DNA from: an uncultured Anaeromyxobacter sp. | Lineage (GTDB): Bacteria > Myxococcota > Myxococcia > Myxococcales > Anaeromyxobacteraceae | Assembly: GCA_903904005.1 (NCBI GenBank) | Contig: CAIVAR010000049.1 | Coordinates: 1 to 42,461, forward strand | Direction of reading: 5' to 3' | DNA length: 42,461 nucleotides | Part shown: in pieces, positions 1 to 42,461 of the stretch | How positions within the stretch are numbered: position 1 is the first letter of the stretch | How the letters are laid out: each line of letters opens with the position of its first letter | The notes under the pieces: model-generated | What the model saw: the letters and a program-made list of their open reading frames with translations, nothing else | What the model was told of the DNA's origin: nothing | Database searches by the model: none | Position numbers and translations under genes: made by a program

Positions 1-993
<993 letters not shown>

Positions 994-1013
994 GTCGCCG
1001 GGGGGACCGGGAC

Positions 1014-1922
1014 GTGCGGGCGCCGCGCCACTTCGATCTGGATCGGGTGGCGCGCAGCCACGGCTGGTACGACCTCGCCCCGTGGAACTGGAACCCGGAG
1101 CGCCGGGTGCTCTCGCGCCCGCTGCGTCTCTCCTCCGGTCGGGTCGTCCAGGTCGAGGTGGCCGAGTCCGGCGCGGAAGCACTCGCACTGCGCGTGACAG
1201 GTCGTGGGCGGGCCCGCGCCGCCGACGCGGCCGAGGTCCGTGCCGCCGTCCGCACCTTCCTCGCGCTCGACGAGGATCTCGACCCGTTCCGGGCCCGGGC
1301 CCGCGCCGTGGAGGGGGACGAGGGGCCGCGCCCCGTCCAGCGGGCGCTCGACCGCGGGCTGGGACGGCTCCTGCGCTCCCCCACCGTCTTCGAGGACGCC
1401 GTGAAGACGCTCTGCACCACCAACTGCTCCTGGTCGCTCACCCGGGCCATGGTCTCCCGCCTGGTCGACGGGCTGGGGGAGGAAGGGCCCGCCGGGCACG
1501 CCTTCCCGGAGCCGGCGGCGATGGCGGCCCGCACGGAGCGCTTCTACCGGGAGACCATCCGGGCCGGGTACCGCGCCCCGTTCCTGCGCACGCTCGCCCG
1601 GGACGTGGCGGCGGGGCGGCTCGACCTCGAGGGCTGGCGCGATCCGGCCATCCCGCCTGCCGACCTGCGCCGCCGGATCCTCGAACTGGACGGGTTCGGA
1701 CCCTACGCGGCCGAGCACCTGATGCGGCTGCTCGGGCGCCACGAGGGGCTCGCCCTCGACTCCTGGACCCGCCGGAAGATCGCCACCCTGCGCGGCCGGA
1801 AGCGGCAGCCCACCGACAGGGTCCTCACCCGCTGGTTCGCCCCGTGGGGCGAGTGGGCCGGGCTCGCCATGTGGCTCGAGGCGACCGGCGACTGGCACGG
1901 CGACGCGCCCGCCGCCCCGTGA
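1014..1922 (+). CDS. HhH-GPD family DNA glycosylase (3-methyladenine / AlkA-Ogg superfamily)
   Basis: A 302-aa base-excision-repair glycosylase candidate. The helix-hairpin-helix lies at about residues 213-225 (LELDGFGPYAAEH). It is followed by the catalytic-type Asp239 in LALDSW, the order and spacing expected of the HhH-GPD superfamily. The lysine found in bifunctional glycosylase/lyases is not in its usual place after the hairpin, so a monofunctional enzyme is likely. The N-terminal ~120 residues (HFDLDRVARSHGWYDLAPW) look like the AlkA/Ogg-type beta-rich N-domain. GTG is chosen as start because a G-rich sequence (GGGGGGACC) lies just upstream and the protein then begins at the conserved domain. 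Substrate cannot be read from the sequence. It probably shares a transcript with secA and the RAM-domain gene. Confidence 0.85.
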   Translation: MRAPRHFDLDRVARSHGWYDLAPWNWNPERRVLSRPLRLSSGRVVQVEVAESGAEALALRVTGRGRARAADAAEVRAAVRTFLALDEDLDPFRARARAVEGDEGPRPVQRALDRGLGRLLRSPTVFEDAVKTLCTTNCSWSLTRAMVSRLVDGLGEEGPAGHAFPEPAAMAARTERFYRETIRAGYRAPFLRTLARDVAAGRLDLEGWRDPAIPPADLRRRILELDGFGPYAAEHLMRLLGRHEGLALDSWTRRKIATLRGRKRQPTDRVLTRWFAPWGEWAGLAMWLEATGDWHGDAPAAP

Positions 1923-1934
1923 TAGGGAATCGGC

Positions 1935-2183
1935 ATGCGATTCGCGTTCGTGCTGCTCCGGGTGGAACCGGGACGCCTCGAGGAGGTGGCCGCCGCGGTC
2001 ATGGAGATCGACGGTGTCTCCGAGGTCCACTCCATCACCGGCCCGTTCGACCTGCTCGTGAAGCTCTACGCCCCGGGCTACGACGACTTCGGCGACCTCA
2101 TCCCGGACCGGCTGCAGAAGGTTCCCGGCATCCGGGACACCGAGACGATGCTGGCCTTCCGGGCCTTCAAGACCACCGGCTGA
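1935..2183 (+). CDS. Stand-alone Lrp/AsnC ligand-binding (RAM) domain protein
   Basis: An 82-aa protein made only of the beta-alpha-beta-beta-alpha-beta RAM fold that binds amino acids in Lrp/AsnC regulators. Landmarks are the opening strand FAFVLLRVEPGR, then VSEVHSITGPFDLLVKLYA and the closing VPGIRDTETMLAF. No helix-turn-helix is present, so it cannot bind DNA by itself. Such single-domain proteins may bind small molecules or partner with full-length Lrp proteins. An AGGGA-type ribosome binding site lies just before ATG and the gene starts 12 bases after the glycosylase. It converges on the flavoprotein gene and its stop codon lies in a shared hairpin. Confidence 0.88.
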   Translation: MRFAFVLLRVEPGRLEEVAAAVMEIDGVSEVHSITGPFDLLVKLYAPGYDDFGDLIPDRLQKVPGIRDTETMLAFRAFKTTG

Positions 2184-2206
2184 CCCGCGGCCCGTTCCGG
2201 GGTCAG
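2180..2206. terminator. Hairpin between two convergent genes, possible bidirectional terminator
   Basis: Arms CTGACCC and GGGTCAG, extended by CGG/CCG across a one-base bulge, enclose a small loop. The stop codons of both convergent genes lie in the arms. There is no clear T-run on either side, so intrinsic termination is only plausible. Confidence 0.45.
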
Positions 2207-2910
2207 AAGTTGAGGTGGACGCGGTCCGGGGGGATGCCGGCGTCCTTCAGGGTGGCCTTCACCTCGTTCACCATGGCGGTCATCCCGCACACGTAGGCCT
2301 CGCTCCCGGAGGGATCGGAGCCGGCCAGCGCCAGCGCGCGGGCCACCTCCTGCACCCGTCCACGCACGCCGGGCCAGGCCTCGTCGGCGTCGGAGGGGCA
2401 GAGGACCACCCGGACCCCGTGCCGCTCCCAGTCGAGGTGCTCGGCGCGGTAGGCGAAGTCCGCGCCGCGCCGCTGACCGTAGAAGAGGCTGACCCGGTGG
2501 AACCGGTTGCGGTGGGTGATGACGTGCTGGATCAGCGCGCGAACCGGGGCGATGCCGGAGCCGGCGGCGAAGAGGAGGAGGTCGCGCCCCTCGGCCTGGG
2601 CGAGGGGAAACCCCTTGCCGAAGGGGGCGCTCGTCTCGACGCGCGCCCCGGGGAGCGCGGAGGCCACGAGCTCGTCGGCGATCCGGCCGCCCCGCTTCAG
2701 GAGCAGGTCGGCGGTGGCGTCGGGCGCCGGGGCGCTCGCCAGCGCGAAGTAGGCCTCCCCGGACGGAGCGCGGAGCTTCACCACCTGGCCGGCGACGGCG
2801 TGGCTCGCCGCGAGCGGGCCGAGCGCCACGCGGAGCGCCCGCAGGGATGGCGTCTCGTCCCAGGCGGCGAGGACGGGGACGGCCTCGTACGGCGTGGCGG
2901 TTCCGGGCAT
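2203..2910 (-). CDS. Ferredoxin-NADP reductase-like FAD/NAD(P)-binding oxidoreductase
   Basis: A 235-aa flavoprotein of the FNR superfamily: an N-terminal FAD-binding barrel (about residues 5-105) then a nucleotide-binding domain. GSGIAPVRALI (117-127) is the NAD(P) pyrophosphate loop and CGMTAMVNEV near the C-terminus is the usual CG-motif strand. The usual RxYS flavin motif is replaced by FALASAP (55-61), and GKGFPL follows. This combination reminds me of the plant fruit protein pKIWI502 / chloroplast FNR-like group rather than of bacterial ferredoxin reductases. It lacks the C-terminal cysteine cluster of dihydroorotate dehydrogenase electron-transfer subunits. No ferredoxin or dehydrogenase partner is adjacent, so its electron partner is unknown. 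A candidate leaderless promoter overlaps the stop codon of the glycosyltransferase gene behind it. Confidence 0.85.
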   Translation of the reverse strand: MPGTATPYEAVPVLAAWDETPSLRALRVALGPLAASHAVAGQVVKLRAPSGEAYFALASAPAPDATADLLLKRGGRIADELVASALPGARVETSAPFGKGFPLAQAEGRDLLLFAAGSGIAPVRALIQHVITHRNRFHRVSLFYGQRRGADFAYRAEHLDWERHGVRVVLCPSDADEAWPGVRGRVQEVARALALAGSDPSGSEAYVCGMTAMVNEVKATLKDAGIPPDRVHLNF

Positions 2911-2916
2911 CCCTGC

Positions 2917-2925
2917 AATCTAGCA
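2917..2925 (-). promoter_or_regulatory. Extended -10 element for the flavoprotein gene (leaderless type)
   Basis: Read on the minus strand: TGC then TAGATT, then 6 bases (GCAGGG), then ATG. No convincing -35 is present. The spacing places the transcription start at or next to the A of the ATG. The element contains the stop codon of the upstream glycosyltransferase gene. Confidence 0.5.
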
Positions 2926-4131
2926 AGAAGGCGGGTCCCATCCCACGGCCGCATCGGGGGGCCAGTCCCGTTCCCGCACGCAGCCGGTGCGCAGGTCGGC
3001 GAGCGGGTAGCGGGTGCCGCGCCAGACGATGCCCCCGCGCAGCGTGGTGAGGGCCGCGCTCGTGACCACCACCCCGGCGAGCGCGGTCCCGGTGAAGGGG
3101 AGGAGGATGCCCACGAGGCCGCTCCCGCCGCCGAAGCGGCGCGCCACCGTGCCCACCACCGCGGCGCCGGTGATCCAGCCGAGCAGCCCCACGCCCCGGG
3201 CGAGGGGCCCCGGCGCGAGGAGCGCGGCGAGCGCGGGACCGAGGCTGGTGACGACGAGGGCGAGCCCGGTGGAGAGCGCCACGCCCCAGCGGAACTCGGT
3301 GCCCGCGAAGGCGTTCTTGAGGAGCCCGACCCAGGAGGCCAGGAAGCCGGCGTTCCAGCGCACCGAGACGAGCCCGTCCGAGTCGATCGCCCCCTGGCGC
3401 ACGCCGCTGCGGCGCAGCACGATCCCGAGCTTCACGTCGTCGACCGCCTCGAGCCGGAGCCGCCGGTGGCCGCCGGTGCGCAGGTACTCGTCGCGCCGCA
3501 CCAGGTTGAAGGCGCCGATCCCGACGTAGGCCGGCGTCCCGGGCCGGCGGAGCTCCCAGGTCCGGAACACCGGGTTCACGAGCGTCGCGAAGGTGGCGAC
3601 GAAGGCGCGCTCCAGGAAGCCGGGGGCGACGAGCCGGGGAAGCGCCACCAGGTGGCCGAGCCCGTGCCGACCGGCGTAGGAGACGGCCCGGCGCAGGGCC
3701 CCTGGGGCGAAGATCACGTCACCATCGGTGAAGAGGAGGTAGCCGTCGGCGGCCGCCTCGGCGCCCGAGGCGCAGGCGTGGTTCTTCCCCAGCCATCCCG
3801 GGGGAAGCTCCCCGACGTGCACCACGCGCAGCCGGGGCTCGCCCGGGGCCATCCGGTCGAGGATGGCCCCGGTGCCGTCTGTGGAGCGGTCGTCCACGGC
3901 CACCACCCGGAGGGCCGGGTAGTCCTGCGCGAGGAGCGACCGGACGGCCGCCTCCACCCCCCGCGCCTCGTCCCGGGCCGGGACCACGACGGTGAGCGCG
4001 GGCCACCCGCCCGCGGGCGGATCGGGAGGGATCGCCGTGAGCCTGTCGACGCAGCGGTCGGTGCGGATCCCCACCCAGGCCACCCGGAGCCAGGCGAGGA
4101 GCCCCAGGGCGGCGGCGAGGAGCCAGGGCAT
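2920..4131 (-). CDS. Membrane-associated family 2 glycosyltransferase
   Basis: A 403-aa GT2 enzyme. After an N-terminal hydrophobic anchor (about 1-22) come VVVPARDE (48-55), the nucleotide-sugar site DDRSTDGT (80-87), PGWLGKNHA (111-119), the metal-binding TDGD (135-138) and the acceptor-side EAVDDVKLG (228-236). Three or four hydrophobic segments follow (about 270-365). The N-terminal anchor, PGWLGKNHA and C-terminal membrane helices resemble HpnB/CrtQ-type glycosyltransferases, which act on lipid or terpenoid acceptors, but the acceptor is not determinable. It starts 5 bases after the apt stop codon, so it is the distal gene of the surE-M23-apt transcript. Function beyond glycosyl transfer is inference. 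Confidence 0.88.
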   Translation of the reverse strand: MPWLLAAALGLLAWLRVAWVGIRTDRCVDRLTAIPPDPPAGGWPALTVVVPARDEARGVEAAVRSLLAQDYPALRVVAVDDRSTDGTGAILDRMAPGEPRLRVVHVGELPPGWLGKNHACASGAEAAADGYLLFTDGDVIFAPGALRRAVSYAGRHGLGHLVALPRLVAPGFLERAFVATFATLVNPVFRTWELRRPGTPAYVGIGAFNLVRRDEYLRTGGHRRLRLEAVDDVKLGIVLRRSGVRQGAIDSDGLVSVRWNAGFLASWVGLLKNAFAGTEFRWGVALSTGLALVVTSLGPALAALLAPGPLARGVGLLGWITGAAVVGTVARRFGGGSGLVGILLPFTGTALAGVVVTSAALTTLRGGIVWRGTRYPLADLRTGCVRERDWPPDAAVGWDPPSC

Positions 4132-4136
4132 GGCGG

Positions 4137-4664
4137 CTAGAAGGTGACCAGGGAGTCCACCTGGCCGGCGCCCAGCCGCCGCTTCCCCTCCAGGAAGGCC
4201 AGCTCGACCACGAAGGCGTATCCGGCCAGCTCCGCGCCCTGCCGCGCGACGAGCTTGCCCACCGCCTCGGCCGTCCCGCCGGTGGCCAGCAGGTCGTCGA
4301 CCACGAGCACCCGCTCGCCGGGTCCGACCGCGTCGATGTGCAACTCGAGTCCGTCCTCGCCGTACTCGAGCTGGTAGGTCTCGCGGATGGTCTCCCAGGG
4401 CAGCTTGCCGGGCTTGCGGACGATGGAGAGGCCCGCGCCGATGGCGTAGGCGAGGGGGGCGGCGAAGATGAAGCCGCGCGACTCGATGCCCACCACCTGG
4501 TCGATCTTCCGCGGGCCCCAGCGGGAGACGAGCTCGTCGATGACCCGCTTGTAGGTGGGGGCGTGCCCCAGGATCGGCGTGATGTCCTTGAAGATGATCC
4601 CCTTCTTCGGGAAGTCCGGGACGTCGCGGATGGATCGGCGGAGGAGGTCGGAGATCGTTTCCAT
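4137..4664 (-). CDS. apt: Adenine phosphoribosyltransferase
   Basis: Salvages adenine to AMP using PRPP. At 175 aa it has the usual family length. It shows the N-terminal [35 protein letters not shown], the flexible-loop region around [20 protein letters not shown], and the PRPP-binding loop [17 protein letters not shown] (119-135). The chosen ATG (METISD) has GGAG 9 bases upstream. An alternative ATG five codons earlier (position 4679, MEPSAMET) shares one base with the stop of the peptidase gene (TGATG) and could be used by translational coupling. Cytosolic. Confidence 0.96.
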
Positions 4665-4678
4665 GGCGGAGGGCTCCA

Positions 4679-5434
4679 TCAGGGCAGGTAGGGGAGGGGA
4701 TCGCGGGGGCGCGTGTTCTCGCGCACCTCGAAGTGGAGATGCGGGCCGGTGGTGCGGCCGGACTGGCCGACCTTGGCGATGGGCGTTCCGGCGTCGACGC
4801 GGTCGCCGTCCTTCACCAGGACGGCGCTGTTGTGGGCGTAGAGCGTGATGAGGGAGTTCGGGTGACGGAGGATCACGATGGTTCCGTAGCCCTTCTGGCT
4901 CCCCGTGAAGATCACCTCGCCCGCCGCGGCGGCCCGGACGACCGTCCCCTCCGGCGCGGAGAGGTCGATGCCGTCGTGCGGCTGCCCCTGCTTCACGCCG
5001 AAGCCGCGGTAGAGAACGCCCTTGATCGGCCACTGGAGGGTGGCGCTCCCGGCCTTGCGCGGGAGCAGGGTCGGGTCGGGCTCCTGCGAGGCCACCGTTC
5101 CGGGGGGCATCGGCCCCACCTCCAGCGCGCGGGCGGCGCCGGGGACGAAGAGCTCCTGGCCGACGACGATGGTCTTGGCGTCGGAGATCCCGTTCGCCTC
5201 CATGAGCTCCCGGGGATCGATCCCGTAGGTCTTCGCGATCCGGTAGAGCGTCTCCCCCTTCTGCACGACGTGGGTGGTCCCGAGGAGCTCCGGTTCGACG
5301 TGGGCGTCTCCGGTGCCGAGCGGGAAGGGGGGCGGGCGCTGGCCGGACACCTCCGCGGGCGTCCGCTGGCGGGCGGAGCAGGCCGGGAGCGTCGCCAGGG
5401 CGATGGCAGCCCCGGCGACGAGCCAGCGGGTCAC
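4679..5434 (-). CDS. LysM-M23 (LytM) peptidoglycan endopeptidase-type lipoprotein, NlpD-like
   Basis: A 251-aa envelope lipoprotein. The signal peptide ends in lipobox LPAC with Cys19. A LysM peptidoglycan-binding module lies at about 54-98 ([20 protein letters not shown]), and a LytM/M23 domain occupies about 133-245. The zinc/catalytic signature looks intact: H153 and D157 in HDGIDLSA, H191 in LYAH, and H222-x-H224 in PHLHFE. Gammaproteobacterial NlpD has lost these residues and only activates amidases; this protein may cleave cross-links itself. The GTG start overlaps the surE stop as GTGA. The surE-then-nlpD order matches the well-known surE-pcm-nlpD-rpoS locus without pcm, but apt and a glycosyltransferase follow instead of rpoS. 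Confidence 0.93.
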
Positions 5435-6189
5435 GGGGGCGGCTCCTTGCGGAACCCGGAGACGGCGAGGTCGACCAGCCCCGCGAAGAGCCCGTCGTGG
5501 GTGAGGTCGAGGTGCAGGGGGGTGACGGCCACGAGCCCCTCGTCGAGCACGGTGTTGCAGTCGGAGAGCGGGATGTCGCGGTGACTGGCGTCGCCCCCGA
5601 TCCAGAAGTAGCTCCGCCCGCGCGGGTCCTGCTTCTCGATCACCTCGTTGCCGTAGGTGCGCACGCCGAGCCGGGTGAAGCGGAAGCCCTTCACCGGGCC
5701 GGCCGGTACGTTGACGTTGAGCAGGATCGGTTTCGGGCGGGGGAAGGCGGCGACGCTGCGGGCCAGTTCGGCCGCGAAGGCCGCCGCCGGGGCGAAGTCG
5801 TGGGGCGGACGGGCCGCCAGCGAGACGGCGATCGCCGAGACCCCGAGGAGCGCTCCCTCCATCGCCGCTGCCACCGTGCCGGAATAGAGGACGTCGTTTC
5901 CCAGGTTGGGACCGTGGTTCACGCCCGAGAGCACGAGATCGGGGGCATGCCCCCGCATCACGTGGTTGAGCGCGAGGTAGACGGCGTCGGTGGGGGTGCC
6001 GTCGACCGAGAACCGGCGCTCCCCGACCTGCACGATCCGCAGGGGCCGGTGGAGCGAGATGGCGTGGCTGGAGGCCGACTGCTCCCGGTCCGGTGCCACC
6101 ACCCAGACCTCGTCCTCGGGGAAGGCGGCGGCGAGGGCCGCCAGGCCGGGCGCGTTCACGCCGTCGTCGTTGGAGAGGAGGACGCGCAC
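5431..6189 (-). CDS. surE: 5'/3'-nucleotidase SurE
   Basis: A metal-dependent nucleoside monophosphate phosphatase of stationary-phase survival, 252 aa. The N-terminal [16 protein letters not shown] carries the paired Asp metal ligands (D8, D9). [15 protein letters not shown] and [18 protein letters not shown] provide the remaining Ser/Asn ligands. The GTG start is chosen because it places VLLSNDDG at the N-terminus as in all SurE proteins; the frame is open further upstream but that extension is low-complexity and unlike the family. No Shine-Dalgarno precedes it, and an extended -10 ends 6 bases before the GTG. First gene of the surE-M23-apt-GT2 unit. Confidence 0.96.
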
Positions 6190-6195
6190 GGGGGG

Positions 6196-6204
6196 AATGT
6201 AGCA
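6196..6204 (-). promoter_or_regulatory. Extended -10 element for surE (leaderless type)
   Basis: On the minus strand TGC-TACATT is followed by six C residues and then GTG. It is almost identical in layout to the element before the ABC-transporter gene at 11824 (TGC-TACACT-N6-GTG). Confidence 0.55.
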
Positions 6205-6232
6205 GCGCCATGCCCCCCCGGCCAGGAACGCG

Positions 6233-7015
6233 TCAGCGCAGGCCGGCGAGCAGCACCGCGAGCGTGGCCGCGCTCCCGGCGAGCGCCGTCCACCCCACCA
6301 CGCGCAGGCGTCTGGCCGGGACACGGAGCAGGATCACGACGAGTGAAGCGAGCGCCAGGGGGGCCACCGCCGCGGGCACGGCCCGGGGGACCACCCCGGC
6401 GGCGGCGAGCGCGACCGCGGTGCCCTGGAGGAGGAGCACCGCCCCGGTGGCCGGCGGCCCCGGATCCCGCGCCGGCGCCCGGGCGCGGGCGAGCACCACC
6501 TCGACGGCCAGCGTGGTGGCGGCGAACCCGAGGGTCCAGGCGAGCCAGGCCGCCGCCGCGGTCGCCGGGGAGACGCCGGAGGCGACCGCCACCGGGAACC
6601 CGGTCGAGGAGAGCGCCGTCGCCACCGCCACCTCGCCGGCGACGGTCCGCTCCAGCTCCAGCCGGACGAGGAGGACGATCCCGGCGGCGAAGAGCGGCGG
6701 GATGGCCGACGCCCCGCGCGCGATGGGGGAGGCGAGCGCGAGGCCAACCCCGGCGAGCACCACCGCCGCCGCGAGCAGTCCGGCGGCGAGACGGCGGGCG
6801 CGCGCCCCGTCCTCGTCCCGGGCCCGCTTGCCCCGGTTCCCGGTGGCGACGAGCAGCGGCTCGTAGGAGAGGAACCCGGCGAAGGCGCCGGCGGCGAGCA
6901 GGGCCGCCGCGGCGCCGGCCCTGCCCATTCCCAGCGCGCAGACGAGCGGCAGCGCGATCTGCCCGTAGGCGCCGTGCTCGTGGGGAAGGAGGGACCGGCG
7001 GGAGGAGGTCGACAC
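6233..7015 (-). CDS. YwiC-like polytopic membrane protein
   Basis: A 260-aa integral membrane protein with roughly eight hydrophobic segments. Its N-terminus carries the PHEHGAYGQ motif (residues 12-20) that recalls the YwiC-like family (P-x-E-H-G followed by a membrane segment). A charged loop, NRGKRARDEDGARARR, separates the second and third hydrophobic stretches. No biochemical role is established for this family and none can be inferred from neighbours. Start is GTG. An upstream TATCCG ends only 4 bases before it, and an AT-rich region with tandem repeats separates it from the divergent STAS gene. Confidence 0.75.
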   Translation of the reverse strand: MSTSSRRSLLPHEHGAYGQIALPLVCALGMGRAGAAAALLAAGAFAGFLSYEPLLVATGNRGKRARDEDGARARRLAAGLLAAAVVLAGVGLALASPIARGASAIPPLFAAGIVLLVRLELERTVAGEVAVATALSSTGFPVAVASGVSPATAAAAWLAWTLGFAATTLAVEVVLARARAPARDPGPPATGAVLLLQGTAVALAAAGVVPRAVPAAVAPLALASLVVILLRVPARRLRVVGWTALAGSAATLAVLLAGLR

Positions 7016-7044
7016 GGTGCGGATACCCCGATGGGGCTTAGAGG

Positions 7045-7066
7045 ATTATCACGAAATCGTCACGAA
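7045..7066. repeat. Two tandem 11-bp direct repeats (Pho-box-like) in a divergent promoter region
   Basis: ATTATCACGAA is followed immediately by ATCGTCACGAA. They share 9 of 11 positions with a period of one helical turn, in an island much more AT-rich than its surroundings. Tandem 11-bp repeats with a (G/A)TCAC core are the layout recognised by PhoB/OmpR-family regulators. The element lies 17 bases upstream of the -35 of the STAS gene and near the expected -35 of the divergent YwiC-like gene. Confidence 0.5.
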
Positions 7067-7083
7067 TTCAGCCATCTAGGACG

Positions 7084-7112
7084 TTGCGACGGGTGGGATC
7101 GAGACCTACACT
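7084..7112 (+). promoter_or_regulatory. Sigma-70-type promoter for the STAS gene (leaderless type)
   Basis: TTGCGA, 17-base spacer, TACACT, then 7 bases to the ATG at 7120. The TTG inside the -35 is in frame with the gene and could be mistaken for its start codon. Confidence 0.6.
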
Positions 7113-7119
7113 GCGCCGC

Positions 7120-7425
7120 ATGCTACCCGTCCAGCCGGGGAGCCTCGTCATCCGGATGGACGGGGCCTTCGACATCGATTCGGTCCAGGCGATCCGCGAA
7201 CGGATCGAGGCCCTTCCGGGCGAGACGGAGGTCTACGTCGACCTCTCCCGCGTCCGGGAGTTCCACGATCGGGCCATCGCGCTGCTGGCCGAGGTGCTCG
7301 CCATGGCGCGGGCCCGCATCTTCGTCCGCGGCCTCCGGCAGCACCAGTACCGCATGCTCCGCTACCTGGGCGTGCTGCCCAGCGCGCTCGACCCGGGCCT
7401 GGCACGGCCGGCGCTCGAGCGGTAG
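7120..7425 (+). CDS. STAS-domain protein (anti-sigma-factor-antagonist-like)
   Basis: A 101-aa single-domain protein with the STAS pattern: strand SLVIRMDGAFDIDSVQAIRERI, then TEVYVDLSRVREFHDRAIALLAEVL and RIFVRGLRQHQYRMLRYLGV. In SpoIIAA-type antagonists a phosphorylatable Ser/Thr sits after the central DLS/DxS strand. Here the local sequence is DLSRVREFHDRAI with His-Asp where Ser-Ser/Thr is often seen, so regulation by phosphorylation is doubtful. ATG is preferred over an in-frame TTG 36 bases upstream because that TTG is part of the -35 box. Transcribed divergently from the YwiC-like gene. No partner kinase or sigma factor is in the window. Confidence 0.72.
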   Translation: MLPVQPGSLVIRMDGAFDIDSVQAIRERIEALPGETEVYVDLSRVREFHDRAIALLAEVLAMARARIFVRGLRQHQYRMLRYLGVLPSALDPGLARPALER

Positions 7426-7432
7426 CGCCCCC

Positions 7433-7888
7433 TCATCTCCGCCGGATGGCCGGCAAGTCGGCGAAGGGCTCGCTCCGGGCCGTGGACCGGAACGCCTCGG
7501 CCAGATCGACGGGAGGGGCGACGGCGCGGCGCGCCTCCAGGTCGAGCCAGGAACCGGTCACGGTGACGACGGCCATCTCCGTCCCGTCGACCTTCCAGAG
7601 CCGGTGGCGGATCGACCAGCGGGAGGCGTCCGGGGCGAGCCCCGCGCAGCACGCGTCGACGAGCACCTCCTCGCCGATGGACGCCTCGCGCCGGTACTCG
7701 ATCTCCTCGCGGAAGAGCACCGGCCCGAGCTGCAGAGACTGGAAGCGCGTCCACGGGTAGCCGAAGGAGGCGAGCAGCGCCACCCGGGTGTCGTTGGCGA
7801 ACTCGGCGAAGGCGGTGTTGCGCAGGTGTCCGTTGGCGTCCGCGTCGGACCAGCGAACCACGAAGCGGCGGACGAACGGGGTGCTCAT
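7433..7888 (-). CDS. Hotdog-fold acyl-CoA thioesterase (4-HBT/FadM type)
   Basis: A 151-aa 4-hydroxybenzoyl-CoA thioesterase-like protein. The N-terminal RFVVRWSDADANGHLRNTAF contains the family's catalytic-acid segment (D-x-D-xx-GH-x-N; D15/D17, H21). The body FREEIEYRREASIGEEVLV and SIRHRLWKVDGTEMAVVTVTGSWLD matches the remaining hotdog strands. It would hydrolyse acyl-CoA thioesters in the cytosol; chain length is unknown. The ATG overlaps the stop of the exported PLC-like protein gene as ATGA, so translation is probably coupled, though the functional link between the two is obscure. Confidence 0.88.
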   Translation of the reverse strand: MSTPFVRRFVVRWSDADANGHLRNTAFAEFANDTRVALLASFGYPWTRFQSLQLGPVLFREEIEYRREASIGEEVLVDACCAGLAPDASRWSIRHRLWKVDGTEMAVVTVTGSWLDLEARRAVAPPVDLAEAFRSTARSEPFADLPAIRRR

Positions 7889-9810
7889 CGGGGCGCCGCC
7901 AGGTCGTCCCGGGAGCCGAAGAAGTAGCGGCCGTCGAACTGGGCGCGGAGGAAGACGCTGTAGGACGGCCCGATCACCGCGTTGCCGTAGCCTGCCGGGT
8001 AGACCACCGGGCTCGTGAAGGGGATCTCCACGCCGAAGCCGAGCTGCACCACGGTGGCGAAGACGAGCTGGGTCGCGAAGGTGCGGAAGGGGGTCCACTC
8101 GACGATCGGGAAGTTGAGCGCGATGGAGCGGAGCTTGGCGGCGCCGTAGATGGAGGTGGGAGCGGGAGGCGGCCCCACCGGCGTCAGGATCACCACGTCG
8201 GAGAGGTAGCCGTAGAGGACGGTGTCGATCTCCCGGCCGACGACGATCTGGAGGGAGCCGAAGCCGATGCCGAAGCTCCGCTCGTAGGGGATGAGCCCGC
8301 CGCTCGCAGCCGCCACCCCCACCGAGCTCAGCGCGCTCGGGGAGGCGAGCGCCAGGATGGGACCGAGCAGCAGCATGTCGCCGGGGATGAGCCAGAAGGG
8401 CAGCCGCAGGTCGAGCCGGAGCCCCGTCCGTGCGGGCACGCGCGGGAAGTAGGAGCTCGTGCCCATCACCGAGCAGATGGCGCCATCGTTGCACGCGTCG
8501 GTCTGGGCCGACTGCATCGTGAAGCCCACGTCGACGAAGGCGAGCCCGGTCCCGACCGATCCGGTCAGGCTCTCGGCGCCGAAGCCCATCCGGACCCCGG
8601 CCGAGAGCGAGCCGTAGAACTGGGCGGTGTCGGTGCTGAAGCCGCCCCAGCCCAGGTTGGCGGTGGCGCTGGCGAAGGCGCCGATGAAGGGGCCGAGCTC
8701 CTCCCGGAAGCGCGGCAGGTGGACGTCCCCCTCGCCGCGGCCGGGCACCGGCATGGCCCTCATGATCGGGGTGAAGTGGCGGGCCAGGCCGTCGGCGCCG
8801 GCCACCGAGGGCTGGTACACCTCCTTGCAGGAGTCGAAGCCGAAGATCTCGGCGGCGGGCCGGCCGAAGCCGATGGCCAGGACGCCGAGCTCGTCGCCGG
8901 GGCGAAGCGCGGAGACGAGCTGCGCGAGGCTCTGGACCACCGCGTCCGACGCCCGGCGGAGGTCGGAGTCCCGCATGAACGAGTCGCCGAAGAGGATGGC
9001 CGGCTCGCCGCCCCAGGTCGCGCCGTCGTACCCGAACTCGTTGTAGTAGTCGTGGGTCCCCTTGCGCCAGGCGTCGCTCCCCCAGGTGCCGACCACGTGT
9101 CCGGACGCGAAGGTGTCCTCGAGCCAGTGGAGGGCGTACCCCTCGGCCACGAGGACGCGCAGGGCGGCGGCGGGACGCTCGGCGGGCGGGGGAGGGTTGG
9201 CGGCGTAGCGCTGGGCCAGCTCGAGCGCGGCCATCTGGTACTGCAGGTACATCCCCATGGCGTTGAGCGGCGCCCCCTCCTTCACCGCCTCGCGGGTGTA
9301 GGCCGCCGCGTCGTTGTCGACCCGGGGCCGGAGGAAGTGGGCGTTGTTGGCCCCGGCCCGGCTCACGTACTCGGGGTCGGCCGCCTGCAGTTCCAGGTTC
9401 GAGGTGGCGATGGCATTGAGCGTCTGGTCGCGATCGCGGGCCCGGTCGAGGTTGTCTTGCGTCTCGGCGGCGACGCGCGCGACCTCGAGGATCCAGTCGC
9501 TCGCGAGCGTCCGCTCGGCGACCTCCTTCGGGCTGCAGGAGTGGTCGCCGGACATGGCCGGGAACGCGGCGAAGTCGATGCAAGCGGGCTTGAGCCCCTG
9601 GTCCCCGGCGCTGGGCGTGGGGCAGAGCCTCGCCGGGAGGGCCTTGCGGGCCTCGGCCCAGAGGGCGTCGAAGACCGCCCGGTCGGCGGGCGGGAGCTTC
9701 TGGACACCCGCGACCGCGATGTTGCGGTGCTCCGGGTAAATCCAGGCGGATGCGGCCGCGGGAAGGGCGGCCAGTACCACCGCGAGCCAGGCGGGTCTGG
9801 AGAATCGCAT
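7885..9810 (-). CDS. Exported phospholipase-C/S1-P1-nuclease-like protein with a probable outer-membrane beta-rich C-terminal half
   Basis: 641 aa. The signal peptide (1-22) ends ASA, so cleavage would leave Trp23 as residue 1 of the mature protein. In zinc-dependent phospholipase C and P1 nuclease the N-terminal Trp is itself a zinc ligand. Other ligand-like residues are His28, Asp89 in SGDHSC, His158 in NNAHFL, and the H-x3-D-x5-H block His228/Asp232/His238 in ALHWLEDTFASGH. His253 follows in THDYYNEFG, where Asn257 or Glu258 would replace the usual H-x3-E acid. Residues from about 385 onward alternate hydrophobic and polar positions with many Gly/Tyr/Phe (SVGTGLAFVDVGFT, RTGLRLDLRLPF), as in outer-membrane barrels, ending ...GRYFFGSRDDLAAPR. 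The domain assignment is inference from motifs. Enzymatic substrate (phospholipid, nucleic acid or none) is unknown. Translationally coupled to the thioesterase. Confidence 0.68.
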   Translation of the reverse strand: MRFSRPAWLAVVLAALPAAASAWIYPEHRNIAVAGVQKLPPADRAVFDALWAEARKALPARLCPTPSAGDQGLKPACIDFAAFPAMSGDHSCSPKEVAERTLASDWILEVARVAAETQDNLDRARDRDQTLNAIATSNLELQAADPEYVSRAGANNAHFLRPRVDNDAAAYTREAVKEGAPLNAMGMYLQYQMAALELAQRYAANPPPPAERPAAALRVLVAEGYALHWLEDTFASGHVVGTWGSDAWRKGTHDYYNEFGYDGATWGGEPAILFGDSFMRDSDLRRASDAVVQSLAQLVSALRPGDELGVLAIGFGRPAAEIFGFDSCKEVYQPSVAGADGLARHFTPIMRAMPVPGRGEGDVHLPRFREELGPFIGAFASATANLGWGGFSTDTAQFYGSLSAGVRMGFGAESLTGSVGTGLAFVDVGFTMQSAQTDACNDGAICSVMGTSSYFPRVPARTGLRLDLRLPFWLIPGDMLLLGPILALASPSALSSVGVAAASGGLIPYERSFGIGFGSLQIVVGREIDTVLYGYLSDVVILTPVGPPPAPTSIYGAAKLRSIALNFPIVEWTPFRTFATQLVFATVVQLGFGVEIPFTSPVVYPAGYGNAVIGPSYSVFLRAQFDGRYFFGSRDDLAAPR

Positions 9811-9816
9811 CCCTCG

Positions 9817-9845
9817 CGACTAGCAGGACCGCGCTGCGCCGTAAA
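9817..9845 (-). promoter_or_regulatory. Promoter of the PLC-like protein gene (leaderless type)
   Basis: Minus strand: TTTACG, 17 bases, TAGTCG (preceded by TGC), 6 bases, ATG. The six-base gap is CGAGGG, which could also act as a very close Shine-Dalgarno, so leaderless initiation is likely but not certain. Back-to-back with the start of the FemAB-like gene. Confidence 0.5.
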
Positions 9846-9857
9846 GAGCCGCGCGAT

Positions 9858-11048
9858 ATGTCCGGGCCCTTGTCTCCCATCGAGGTCCACGTCCGCGGCA
9901 GCCTCTCCGACGTTCCCGCCCCGGAGTGGGACCGGCTCTGGGCGCACGAACCGGACCGGGCCACCCCCTTCCTCTCCCACGCCTGGCTCGACGCGCTGGA
10001 GCAGTCGGGCGCGGCTGTTCCCGAACGGGGCTGGACCGGGCGCCACCTGCTCCTCCAGCGCGACGGGCGGACGGTGGCGGCCCTCCCGGCCTGGTCCCGG
10101 ACCGACTCCCACGGGGACTTCGGCCGGGACTGGGAGTGGGCGGGTGCGGCCGAGCGGGCCGGGATCGCCTACTACCCGAAGCTCGTGGTGGGTGTGCCCT
10201 TCACCCCCGCCACCGGCAGGCGGCTGATCGTCGCCGAGGGGGAGGACCGGGCCGCGCTGGCCCGCGTCGCCGTCGCCGCCCTGCGCGAGCTCTGCGCCGA
10301 GGAGGGGATCCGCTCCATCCACGTCCTGCACCTGCCCGAGGAGGACGCCCGGGAGTTCGAGGCCGCCGGCCTCTCGCTCCGCGTCGACTTCCAGTTCCAC
10401 TGGGTGAACCGGGGGTACCGGACCTTCGACGACTTCCTGGCCCGCTTCTCCTCGAAGCGGAGGAACGCCATCCGCCGGGAGCGGGCCGCGCCGGCGGCAC
10501 AGGGGATCGTGCTGCGCACCGTCCGGGGCGACGAGCTGGGGGAACGGCCGGCGGCATGGGCAGCGGACGTGGCGCGGCTGCACGGCCACTCGGTGTCCCG
10601 GATGGAGTGGGGGATGCGCTTCCTCGAGCGGCCGTTCCACGAGCGGGTGATGCGGTCGATGCCGGGCGCGCTCGAGGTGGTGGAGGCACGCCGGGAGGGG
10701 AAGCTCGTGGCGATGGCCTTCAACGTCGCCTCGCCGGCGAGGCTCTTCGGCCGCTACTGGGGCTCCGTGGAGGAGCACCCCTTCCTCCATTTCAACGTGG
10801 CCCTCTACCACTCGGTCGAGGATTGCATCCGGCTCGGGCGGGAGGTCTTCGAGGGCGGGGCCGGAGGGGACCACAAGCTCTCCCGCGGGTTCGAGCCGGC
10901 GGAGGTCTGGAGCGCCCACCACTTCCTCGACGAGCGGCTCGACGCGCCCATCCGTCGCCACCTCGCCCAGGGGTGCGTGGCGGCCCGTCAGGCGCTCGAA
11001 CGCTGGCGCGCCGGGTCGGCGGTGCTCAGGGGCGACGACCCCAGGTGA
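9858..11048 (+). CDS. FemAB-like / GNAT-fold protein of the DUF482 (COG3146) family
   Basis: 396 aa, cytosolic, with no signal peptide. The N-terminal VRGSLSDVPAPEWDRLW and TPFLSHAWLDALEQSG, the central FSSKRRNAIRRER, and the strongly conserved C-terminal stretch with GGAGGDHKLSRGFEP and SAHHFLDERL are hallmarks of the FemAB-like (peptidoglycan biosynthesis/recognition) family annotated as DUF482. It is related by fold to aminoacyl-tRNA-dependent FemX transferases, but no activity is established. The ATG is the first start giving the conserved N-terminus; a TAAAGA lies 10 bases upstream. Its 3' end overlaps the convergent methyltransferase gene by 23 bases. Confidence 0.85.
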   Translation: MSGPLSPIEVHVRGSLSDVPAPEWDRLWAHEPDRATPFLSHAWLDALEQSGAAVPERGWTGRHLLLQRDGRTVAALPAWSRTDSHGDFGRDWEWAGAAERAGIAYYPKLVVGVPFTPATGRRLIVAEGEDRAALARVAVAALRELCAEEGIRSIHVLHLPEEDAREFEAAGLSLRVDFQFHWVNRGYRTFDDFLARFSSKRRNAIRRERAAPAAQGIVLRTVRGDELGERPAAWAADVARLHGHSVSRMEWGMRFLERPFHERVMRSMPGALEVVEARREGKLVAMAFNVASPARLFGRYWGSVEEHPFLHFNVALYHSVEDCIRLGREVFEGGAGGDHKLSRGFEPAEVWSAHHFLDERLDAPIRRHLAQGCVAARQALERWRAGSAVLRGDDPR

Positions 11049-11781
11049 GGCGCAGCTCCCGGGTCCAGGTCGGGCCACCGGTGCCGTCGGCGAGGGCACG
11101 CGCCGCCTCGAGGAGGGCGGCGAGCCGGTCCGGGGCCAGCGCCGGCCCCACCAGCGAGAAGGAGCGCAGCGCCGCCTCGAGCCGCTCGGGGGGGAGGACC
11201 TGCTCGTCCCGGAAGGACTCGGACGTGCGTGCCCGGATCCCGGCCGCGGAGAGGAACTGCGTCAGGCGGCCGGAAGGGCGCGGGCGCGCCTTCGGGTTTT
11301 CCCGGGCCAGGAGGGCCACGAGACCATCGGTGAAAGGGGAGCCACCGAGGTGCGCCTCGACCACCGCCACGGCGCCGCCCGGCGCGAGCAGCCGTCCCGC
11401 CTCCAGGCCCGCCGCCTCCGGCGCGACCCATTGCAGCGCGTCGGCGAGGAGGACGAGCCGCGCCTCCCCGGCGGGGAGCCCCGTCGCCTCGGCGGCCGCG
11501 TTCACCGGGACGATCGGCAGGCCCGCCGCGCCCTCGCCGAGCACCTCGAGCATGGCGGCCGCCGGCTCGACGGCCCGGACCGCCACGCCCCGCGCCGCGA
11601 GCGGGAGCGAGAGGAGCCCCGTCCCCGCCCCCAGGTCGACGGCAGGGCCAGTGCCTCCCGAGAGCGCCACCAGGCGATCGACGATCGCCGAGGGATAGCC
11701 CGGGCGGGCGCGGTAGTCGCCCGCCAGCCGGTTGAAGACCCAGCGGTCCAGATCGTCCACGTCGATTCCGTGCCGTCCCAT
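11026..11781 (-). CDS. Class I SAM-dependent methyltransferase
   Basis: 251 aa. Motif I is AVDLGAGTGLLSLPLAARG (47-65), motif II region VRAVEPAAAMLEVL, and ALQWVAPEA with LAPGGAVAVVEAHLGG are the post-II/III elements of UbiE/Methyltransf_11-type enzymes. The N-terminal DRWVFNRLAGDYRARPGYP is typical of small-molecule methyltransferases of this group. Substrate unknown. It is monocistronic, with its 5' end divergent from the ABC transporter and its 3' end overlapping the FemAB-like gene in antisense. No Shine-Dalgarno is visible; an extended -10 sits 6 bases before ATG. Confidence 0.87.
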   Translation of the reverse strand: MGRHGIDVDDLDRWVFNRLAGDYRARPGYPSAIVDRLVALSGGTGPAVDLGAGTGLLSLPLAARGVAVRAVEPAAAMLEVLGEGAAGLPIVPVNAAAEATGLPAGEARLVLLADALQWVAPEAAGLEAGRLLAPGGAVAVVEAHLGGSPFTDGLVALLARENPKARPRPSGRLTQFLSAAGIRARTSESFRDEQVLPPERLEAALRSFSLVGPALAPDRLAALLEAARALADGTGGPTWTRELRLTWGRRP

Positions 11782-11787
11782 CGTCCG

Positions 11788-11796
11788 ACCTTAGCA
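11788..11796 (-). promoter_or_regulatory. Extended -10 element for the methyltransferase gene (leaderless type)
   Basis: Minus strand TGC-TAAGGT, then CGGACG, then ATG: a six-base gap as at surE, the flavoprotein and the ABC transporter. The whole divergent intergenic region is only 57 bases and holds a matching element for the opposite strand. Confidence 0.55.
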
Positions 11797-11823
11797 CCCC
11801 GGCCGGCGCCGACGGAGGGTGGC

Positions 11824-11832
11824 TGCTACACT
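11824..11832 (+). promoter_or_regulatory. Extended -10 element for the ABC-transporter operon (leaderless type)
   Basis: TGC-TACACT, six bases (TCGCCC), GTG. There is no -35-like hexamer at the right distance, consistent with an extended -10 promoter. Confidence 0.55.
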
Positions 11833-11838
11833 TCGCCC

Positions 11839-12771
11839 GTGTCCGAACCGGTCGTCCGTCTCCGCGGGGTCTCGAAGCGCTACGGCGACTTCACCGCCCT
11901 CGACGCCGTGGACCTCGACGTGGCGCACGGGGAGATCCTGGCGCTGCTGGGCCCCAACGGGGCCGGGAAGACCACGCTCATCAGCATCGTGGCCGGCCTG
12001 GTCCGCGCCAGCGCCGGGGAGGCCACCGTCCTCGGCCGCGACGTGGTGCGCGACTACCGCTTCACCCGTCGGGCCGTCGGGCTCGTCCCCCAGGAGATCA
12101 ACTTCGACCCGTTCTTCAGCGTCGAGGAGACCCTGCGCTTCCAGGCCGGCTACTTCGGCGTCCGCCTGGCCGACGACAGGCTGGAGGAGATCCTCGTCGC
12201 CCTCGATCTCGTGGGGAAGCGCCACGCCAACACCCGCTCGCTCTCCGGGGGAATGAAGCGCAGGCTCCTCATCGGCAAGGCGCTGGTGCACGAACCCCGC
12301 GTCCTCTTCCTCGACGAGCCCACCGCCGGGGTCGACGTGCGCCTCCGGCAGCAGCTCTGGGCCTACGTGCGGCTGCTGCGATCGCGCGGGACCACCATCG
12401 TGCTCACCACCCACTACCTGGAGGAGGCCGAGGAGCTGGCCGACCGGGTGGCGGTGATCGACCGGGGCCGGATCCTGCTCGTGGAGGAGAAGGACCGGCT
12501 CCTCGAGCGGCAGGGGGGCAAGACGCTGCGCATCACGCTCGCGGCGCCGCTCGCCGTGCTTCCGGCGGGGCTCGCGGCCCTGGGGGCGCGCCTCGCCGAG
12601 GGAGGAAGGGCCGTCGAGGTCGACGCCCGCCCGGGCGGGTCGTTCGGGCCGGCCCTGGCCGCGGCAGCCGAGGCCGGATTCCCGGTGGGCGACGTGGAGA
12701 CCCGCCGGGCCAGCCTGGAGGACGTCTTCGTCTCCATCCTGGGCGGCGAGGCGGGGGGAGACCGAAGGTGA
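11839..12771 (+). CDS. ABC-2 type exporter, ATP-binding subunit (YadG-like)
   Basis: 310 aa. Walker A GPNGAGKT (38-45), Q-loop Gln85, signature LSGGM (135-139), Walker B LFLDEP (156-161) and switch His192 are all present, so it should hydrolyse ATP. The C-terminal extension of about 100 residues ending ASLEDVFVSILGG is typical of drug/polysaccharide-type ABC-2 ATPases. Strong resemblance of the pair to E. coli YadG/YadH; the transported substrate is unknown. GTG start is chosen because the consensus N-terminus VVRLRGVSKRYG follows directly and a promoter element sits immediately upstream. Overlaps the permease start by 4 bases (GTGA). Confidence 0.93.
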   Translation: MSEPVVRLRGVSKRYGDFTALDAVDLDVAHGEILALLGPNGAGKTTLISIVAGLVRASAGEATVLGRDVVRDYRFTRRAVGLVPQEINFDPFFSVEETLRFQAGYFGVRLADDRLEEILVALDLVGKRHANTRSLSGGMKRRLLIGKALVHEPRVLFLDEPTAGVDVRLRQQLWAYVRLLRSRGTTIVLTTHYLEEAEELADRVAVIDRGRILLVEEKDRLLERQGGKTLRITLAAPLAVLPAGLAALGARLAEGGRAVEVDARPGGSFGPALAAAAEAGFPVGDVETRRASLEDVFVSILGGEAGGDRR

Positions 12772-13529
12772 ACGGCCTGGGTTTCCGCACCCTCTTCTCG
12801 AAGGAGCTGCGCCGGTTCCTGCGGGTTCCGGGGCAGACGCTCCTCTCCCCGCTCATCACCACCTCCCTCTACTTCCTGGTCTTCGGCTGGTCGCTGGGAA
12901 GCCGGATCCGGGAGGTGGACGGGGTCCCGTACGCCCGGTTCATCCTCCCCGGGCTCGTGATGCTCGGCGTGGTGACCAACGCCTACCTGAACAGCGCCTC
13001 GTCCCTCTTCGTGATGAAGCTGCAGGGAACGGTGGTCGACGTCCTCGTCTCGCCGCTGTCCTACGCCGAGATCCTGGGGGCGTTCGTGGGCGCGGCGGTG
13101 GCGCGCGGCCTGCTCGTCGGCGGCATCATGTGGATCGTGGGGGCCGCCTTCACCGGGTTCGGGGTGGCCCATCCGGCGCTCGCGGTCCTGCTGCTCCTCG
13201 TCGTGGCGGCCGGGTTCGCGTCCCTGGGGTTCCTCACCGCCACCTGGGCGGCGAGCTTCGAGCAGGTGAACTTCCTCCCCACCTTCGTGGTCACCCCCCT
13301 CACCTTCCTGGGCGGGGTCTTCTACTCGGCGTCGATGGCCCCCCCAGCCCTGCGGTGGCTCACCCAGGCGAACCCGATCTACTACCTGGTCGAGGCGCTG
13401 CGCTGGTCGGTCCTGGGGCGGGCGGACGCCCCTCCCGTCGTCGGTTTCGGCGTGGCCGTGGCCCTGGCCGGGGCGGCGCTCCTCGCGGCGTATGCCGTGC
13501 TCCGGAGCGGCTGGCGATTAAGAGGCTGA
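12768..13529 (+). CDS. ABC-2 type exporter, permease subunit (YadH-like)
   Basis: 253 aa with six predicted membrane helices and the ABC-2 signature region near TFLGGVFYSASMAPPALRWL followed by NPIYYLVEALRWS. The N-terminal FSKELRRFLRVPGQTLLSPL is the usual cytoplasmic amphipathic start. Translationally coupled to the ATPase gene. Together they form a half-size exporter that probably works as a homodimer of each subunit; no periplasmic partner is nearby. Confidence 0.92.
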   Translation: MNGLGFRTLFSKELRRFLRVPGQTLLSPLITTSLYFLVFGWSLGSRIREVDGVPYARFILPGLVMLGVVTNAYLNSASSLFVMKLQGTVVDVLVSPLSYAEILGAFVGAAVARGLLVGGIMWIVGAAFTGFGVAHPALAVLLLLVVAAGFASLGFLTATWAASFEQVNFLPTFVVTPLTFLGGVFYSASMAPPALRWLTQANPIYYLVEALRWSVLGRADAPPVVGFGVAVALAGAALLAAYAVLRSGWRLRG

Positions 13530-13546
13530 ATCGGAACAGTTCGGGA

Positions 13547-13574
13547 TTGCCTTCGGTCGATCGTTGGTTATCCT
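13547..13574 (+). promoter_or_regulatory. Sigma-70-type promoter of the OB-fold lipoprotein gene
   Basis: TTGCCT, 16-base spacer, TATCCT. The predicted start gives a normal leader of about 35 bases with GGAGG 8 bases before the ATG. This gene therefore contrasts with the leaderless set. Confidence 0.5.
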
Positions 13575-13616
13575 ACGGCCCCCATAACAAGGCCCAATTT
13601 CCTGGAGGTTTCCCAA

Positions 13617-14435
13617 ATGCGCTTCGACCTCGCCCTTCTGCTCGCGCTCTCCCTCACCGCGTGCAAGAAGTCCAATGCACCCACCCCGGCTGGTGCCTCG
13701 GCCCAGGCGCCTGCTGGCGCGACGCCGACCGCTGCCGCCGCCGGAGGAGTAGGGGGCAAGGTCGTCGAGCGCATCGACGCGGCCCCGTACAGCTACCTTC
13801 GCATCGCCGGCCCCGCCGGCGAGATCTGGGCGGCCGTTCCCCAGAGCGCCGTCGAGAAGGGCGCCGAGGTGGTCATCGAGAACCCGATGCCCATGGACGG
13901 GTTCGAGTCGAAGAGCCTGAACCGCAAGTTCGAGAAGATCTACTTCGGCACGCTGGCCGGCCAGGGCGGCGCTGCCCAGGCCGCGGCTCCGGCCGGGATG
14001 CCTCCCGGCGCGGCCCCCGCTCCGGGCCAGATGCCCCCGGGCGGAATGCCTCCCGGCGGGATGGGCGCGCAGCACGCGGCCGCCGCCGCCGGCCCCGCCG
14101 ACGTGGGCGACGTGAAGGTCCCCAAGGCCACCGGTGCGAACGCGAAGACGGTCGCCGAGATCCACGCCCAGAAGGCCCAGCTGAAGGAGAAGAAGGTCAC
14201 CGTCCGCGGCAAGGTCGTCAAGTCGAACGCCGGGATCATGGGCAAGAACTGGATCCACGTCCGGGACGGCAGCGGCAGCCCGGAGAAGGGCGACAACGAC
14301 ATCACCGTGACCTCCGAGTCGGCCGCCAACGTCGGCGAGGTGCTCGTGATCACGGGCGTGGTCCGCGTCGACAAGGACTTCGGCGCCGGCTACGCCTACC
14401 CGGTCATCATCGAGGAGGCGGTCTACGCGAAGTAG
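13617..14435 (+). CDS. Lipoprotein with two OB-fold-like domains joined by a Pro/Gly/Met-rich linker
   Basis: 272 aa. A short signal peptide has lipobox LTAC with Cys16 followed by KKS. Domain one (about 45-118) reads GGKVVERIDAAPYSYLRI, EIWAAVPQ and MPMDGFESKSLNRKFEKIYF. That pattern is shared with small periplasmic NrfJ-like/GW-type proteins found near multiheme cytochrome genes in deltaproteobacteria, from memory. A low-complexity linker with repeats of MPPGG follows (about 125-160). Domain two (about 175-272) is a nucleic-acid-OB-like barrel: LKEKKVTVRGKVVKSN, GKNWIHVRDGSG, VITGVVRVDKDFG. Function unknown; ligand binding or metal/heme handling in the periplasm is a guess. Start has a strong GGAGG site. 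A terminator follows. Confidence 0.78.
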   Translation: MRFDLALLLALSLTACKKSNAPTPAGASAQAPAGATPTAAAAGGVGGKVVERIDAAPYSYLRIAGPAGEIWAAVPQSAVEKGAEVVIENPMPMDGFESKSLNRKFEKIYFGTLAGQGGAAQAAAPAGMPPGAAPAPGQMPPGGMPPGGMGAQHAAAAAGPADVGDVKVPKATGANAKTVAEIHAQKAQLKEKKVTVRGKVVKSNAGIMGKNWIHVRDGSGSPEKGDNDITVTSESAANVGEVLVITGVVRVDKDFGAGYAYPVIIEEAVYAK

Positions 14436-14462
14436 GCGTTCCCGCACATTCCACGTGAAGCG

Positions 14463-14496
14463 AAGGGCGGTCCGGAGCACCCGGGCCGCCCTTTCT
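14463..14496 (+). terminator. Rho-independent terminator after the OB-fold lipoprotein gene
   Basis: A 13-bp stem (AAGGGCGGTCCGG with CCGGGCCGCCCTT, one G-T pair) around loop AGCAC, followed by TCTC. It begins 28 bases after the stop and faces a convergent gene. Confidence 0.75.
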
Positions 14497-14522
14497 CGTC
14501 CAGGCACCCGGAGGGCCGAAGG

Positions 14523-15107
14523 CTACTTCCCGTCGATCATCTCCTGGAAGGTCTTCTTCACCTTGGCCGAGAAGCAGGCGGTGATGGTCCCGGTCCAGGT
14601 GGTGGCGCCCGACGGGAAGAGCCTCGGGTCGTACGTCCCGCTGACGGAGAAGGCCAGCCCGCCGTTGTTCAGGAACGCGATCAGGTTCTGGCCAGGGGCG
14701 AGTGAGTTCGCGGTGATGGTGGACCCGATGGTCCCGGAGCCCGGGGTGTAGTCGACCAGCAGGACGGGCGTGGTCGTCCCCTTCTGGGCCACGATCTCCA
14801 GGCCGGTCAGCCAGACGAAGCTCGCGCCCGGCGGGCCATCGAGCGTGACCGAGAGGCTCTGGAAGTTGAGGATGTGGGTCTCCGGGGAGCCGCCCACGAG
14901 GAAGTCGGGCAGGACCGCCGAGATGCCCAGGTCGATCTCTCCGGAGAAGGTGCCGGGGGCACCGGGAATCGACGGGGCCACGACGGGGAAGGTCTGCGGC
15001 GGCATGGTGAGGCAGGCCATCGGCTGGTCGGCCTCGATGTTGAACGCGTTGCAGCCGACGATCGAGGCGATGACGGGGAGGAGCGCGGCGAGGAGGAGTC
15101 GCTTCAT
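14523..15107 (-). CDS. Putative lipoprotein of unknown function
   Basis: 194 aa. The signal peptide MKRLLLAALLPVIASIVGC ends in a lipobox-like IVGC (Cys19). The mature part is beta-rich: GTFSGEIDLGISAVLPDFL, FQSLSVTLDGPPGASFVWLTGLEIV, GTITACFSAKVKKTF. It has two further cysteines (Cys32 in PMACLTM and one in ITACF) that could form a disulfide. I do not recognise the family. It lies 14 bases after a beta-barrel gene on the same strand with a GAGG ribosome site, so the two probably form an outer-membrane lipoprotein/barrel pair. Confidence 0.72.
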   Translation of the reverse strand: MKRLLLAALLPVIASIVGCNAFNIEADQPMACLTMPPQTFPVVAPSIPGAPGTFSGEIDLGISAVLPDFLVGGSPETHILNFQSLSVTLDGPPGASFVWLTGLEIVAQKGTTTPVLLVDYTPGSGTIGSTITANSLAPGQNLIAFLNNGGLAFSVSGTYDPRLFPSGATTWTGTITACFSAKVKKTFQEMIDGK

Positions 15108-15121
15108 GGTGGGCCTCGGTC

Positions 15122-15763
15122 TCAGAAGAAGTACAGGAAGGAGAGGCGGGCCACCGGCATGAACGACGTGACCTTGTAGTCGCCCGTCGTGACCACCACG
15201 TTGTTGATGGTCCCGGTGCCGCCCTTCACGTTGAGCGACAGGGCGCCGATCCCGCCCTCCAGCGCGAAGGTGAAGCCGCGCCGGCTGCCCAGCGCCACGC
15301 CCACGAGCCCCGAGAACCAGTTGTAGGAGGCGTCGCCGATGAGCGGCCACTGGGCCTCCGGGATGCCCGCCCACTTCTTGACCTGGTTCGCGGTGTTGCC
15401 GGCGAAGTAGTAGCCGTACTCGCCACGGATGATCGGGGAGATGAAGAAGTCGATGGGCCGGAACTCGAGCCCGAGGACGAAGCCGGGAGCGAGCGTGTAG
15501 GCGAAGCCCGCGTCGAGGAGGAGCCAGTAGAGGGGCGAGTAGGTGAAGGAGAGCACGGCCCCGTCCGGCGCGCCGATTGCGAGCTGGAGGCCGAACTGGG
15601 GGTAGGGCTCCTCGCGGCGAGGGGCCGGGGGAGCCGGGTCCTGGGGGGCGCCCGTCTCGGGGGTCGCAACCTGCGGCGTTGCCGCCTGCGGGGTCGCCGT
15701 CTGGGCGACCGCCAGGGAGGGCGCGGCGATCAGCGCCGCGAGGAGGACGGGGAGTAAGCGCAT
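15122..15763 (-). CDS. Putative outer-membrane beta-barrel protein
   Basis: 213 aa. A cleavable signal peptide (MRLLPVLLAALIAAPSLAVA) is followed by a low-complexity Thr-Pro-Gln/Pro linker (TPQAATPQVATPE, to about residue 53). About eight amphipathic strands rich in Gly and aromatics follow (FGLQLAIGAPDGAVLSFTYS, WLLLDAGFAYTLAPGFVLGLEF). The C-terminus VARLSFLYFF ends in Phe, the signal read by the BAM complex. Size suggests an eight-stranded barrel, but no specific family is recognised. The chosen ATG has GGAG about 9 bases upstream; an in-frame ATG 15 codons upstream lacks a signal peptide at the right position. Confidence 0.78.
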   Translation of the reverse strand: MRLLPVLLAALIAAPSLAVAQTATPQAATPQVATPETGAPQDPAPPAPRREEPYPQFGLQLAIGAPDGAVLSFTYSPLYWLLLDAGFAYTLAPGFVLGLEFRPIDFFISPIIRGEYGYYFAGNTANQVKKWAGIPEAQWPLIGDASYNWFSGLVGVALGSRRGFTFALEGGIGALSLNVKGGTGTINNVVVTTGDYKVTSFMPVARLSFLYFF

Positions 15764-15873
15764 GGAAGGCTCCGGGGATGGCGACTGCAAGGGTAGATAT
15801 CGTCGCACGGGGGAGGCGCCTCACAAAGCGGGAACCCGGGTGCCATCGGGGTACGGCCCCGGCGACCCGGAGG

Positions 15874-15882
15874 TGGTAGCTT
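15874..15882 (+). promoter_or_regulatory. Extended -10 element before the YaeQ-family gene (leaderless type)
   Basis: TGG-TAGCTT, then 8 bases, then TTG. It supports the TTG start, which in turn gives a protein of the family's usual length. Confidence 0.4.
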
Positions 15883-15890
15883 CCCGGGCC

Positions 15891-16448
15891 TTGGCGCTCC
15901 CCGCGACACTCCACGACTTCCAGATCGAGCTCGCCAACGTCGATACCGGCGTGAACCGGCTCGTCAGCCTGCGAGCGGCGAGACATCCTTCCGAGTCGAT
16001 GGAGCGGCTCTGGCTGCGCGTGCTGGCCCAGTGCTGGCAGTGGCGCGAGGGGATCGAGCAGGGGCCGGGGCTCTCCGATCCCGACGCACCCGACGTGATC
16101 GCCCGCGACCTCACGGGGGAAACCACGCTGTGGGTGCGCGTGGGGCGCCCCGACGCCACGCGGGTGCAGCAGGAGGCCGACCGGAACCGGCGCGCCGACG
16201 TGGCCGTGCTCTTCGACTCGCCCCGCCGGATGGAGGCCTTCGTCGAGGACGCCCGGGCCGCGGGGCTCTCGCGGCTCGGGCGCGTCGCGCTGGCTGCCGT
16301 GGACCCCGCGCTGCTCGCGGCGCTCGCGGGCAGCGAGGAGCGGCGGGCCAAGCTCTCCCTCACGATCGTGGGTGACCACCTGTACGTCGAGCGGGACGGC
16401 CGCTCGGTCGACGGCCCCCTGGTCAGGGCCTACATCCCCGTATCCTGA
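15891..16448 (+). CDS. YaeQ family protein
   Basis: 185 aa from a TTG start, close to the ~181 aa of E. coli YaeQ. Family landmarks are LPATLHDFQIELANVDTGVNR near the N-terminus, LRAARHPSESMERLWLRVLA, GLSDPDAPDVIARDLTGETTLWVRVGRPD, and the VAVLFDSPRR strand. YaeQ has a PD-(D/E)XK nuclease-like fold; its physiological role is not settled. The open frame continues upstream, but those residues (GDGDCKGRYRRTGEAPHKAG) are unlike the family. It stands alone, 121 bases before the suf operon and divergent from the barrel gene. Confidence 0.85.
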   Translation: MALPATLHDFQIELANVDTGVNRLVSLRAARHPSESMERLWLRVLAQCWQWREGIEQGPGLSDPDAPDVIARDLTGETTLWVRVGRPDATRVQQEADRNRRADVAVLFDSPRRMEAFVEDARAAGLSRLGRVALAAVDPALLAALAGSEERRAKLSLTIVGDHLYVERDGRSVDGPLVRAYIPVS

Positions 16449-16484
16449 CCGCAAAGGTTGTCGTGCAAGCGACGGCGCCCTCGT

Positions 16485-16490
16485 TACATT
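16485..16490 (+). promoter_or_regulatory. Candidate -10 element of the suf operon
   Basis: TACATT; no good -35 at 16-18 bases (TTGTCG is 21 bases away), which is common for activated or regulated promoters. The expected start, near 16497, falls inside the adjacent dyad. Confidence 0.4.
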
Positions 16491-16494
16491 TCCG

Positions 16495-16521
16495 CTATCG
16501 GGACCTTTTCGGTCCAGATAG
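16495..16521. promoter_or_regulatory. Dyad-symmetric candidate operator for the Rrf2 regulator of the suf operon
   Basis: Left arm CTATC-g-GGACC, spacer TTTTC, right arm GGTCC-a-GATAG: ten of eleven positions are symmetric. The core has the GAC-N7-GTC geometry of the IscR type 1 consensus. It lies directly downstream of the -10, so a bound regulator would block initiation. As RNA it would form a 5' hairpin of about 11 pairs, an alternative explanation. Confidence 0.6.
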
Positions 16522-16569
16522 GCTCCGACGTCCGGAAGCCTGCTTCCCCCCGAAAGGGTGGTCCGGTCC

Positions 16570-17030
16570 ATGATCCGCATGACCAAGCTCACAGACTACG
16601 GGATCGTCCTCCTCACCCACATGGCGATGGAGGCACCCGGCTCGTTCCACACGGCCCAGGACCTGGCCACCAGGTCGCGAATCCCGGTCCCGACCGCCTC
16701 GAAGCTCCTCAAGGCGCTCGCCCGCGCCGGCCTCGTGATCTCGCACCGCGGCCGGAACGGCGGCTACGGCCTCTCCCGGGACGCCGACGCCATCTCGGTC
16801 GCCGAGATCATCGCCGCCATCGAGGGGCCCATCGGCCTCACCGAATGCGGCACCGGCACGGAGGGGGCCTGCGACATGGAGTCCTTCTGCGCCGCCCGGG
16901 GGCGCTGGGCCCCGATCAACCAGGCCATCGAGCGGGCCCTGCAGGACGTGCCGCTGTCGGCCATGCGGCCGGCGCAGCCGCCGCCGCAGGAGCGGCTGGT
17001 CCGGCTCGAGGCCGCGTCGGGGGTGGCGCC

Positions 17031-17034
<4 letters not shown>
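16570..17034 (+). CDS. Rrf2-family Fe-S-type transcriptional regulator of the suf operon
   Basis: 154 aa. The winged-helix N-terminus [19 protein letters not shown] is characteristic of the SUF-associated Rrf2 regulators. [26 protein letters not shown] is the recognition helix region and [12 protein letters not shown] the wing. Three cysteines, Cys93, Cys101 and Cys107 (spacing C-x7-C-x5-C), match the IscR cluster-binding triad, with one spacing slightly longer than IscR. It should sense Fe-S status and control its own operon through the dyad 50-75 bases upstream. Start choice between this ATG and one three codons later is open. Its stop overlaps the sufB GTG (GTGA). Confidence 0.93.
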
Positions 17035-18469
<1,435 letters not shown>

Positions 18470-18473
<4 letters not shown>

Positions 18474-19240
18474 GCCAGCAGCCGAACGACGGGACGCCGC
18501 TGCTCGAGGTGCGCGCCCTGCAGGCCCGCATCGACGACAAGGCGATCCTGAAGGGCCTCGACCTCACCGTGATGCCGGGCGAGGTGCACGCCATCATGGG
18601 GCCGAACGGCTCCGGGAAGAGCACCTTCGCCGGCGTGCTGGCCGGACGGGATCGGGCCGAGGTCACCGGCGGCAGCGCCACCCTCGACGGGAAGGACCTG
18701 CTCGCCATGGCCCCGGAGGAGCGGGCCGTGGCCGGTCTCTTCCTGGGCTTCCAGTACCCGGTGGAGATCCCCGGCGTGGGGAACATGTACTTCCTGCGCA
18801 CGGCGTTGAACGCCCAGCGCAGGGCCCGCGGCGAGGAAGAGCTCGACGCGGTCGACTTCCTGGGACTCGCGAAGGAGAAGATGAAGCTCGTCGAGATGGA
18901 CCCGGCCTTCATGAACCGGGGGGTCAACGAGGGCTTCTCCGGCGGCGAGAAGAAGCGCAACGAGGTGCTGCAGATGGCGGTGCTCGAGCCTCGCCTCTCC
19001 ATCCTCGACGAGATCGACAGCGGCCTCGACATCGACGCCCTGCGGGTGGTGGCGAGGGGCGTCGAGGCGCTGCGCAGCCCGGACAGGGCCACCCTCCTCG
19101 TCACCCACTACCAGCGGCTCCTCGAGTACATCGTCCCCGACAAGATCCACGTGATGGCCGGCGGCCGGATCGTCCGGACGGGCGGGCGCGAGCTGGCGCT
19201 CGAGCTCGAGAAGAAGGGCTACGCCTGGGTGGAGCCGTGA
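18470..19240 (+). CDS. sufC: Fe-S cluster assembly ATPase SufC
   Basis: 256 aa ABC-type ATPase of the SufBCD complex. Walker [10 protein letters not shown] (44-52), the SufC-specific signature [10 protein letters not shown], Walker [13 protein letters not shown] and H-loop VTHYQR are intact. ATP-driven dimerisation of SufC rearranges the SufB-SufD interface. Start overlaps the sufB stop as ATGA. Confidence 0.98.
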
Positions 19241-20547
19241 ACGAGGCGGCCCGGAGCCTGCTCGCGGGTGCGGAGTCGCTCCCCAGCGCGCCCGAGTTCG
19301 TCGCCTCGGTCCGGCGCGCGGGACGCGAGGCCTTCGAGCGGGAGGGGCTGCCCACCACGCGCCAGGAGGACTGGCGCTTCACCTCGCTCGCCCCGCTCGC
19401 CGCCCACTCCTTCGGGCGCGGCGACCCGGCGGAGCAGGTCACGCCGGCCGAGCTGGAGCGGGTGGCCGGCAAGTCCTTCGGGCCGCGCCTGGTCTTCGTG
19501 AACGGCCGGTTCGACGCCGGGCTCTCCACGGCCCACGGTCTGCCCGCCGGCGTCCACGCGTCGAGCCTGCACCATGCCATCGCCGTGTCGCCCGCGCTCG
19601 TGGAGCGGAGCCTGGCCCGCACCGTCGCGGTCGGCGGCCGCCCGTTCGCGGCACTCAACGGCGCCTTCCTCGGTGACGGGGCCTTCGTCCACGTCGACGC
19701 CGCGGCGCGCGGCGGCCCCGTCGAGCTGGTGTTCGCCACCGTGGCCCGGGATCGACCCGCCGCCTGCCACCCCCGCGTCCTGGTCGTCGCCGACGCCGGC
19801 GGCGAGGCGACGCTCGTGGAGACCTACGTGGCGATCGGCGAGCACCCGGCCCTCACCAACGCCGTCACCGAGGTCTCGCTCGGCGACGGCGCGCGCCTCG
19901 ACCACTACCAGGTGCAGGACCAGCCGGCCTCCGCCTTCCACCACGCCACCCTGGCCGTCCTGCAGGGGAAGGGGACGCGCCTCTCCAGCCACTCGACCGC
20001 GCTCGGGGGCGCCCTCTCGCGCAGCGACGTTCTCGCGCGGCTCGCCGGCGAGGGTGCCGAGACCCACCTGGCCGGTCTCTACATGGCCGACGGCGGGCGG
20101 CTCGTCGACAACCACTCGGTGATCGAACACGCCGGCCCGGGTGGCACGAGCCGCGAGCTCTTCAAGGGCATCCTCGACGGGGAGTCGCGCGGCGTCTTCG
20201 CAGGCCGCATCCGCGTCCTCGAGGGGGCGGTGAAGACCGACGCCCACCAGTCCAACTCCAACCTGCTGCTCTCCCGGGACGCCATCGTCGACTCGATGCC
20301 GCAGCTCGAGATCTACACCGACGAGGTGAAGGCGGGGCATGGCGGCACGGTGGGCGAGCTCGACGCCGACGCGCTCTTCTACCTGCGCTCGCGCGGGATC
20401 CCCGCCGCGGCCGCACGTGGGCTGCTCATCTACGCCTTCGCCCGCGAGATGGTGGACCGGGTGGCCGTGCCGGCGCTGCGCGACCGCCTGGGGCGGCTCG
20501 TGGCGGGCCGCCTGCCCGGCGGCGTGGCCATCCTGGAGGGCGCATGA
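19237..20547 (+). CDS. sufD: Fe-S cluster assembly protein SufD
   Basis: 436 aa. Paralogue of SufB that contributes the partner side of the scaffold. Landmarks: N-terminal GLPTTRQEDWRFTSLAPL, LDHYQVQDQPASAFH, and the core NHSVIEHAGPGGTSRELFKGIL, ILEG-like RVLEGAVKTDAHQSNSNLLLS, then TDEVKAGHGGTVGELDADALFYLRSRGI with the conserved His. GTG start inside the sufC stop (GTGA). Confidence 0.97.
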   Translation: MNEAARSLLAGAESLPSAPEFVASVRRAGREAFEREGLPTTRQEDWRFTSLAPLAAHSFGRGDPAEQVTPAELERVAGKSFGPRLVFVNGRFDAGLSTAHGLPAGVHASSLHHAIAVSPALVERSLARTVAVGGRPFAALNGAFLGDGAFVHVDAAARGGPVELVFATVARDRPAACHPRVLVVADAGGEATLVETYVAIGEHPALTNAVTEVSLGDGARLDHYQVQDQPASAFHHATLAVLQGKGTRLSSHSTALGGALSRSDVLARLAGEGAETHLAGLYMADGGRLVDNHSVIEHAGPGGTSRELFKGILDGESRGVFAGRIRVLEGAVKTDAHQSNSNLLLSRDAIVDSMPQLEIYTDEVKAGHGGTVGELDADALFYLRSRGIPAAAARGLLIYAFAREMVDRVAVPALRDRLGRLVAGRLPGGVAILEGA

Positions 20548-21761
20548 GCTTCGACGTCGAGGCGGTGCGCCGACAGTTCCCGGTGCTCGCCCAGCGGCCG
20601 CACGGCAAGAGGCTCGCCTTCCTGGACAGCGGCGCCACGGCCCAGAAGCCGCAGGTCGTGATCGACGCGGTGACCCGCTTCTACGACCGGGACAATTCCA
20701 ACGTGCACCGCGGGGTCTACGACCTGGCCGAGCGTGCCACCGCGGCGTTCGAGGGGGCCCGCAAGCGGATCGCCCGCTGGATCGGCGCCGATCCCCGCGA
20801 GGTGATCTTCACCCGTGGGACGACCGAGGGCGTGAACCTGGTGGCCCAGTCGTGGGGGCGGGCGAACGTCGGGCCGGGCGACGAGATCCTGCTCACCGGG
20901 ATGGAACACCACTCCAACATCGTGCCCTGGCAGCTGCTCGCCGCCGAGAAGGGGGCGAAGCTCGTGGTGGTCCCGGTCGACGATCAGGGCGCCGTGCATC
21001 TCGCCGACTTCGAGCGGCTCATCGGGCCCCGCACCCGCATCGTCGCCGTGACCCACGTCTCCAACGCGCTCGGGACCGTGAATCCGGTGAAGGAGATCGT
21101 GCGCCTCGCGCACGCCCGCGGCGTGCCGGTCCTCGTCGACGGCGCCCAGGCCGTGCCCCACCTCCGGGTCGACGTCCGCGACCTCGACGCCGACTTCTAC
21201 GTCTTCAGCGGCCACAAGATGTTCGGACCCACCGGGATCGGCGTCCTCTACGGGAAGGCGAAGCTGCTCGAGGCCATGCCCCCCTGGCAGGGCGGCGGGG
21301 ACATGATCCTCTCGGTCTCCTTCTCGGGGACGAAGTTCAACACCATCCCCCACAAGTTCGAGGCCGGCACGCCCGACGCGGCCGGCGCCGTGGGTCTGGG
21401 TGCCGCGGTCGACTGGCTCGAGGGGCTCGACCGGGCCGGGGCCGAGGCCCACGAACGTGACCTGCTCGCCTACGCCACGAACCGGCTCCAGGAGATCCCC
21501 GGGCTCCGCATCATCGGCACCGCTCCGGGCAAGGCCGCGGTGATCTCCTTCGTGATGGAGGGGGTCCACCCGCACGACGTGGGCACCATCCTCGACCACG
21601 AGGGGGTCGCGGTTCGCGCCGGGCACCACTGCGCGCAGCCGCTCATGGAGCGGTTCGGCGTGCCGGCCACGGTGCGCGCCTCGATGGCCCTCTACAACAC
21701 CCGCGAGGACGTGGACCAGCTGGTCCAGGGTCTCCGCCGCGTCCGGGAGATGTTCCCATGA
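20544..21761 (+). CDS. sufS: Cysteine desulfurase SufS
   Basis: 405 aa group II cysteine desulfurase that supplies persulfide sulfur from L-cysteine. The PLP lysine is Lys225 in FSGHKMFGPTGIG, and the catalytic persulfide cysteine is Cys363 in RAGHHCAQPLM. DNSNVHRGVYDLAERAT and RGTTEGVNLVAQSWG are the N-terminal landmarks. Start overlaps sufD as ATGA. Confidence 0.98.
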   Translation: MSFDVEAVRRQFPVLAQRPHGKRLAFLDSGATAQKPQVVIDAVTRFYDRDNSNVHRGVYDLAERATAAFEGARKRIARWIGADPREVIFTRGTTEGVNLVAQSWGRANVGPGDEILLTGMEHHSNIVPWQLLAAEKGAKLVVVPVDDQGAVHLADFERLIGPRTRIVAVTHVSNALGTVNPVKEIVRLAHARGVPVLVDGAQAVPHLRVDVRDLDADFYVFSGHKMFGPTGIGVLYGKAKLLEAMPPWQGGGDMILSVSFSGTKFNTIPHKFEAGTPDAAGAVGLGAAVDWLEGLDRAGAEAHERDLLAYATNRLQEIPGLRIIGTAPGKAAVISFVMEGVHPHDVGTILDHEGVAVRAGHHCAQPLMERFGVPATVRASMALYNTREDVDQLVQGLRRVREMFP

Positions 21762-22204
21762 GCGACCTGTCCGACCTCTACCAGGAGGTCATCCTCGACC
21801 ACGGGCGCAACCCCAGGAACTTCCGTGTCATGGCCGATGCCACGGCCACGGCGGAGGGGCTGAACCCCCTCTGCGGTGATCGGTACGGCGTCTTCCTCCG
21901 GATGGACGGCGATCGGATCGCCGACGTCTCCTTCCAGGGATCGGGATGCGCCATCTCCAAGGCCTCGGCCTCGCTCATGAGCCAGGCGCTGAAGGGCAAG
22001 AGCGCCGCCGAGGCCGAGGATCTCTTCCAGCGCTTCCACAAGATGGTCGTGGAGGGGGACGCGTCGCAGGCCGATGGCCTCGGCAAGCTCGCGGTCCTGA
22101 AGGGCGTGGCCGATTTTCCCACCCGCGTGAAGTGCGCGAGCCTGGCCTGGCACGCGCTGCACGCGGCACTGCGCGGCGAATCCCAGCCGGCGACGACGGA
22201 GTGA
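21758..22204 (+). CDS. sufU: SufU-type sulfur acceptor / scaffold protein
   Basis: 148 aa. IscU-like fold with Cys39-Gly-Asp41 in NPLCGD, Cys64 in GSGCAIS and Cys126 in RVKCASLAWHAL, which are the zinc/persulfide ligands of SufU. The segment between the second and third cysteines is longer than in IscU, as is typical of SufU, which takes persulfide from SufS and replaces SufE. No SufE or SufA gene is present in the operon. Start overlaps sufS (ATGA). Confidence 0.96.
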   Translation: MSDLSDLYQEVILDHGRNPRNFRVMADATATAEGLNPLCGDRYGVFLRMDGDRIADVSFQGSGCAISKASASLMSQALKGKSAAEAEDLFQRFHKMVVEGDASQADGLGKLAVLKGVADFPTRVKCASLAWHALHAALRGESQPATTE

Positions 22205-22208
22205 GACG

Positions 22209-22784
22209 ATGGAGCGCCGCGAACCGGTCTCGCTGAGCCGCGCCGTGGAGGTCACGCTCGTGCCCTCCGGTGAGAAGCACCTCCTGCCCGAGGGCGCGCT
22301 CGTCATGCCCCAGCAGGAGCTGGGCGGCCACTTCACGATCATGCTCGACCGAGGCGGCCTGGCCCGCCTCGCCAACGAGGACGCCGACGCGCTGGGGCCG
22401 GCCTTCGCCGAGCGGGCCCGCAAGGTCGCCGAGGCCGAGAAGGCGCGGCTCGCCGAGGCGAGCGGCCAGCCCTTCGACGAGCAGGAGGTCTGGGAGGCGC
22501 TGAAGAAGGTCTTCGACCCGGAGATCCCGGCGAGCATCGTCGACCTCGGGCTCGTCTACGAGCTCATCCACGCCGAGCGCCCCGAGGGCGGCCGCAAGGT
22601 CACCATCCGGATGACCCTCACCGCGCCCGGCTGCGGCGTCGCGCCGATGATCCTCGACGACGTCCGGGAGCGGGTGGCGAAGGTCCCCGGCGTCGGGGCC
22701 GTCGACGTCGACCTGGTCTTCGATCCGCCCTGGACCCCGGAGAAGATGAGCGACGCCGCGCGGTTGCAGCTCGGCTTCTGGTAG
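22209..22784 (+). CDS. sufT: SufT family Fe-S assembly protein (long form with MIP18/DUF59 domain)
   Basis: 191 aa. The N-terminal ~90 residues (PVSLSRAVEVTLVPSGEKHLLPEG) form the extension of the long SufT proteins. The C-terminal DUF59/MIP18 domain runs from EVWEALKKVFDPEIPASIVDLGLVYEL through TLTAPGCGVAPMI to VDVDLVFDPPWTPEKMSD. The conserved Cys of APGCG is present. SufT proteins help maturation of Fe-S targets. It is the last gene of the operon, 4 bases after sufU, and converges on the histidine kinase gene. Confidence 0.95.
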   Translation: MERREPVSLSRAVEVTLVPSGEKHLLPEGALVMPQQELGGHFTIMLDRGGLARLANEDADALGPAFAERARKVAEAEKARLAEASGQPFDEQEVWEALKKVFDPEIPASIVDLGLVYELIHAERPEGGRKVTIRMTLTAPGCGVAPMILDDVRERVAKVPGVGAVDVDLVFDPPWTPEKMSDAARLQLGFW

Positions 22785-22790
22785 GTCCGT

Positions 22791-24776
22791 CTATCCCGCC
22801 GCCTCGGGCGCGAGGCTGGCCGGCGGAAGGCGCACGCGCACGGTGGTGCCGTGCCCCTCCTCGCTCTGGACGGTGATCTCGCCGCCCAGCCCGGTCACGA
22901 TGCCGTGGCAGACCGAGAGCCCCAGTCCGGTGCCGGCGCCGACCGGGCGGGTCGAGAAGAAGGGCTCGAAGATGCGGGCGCGGGCGGCCTCCGGGATGCC
23001 GCTCCCCGAATCGGCCACCTCGATGGCGGCCCAGCCCGCGGCGTCGGTGCCGGAGGCGACCCGGACCGAGTGGGTCTGGGGCGAACCCTCCGGGGTGGAC
23101 TGGGCCGCGTTCAGGAGGAGGTGGATCATCACCTGGCCGACCTGTCCCTGCCCGGCGAGGACGAGCGGACAGGGATCGAGCAGCAAGAGGAGCCCCGAGC
23201 GCCGGTGGATCTCGGCCTGGGCCAGGGTGACCGCCGAGCGTACCTCCTGGACCGGATCGACCTCGATCCGGCGCCCGTCGGGGGGGCGGGCCACGAAGCG
23301 CAGGTCGCGCACGATGTCGCGAACCTTCCGGGCGCCCAGCGTGGCCTCGGCGACGGCCTCCTCGGCGTCGGCGACGTCGGGGTGCATCCCGCGCACCTTC
23401 TCCAGGGTCTCCTGCACGAAGGCCAGGTTCGAGGTCACGTAGGTGAGGGGGTTGTTGATCTCGTGGGCCACGCCGGAGGCGAGCGTGCCCACCGCGGCGA
23501 GACGCTGGTCCTCCTCGGCGCGCCGTCGATCCGACAGATCGCGCCCGGACCAGGCCAGGAACTCCGAGCCGTCGAAGGCGAGGAACGCCAGGTGGACCTC
23601 GGCGGGAGGGCGGCGCCCGGACGGGTCCTCGAGGACGGTCTCGTAGCGGGAGGTGGCCTGCGTCCGCAGCACCGCCCAGCCCTCGGGCCCCAGCTTGCCG
23701 GAGAGCGACGGGTCGAGCGTGGCGATGTTCCTCCCGACGATGTCGGGAACGGTGCGCCCCAGCAGCCGGCCGGCGGCCTTGCTGGCGAGGACGATGCGTC
23801 CGCTCGCGTCGCAGATCAGGGTCGCCTCCGCCCCCTGGTCGAGCGCATGTCGGGCCAGGTGGAACTTCCGCGCCGCGCGCTCCCGGCCGGCGACCTCGGA
23901 GGCCAGCACCAGGCTCGTGGCGATGGCGACCGCGAGGTAGCCCTGGACCGTGCCCGCGTCGGGCGCGAGCGCCTCCGCCCCTCCGACCCGGGATGCCCAG
24001 ACCGTGGCCCAGGCGGCGGCCCCAGCCAGGATGGCCCCGGTCACGGTCACCCCGCGCGGCCCGAAGCGGAGCGCCGCCCAGACGAAGACCGGGAGCACCA
24101 CGTGCTCCTCGGCGAGCACGCCCACCTGCGCCTGCCGGAAGACCAGCCAGCCCACGGCCAGGGAGGAGAGCCCGAGCGCCGCGAACTCGATCGGCCGCTG
24201 ACGGACCGGGTTCCGGTCGATCGCGTCCGGCTCCCGCCAGGCGAGGACGAGCGGGGTGACGACCAGGATCCCCAGGCCGTCACCGGTCCACCACTCGATC
24301 CACGCGGCGACGAACGGGACCCCGTTCGCGTGGGCCGTGGAGGCTGCCCCGAGGAAGGAGGGCAGTGCCGGGGCCACGACCACCCCGACCGTGATCACCG
24401 CCAGCGTGTCCCGCAGGCGCCACATCCGGGGACGCCCGCGTGCGAGGAGCCGGATCAACTCGGCGGCGACGAGGGCCTCGACCGCGTCCCCGAACATCAG
24501 GGCCGCCGCGATGACTGGCTTGCGCCCCACCTGGACGGAGACGAACAGGTCGGCGAGGGCTGCCGCGGCCACGAACCCGGGCCAGCGCCGGCGCTCCGAG
24601 ACCAGGAGGACGCCGACGTAGAGGCCGGCCGCCGGCCAGAAGGTCGCGAACTGGGTCGCGTCGCTGGAGAGCCAGTCGGAGACCCCGGCGAGCGCGAGGT
24701 AGGCGAGGCCGAAGGCGACCCAGTCCCGCCAAGGTCCGCGGGTCCAGCCCGCGCGCGTGCCTGTCCCCCCGGCCAA
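22791..24776 (-). CDS. MASE1-PAS sensor histidine kinase
   Basis: 661 aa. An N-terminal MASE1-type integral membrane sensor occupies about residues 10-300 (eight or so helices; FATFWPAAGLYVGVLL, PSFLGAASTAHANG). It is followed by a PAS domain (about 315-420; ATLICDASGRIVLASKAAGRLLG), HisKA with phospho-acceptor His438 in GVAHEINNPL, and a HATPase domain with N box LLLNAAQST, DSGSGIP and GTGLGLSVCHGI. MASE1 ligands are unknown. It is an orphan kinase with no response regulator next to it. The TTG start is chosen because it leaves a short cytoplasmic tail before the first helix and lies 6 bases after a TACTCT -10 element; upstream GTG codons in the same frame cannot be excluded. Confidence 0.88.
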   Translation of the reverse strand: MAGGTGTRAGWTRGPWRDWVAFGLAYLALAGVSDWLSSDATQFATFWPAAGLYVGVLLVSERRRWPGFVAAAALADLFVSVQVGRKPVIAAALMFGDAVEALVAAELIRLLARGRPRMWRLRDTLAVITVGVVVAPALPSFLGAASTAHANGVPFVAAWIEWWTGDGLGILVVTPLVLAWREPDAIDRNPVRQRPIEFAALGLSSLAVGWLVFRQAQVGVLAEEHVVLPVFVWAALRFGPRGVTVTGAILAGAAAWATVWASRVGGAEALAPDAGTVQGYLAVAIATSLVLASEVAGRERAARKFHLARHALDQGAEATLICDASGRIVLASKAAGRLLGRTVPDIVGRNIATLDPSLSGKLGPEGWAVLRTQATSRYETVLEDPSGRRPPAEVHLAFLAFDGSEFLAWSGRDLSDRRRAEEDQRLAAVGTLASGVAHEINNPLTYVTSNLAFVQETLEKVRGMHPDVADAEEAVAEATLGARKVRDIVRDLRFVARPPDGRRIEVDPVQEVRSAVTLAQAEIHRRSGLLLLLDPCPLVLAGQGQVGQVMIHLLLNAAQSTPEGSPQTHSVRVASGTDAAGWAAIEVADSGSGIPEAARARIFEPFFSTRPVGAGTGLGLSVCHGIVTGLGGEITVQSEEGHGTTVRVRLPPASLAPEAAG

Positions 24777-24782
24777 GGAGCC

Positions 24783-24811
24783 AGAGTAGACCACCCACAC
24801 CGGGGGCGAAA
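24783..24811 (-). promoter_or_regulatory. Promoter of the histidine kinase gene (leaderless type)
   Basis: Minus strand: TTTCGC, 17 bases, TACTCT, 6 bases, TTG. Gap and spacer match the other candidate leaderless promoters, but the start codon was partly chosen from this pattern. Confidence 0.4.
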
Positions 24812-24853
24812 GTGCCCGACCGAGCGACCCGACGGTCCCCCCGCCGTCGCCGC

Positions 24854-24881
24854 TTGCGCCCCCGCCGGCCTGGACTAGGAT
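24854..24881 (+). promoter_or_regulatory. Promoter of the acyltransferase gene
   Basis: TTGCGC, 16 bases, TAGGAT, then 12 bases to ATG. The predicted leader is only about 5-6 bases and has no Shine-Dalgarno (CCGCCGCCGCG precedes the ATG). Confidence 0.45.
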
Positions 24882-24893
24882 TCCGCCGCCGCG

Positions 24894-26111
24894 ATGGACC
24901 TCCCGACCCCGACCCGAGCGCCGACACCCGGCGCGCACCACCCCGCGCTCGACGGGCTTCGCGGGGTGGCGGTGCTCCTCGTCCTCGCCTTCCACTTCCT
25001 GCACATCGACGGGGAGGGGGGCGCGGTGGAGCGGACCCTCCTGTCGGCTTCCCGGACCGGATGGGCGGGCGTCGACCTGTTCTTCGTCCTCTCCGGTTTC
25101 CTCATCACCGGGATCCTCCTCGACGCGCGGGGAGGGCAGGGGTACTTCCGGGCCTTCTACGCCCGGCGCGTGTTGCGGATCTTCCCGCTCTACTACGCCT
25201 ACCTGGCGGTCCTCTTCCTGGTCGTCCCCCGGTTGCTCCCGTCACTCGACGTGAAGTCCGGGACGCAGGGATGGCTCTGGACCTACCTCGGCAACGTGCT
25301 CTTCGCGCGCGAGGGGGGATTCGAGGCGAGCCCGTACACGGGCCACTTCTGGTCGCTGGCCGTCGAGGAGCAGTTCTACCTGGTCTGGCCGCTCGTGGTC
25401 TGGGTGCTCCCCCGGAGATGGCTCGCGCTCGCTTGCGTGGCGCTCGTCGCGCTCGCCGGTGCGCTCCGGTTCGGCATCCACCGGACGACCTTCAACGCCA
25501 CCGCCGCCTACGTCCTGACCCCGGCCCGCGTGGACGCACTCGCCATGGGGGCGCTCGTCGCCATCGCCGCGCGGGAGCCGGCGTGGTGGCCCCGGCTCCG
25601 CCGGGGCGCGCCCTGGATCCTCGCGGCTTCGGCCGCGGCCGTGGCGGCCGTCTGGGTGGAGCAGGGCGGGATCTTCGGCGGGGACCCGGTGGTGCAGGTC
25701 TGGGCCTTCGGCCCGCTGGCGGCCGGATTCGCGGCGCTGCTCGTGCTCGCCATCGACGCGGCGCCGTCGGCTCCGCTCCACCGGGTGCTGACACGCCCGG
25801 TGCTCGAGGGGGCGGGAAAGTACAGCTACGGGCTCTACGTGCTCCACTACCCGATCTTCCTCGCGCTCGAGGCGGCCGGGTTCACCTCGCTCGCCATGGC
25901 CGCGGCGCTGGGGAACCGGATCGCCGGGATCGTCGCCTTCGCCGGCGTGGCCGGGGCCGCGACGCTCGCCGCGGCGCTCCTCTCCTGGCACCTGATCGAG
26001 AAGCCCTTCCTCGGGCTCAAGCGGTTCGTCCCGTACGGGCGTGCCCCGACCGGCGCCGGCGGTGCGGACGGGCCCGCGGGCACCCTGGCGCCCCGGCCGG
26101 CCGCACGCTAG
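24894..26111 (+). CDS. Acyltransferase 3 (OafA/YrhL-like) membrane O-acyltransferase
   Basis: 405 aa with about ten membrane helices. Family motifs: LDGLRGVAVLLVLAFHF with the R-x10-H type catalytic His, GVDLFFVLSGFLITGILL, ARRVLRIFPLYY, HFWSLAVEEQFYLVWP, and C-terminal YSYGLYVLHYPIF and WHLIEKPFL. These enzymes transfer acyl groups to sugars of surface polysaccharides, or to lipids or peptides; the acceptor is unknown. Divergent from the histidine kinase. The aldo/keto reductase gene starts 9 bases downstream, suggesting co-transcription. Confidence 0.92.
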   Translation: MDLPTPTRAPTPGAHHPALDGLRGVAVLLVLAFHFLHIDGEGGAVERTLLSASRTGWAGVDLFFVLSGFLITGILLDARGGQGYFRAFYARRVLRIFPLYYAYLAVLFLVVPRLLPSLDVKSGTQGWLWTYLGNVLFAREGGFEASPYTGHFWSLAVEEQFYLVWPLVVWVLPRRWLALACVALVALAGALRFGIHRTTFNATAAYVLTPARVDALAMGALVAIAAREPAWWPRLRRGAPWILAASAAAVAAVWVEQGGIFGGDPVVQVWAFGPLAAGFAALLVLAIDAAPSAPLHRVLTRPVLEGAGKYSYGLYVLHYPIFLALEAAGFTSLAMAAALGNRIAGIVAFAGVAGAATLAAALLSWHLIEKPFLGLKRFVPYGRAPTGAGGADGPAGTLAPRPAAR

Positions 26112-26120
26112 GGAGATCGC

Positions 26121-27143
26121 ATGGAACACCGCCAGCTGGGCCGGTCCGGGTTGCGCGTCAGCCTCCTCTCCTTCGGGGCGATGACGATCGGGGAGTCGCA
26201 GGGCTTCATGAAGGGCGTCACCTCCACCGAGGGGGAGGCCCGGCGGGTCCTCGACCGGGCCCTCGACGCCGGCATGGACACCATCGACACCGCCAACGTC
26301 TACTCCGAGGGGAACTCGGAGGAGCTGCTCGGGCGATGGCTCGAGGGGAAGCGTGACCGGGTCACCCTCGCCACCAAGTGCCGGTTCCCCACCTCCGGCC
26401 TGGGCGCCCGGGTGGCGCCACACGACCAGGGGCTCTCGCGCAAGGCCATCCTGCGGGCCTGCGAGGCGTCGCTGCGGCGGCTGCGCACCGACCACGTCGA
26501 CCTCTACCAGGTCCACATGCAGGACCGGTCGGTGCCGATCGAGGAGACGCTCGAGGCGCTCACCGGCCTGGTGCGCGCCGGCAAGGTCCTCTACGTCGGG
26601 TGCTCCAACTACGCCGGCTACCGGCTGGTCGAGTCGCTCTGGGCCGCCGACCGTCGCCACCTCGTTCCCTTCGCCTCGATCCAGATGCAGTGGTCGCTGG
26701 CCGCGCGGGAGGGGGAGCGGGAGCTCGTCCCGGCCGCACGCGCCTTCGGACTCGGCATCCTGGCCTGGAGCCCGCTCGCGCGCGGGTTCCTCTCGGGCAA
26801 GTACCGCCGCGGAGCGCCCCCTCCCGAGGGGAGCCGGCTCTCGGTCTGGCAGGACACCTGGAAGATGTTCGACAACGACCGCTGCTGGCGGGTGCTCGAC
26901 GCCGTGGAGGCGGTGGCGGGCCGGATCGGCTCCACCCCGTCCGCCGTGTCGCTCGCCTGGCTGGTCGGCCGGCCGGAGCTCTCCAGCGTCATCGTGGGGG
27001 CGCGGACCGTGGCCCAGCTGGAGGAGAACCTCCAGGCACTCACGGTGAAGCTCGCCCCCGAGGACGTGGCCGAGCTCGACCGGGCCTCCACGCCCGACTG
27101 GGGCTATCCGCAGAACTTCATCGGCGCGCGCGAGCCCTGGTAG
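26121..27143 (+). CDS. Aldo/keto reductase
   Basis: 340 aa NAD(P)H-dependent oxidoreductase. The catalytic tetrad is present as Asp56 (DTANVY), Tyr61, Lys86 (LATKCRF) and His132 (LYQVHMQD). GWSNY-like VGCSNYAGYRL, IQMQWSLAAREGERELVP, and the coenzyme-binding SSVIVGARTVAQLEENL follow. It belongs to the YajO/YdhF-type AKR group by motif style; substrate unknown. AGGGAGATCGC precedes the ATG as an ordinary ribosome binding site, as expected for a second gene in an operon. It converges on the PDZ protein gene. Confidence 0.94.
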   Translation: MEHRQLGRSGLRVSLLSFGAMTIGESQGFMKGVTSTEGEARRVLDRALDAGMDTIDTANVYSEGNSEELLGRWLEGKRDRVTLATKCRFPTSGLGARVAPHDQGLSRKAILRACEASLRRLRTDHVDLYQVHMQDRSVPIEETLEALTGLVRAGKVLYVGCSNYAGYRLVESLWAADRRHLVPFASIQMQWSLAAREGERELVPAARAFGLGILAWSPLARGFLSGKYRRGAPPPEGSRLSVWQDTWKMFDNDRCWRVLDAVEAVAGRIGSTPSAVSLAWLVGRPELSSVIVGARTVAQLEENLQALTVKLAPEDVAELDRASTPDWGYPQNFIGAREPW

Positions 27144-27159
27144 CCGTCCGGGCGCCGGC

Positions 27160-29040
27160 CTACCCCCGCACCAGGCGGCGCCACACCCAGATCTCGGAGG
27201 GAGGCGCCTCGCCGCGCCGGATCACCACCCGGACCCGGGTGTCCTCCGGTCCGCGGATGCGCTCCACCGCGCCGGCCATGCCGAGTTCCGACACCGGACG
27301 CCCCTCCACCGCGAGGACGACGTCGCCGGTCGCGATCCCGGCCTCGGCCGCGCCACCGCCGGGGACGACGAAGGTGACCCGGAGCCCGGAGCGTCCCTGG
27401 AGTTCCAGGGAGACGCCGATGCCGGCCAGCTCCACGCGCGGCTCCTCCCCCTCGGCCACCGGGGTGAGCTTCACCTCCACCGGGCCCGCGGTGCCGCCGT
27501 CCGGGACGTCGATCCCGGTCACGATGCGGGCGTGGTGGGCGTCGGCGGCGACGTGGAGCGAGACCGACCGCGGGGGCAACCCCGTGACGACGAAGGCGCC
27601 GTCGGTCCCGGTCACCGACATCGCCCCGGCGTCGAGGATCGAGGGGGCGCTCCCGCCCTCCCCCTCGAGCGAGATGCGCGCGCCGGGGAGCGGCTGGCCG
27701 GTCACCCGGTCCACCACGCGGCCCGCCACCCGGCCGCCCCGGCCGAGCCGGAGTTCCACCTCGGCGACCCCGGGGTGCTCGGGGACCGTGGCCTCCACGC
27801 CGGGGGAGGGGAGGTGGCCGGGGGCCGATGCGGTCACGGTCACCGGTCCCGGAGGAAGGTCCCGGAGCTCGAACCGGCCGGAGGCGTCGACGACCGTGGC
27901 GGCCCCGACGGGGAGCCGCCACCCACGCCCGCCGCGCCGTGCCTCCACCCGGAACGGGGCCACGGGGTTCCCGGTGACGGCGTCCCGCACCACGCCGGCG
28001 AGGGTCCCGCCGCGGGTGAGATCGATGGTGGCCTCCTCGCCGGTCCGGGCCACCACCGCCCGCGCCTGGGTGAACCCCTCGCGCGCCGCGGTGAGCAGGT
28101 GGCGCCCCGGCCCCATGTCACCCAAGGTGAATCGTCCCTCGGCGTCGGAGAGGGCCTGGGCGGAGACCGGCTCCTCGGCCGATCCCGGGCCGCCGCGGAG
28201 GAGCAGGCGCGCCGCCACCAGCGCGCCCTCCACTGGCGCGCCGCCGGAGAGGACCCGGCCGGCGATCGGCGCGGCCGCCCCCCGCGTTCCGGCGGGCCCG
28301 AGCCGCACCACGACCCGGTGGGAGGACCTGGCCGCGAGGTCGAGCGCGGCCCGCCCGGGCGCGAATCCCGGATGGCGGGCCTCGAGGGTGGCGTCGTCCG
28401 GCCCGGAAAGGGAGAATGTCCCTCCAGGCCCGCTCACCGCCGCCTCGGTGGAGGGCAGGAGCGCGCGGTCCCCGGTGGCGCCCCCGACGATGCGCACCGC
28501 CGCCCCCTCCACCGGCTGGCCCGCCGGGTCCTCGACCCGCCCCGCGTAGCGGACCACCGGGGAGAGCCAGAGGGTCAGGCCGCCGACCCGCTCGCCCGGG
28601 CGCGCGTCGAGCAGCACCGGGCTGTGCCCCCACTCCGGCGCGAACGGGGCGTGGCCGGGGGCCGAGGCCGTGGCGAGTTGCCAGCGACCGGCCTCCGGCG
28701 GCTCGAAGCGGAACGTCCCGTCGGCGCCGCACCGGACCGAGGCCGCCGCTCCGCCGCGGGAGAAGGTGACCTCGGCGCCGGCGATCCCCGCACCGGTGGC
28801 GCGGGAGAGGACCGTGCCCTCGAAGGCGCCGCGCGGGGCCGGAAGGGAAGCGAGCGGGGCGGGGGAGGTGCCCACAGGGTGCGCCGGCGTGGCGGCGGTC
28901 ACCGGGCCGGCCGCGGTCACCGGCCCGGCCGGGCCCTCCCTTCCGTCGACCCGGGGGGCGGCGCGCGGCCAGAGCCAGAGGACGAGGAGGGCCGCGAGGG
29001 CGGCTCCGGCGAGGGCGGCGAGGGCCTGGCGGCGGTGCAT
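27160..29040 (-). CDS. Membrane-anchored protein with repeated carboxypeptidase-regulatory-like (Cna-B-type) domains and a C-terminal PDZ domain
   Basis: 626 aa. The N-terminal helix (ALAALAGAALAALLVLWLW, about 6-25) anchors it, and a Pro/Ala/Thr-rich linker leads into about five or six beta-sandwich repeats. Each contains the pattern G-x-V-x(n)-G-x-P-(V/L)-x-GA-x-V and a GxFxxxxxPPG-type end (GRFELRDLPPGPVTVTASA, GRVVDRVTGQPLPGARISL). The last ~90 residues form a PDZ domain (GVSLELQGRSGLRVTFVVPG, AAEAGIATGDVVLAVEGRPV). Such architecture is common in myxobacterial envelope proteins and suggests a periplasmic scaffold or substrate-binding role; no catalytic domain is seen. A -10-like TAGGCT ends 8 bases before the ATG. 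Divergent from the ArsR-methyltransferase gene. Confidence 0.82.
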   Translation of the reverse strand: MHRRQALAALAGAALAALLVLWLWPRAAPRVDGREGPAGPVTAAGPVTAATPAHPVGTSPAPLASLPAPRGAFEGTVLSRATGAGIAGAEVTFSRGGAAASVRCGADGTFRFEPPEAGRWQLATASAPGHAPFAPEWGHSPVLLDARPGERVGGLTLWLSPVVRYAGRVEDPAGQPVEGAAVRIVGGATGDRALLPSTEAAVSGPGGTFSLSGPDDATLEARHPGFAPGRAALDLAARSSHRVVVRLGPAGTRGAAAPIAGRVLSGGAPVEGALVAARLLLRGGPGSAEEPVSAQALSDAEGRFTLGDMGPGRHLLTAAREGFTQARAVVARTGEEATIDLTRGGTLAGVVRDAVTGNPVAPFRVEARRGGRGWRLPVGAATVVDASGRFELRDLPPGPVTVTASAPGHLPSPGVEATVPEHPGVAEVELRLGRGGRVAGRVVDRVTGQPLPGARISLEGEGGSAPSILDAGAMSVTGTDGAFVVTGLPPRSVSLHVAADAHHARIVTGIDVPDGGTAGPVEVKLTPVAEGEEPRVELAGIGVSLELQGRSGLRVTFVVPGGGAAEAGIATGDVVLAVEGRPVSELGMAGAVERIRGPEDTRVRVVIRRGEAPPSEIWVWRRLVRG

Positions 29041-29048
29041 GACCGGGG

Positions 29049-29054
29049 AGCCTA
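29049..29054 (-). promoter_or_regulatory. -10-like element for the PDZ protein gene (leaderless type)
   Basis: Minus strand TAGGCT followed by 8 bases and ATG; no -35 and no Shine-Dalgarno seen. Confidence 0.35.
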
Positions 29055-29082
29055 CACCCCGGCCGCCCGGGTTCGGATGGCG

Positions 29083-29111
29083 TTGACGGGCCCCGGGGCG
29101 CATGTTAATCC
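29083..29111 (+). promoter_or_regulatory. Strong promoter of the ArsR-methyltransferase / ahcY operon
   Basis: TTGACG, exactly 17 bases, TAATCC, with TG one base before the -10 (TGT-TAATCC). Among the best sigma-70-type promoters in the window. The predicted start near 29118 lies inside the palindrome that follows. Confidence 0.65.
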
Positions 29112-29128
29112 GTCCATCCGGATAGACG
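29111..29128. promoter_or_regulatory. Palindromic candidate operator for the ArsR-type regulator
   Basis: CGTCCATCCGGATAGACG: an 18-bp inverted repeat symmetric at all but one pair. It overlaps the last base of the -10 and the transcription start and ends one base before the ATG, an ideal position for repression. Confidence 0.6.
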
Positions 29129-29129
29129 A

Positions 29130-30083
29130 ATGGAAGCGACGACCGCACGGCGCCCCGAGGGGCTTTTCGGCTGGATGGAGGGGCTCGCGGACCCGACGCG
29201 GCTCCGGCTCCTGCACGTCCTCGAGCGGCACGAGCTCGGCGTGGCCGAGCTGTGCGAGGTGCTGCAGCAGCCCCAGTCCACCGTGAGCCGGCACCTCAAG
29301 GTGCTCTCCTCCCAGGGCTGGATCGAGGTCCGGCGTCACGGGCAGAACCGGCTCTACCGGATGTCCGACGGGATCGACCCCGCCGCCCGCCGGCTCTGGA
29401 AGGTGGCCCGCGGCGAGAGCGAGGGCTGGGCCACCCTGCAGCACGACCAGCTCCGGCTCGACCGGCGCCTCAAGGAGCGCCGGGGCGGGGGCGACGACTT
29501 CTTCGCGGGCGCGGCCGGCGACTGGGACCGGCTGCGGGGCGAGTGGTACGGCACCGGCTTCGGCGTCGCGGCGCTCGTGGCGCTCCTCCCGCCGGAGTGG
29601 ACGGTGGCCGATCTGGGCTGCGGCACCGGCGCGCTCTCCGCCGCCCTCGCCCCCGATGTGGCGCACGTGATCGGCGTCGACCGCTCGGCGGACATGCTCC
29701 GCTCGGCCCGCAGGCGCACCGCCGGTCAGGGCAACGTCGAGCTGCGGCGCGGGACCCTCGAGGACCTGCCCATGGACGACGCCTCCTGCGACGCGGCCCT
29801 GCTCGTCCTGTCGCTCGGCTGGGTGGCAGACCCGCCGCGTGCGCTGGCCGAGGCGGCGCGGGTGGTGCGCCCGGGCGGACGGGTGGCCCTCGTCGACGCC
29901 GTTCTCCACGACGACGAGGACTTCCGCCGGCGGGCCGGCCAGGTGTGGCCCGGCTTCGAGCCCGTCCGCGTGGTCGAGATGCTCCAGACCGCCGGCTTCC
30001 GCGACGCCACCTGCCGCGCGCTGCCCCCCGAACCCGCCGCGAAGGGGCCCGCGCTCCTGCTCGCCCGCGCGCGCCGCCCCTGA
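29130..30083 (+). CDS. ArsR-family HTH fused to SAM-dependent methyltransferase domain (SahR-like)
   Basis: 317 aa. The N-terminal winged helix (about 8-75; [40 protein letters not shown] with recognition helix, wing [12 protein letters not shown]) has no ArsR metal-binding ELCVC box. The C-terminal methyltransferase-like domain (about 150-310) has motif [51 protein letters not shown] and [12 protein letters not shown]. It lies 43 bases before ahcY. SahR, an ArsR-family SAH-responsive repressor of the methionine/SAM cycle in several proteobacteria, fits this context. The methyltransferase fold may serve as SAM/SAH sensor rather than enzyme; that is inference. Confidence 0.88.
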
Positions 30084-30126
30084 CCCCGCCGATCCACCGA
30101 AACCCCGGAAGGAAGGAACGATCCCG

Positions 30127-31596
<1,470 letters not shown>

Positions 31597-31625
31597 GCGC
31601 GACGCACGCGCCGGGAGGAGACGCC

Positions 31626-32120
31626 ATGGCCGAAGAGAAGATCCCCGGACCCCCTCCGTCGGAGCTCGCCCCCGGCGCCCTCGAGATGCTCGCCGCCGGC
31701 CGGGCGGGCGTCCTCTCCACCCTCTCGGCGCGCAAGCCGGGCTGGCCGCTCGGCTCGCTCGTCTCCTACGCCCTCGACGGGGTGGGGCGGCCGATCTTCC
31801 TCTTCACCGAGCTCGCCCAGCACACCCGGAACCTCCGGCTCGACCCGCGCGCGTCGCTCTTCGTCCAGGAGCCGGGCGCCCGGAACCCCCAGTCGTCGGG
31901 GCGGCTCGCGCTCCTGGGGACGCTCACCCTGGTCCCCGGCGGGGAGATGTCCGAGGCCCGGGACCGCTACGTGGCCGTCCACCCCGAGGGAAAGTCCTTC
32001 TCCGAGCTGGGTGACTTCCTCTTCTGGCACATGAACGTCGAGGACGTGCACGTGGTGGGCGGGTTCGCCAAGGCGGGGTGGATGTCCTGGCAGGAGTTCC
32101 GGGAGAACGCCGGGGGCTGA
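31626..32120 (+). CDS. Pyridoxamine-5'-phosphate-oxidase-like FMN-binding split-barrel protein (HugZ-like)
   Basis: 164 aa. Motifs AGRAGVLSTLSARKPGWPLGSLVSYALDG, PIFLFTELAQHTRNLRLDPRASLFV and FLFWHMNVEDVHVVGGFAKAGWM match the split-barrel flavoproteins of the HugZ/CREG-like group, some of which bind or degrade heme. The characteristic HugZ C-terminal loop domain is absent in this short form, so heme oxygenase activity cannot be claimed. GGAGGAG ribosome site; 29 bases after ahcY, so possibly in its operon. Confidence 0.87.
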   Translation: MAEEKIPGPPPSELAPGALEMLAAGRAGVLSTLSARKPGWPLGSLVSYALDGVGRPIFLFTELAQHTRNLRLDPRASLFVQEPGARNPQSSGRLALLGTLTLVPGGEMSEARDRYVAVHPEGKSFSELGDFLFWHMNVEDVHVVGGFAKAGWMSWQEFRENAGG

Positions 32121-32153
32121 CGTTTCGTCGAGGCGCGGCGCCCCGGAACGGGT

Positions 32154-32159
32154 TAGAAA
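32154..32159 (+). promoter_or_regulatory. -10-like element for the M20 peptidase gene (leaderless type)
   Basis: TAGAAA in an otherwise GC-rich stretch, 8 bases before ATG. No Shine-Dalgarno between; no convincing -35. Confidence 0.35.
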
Positions 32160-32167
32160 CTCGCGCC

Positions 32168-33562
32168 ATGTCCACCGATACCGACCGCGCCCTCGAGCAC
32201 TACCGGACCCACGCCGCCTCCTACCTGGAGGATCTCAAGGCGCTCGTCCGCATCCCCAGCGTCTCCTTCGACGGCTTCCCCGCCGAGCCGGTCCGCCGGA
32301 GCGCCGAGGCCACCGCCGAGCTCCTGCGGCGGCGCGGCTTCACCCGGGTCGACGTCCTCGAGGTCGAGGGGGCCCACCCCTACGTCTTCGGCGAGCACGT
32401 GGTCGACCCGAAGGCGCCCACCGTCCTCCTCTACGCCCACCACGACGTCCAGCCGGCTGGCGACGAGGAGCTCTGGACCACGCCCCCCTTCGAGCCCACC
32501 GAGCGGGACGGACGGCTCTTCGGCCGGGGCACCGCCGACGACAAGGCCGGCATCCTCGTCCACGCCGCCGCCGCCGACTCCTGGATCCGCGGAGCCGGGA
32601 AGCTGCCGCTCAACCTCAAGGTGGTGGTGGAGGGGGAGGAGGAGGTCGGCAGCGACCACCTGCCCCAGTTCATCGCCAGGTACCGGAGCCGGCTCGACGC
32701 CGACGCCGTGGTGCTCACCGACACCTCCAACGTCGACGCCGGCGTCCCCTGCGTGACCATCGCGCTGCGCGGCCTGGTGATCGCCGAGGTCGAGGTGCGG
32801 TCGCTCGACCAGAGCGTCCACTCCGGCATGTGGGGCGGCCCCATTCCGGATCCCGTGATGGCGCTCGCCAAGATGCTCGCGACCCTGGTCGACGCCGACG
32901 GCCGCATCGCCATCCCCGGCATCTACGACAAGGTGCGGCCGCTCACCCCGGCCGAGAAGCGGGCCATCGAGCTCTTGCCGGTGTCGCGGGAGGACTTCCG
33001 GCGCCAGGCCGGCATGCGCCCCGGTGTGGCGATGCACGGCGACGCCCACCCACTCGAGACCAACTGGTGGCAGCCCACGCTCGCCGTGAACGCCATCCAG
33101 GCCTCGAACCGCAAGGACGCCCGCAACATCATCAACGACGTGGCCTGGGCCCGGGTGGGGATCCGGCTCGTCCCCGACATGGATCCGGCCGACGTGGCGC
33201 GGCGGCTCGAGGAGGCGCTGCGGAAGAGCGCCCCCTGGGGCGTCGAGGTGAAGATCCACGCCCAGAGCCACGGTCCGGCCTGGAAGACCGACGTGGCCCA
33301 CCCCGCCTTCCAGGCCGCGTTCCGGGCGCTCCAGAGGGGCTTCGGGCGCGAGCCGCTGGCCATCGGGTGCGGGGGCAGCATCGGCTTCGTCGAGCCCTTC
33401 GTCCAGGCGCTCGGCGGCGTCCCGGCGCTCCTCATCGGCGTGGAGGATCCCCGTTCCAACGCCCACTCGGAGAACGAGAGCCTGAACCTGGCCGACTTCC
33501 AGTCGGCCATCCGGAGCGCCATCGCCCTCTACGGAGAGCTCGCCGGGGCCCTCGCGAAGTAA
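32168..33562 (+). CDS. M20-family metallopeptidase (dipeptidase type)
   Basis: 464 aa di-zinc hydrolase. Metal and catalytic residues are visible in order: His-x-Asp in YAHHDVQPA, the bridging Asp in GRGTADDKAG, the catalytic Glu-Glu in EGEEEVGS, Asp in TDTSN, and the C-terminal His in NAHSENESL. The lid/dimerisation domain with SVHSGMWGG lies between. It matches the M20 dipeptidase group (CNDP-like/PepV-like) by HSGMWGG and GIYDKVRPLT. Cytosolic, peptide or acylamino-acid substrate unknown. Confidence 0.94.
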   Translation: MSTDTDRALEHYRTHAASYLEDLKALVRIPSVSFDGFPAEPVRRSAEATAELLRRRGFTRVDVLEVEGAHPYVFGEHVVDPKAPTVLLYAHHDVQPAGDEELWTTPPFEPTERDGRLFGRGTADDKAGILVHAAAADSWIRGAGKLPLNLKVVVEGEEEVGSDHLPQFIARYRSRLDADAVVLTDTSNVDAGVPCVTIALRGLVIAEVEVRSLDQSVHSGMWGGPIPDPVMALAKMLATLVDADGRIAIPGIYDKVRPLTPAEKRAIELLPVSREDFRRQAGMRPGVAMHGDAHPLETNWWQPTLAVNAIQASNRKDARNIINDVAWARVGIRLVPDMDPADVARRLEEALRKSAPWGVEVKIHAQSHGPAWKTDVAHPAFQAAFRALQRGFGREPLAIGCGGSIGFVEPFVQALGGVPALLIGVEDPRSNAHSENESLNLADFQSAIRSAIALYGELAGALAK

Positions 33563-33641
33563 GGACGTTCGAATCCACCGTCCGGCACCCGTCCCGCGGT
33601 AACATGCCTCCCCCCGGAATGTCCCGGGAGCGAGGAGATCG

Positions 33642-36161
33642 ATGTCCGCGAGCAAGTTTCCCGACAGGCAGGGCGAGGAGGCCCGGGCGCTGGAGCGCTC
33701 CCGCGACCTCCCCAGCATCCGGACCGCGTCCGACGTCGACGCCCTGCGCCGCGCCTTCGCCGACCACCTCCAGTTCTCCATCGGCAAGGACGAGCACTCC
33801 GCCACCGCGCTCGACCGCTACATGGCGGTGGCCGACGCCGTCCGCGACCGGATGATGCGTCACTGGCTGCAGACCCAGCAGACCTACTACCGGAGCGACG
33901 CCAAGCGGGTTTACTACCTCTCGCTCGAGTTCCTCATGGGGAAGGCGCTCGAGAACAACCTCCTCAACCTCGGCCTGCTCGACAACATGAAGGCGGCGCT
34001 CGCCAGCCTCGGCCTCGAGCTCTCCGACCTCCTCGTGCAGGAGCCCGACGCCGGGCTCGGCAACGGGGGCCTGGGGCGGCTGGCCGCCTGCTTCCTCGAC
34101 TCGATGGCCACGCTGGCGCTGCCGGCCTACGGCTACGGCATCCGCTACGAGTACGGCATCTTCGACCAGGAGATCCGCGACGGCTGGCAGGTGGAGCGCC
34201 CCGAGGTCTGGCTGCGCTTCGGCAACCCCTGGGAGATCGCCCGCCCCGAGAACCAGGTTCCTGTGAACTTCTTCGGCCGCACCGAGCGGTACGCCGGCCC
34301 CGACGGCCGGGAGCGGGTGCGCTGGGTCGACGGCAAGAAGGTGCTGGGCATGGCCTACGACACGCCCATCGCCGGCTTCCGCAACCGCACGGTGAACACG
34401 CTCCGGCTCTGGCGGGCCCGCTCGCCCCAGGAGTTCGACCTGGCCGACTTCAACGCCGGCGACTACCTGGCCGCGGTCGAGGACAAGAACGTCTCGGAGA
34501 ACATCTCCAAGGTCCTCTACCCGAACGACCTCACGGTCATGGGCAAGGAGCTGCGGCTTCAGCAGCAGTACTTCTTCGTGGCCTGCGCCCTCCACGACAT
34601 CGTCACCCGCCACCTCAAGGTGCACGAGAGCTTCGACGACTTCCCCGACAAGGTGGCCATCCAGCTGAACGACACCCACCCGGCCATCGCCATCGTCGAG
34701 CTGATGCGCATCCTGCTCGACGAGCACGGCCTCACCTGGGCCAAGGCCTGGAGCATCTGCCAGTCGGTCTTTGGATACACGAACCACACGCTGCTCCCCG
34801 AGGCCCTGGAGCGGTGGACGGTGGACCTGCTCGGCCGGGTGCTGCCGCGCCACCTCGAGATCATCTACGAGGTGAATGGCCACTTCCTGGCCCAGATCCG
34901 CGGCGACGCCCGCTTCGACGCCGAGGCGGTGGGGCGGATGTCCCTCATCGAGGAGGGCATGCCGAAGCAGGTGCGCATGGCCAACCTCGCCGTGGTCGGA
35001 TCCCACTCGGTGAACGGGGTGGCCGCGCTGCACACCGAGCTCCTCGAGAACGAGCTCTTCCACGACTTCTTCCGGCTCTGGCCGGAGAAGTTCAACAACA
35101 AGACGAACGGGGTCACGCCGCGGCGGTGGATCCTCCAGGCCAACCCCGAGCTGGCCTCGGTCCTCAACGAGGTGGTGGGGCCGGCCTGGATCACCGACGC
35201 CGAGGAGCTCCGGCGCCTCGAGCTCGTGGTGGACGACGCCCCGTTCCGGCGGCGGTTCCGCGAGATCAAGCGGGACAACAAGGAGCGGCTCGCCGAGATC
35301 ATCCTCCGCGAGAACGGCGTCGAGGTGGACCCGTCGTCGATGTTCGACGTCCAGGTGAAGCGGATCCACGAGTACAAGCGGCAGCTGCTCGACGTGCTCT
35401 ACATCGTCCACCAGTACCTCCGGATGAAGGCCGATCCGGACTTCCGGCCCGTCCCGCGCACCTGGATCTTCGCCGGCAAGGCGGCCCCCGGGTACGTGAT
35501 GGCGAAGTGGATCATCAAGCTCGTCAACTCGGTGGCGTCGGTGGTGAACGCCGACCCGGCGGTGAGCGGGCACATGAAGGTGGTCTTCCTGCGCAACTAC
35601 CGGGTGTCGCTGGCCGAGCGCATCTTCCCGGCCGCCGACCTCTCCGAGCAGATCTCCACCGCCGGCAAGGAGGCCTCCGGCACCGGCAACATGAAGTTCG
35701 CCTTGAACGGCGCCCTCACCATCGGCACCCTCGACGGGGCCAACGTCGAGATCCGCGAGGCGGTCGGGGCGGAGAACTTCTTCCTCTTCGGCCTCACCGT
35801 ACCCGAGGTCCGCGAGCTCAAGCGGGCCGGCTACAACCCCTGGGACTGGTACCGCGGCAACCCCGACCTGCGCGCCGTCATCGACGCCATCTCGGGGGGA
35901 ACCTTCTCGCCCGAGGAGCCTCGCCTCTTCCAGCCGGTGGTCGACTCGCTGCTCAACGGCGGCGACACCTACCTCGTGCTCGCCGACTTCGCCGCCTACG
36001 TGGCCGCCCAGGAGCGGGTCTCGCAGGCCTGGGTCGACTACGAGCGCTGGACGCGGATGGCCATCCTGAACGTGGCCCGCTGCGGGCGCTTCTCGTCCGA
36101 CCGGACCATCCGGCAGTACGCCGAGGAGATCTGGGACGTGGGGCCCATCCCCGTGGAGTAG
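33642..36161 (+). CDS. glgP: Glycogen/alpha-glucan phosphorylase
   Basis: 839 aa GT35 enzyme releasing glucose-1-phosphate from alpha-1,4-glucans. The PLP lysine is Lys685 in KEASGTGNMKFALNG. The substrate-site blocks YYLSLEFLMGKALENNL, PDAGLGNGGLGRLAACFLDS, AIQLNDTHPAI and HEYKRQLLDVLYIVHQY are all conserved. Full length for the family. GAGGAG lies 4-9 bases before the ATG, and TAACAT at 33600 is a possible -10. No other glycogen gene is adjacent. It converges on the alkyltransferase-like gene with a 10-base gap. Confidence 0.98.
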   Translation: MSASKFPDRQGEEARALERSRDLPSIRTASDVDALRRAFADHLQFSIGKDEHSATALDRYMAVADAVRDRMMRHWLQTQQTYYRSDAKRVYYLSLEFLMGKALENNLLNLGLLDNMKAALASLGLELSDLLVQEPDAGLGNGGLGRLAACFLDSMATLALPAYGYGIRYEYGIFDQEIRDGWQVERPEVWLRFGNPWEIARPENQVPVNFFGRTERYAGPDGRERVRWVDGKKVLGMAYDTPIAGFRNRTVNTLRLWRARSPQEFDLADFNAGDYLAAVEDKNVSENISKVLYPNDLTVMGKELRLQQQYFFVACALHDIVTRHLKVHESFDDFPDKVAIQLNDTHPAIAIVELMRILLDEHGLTWAKAWSICQSVFGYTNHTLLPEALERWTVDLLGRVLPRHLEIIYEVNGHFLAQIRGDARFDAEAVGRMSLIEEGMPKQVRMANLAVVGSHSVNGVAALHTELLENELFHDFFRLWPEKFNNKTNGVTPRRWILQANPELASVLNEVVGPAWITDAEELRRLELVVDDAPFRRRFREIKRDNKERLAEIILRENGVEVDPSSMFDVQVKRIHEYKRQLLDVLYIVHQYLRMKADPDFRPVPRTWIFAGKAAPGYVMAKWIIKLVNSVASVVNADPAVSGHMKVVFLRNYRVSLAERIFPAADLSEQISTAGKEASGTGNMKFALNGALTIGTLDGANVEIREAVGAENFFLFGLTVPEVRELKRAGYNPWDWYRGNPDLRAVIDAISGGTFSPEEPRLFQPVVDSLLNGGDTYLVLADFAAYVAAQERVSQAWVDYERWTRMAILNVARCGRFSSDRTIRQYAEEIWDVGPIPVE

Positions 36162-36171
36162 GCGAAGCCCG

Positions 36172-36555
36172 TCACCGCCGGCGCGGCGTCCAGCCGAAGC
36201 GCTCGAGGGAGACCCGCCCCCGCGCGTCGACCTCCACCCCCTCGCCCTCGAGGAGGGCGCGCTGCACCGCCGAGCCCATCGGGTCGAGGATGGAGATGGC
36301 CGCCATCCCCCGCGGACGGGCGCCCAGCACCCGCTGCCAGGGCAGCCGGTGCCGGGTGCCCCGAAGCGCCGCGAGGGCATAGCCCACCTGCCGGGCCGCC
36401 CGCGGCTTGCCCGCGAGCAGGGCAACCTGACCGTAGGTCGTCACGCGCCCCGCCGGGATGCGCGCAACCACCCGGTAATAGGCCGCCCAGCCCGCCGGGG
36501 GCTCCCTCCGACGCGTCGTCCCGCCCGGGGCGGACCGGTTTCGCTTGCCAACCAC
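36172..36555 (-). CDS. Alkyltransferase-like protein (ATL/MGMT DNA-binding domain)
   Basis: 127 aa. The O6-methylguanine-DNA methyltransferase C-terminal fold is seen in [29 protein letters not shown]. The alkyl-acceptor Pro-Cys-His-Arg is replaced by Pro-Trp-Gln-Arg (PWQR, Trp73), the hallmark of ATL proteins that bind O6-alkylguanine and hand it to nucleotide excision repair without repairing it. GTG is chosen as start because a TAATGA -10-like element ends 7 bases upstream and the family begins shortly after; an in-frame start further upstream would run through the lemA promoter. Confidence 0.88.
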
Positions 36556-36572
36556 CCCCTCGTCATTACGCT
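36545..36572 (+). promoter_or_regulatory. Promoter of lemA (leaderless type)
   Basis: TTGCCA, 16 bases, TACGCT, 6 bases, ATG. Its -35 lies inside the first codons of the divergent alkyltransferase-like gene. Confidence 0.55.
36563..36568 (-). promoter_or_regulatory. -10-like element of the alkyltransferase-like gene (leaderless type)
   Basis: Minus strand TAATGA, 7 bases before GTG; a GTGCGA 17 bases upstream could be the -35. It overlaps the lemA -10 by two bases, so the two promoters cannot be occupied together. Confidence 0.4.
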
Positions 36573-36578
36573 GGCCCA

Positions 36579-37160
36579 ATGACCCTCGCACGACTCCCGC
36601 TTGCACTCCTCGCCGTCGCCGCCCTCGCCGGCTGCGGCGTCCAGTCCATTCCCCAGGCCAACAACGCCGTCGCCGGCGCCTGGGCCGAGGTCGAGAACCA
36701 GTACCAGCGCCGCGCCGACCTCGTTCCCAACCTGGTGGCGACGGTGAAGGGCTACGCCACCCACGAGCAGGAGACGCTCGAGGGCGTGATGGCCGCCCGG
36801 GCCCAGGCCACCCAGGTGAAGATCTCGGTCGACCAGCTCACCCCCGAGAACATGAAGAAGTTCGAGCAGGCCCAGAGCGGGCTGACCCAGGCGCTCGGCA
36901 AGCTGATGGCCGTGTCCGAGGCCTATCCGAACCTGAAGGCCAACGAGAACTTCCGCGACCTGCAGGTCCAGCTCGAGGGGACGGAGAACCGCATCTCGGT
37001 GGCGCGCCGCCGCTACATCCAGACGGTGCAGGAGTTCAACAACCTCGTCACCGTGCCCCCCACGAGCTTCACCAACAGCCTCTTCTACCACCACGCTGCG
37101 AAGCCCCAGTTCACGGCCACGACGGCGGGCGCCGCCGAGGCCCCCAAGGTGAAGTTCTAG
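36579..37160 (+). CDS. lemA: LemA family lipoprotein
   Basis: 193 aa. Signal peptide [19 protein letters not shown] with Cys19 as lipid site. The LemA helical bundle is recognised from [48 protein letters not shown], the [17 protein letters not shown] motif and [16 protein letters not shown]. Function of LemA proteins is unresolved; they are often encoded with TPM-domain proteins, as here. Followed at 10 bases by the first TPM gene. Confidence 0.95.
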
Positions 37161-37170
37161 GGAGATCCCG

Positions 37171-37956
37171 GTGACCCGCGGCCCCGTGGCCGCCCTGGCC
37201 CTGCTGCTCCTCGTGGCGCCCCTGCGCGCCGCGCCGGAGATCCCCGTCCCGCGCCTGACCGGGCCGGTGGTCGACCCGGCCGGAGCGGTGGACGCCCGGT
37301 GGGAGCAGCGGCTCGGCGACCTGTCGCGCGCGGCACGTGCCCAGAACGGCGGGAAGGGGCCGCAGCTCCAGTACCTCGTCGTCTCCACGCTCGACGGGGA
37401 GCCCATCGAGAGCTTCTCGATGCGGGTCGCCGAGGCCTGGAAGCTCGGCACGAAGGGGCGGGACGACGGCGTCCTCCTCGTGGTCGCGGTGAAGGACCGC
37501 AAGGTCCGCATCGAGGTGGGCGGGGGGCTCGAGGGAGGGCTCACCGACGCCCAGTCGGGCCGGATCATCCGCAGCGCCATCGTCCCCGCCTTCCGCGAGA
37601 ACCGATACGGGGAGGGGCTCTACGCCGCAGGGCAGCAGGTGCTGGGAGCGCTCGGCGCCCTGCCGCAGGGCATGTCCCAGGCGCCGCGGCGGCAGGCGGC
37701 GCAGAAGCAGGTCGACATCCCGATCCTGGGCGGCCTGCTCGGCTTCCTCCTCGGAATGGGCGCGCCGGCGCTCGTCCTCCTCGTCATCGCCTTCGTGGTG
37801 ATCCGGGCCATCGCCGGCTTCGGCGGGCGCGGTCCCCGGGGTCCGTGGGGCGGCGGGGGCTTCGGCGGGGGTGGGTTCAGCGGCGGTGGCGGCGGTGGCA
37901 GCTGGAGCGGTGGCGGCGGCGGATTCAGCGGCGGCGGCGCCTCGGGGAGCTGGTAG
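37171..37956 (+). CDS. TPM-domain membrane protein with Gly/Ser-rich C-terminus (YgcG-like)
   Basis: 261 aa. Signal peptide MTRGPVAALALLLLVAPLRA, then an extracytoplasmic TPM domain (about 30-165; PVVDPAGAVDARWEQRL, FSMRVAEAWKLGTKGRDDGVLLVVAVKDRKVRIEVGGGLEG). One membrane helix follows (about 185-215), then a tail of Gly-Gly-Gly-Ser/Phe repeats ending GASGSW. This is the classic YgcG architecture. GTG start with GGGAGAT just upstream. Confidence 0.92.
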   Translation: MTRGPVAALALLLLVAPLRAAPEIPVPRLTGPVVDPAGAVDARWEQRLGDLSRAARAQNGGKGPQLQYLVVSTLDGEPIESFSMRVAEAWKLGTKGRDDGVLLVVAVKDRKVRIEVGGGLEGGLTDAQSGRIIRSAIVPAFRENRYGEGLYAAGQQVLGALGALPQGMSQAPRRQAAQKQVDIPILGGLLGFLLGMGAPALVLLVIAFVVIRAIAGFGGRGPRGPWGGGGFGGGGFSGGGGGGSWSGGGGGFSGGGASGSW

Positions 37957-37965
37957 GAGCGAGCC

Positions 37966-38601
37966 ATGGCACTCGATCGCCATTTTCCGCAGGAGGCACA
38001 GGACCGGATCGCCGCGGCGGTACGCCGGGCCGAGTCGCGCAGCACCGGGCAGGTTGTGCCGGTGGTGGTGACCCGCTCCGAGCCCTACGAGGAGGCGCGC
38101 TGGATCGGGGCGGTGATCGGCGCCGCGGTCGCCACCGCGCTCGTCGAGCTCGTCGTGGACGATCCCACCGTCGCCGAGGTGCTCATCTTCCAGGTACTCC
38201 TCGGCGTGGCCGGATGGTTCGTCGGGAGGCTCGCCACCGTCGAGCGGCTCCTCGCCGGCCGGCGCCACCAGGCCCACGCCGTCCACGCCCGGGCCGAGCA
38301 GGCCTTCCTCGAGCACGGCCTCCACCAGACCATGCACGGGACCGGGGTGCTCGTCTTCGCCTCCCTGCGCGAGCGGCGCGCCGAGATCATCGGCGACCGG
38401 GGGATCCACGAGCGAATGGGGGACGCCGGGTGGCAGCGGGCGGTCGACGCGCTCGTCGACGGGATGCGCCGGGGGGTCCCCGGCGAGGGGTTCGAGGCGG
38501 CCATCGACCAGGTCGGCGTGCAACTTGCCGAGCACTTCCCGCGGGCGTCGGACGAGCCGGTGCCGAACGAGCTGCCCGACGGGCTCCGGCGCGATGGTTG
38601 A
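37966..38601 (+). CDS. Second TPM-domain membrane protein
   Basis: 211 aa. It lacks a signal peptide but begins with a TPM-like segment (PQEAQDRIAAAVRRAESRSTGQVVPVVV), interrupted by two adjacent hydrophobic helices (about 44-85) and resumed as HGTGVLVFASLRERRAEIIGDRGIHERMG. The TPM domain split by a membrane hairpin implies a cytosolic orientation for the soluble part, opposite to the previous protein. Starts 10 bases after it (GGAGCGAGCC before ATG), so lemA and the two TPM genes form one operon. Confidence 0.85.
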   Translation: MALDRHFPQEAQDRIAAAVRRAESRSTGQVVPVVVTRSEPYEEARWIGAVIGAAVATALVELVVDDPTVAEVLIFQVLLGVAGWFVGRLATVERLLAGRRHQAHAVHARAEQAFLEHGLHQTMHGTGVLVFASLRERRAEIIGDRGIHERMGDAGWQRAVDALVDGMRRGVPGEGFEAAIDQVGVQLAEHFPRASDEPVPNELPDGLRRDG

Positions 38602-38627
38602 CAAGGCCATCCGCTCGAACGGATAAA
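38598..38627 (+). promoter_or_regulatory. Consensus-like promoter of the XRE-cupin gene with an internal palindrome
   Basis: TTGACA (perfect -35), 18 bases, GATAAA, 5 bases to the ATG (leaderless type). Between them lies ATCCG-CTCGAA-CGGAT (38610-38625), an inverted repeat overlapping the -10, a likely autoregulatory operator. Confidence 0.6.
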
Positions 38628-38632
38628 CGATC

Positions 38633-39292
38633 ATGTCCTCCCGGAATCCTCCTGCCTCCCGCCGTCCCCGGGCGCGCGCGCGCGGCGGACGGGTCCCCGG
38701 CCACGAGCGGGCCCATCCCGCCGCCGGCAGCGATCTCACCCCGGTGCTCGGCGCCAACCTGCGGCGGCTGCGCAGCCGCCGGAACCTCTCGCTCGAGAAG
38801 CTGGCCAAGCTCTCCGGCGTCTCCCGGGCCATGCTCGGGCAGATCGAGCTGGGCCAGAGCGCCCCGACGGTGAACGTGCTGTGGAAGATCGGCACCGCAC
38901 TCGAGGTGCCCTTCAGCGCCCTCATCACCAGCCGCCCCACCGCCTCCTTCCACGTGATGCGGGCCGACCAGGCCAAGCGGCTGGCCTCCTCCGACGGGAG
39001 CTTCGTGTCCCGGGCGCTCTTCCCCTTCGACGAGCCCCGGCGCGTGGAGTTCTACGAGCTCCGGCTCGCCCCGGGCGGCGTCGAGCGAGCCGACGCCCAC
39101 CCGCCGGGCACGGTGGAAAATCTGGTGGTGAGCCGGGGAACCGTGGAGATCGAGACCGGGGGCGGGACCCACGCGCTCGGTCCGGGCGACGCGGTGGTGT
39201 TCGAGGCCGACGCGCCCCACGCCTACCGGAACGCCGGGGACGTCGAGGCCGTCATGTACCTCGTCATGACGTACGCCGACACGGTGGGGTAG
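38633..39292 (+). CDS. XRE-family transcriptional regulator with C-terminal cupin domain
   Basis: 219 aa. A basic, disordered N-tail (RRPRARARGGR) precedes a helix-turn-helix at about 40-95 (LGANLRRLRSRRNLSLEKLAKLSGVSRAMLGQIELGQSAPTV split over helices). A cupin barrel follows (about 140-215; FYELRLAPGGVERADAHPPGTVENLVVSRGTVEI, PGDAVVFEADAPHAYRN). Such regulators sense small molecules in the cupin pocket and often control amino-acid, polyamine or nitrogen metabolism. Adjacent genes are a response regulator (3 bases downstream) and an ammonium transporter. Confidence 0.93.
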   Translation: MSSRNPPASRRPRARARGGRVPGHERAHPAAGSDLTPVLGANLRRLRSRRNLSLEKLAKLSGVSRAMLGQIELGQSAPTVNVLWKIGTALEVPFSALITSRPTASFHVMRADQAKRLASSDGSFVSRALFPFDEPRRVEFYELRLAPGGVERADAHPPGTVENLVVSRGTVEIETGGGTHALGPGDAVVFEADAPHAYRNAGDVEAVMYLVMTYADTVG

Positions 39293-39295
39293 GGC

Positions 39296-40705
39296 GTGGG
39301 CCGGCCCACCCACGAGCTCCTCGTCGAGCGGGGTGTGGTCTCTCCAGAGGCGGTGGTCGACGCCGAGGCCGCCGCCGCCCGGAACGGTACCCGCCTGTGC
39401 AGCGAGCTCCTCGCCGCCGGTGCGGCCAGCGAGGGGGCGCTGGTGGCGATCCTGGCCGAGCGGCACGGCTGGCCGGGGGTCGACCTCTCCCGGTCGGAGA
39501 TCCACTCCGAGGCGCTCCGCCTGGTGCCGCCGCGGGTGGCGCTCGCCGACAACATCCTCCCGATCTCCACCGAGGGGGGGCGGCTCCACCTGGGGGTCGC
39601 CGACCCCGACAGCGCCAACCGGGTCCTCTCCGAGGTCCGATTCGTCACCGGGATGGAGATCTCCCCGTACGTCGCCGTGGCCGGAGCCCTCCGCAGGGCG
39701 ATCGTCGACGCCTACGCCGGCCTGGAGCGCGGGGCCGCCGCCTGGCGCGGCGCCGAGGCCAGCCCCGGGTGCGGCATCGCCTTCTCCTCCCCGGTGGAGC
39801 TCTCGCTGCCCGACGGCGACGAGGTGATCGTCGTCGTCGACGAGCACGCGCACGAGACCGAGCATGCGCACGCGCCGCCGCCGGCGGTGATCACGCCTCC
39901 GGCCCCGGAGGGCCCCTTCCCCGAGCCACCCGACCTGGCCCGCGACGGCCGCCGGGTGCTGGTGGTCGACGACGAGCCGGAGATCCGGGCCCTGCTCGAG
40001 CGGACGCTCGGCGCCCGGGGATTCACGGTGGACACCGCGCCGGACGGCGAGGAGGCGCTGGCGCGGGTTGCCGCGCGCCGCCCCGCGCTCGTGCTCCTCG
40101 ACGCCATGCTCCCGCGCATCCACGGCTTCGAGGTGGCGAGGCGCCTGCGCGCCGACCCGCGCACCCGGGACGTGCCCGTGGTGATGATGACCGCGGTCTA
40201 CCGGGGCTGGCGGTTCGCCCAGGACGCGCGCGATGCCTACGGGGCAGAGGACTACATCGAGAAGCCCTTCCGGCTCGACGACCTGGTCCGGCGCATCGAG
40301 GTGGTGCTCGAGGCCACGGCGAACCGCGGTCCGGTGAAGCCCTCCGGCGGCGAGCTCATGCTCCGGAGAGGCAAGGAACTCCTGCTGGCGGGACGGCTCG
40401 ACGCTGCGGTGGCGTCGCTCCAGGAGGCCATCTCCGCCGATCCGTTCGCGGCCGAGGCCCACCACCAGCTCGCCAAGGCGCTGCGGGCCCAGGGAGAGCA
40501 CTTCCAGGCCATGACCTCCTTCGAGCGGGCGGTGGAGCTCCGGGTCGACTTCTTCCCGGCGCTGCGCAGCCTGGCCGCGCTCTACGCCGAGAAGGGCTTC
40601 CGGCGGAAGGCCGTGGAGACGCTCGAGCGGGCGCTCACCGCCGCGCCTGATCCGGTGGCACGGGACGCGGTCCGCTCGGACCTGCTCGATCTGCTCGAGG
40701 CTTGA
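39296..40705 (+). CDS. Response regulator with MshEN/GspE N-domain, receiver domain and TPR repeats
   Basis: 469 aa. Residues 1-150 form a GspE/MshE N-terminal domain (ELLVERGVVSPEAVVDAEA, SELLAAGAASEGALVAILAERHGWPGVDLS). A His-rich and Pro-rich linker (EHAHETEHAHAPPP) leads to a receiver domain (about 218-340) with acidic pair DDE, phosphoacceptor Asp in VLLDAMLPRIHG, and Lys in YIEKPF. Three TPR-like repeats end the protein (about 355-465; ELLLAGRLDAAVASLQEAISADPFAAEAH). There is no DNA-binding or enzymatic output, so it acts through protein contacts. The tandem MshEN motifs that bind c-di-GMP are degenerate at the Leu-Gly positions (PT and LC instead of LG), so nucleotide binding is uncertain. 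GTG start 3 bases after the XRE-cupin stop. Confidence 0.88.
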   Translation: MGRPTHELLVERGVVSPEAVVDAEAAAARNGTRLCSELLAAGAASEGALVAILAERHGWPGVDLSRSEIHSEALRLVPPRVALADNILPISTEGGRLHLGVADPDSANRVLSEVRFVTGMEISPYVAVAGALRRAIVDAYAGLERGAAAWRGAEASPGCGIAFSSPVELSLPDGDEVIVVVDEHAHETEHAHAPPPAVITPPAPEGPFPEPPDLARDGRRVLVVDDEPEIRALLERTLGARGFTVDTAPDGEEALARVAARRPALVLLDAMLPRIHGFEVARRLRADPRTRDVPVVMMTAVYRGWRFAQDARDAYGAEDYIEKPFRLDDLVRRIEVVLEATANRGPVKPSGGELMLRRGKELLLAGRLDAAVASLQEAISADPFAAEAHHQLAKALRAQGEHFQAMTSFERAVELRVDFFPALRSLAALYAEKGFRRKAVETLERALTAAPDPVARDAVRSDLLDLLEA

Positions 40706-40719
40706 GCAGCCGCCTGCCT

Positions 40720-40737
40720 CCCGGCGTCGCAGCCGGG
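40720..40737 (+). terminator. Short hairpin after the response regulator gene
   Basis: CCCGGC-GTCGCA-GCCGGG, 15 bases after the stop. No T-run follows, so it may only aid Rho-dependent termination or stabilise the 3' end. Confidence 0.3.
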
Positions 40738-40869
40738 AACCTCCCGCACCCCTCCGCTGCCCGCGATCCGGTCACCCCGGAGGCGCCCGGTGCCCGCCGT
40801 CCGTGCAATCCCCGTCGCCGCCGCGTCCCGGCCGGGGCCCGGCCGTGCCCTCCAGGCGATCGCGCGTCG

Positions 40870-40885
40870 CGGCACGCCCGGTGCA
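40870..40885 (+). promoter_or_regulatory. Sigma-54-like promoter of the ammonium transporter gene
   Basis: CGGCAC-GCCCG-GTGCA: the invariant GG and GC are separated by 10 bases, and the rest matches TGGCAC-N5-TTGCA except one base in each half. The predicted start near 40896 gives a leader of about 68 bases to the ATG. Confidence 0.6.
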
Positions 40886-40963
40886 AACGGTCTCCCCGTC
40901 GGGCGGTCGGGCGCGTGCTCGGTGCGCAGGCGAAGCGGTCCACTCCAACCCAGGGAGAACAAG

Positions 40964-42412
40964 ATGGCAGTCGAACCCACGATCAGCGAGCTTGCGAAGA
41001 ACCTCGCCGACACGCAGACCGCTCTCAACATCGTCTGGACGATGGTGGCGGGCTTCCTCGTCATGTTCATGCAGGCCGGCTTCGCGCTGGTGGAGACCGG
41101 GCTCACCCGCGCCAAGAACGCGGCGCACACCATGGGGATGAACTTCCTCGTCTACGCCATCGGCATCATCGGCTTCTACTTCGTCGGCTTCGGACTGCAG
41201 ATGGGCGGCGTCGGCTCGGCCTTCGGCGAGACGACGCTCACCAAGGAGTTCGTCGTCAACATCTTCGGGAAGGACTTCGGTCTCTTCGGGATGAGCGGCT
41301 TCGGGCTGCCGCTCGCCATGTTCACCCCGGCCGTGGCGACGACCTTCCTCTTCCAGATGTGCTTCATGGACACGACCTGCACCATCCCCACCGGTGCGGC
41401 GGCCGAGCGCTGGAAGTTCACGAGCTTCGTGCTCTTCAGCTTCGTCATCTCGACCCTCATCTACCCGATCTACGCCAACTGGGTCTGGGGCGGCGGCTGG
41501 CTCTCCGCCCTCGGCACCAACTTCGGGCTCGGTCACGGCCACGTCGACTTCGCCGGCAGCTCGGTCGTTCACATGACCGGCGGCGTGATGGCGCTCGTGC
41601 TCGCCAAGATGATCGGCCCCCGCGCCGGCAAGTACTCCCCGGACGGCCGCATCAACCCGATCGCGCCCCAGAGCATCCCGCAGGTCATGCTGGGCACCTT
41701 CATCCTGGCCTTCGGCTGGTTCGGCTTCAACGCCGGCTCGACCCTCTCCGGCATGGACACCCGGCTCGCCGTCGTGGCCGTGAACACCATGATCGCCGGC
41801 GCCACCGGCTCGTTCGCCGCCTACCTGTACGTGAAGGCCAAGTTCGGCAAGCCGGATCCGTCCTGGCTCGCCAACGGCATGCTGGCCGGCCTGGTCGCCA
41901 TCACCGCGCCCTGCGCCTTCGTCTCCTCCTGGGCCGCCGCGCTCATCGGCGCCATCGCCGGCGTCCTCGTGGTCGTGGCCGCGGTCTTCATCGACACCAA
42001 GCTCAAGATCGACGACCCGGTCGGCGCCATCGCCGTCCACGGCGTGAACGGGGCCTTCGGCATCCTGGCCACCGGCATCTTCGCCAACGGCGTCTACGGT
42101 CAGGGGCTGAACGGCGTCCCCTACGGCGTCACCGGTCTCCTGTACGGCGACAAGGGGCAGTTCGTCGCCGAGCTCATCGGCATCGCCGCCAACATCGTCT
42201 GGGTGGTCCCGGTCGCGGCTCTCGCCTTCTGGATCATCGGCAAGACCGTCGGCAACCGGGTGTCCCTCGAGGACGAGATCGCCGGCCTCGACATCCCCGA
42301 GATGGGCGTCCACGGCTACTCGGCCGACCCGGGTCCCGGGACGGGCATCACGGCGCACGCCTACGGCGCCACGGCAACTTCCGCGACGGTCGCCACCGTC
42401 GTGGGTCGGTAG
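40964..42412 (+). CDS. amt: Ammonium transporter (Amt family)
   Basis: 482 aa with eleven expected membrane helices. The N-terminal NIVWTMVAGFLVMFMQAGFALVETGLTRAKNA is the Amt signature. The pore histidine pair is His203 (SVVHMTGG) and His359 (AVHGVNGAFG). DTTCTIPTGAAAERWKF and FGWFGFNAGSTL are further family blocks. It is longer than E. coli AmtB and has no obvious cleavable signal peptide. CAGGGAG sits 7 bases before the chosen ATG; the open frame extends further upstream but across the sigma-54-like promoter. No glnK is visible before the window ends 49 bases downstream. Confidence 0.97.
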   Translation: MAVEPTISELAKNLADTQTALNIVWTMVAGFLVMFMQAGFALVETGLTRAKNAAHTMGMNFLVYAIGIIGFYFVGFGLQMGGVGSAFGETTLTKEFVVNIFGKDFGLFGMSGFGLPLAMFTPAVATTFLFQMCFMDTTCTIPTGAAAERWKFTSFVLFSFVISTLIYPIYANWVWGGGWLSALGTNFGLGHGHVDFAGSSVVHMTGGVMALVLAKMIGPRAGKYSPDGRINPIAPQSIPQVMLGTFILAFGWFGFNAGSTLSGMDTRLAVVAVNTMIAGATGSFAAYLYVKAKFGKPDPSWLANGMLAGLVAITAPCAFVSSWAAALIGAIAGVLVVVAAVFIDTKLKIDDPVGAIAVHGVNGAFGILATGIFANGVYGQGLNGVPYGVTGLLYGDKGQFVAELIGIAANIVWVVPVAALAFWIIGKTVGNRVSLEDEIAGLDIPEMGVHGYSADPGPGTGITAHAYGATATSATVATVVGR

Positions 42413-42431
42413 CAACCGTCGGGAACAGGGG

Positions 42432-42461
42432 GGCGCCGGCGGATCCGAGCCCGCCGGCGCC
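42432..42461 (+). terminator. Perfect 11-bp hairpin at the window edge after amt
   Basis: GGCGCCGGCGG and CCGCCGGCGCC flank ATCCGAGC, 19 bases after the amt stop. The window ends at the last base of the stem, so a T-run cannot be checked. Confidence 0.45.

Follow-up and report, generated by a model that had tools for sequence, protein, structure and literature searches.

The solved S1/P1 nucleases are soluble enzymes. In one member of this group, SmNuc1, nine residues act as zinc ligands: Trp27, His32, Asp71, His88, His141, Asp145, His151, His175, and Asp179 (PMC11705217). The PC-PLC family of zinc phospholipases C (PLC) has been described from a few Gram-positive genera, Bacillus and Clostridium beside Listeria (PMC10576769). 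An enzyme domain is joined to an outer-membrane barrel in PlpD, whose N-terminal lipase domain, carried on an Omp85 barrel, was once thought to be secreted and has been shown to be periplasmic (PMC11116518). A published description of a PLC/P1-fold domain combined with an outer-membrane barrel was not found in the open-access papers searched.

A protein predicted to have this combination is encoded in the window (the whole 42,461-nucleotide stretch of DNA analyzed here, from an uncultured Anaeromyxobacter sp.; Table I). Its predicted fold and the order of its putative ligands are those of zinc PLC and S1/P1 nuclease, and it would work in the same way. With the zinc PLCs (B. cereus PC-PLC, the catalytic domain of C. 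perfringens alpha-toxin, and L. monocytogenes PC-PLC) it has in common an all-α fold, the N-terminal Trp expected after signal cleavage, and the order of His and Asp ligands. However, the window family has no sequence-level match to these enzymes and lacks the H-x3-E motif; it has a longer stretch between H6 and D123, containing an invariant Asp-His pair, and a predicted outer-membrane barrel where the PLCs have either nothing or a C2-like domain. Its hosts are Gram-negative, unlike those of the zinc PLCs. With the S1/P1 nucleases (SmNuc1, P1, S1, and TBN1) it shares the fold, the W-x4-H and H-x3-D-x5-H spacings, and an aromatic residue after the Zn1 His, but it has no match to the nuclease family profile and no H-x3-D motif, the nucleobase-pocket residues are mostly missing, and a barrel is added. 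PlpD and FplA (patatin-Omp85, "type Vd") likewise combine an N-terminal lipolytic-type domain with a C-terminal outer-membrane barrel. In their case both the enzyme fold and the barrel are unrelated to those seen here, and the window family has no patatin, POTRA, or Omp85 Pfam match. NspA, the N-domain of OmpA, and OmpW have a barrel fold like that predicted for the window protein (Z about 11-12), but lack an N-terminal enzyme domain.

Table I. Features of the locus, with positions in the window; residues are in the mature numbering of the window protein
Feature	Position	Strand	Evidence and remarks
Whole gene, predicted exported zinc PLC/P1-fold domain + outer-membrane barrel	7885..9810	-	641 aa precursor, 619 aa mature
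Predicted signal peptide, 22 aa, ends ASA	9745..9810	-	Predicted cut would make Trp the first mature residue
Predicted N-terminal all-alpha domain, mature 1-346, zinc PLC/S1-P1 fold	8707..9744	-	AF2 pLDDT 82, pTM 0.89; PDB matches
W1-I-Y-P-E-H6, predicted ligands of one zinc with D210	9727..9744	-	29/29; W-x4-H spacing as SmNuc1 Trp27/His32 (PMC11705217)
D67-H68 pair, candidate extra or replacement metal ligands	9541..9546	-	29/29; putative role; stretch apparently absent from PLC/P1
D123-x12-H136, predicted Zn1 Asp and His	9337..9378	-	29/29; order as SmNuc1 Asp71/His88
H206-x3-D210-x5-H216, predicted Zn1 His, bridging Asp, and first Zn2 His	9097..9129	-	29/29; spacing equals SmNuc1 His141/Asp145/His151
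H231-D232, second predicted Zn2 His and adjoining invariant Asp	9049..9054	-	29/29; usual H-x3-[DE] acid missing
D254 (GD motif), candidate third Zn2 ligand	8983..8985	-	29/29; putative role
Predicted outer-membrane beta-barrel, mature 348-610, about 8-10 strands	7915..8703	-	Model strands, structure match, beta-moment test
4HBT_2 acyl-CoA thioesterase	7433..7888	-	PF13279 4.5e-20; overlaps stop codon (ATGA); lineage-specific neighbor

The open reading frame begins with ATG. The initial annotation had pointed to a predicted cleavage after ASA that would leave Trp as mature residue 1, to an H-x3-D-x5-H block, and to a later THDYYNEFG motif; all are found in the protein (ASA followed by WIYPEHR; ALHWLEDTFASGH; THDYYNEFG), and the predicted junction is conserved. 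Trp directly follows the predicted cleavage site in all 29 aligned members, and the residue before it is small in each of them (Ala or Gly, and Ser in the two most distant). Judging from this conserved junction, signal peptidase I would cut between Ala and Trp. In two more distant relatives, L049:1463-3121:+ and L071:3674-5515:+, the residue after the predicted cleavage is Phe or Tyr rather than Trp, which would fit a role of residue 1 through its main chain only.

An AlphaFold2 model of mature residues 1-346 was built from eleven family sequences. On comparison with the PDB, the top 25 rows (Z 10.0 to 7.8) are all zinc PLCs (C. perfringens and C. absonum alpha-toxin, B. cereus and L. monocytogenes PLC) or S1/P1 nucleases (SmNuc1, TBN1, S1, and P1; Z 7.8-9.4), and the first unrelated row is talin, with a Z score of 3.6. 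Residue 1 of the model pairs with mature residue 1 of the PDB targets. For helical proteins, Z scores under about 13 can be unspecific; the PLC/P1 fold is assigned despite this because one superfamily fills the list and there is a clear gap below it. Foldseek ranked the same proteins first with weak scores (best E 0.06), and the conclusion on the fold draws on a second structural alignment, not on Foldseek alone. Structure prediction therefore bears out the likeness to PLC and P1 nuclease noted from the sequence, with an all-α PLC/P1 fold predicted for the N-terminal half. Residues 214-254, which include part of the ligand set, are the least certain region of the full-length model, and residues 220-232 are of low confidence in the N-domain model.

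Predicted metal ligands were compared in an alignment of 29 members extending down to ~20% identity. No variation is seen among these 29 at W1, E5, H6, D67, H68, D123, H136, H206, D210, H216, H231, D232, or D254. Eight of the nine SmNuc1 ligands have counterparts, in SmNuc1 order (W1, H6, D123, H136, H206, D210, H216, and H231), in keeping with the PLC/P1 ligand order that the initial annotation had proposed. The W-x4-H and H-x3-D-x5-H spacings are identical in the two proteins, and the former is also that of bacterial S1/P1 relatives. That W1, H6, H206, D210, H216, and H231 are invariant even in two members of ~20% identity argues that the pattern is not due to chance, and the order, spacing, and invariance of these residues are the grounds on which they are assigned to putative zinc sites. 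Between H6 and D123 lie 116 residues, as against 38 between SmNuc1 His32 and Asp71. The position of the ninth ligand, four residues after H231, is Asn in 20 members, Cys in five, Ser in three, and Asp in one, so that the H-x3-[DE] acid is not conserved; the following position is Glu in 25, Thr in two, and Val in two. The initial annotation had placed Asn or Glu in the role of this last acid. Asn235 and Glu236 were rejected as the Zn2 acid, since neither position is conserved among the 29 members, and the third Zn2 acid must come from elsewhere. D67, H68, D232, and D254 are candidates for supplying this ligand.

In the full-length AlphaFold model (pLDDT 72), long strands run from residue 350 to 608. 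Local pLDDT in the barrel region ranges from 42 to 88, and the strand count (8-10) and a helical stretch at residues 455-480 are uncertain in this model. Against the PDB, residues 349-607 match NspA (Z 11.8), OmpA (Z 11.1), and OmpW (Z 11.1); OprF is also matched (Z about 11-12), and the β-domain of EspP is among the Foldseek rows. In the averaged hydrophobicity, windows that alternate as barrel strands do number 65, compared with 21.7 ± 9.0 in shuffled sequences, and exceed the count in any of 500 shuffles. Outer-membrane proteins typically end in an aromatic residue; here the C-terminal residue is Phe in 13 of the 29 members and Tyr, Trp, or Leu in others, commonly within ...FDWRYYF, and the window protein has a short extra tail beyond the last strand. 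The amphipathic strands and the C-terminal aromatics of the homologs identify the C-terminal half as a predicted outer-membrane β-barrel; the strands, the matches to small barrels, and the shuffling test all agree with the earlier suggestion that this half lies in the outer membrane. Omp85-family proteins are encoded in the genome, making insertion of the barrel by BAM possible.

The window protein has no sequence match in Pfam, NCBIfam, or the PDB. Searches of Pfam and NCBIfam with 20 family members gave no relevant family; the PF02265 (S1-P1 nuclease) profile is unmatched by these 20 and has no match in the protein's own genome, and the PF00882 (Zn_dep_PLPC) profile is unmatched by family members. 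Searching the PDB by sequence and by profile returned only SLC12A4 (E 0.12), which looks like composition noise and was discarded. With hhalign against six S1/P1 proteins, only the N-terminal 28 columns (residues 1-28) align (E 0.079). Because the PF02265 and PF00882 profiles are not matched and one ligand position of the characterized enzymes is not occupied, the window protein is filed as a separate family, unnamed in Pfam and NCBIfam, that shares the PLC/P1 fold.

Homologs with 31-84% identity occur in Myxococcota, Acidobacteriota, Ignavibacteriota, Chlorobiota, and Bacteroidota. Full-length examples include those of Anaeromyxobacteraceae (83% identity), Thermoanaerobaculia/Acidobacteria, Ignavibacteria, Chlorobiota, and Bacteroidota, the last with a cultured carrier, the isolate Algoriphagus lutimaris (KCTC 22630). 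Whole-genome searches found a homolog in 8 of 195 Myxococcota genomes, in 14 of 395 genomes (ten of them strong) of the phylum of L012, and in 2 of 297 genomes of the phylum of L007; a homolog was also sought on viral contigs, and none was found there. The window genome belongs to the Myxococcota, with Anaeromyxobacteraceae as nearest relatives, and encodes a second family member of 39% identity (L051:1093-3036:-, contig C99) in a separate paralogous group. The family tree runs largely along phylum lines, with paralogous groups within the genus of the window. The two-part layout is seen also in distant members (L047 and L048, ~20% identity, and L049), and a plasmid-encoded protein of Hymenobacter yonginensis, whose annotation is hypothetical, has it as well. 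The predicted enzyme-barrel combination is thus widespread among bacteria while having no family name in Pfam or NCBIfam, and the initial observation is confirmed for a conserved gene. A set of other Myxococcota proteins (L080-L088, e.g., L081:376-2058:+ and L087:403-2502:-) has an H-x3-D-x4-GH core (AFADHFLTDAFASGHL, GQHFLQDAWSMGHM) and resembles the N-domain at the profile level. These proteins have no obvious barrel and no Pfam or NCBIfam name, and L081 and L083-L086 are without an obvious signal peptide or N-terminal Trp.

The initial annotation had also described translational coupling to an acyl-CoA thioesterase. The overlap is real (the thioesterase ATG at 7888-7886 and the TGA at 7887-7885, within CGATGAGC), but the pairing is limited to the window and its close relatives L004 and L005; it is therefore not part of the function of the family, and says little about function. 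The window locus and the distant homologs have no neighbor in common, and no gene neighborhood is conserved across phyla, for which reason an operon-based function was dropped. On the other side, a divergent gene for a FemAB-like protein (9852-11048, + strand; PF04339, 5e-122) adjoins the gene, and L005 has a homolog at the same place. Two genes upstream of the Thermoanaerobaculia homolog (L006:3303-4946:+) lies a gene for a PLD-domain protein with a lipoprotein-like N-terminus, and the overlapping downstream gene encodes an exported protein without a family name; these neighbors possibly form a lipid-processing cluster in that lineage. The Chlorobiota homolog (L011:6008-7468:+) is overlapped by a downstream gene encoding a DUF3943 protein.

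Taken together, the protein is probably an exported phosphoesterase of the zinc PLC/S1-P1 fold, tethered to the outer membrane, with three zinc ions and, by preference, a phospholipid-type substrate. It would be exported by Sec and cut by signal peptidase I at the Ala-Trp junction, upon which the freed N-terminus of W1 would bind one zinc together with H6 and D210. A second zinc would be bound by D123, H136, H206, and D210, and a third by H216 and H231 together with an acid supplied from some non-standard position. By analogy with solved relatives, a metal-activated water would attack the phosphoester. BAM would insert the C-terminal barrel in the outer membrane, most likely holding the enzyme domain at the periplasmic side of the membrane, with phospholipids of the inner leaflet, or products of their breakdown, as possible substrates. 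The substrate is the weakest step; a phospholipid or phospholipid product is favored on two grounds: the protein would sit at the membrane, and only part of the nucleases' nucleobase pocket is retained (F137 after H136). A more detailed proposal, of a multi-phylum family with a trinuclear zinc phosphoesterase in an outer-membrane protein, a Zn2 acid remodeled through the D-H insert or D232/D254, and phospholipids on the periplasmic side of the outer membrane as substrate, is advanced tentatively.

The phosphoesterase reading is backed by the retention of the two-part layout in distant members, whereas the missing H-x3-[DE] acid, the lack of a profile link to PF02265 or PF00882, and the uncertainty of the modeled 214-254 region count against it. 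With the same fold and anchoring, the protein could instead be a nuclease or a nucleotidase, like SmNuc1 and P1, for the salvage of nucleic acids or nucleotides in the periplasm: the S1/P1 enzymes, SmNuc1 included, score close to PLC (Z 9.4 vs 10.0), the W-x4-H spacing is that of SmNuc1 and bacterial S1/P1 relatives, and an aromatic residue, F137, comes directly after H136, in the place of the nucleobase-site aromatic. This is somewhat unlikely, given that the residue three after H136 is Leu, Arg, Ile, Thr, Glu, or Val rather than the Asn/Asp of the SmNuc1 nucleobase site, that no G-G-N/T motif follows the final His of the H-x3-D-x5-H block, and that a membrane anchor would be unusual for S1/P1 nucleases. 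Loss of the third Zn2 acid from its usual place, and the lack of a conserved operon partner pointing to a pathway, would also suit a PLC/P1 fold that is now a non-catalytic, metal-stabilized periplasmic domain with a structural or sensing role. We regard this as improbable: eight of nine ligand positions, along with D67, H68, D232, and D254, are invariant across phyla to ~20% identity, a pattern difficult to account for unless the metal site works.

As to which side the predicted phosphoesterase domain faces, the periplasm is more likely than the cell surface, because a compact N-terminal domain precedes a small barrel, and the N-terminal enzyme domain of PlpD was found to be periplasmic (PMC11116518); on the same grounds, the displayed enzyme envisaged in the initial annotation is doubtful, and a surface-displayed topology was judged unlikely. 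An autotransporter, which would display the PLC-like domain outside the cell or release it, would have a similar layout of N-terminal enzyme and C-terminal barrel, and the EspP β-domain is among the Foldseek rows. It is nevertheless very unlikely here: the top-scoring matches are 8-stranded barrels, so small that little space is left for a passenger to cross, the passenger would be a compact helical domain, metal-binding as predicted, and the analogous domain of PlpD proved to be periplasmic (PMC11116518).

If the phosphoesterase reading is correct, this protein would add to the outer membrane a candidate enzyme for the processing of lipid or phosphate, one that is conserved in several Gram-negative phyla, and its family would offer a naturally occurring example of an altered third zinc site.

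Follow-up and report, generated by a model that had tools for sequence, protein, structure and literature searches.

An inverted repeat in front of the suf operon of an uncultured Anaeromyxobacter sp. raises the question of which regulator, if any, reads it. The original prediction, made from the window (the whole stretch of 42,461 nucleotides analysed here), took the repeat for a variant IscR-type operator, to be read by the Rrf2-family product of the operon's first gene. Our comparisons point to a regulator of another type within that family. We consider it highly probable, judging from sequence and orthology, that a RisR orthologue regulates its own operon with the dyad as operator, repressing risR-sufBCDSUT when loaded with an Fe-S cluster.

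The dyad in front of the suf operon

The dyad, CTATC-g-GGACC-TTTTC-GGTCC-a-GATAG, occupies positions 16495 to 16521, with no strand assigned. Its left half consists of CTATC (16495-16499), g (16500) and GGACC (16501-16505), followed by TTTTC (16506-16510) and then by the right half, GGTCC (16511-16515), a (16516) and GATAG (16517-16521). As originally described, the repeat is nearly perfect, since ten of its 11 arm positions pair, and its core, GGACC-N5-GGTCC (16501-16515), holds a GAC (16502-16504) and a GTC (16512-16514) separated by seven bases. It also begins just 3' of TACATT (16485-16490, forward strand), with four bases between the two. We take this hexamer, which recurs in the same-genus loci L002, L003 and L004, as a candidate -10 element, no convincing -35 element being noted, and it suggests that the dyad lies near a transcription start. 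The surrounding gap of 121 bases (16449-16569) separates a yaeQ-like gene (15762-16448; Pfam YaeQ) from the Rrf2-family gene, whose start is taken at 16570, and such a dyad appeared in this gap in 14 of 3000 shuffles. We designate it a proposed RisR operator from its sequence, from the conservation of its core and from a search of its genome (4.56 Mb), in which nothing else matches it with three or fewer mismatches. Dyads of such quality are not rare in this GC-rich window, which holds 29 registers with a loop of 3-9 bases and no fewer than 10 of the 11 arm positions paired, compared with 11-23 in eight dinucleotide shuffles. The dyad by itself is thus unexceptional in the window, and the case for an operator rests on comparison and conservation across relatives.

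The regulator at the head of the operon

The operon on the forward strand has the order rrf2-sufBCDSUT, with the regulator gene (16570-17034, 154 amino acids) at its head. It is followed by sufB (17031-18473; NF008773), sufC (18470-19240; TIGR01978), sufD (19237-20547; TIGR01981), sufS (20544-21761; TIGR01979) and sufU (21758-22204; TIGR01994), each above the cut-off of its model, and by a long form of sufT (22209-22784), which at 196.4 bits falls slightly below the TIGR03406 cut-off of 202.6. The first gene product matches Pfam Rrf2 and has the three cysteines that had been noticed, C93, C101 and C107, all invariant among 21 aligned orthologues, as are R60, G61, G64, G65 and L68 of the wing motif Gx2GGx2L with its arginine. 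The solved structures closest to it are distant Rrf2 proteins (best E value 1.7e-11). It passes the SUF regulator model TIGR02944 (124.6 bits, cut-off 110.65) but lies far below the IscR model TIGR02010 (67.6 bits against 207.55), a second IscR model (46.6 against 275) and the cut-offs for RirA, CymR and NsrR. An operator of IscR type is therefore rejected, and this part of the original prediction has to be given up.

The known relative of this protein is RisR of Myxococcus xanthus (L097), which gives 135.4 bits with TIGR02944 and the same picture across the models; this orthology suggests that the regulator belongs with the RisR subgroup IS6. As described in the part of the report available to us (PMC9973013; Sourice et al. 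2023), M. xanthus RisR heads risR-sufBCDSUT, has a spectrum suggesting a [4Fe-4S] cluster and, in its holo form, represses both suf and isc. Its footprint of about 30 bp contains T t/g GAC-N7-GTCC t/a, and expression of isc and suf rises 3- and 4-fold when a half-site is disrupted. The same report assigns RisR and IscR to subgroups far apart from each other, with the base-reading residues of IscR not kept in RisR, and states that no member of the large Rrf2 subgroup of RisR had been investigated earlier. The window's site is the orthologous element of the M. xanthus site, and the conserved core, together with the gene order shared with that footprinted site, points to an operator of RisR rather than IscR type.

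Conservation of the core

A RisR orthologue (L002-L030, 47-100% identical) is present in 29 of 60 genomes of the order; 20 of these are members of the same family, and nine belong to another, represented in public records by Myxococcus, Corallococcus and relatives. In 27 of the 29, GGAC-N7-GTCC lies no more than 150 bases upstream of rrf2, so that the core is kept in front of related rrf2-suf operons, where the original prediction had proposed to look for it. The exceptions are L005, whose right end reads GTCT, and L008 (genome G007), in which RisR is present and the site has degenerated to GTACC-N5-GGTTC. Across 19 of the 20 family leaders (L008 left out; 17 distinct), the columns from -5 to about +25 relative to GGAC have a high information content, which defines a conserved block of about 30 bp made up of the operator and its right flank (16496-16526 of the window, forward strand). 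Outside the block the content is mostly low or near background, and the distance from site to start codon varies from 44 to 136 bases. Because the core is kept while the flanks diverge, the dyad stands above chance.

The outer arms behave differently. The original prediction saw in CTATC/GATAG a variant peculiar to this lineage, but ATC...GAT turns out to be part of a wider motif, and three same-genus leaders with an identical core have GATAG as the right outer arm in two cases and GTTAG in the third (L004), which means that the outer symmetry is not itself conserved. Compared with the RisR consensus, the window's site matches GGAC-N7-GTCC and the right-hand A, whereas the outer left T is a G, the base found in the window's genus and in three of 26 distinct sites of the order. 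The proposal of an operator for the Rrf2 regulator of the first gene is accordingly upheld in its conserved GAC-N7-GTC core, and fails in its IscR type and in its lineage-specific arms.

Related motifs occur beyond the order. In a scan of 110 loci, 80 of them public (18 of which repeat upstream regions of the first set), a suf gene lies beside the regulator in 107, and 61 have 9-10 of 10 matches to TGGAC-N7-GTCCA, where shuffles predict 0.8. A matrix built from the sites of L002-L030 except L008 (28 loci, 26 distinct sites) was tested on 47 loci upstream of distant RisR homologues, 46 of them distinct, with L103, L107, L113 and L140 excluded (L140 scores 0.8). Its score is above the 99th shuffle percentile in 37 of these 46 regions and above the 95th in 44. 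About 20 of the 46 come from Azospirillum and relatives, where the site reads AATCAGGACTAAATTGGTCCTGTAT, and the set includes L105, L106, L108, L116, L129, L138 and L145, which are labelled Deltaproteobacteria, Sandaracinaceae or Myxococcaceae.

Two side observations came from the same loci. Upstream of the distant homologues L101, L124, L133 and L149 the half-sites read GTAC instead of GGAC, and these proteins may offer a natural test of the residues that set specificity. The record L098, titled Comamonas sp. KCTC 72670, contains a Myxococcus-like risR leader and protein and is probably mislabelled or contaminated.

isc promoters and the apparent loss of ISC

A GAC-N7-GTC core beside a TATA-like element, matching the isc site of M. 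xanthus, is found in 14 of 18 isc promoters of relatives, all except L053, L054, L066 and L067; no IscS start was found in L052, L056, L057 and L059, and L064 and L065 repeat genomes already counted. The window's own genus stands out in this respect. None of its four genomes (G000-G003), three of which are 98-99% complete, has an HscA above the cut-off, against 50 of the 60 genomes in the whole set and 19 of the 20 other family members. HscB is likewise found in none of the four at an E value of 1e-3, with all eight others tested positive, and IscU reaches its cut-off in none, with all four others tested positive. A standalone IscS-like gene is present in the genus (586.9 bits in G000, below the IscS cut-off of 643.2). 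No such site precedes it in L152 or L154, no start being found in L153, and the narrower site pattern is absent upstream of it in all three of these loci. The genus thus appears to have lost ISC and to have kept RisR for SUF. Since its ISC marker genes are missing, RisR there probably serves SUF rather than ISC, and suf is probably the only machinery that it controls.

A similar site in a sigma factor promoter

Among the matches listed by our site search, similar sequences occur in G000 and G002 in front of a sigma-70 family gene of RpoH/RpoS type, which lies downstream of rpoC (named from its translation) and for which, among 25 models listed, only the superfamily model TIGR02937 is above its cut-off. 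Its promoter has the form TTGACY (-35) N5 RGTCCA N6 TAAnnT, so that a RisR-like TTGACY-N5-RGTCCA is set between the -35 and -10 elements (L187:3518-3533 on G000:C26; L190-L207). Exact TTGAC-N7-GTCC is present at this promoter in 18 of the 20 family loci, nearly so in L204 and not in L208. Outside the family the motif occurs in one of ten loci (L210), and TTGAC-N7-GTCC in none of ten further stretches. In 19 distinct sigma promoters TTGAC and GTC never vary and the TAA of the -10 element hardly does, unlike the five bases that separate the half-sites. The -35 element accounts for TTGACT but not for the constant RGTCCA in the spacer. Exact TTGACYN5RGTCC occurs at 22 places in five genomes, and the sigma site is the only one common to all five, because G007 has no other. 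A second palindrome, CGTTACGTAAC or CGTAACGTAAC/CGTAACGTTAC, is conserved in these promoters (L189-L206) just after the -10 element, some 31-41 bases downstream of where TTGAC begins.

From this pattern we regard it as an evenly balanced question whether an Fe-S-sensing operator is built into the sigma promoter of the Anaeromyxobacteraceae, to be read by RisR or by a second Rrf2 protein. The sigma factor gene may in this way be wired to Fe-S status; if so, Fe-S shortage would release a sigma-factor regulon besides the Fe-S assembly genes. The literature covered (titles and beginnings of abstracts, with few subscription journals) yielded no RisR-controlled sigma factor and no operators of other IS6 members.

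A wide regulon was looked for in genome-wide counts, which leave room for targets beyond the suf and sigma sites. With one mismatch allowed, TGGACYN5RGTCCA is rarer than its reversed control in six of seven genomes and slightly commoner in G006 (31 against 25). In the three same-genus genomes, TATCNGGACYN5RGTCC with two mismatches always outnumbers its control (26+31 against 19+18, 36+32 against 21+22, and 33+29 against 18+18).

Alternative readings of the dyad

The sites in genomes that have no RisR bear on who reads the window's dyad. In genus g3, RisR-like sites stand before sufB, iscS and the sigma gene (L219:4406-4422 in genome G005; L058 and L198), and no RisR orthologue was found: the best match in G005 reaches 82.8 bits, as opposed to 224.2 for the true orthologue of G006. 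GAC-N7-GTC beside a TATA-like element is also present in five of nine isc promoters (L261, L262, L263, L267 and L268) from RisR-free genomes of the order, a tenth having no IscS start. These two findings together indicate that other Rrf2 proteins probably read the core, which would make GAC-N7-GTC a target of more than one member of the family. A candidate, the conserved paralogue Rrf2-B (L223, G000:C139), is encoded in the window's own genome and in G001, G005, G006 and G010; it is above the Rrf2 superfamily cut-off and below those of TIGR02944 and all named subfamilies. We nevertheless think it unlikely that Rrf2-B or another such protein is the main occupant of the window's site and RisR not its chief reader, as risR follows this site directly, the Rrf2-B genes have no matrix match of 9 or more around them, and the orthologous site in M. 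xanthus is bound and used by RisR according to the available part of its report (PMC9973013).

The dyad is close to the candidate start, and it could in principle act as an RNA hairpin in the 5' leader. Compensatory change, which the original prediction had named as the sign of such a hairpin, gives a divided answer. With L008, L031, L079, sites scoring below 6.6 and cut-off sites set aside, the order provides 32 distinct sites, in which the core and inner pairs show no covariation (d3, for example, has 14 Watson-Crick pairs against 14.4 expected), and only d12, outside the core, pairs beyond chance (p 0.023). When these are pooled with 34 distinct sites from more distant loci, pairs d2, d6, d8, d9 and d12 covary above shuffles. 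We attribute the pooled signal to coordinated substitution in the two halves of a site bound by a homodimer, as where T..A in the order is A..T in Azospirillum, while pairing would also fit these numbers. Position argues for DNA, because the motif follows the candidate -10 element here but, in the reported M. xanthus suf promoter, overlaps the -35 and -10 elements and so would not be transcribed as a unit; a protein footprint also exists there (PMC9973013). On the covariation within the order and the position in M. xanthus, a hairpin is disfavoured and seems to us very improbable. A functionless chance repeat is hardly credible either, for all the comparable dyads in the window, and is rejected on the conservation of the core amid diverging flanks.

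Discussion

The operator of a RisR orthologue is thus our preferred reading of the dyad. With the dyad, its conservation, the orthology and the gene order observed, we infer binding, cluster and repression in the source organism, and likewise the start site. Loaded with an Fe-S cluster, which by analogy with M. xanthus is probably [4Fe-4S], a RisR homodimer would bind both GGAC half-sites across the promoter or start region and hinder RNA polymerase, which would keep risR-sufBCDSUT low while Fe-S clusters are plentiful. Under iron shortage, or when oxidants destroy the cluster, apo-RisR would let go and the operon would be induced. Our results carry an operator known from one species over to a sister family and, as far as sequence shows, to homologues in other phyla, and they provide a motif with which a large Rrf2 subgroup can be searched.

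The type 1 site of IscR in Escherichia coli shares with the present site the GAC-N7-GTC core, an Rrf2 Fe-S regulator and feedback on Fe-S assembly. It differs in the bases beside the core, and the regulator described here is far below the IscR models. For the sigma site, a parallel is offered by IscR of Caulobacter crescentus, an Rrf2 Fe-S regulator whose binding at the sigma factor gene rpoH is confirmed in the accessible part of the report, although it belongs to another Rrf2 subfamily and recognizes other motifs (PMC11475020). The closest counterpart of the window's site is the M. xanthus RisR operator as reported (PMC9973013), with which it has in common the GAC-N7-GTC(C) core, the AT-rich outer arms, the position before risR-sufBCDSUT and an orthologous regulator (L097 is about 51% identical, and both pass TIGR02944). 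The two differ in the base to the left of the core, which is G here (GGGAC) and T there, in the placement of the site, which here comes after the candidate -10 element rather than spanning both promoter elements, and in the missing ISC marker genes of the window's genus. This kind of operator is already known by experiment from M. xanthus, and the dyad described here is best taken as an example from a new lineage.
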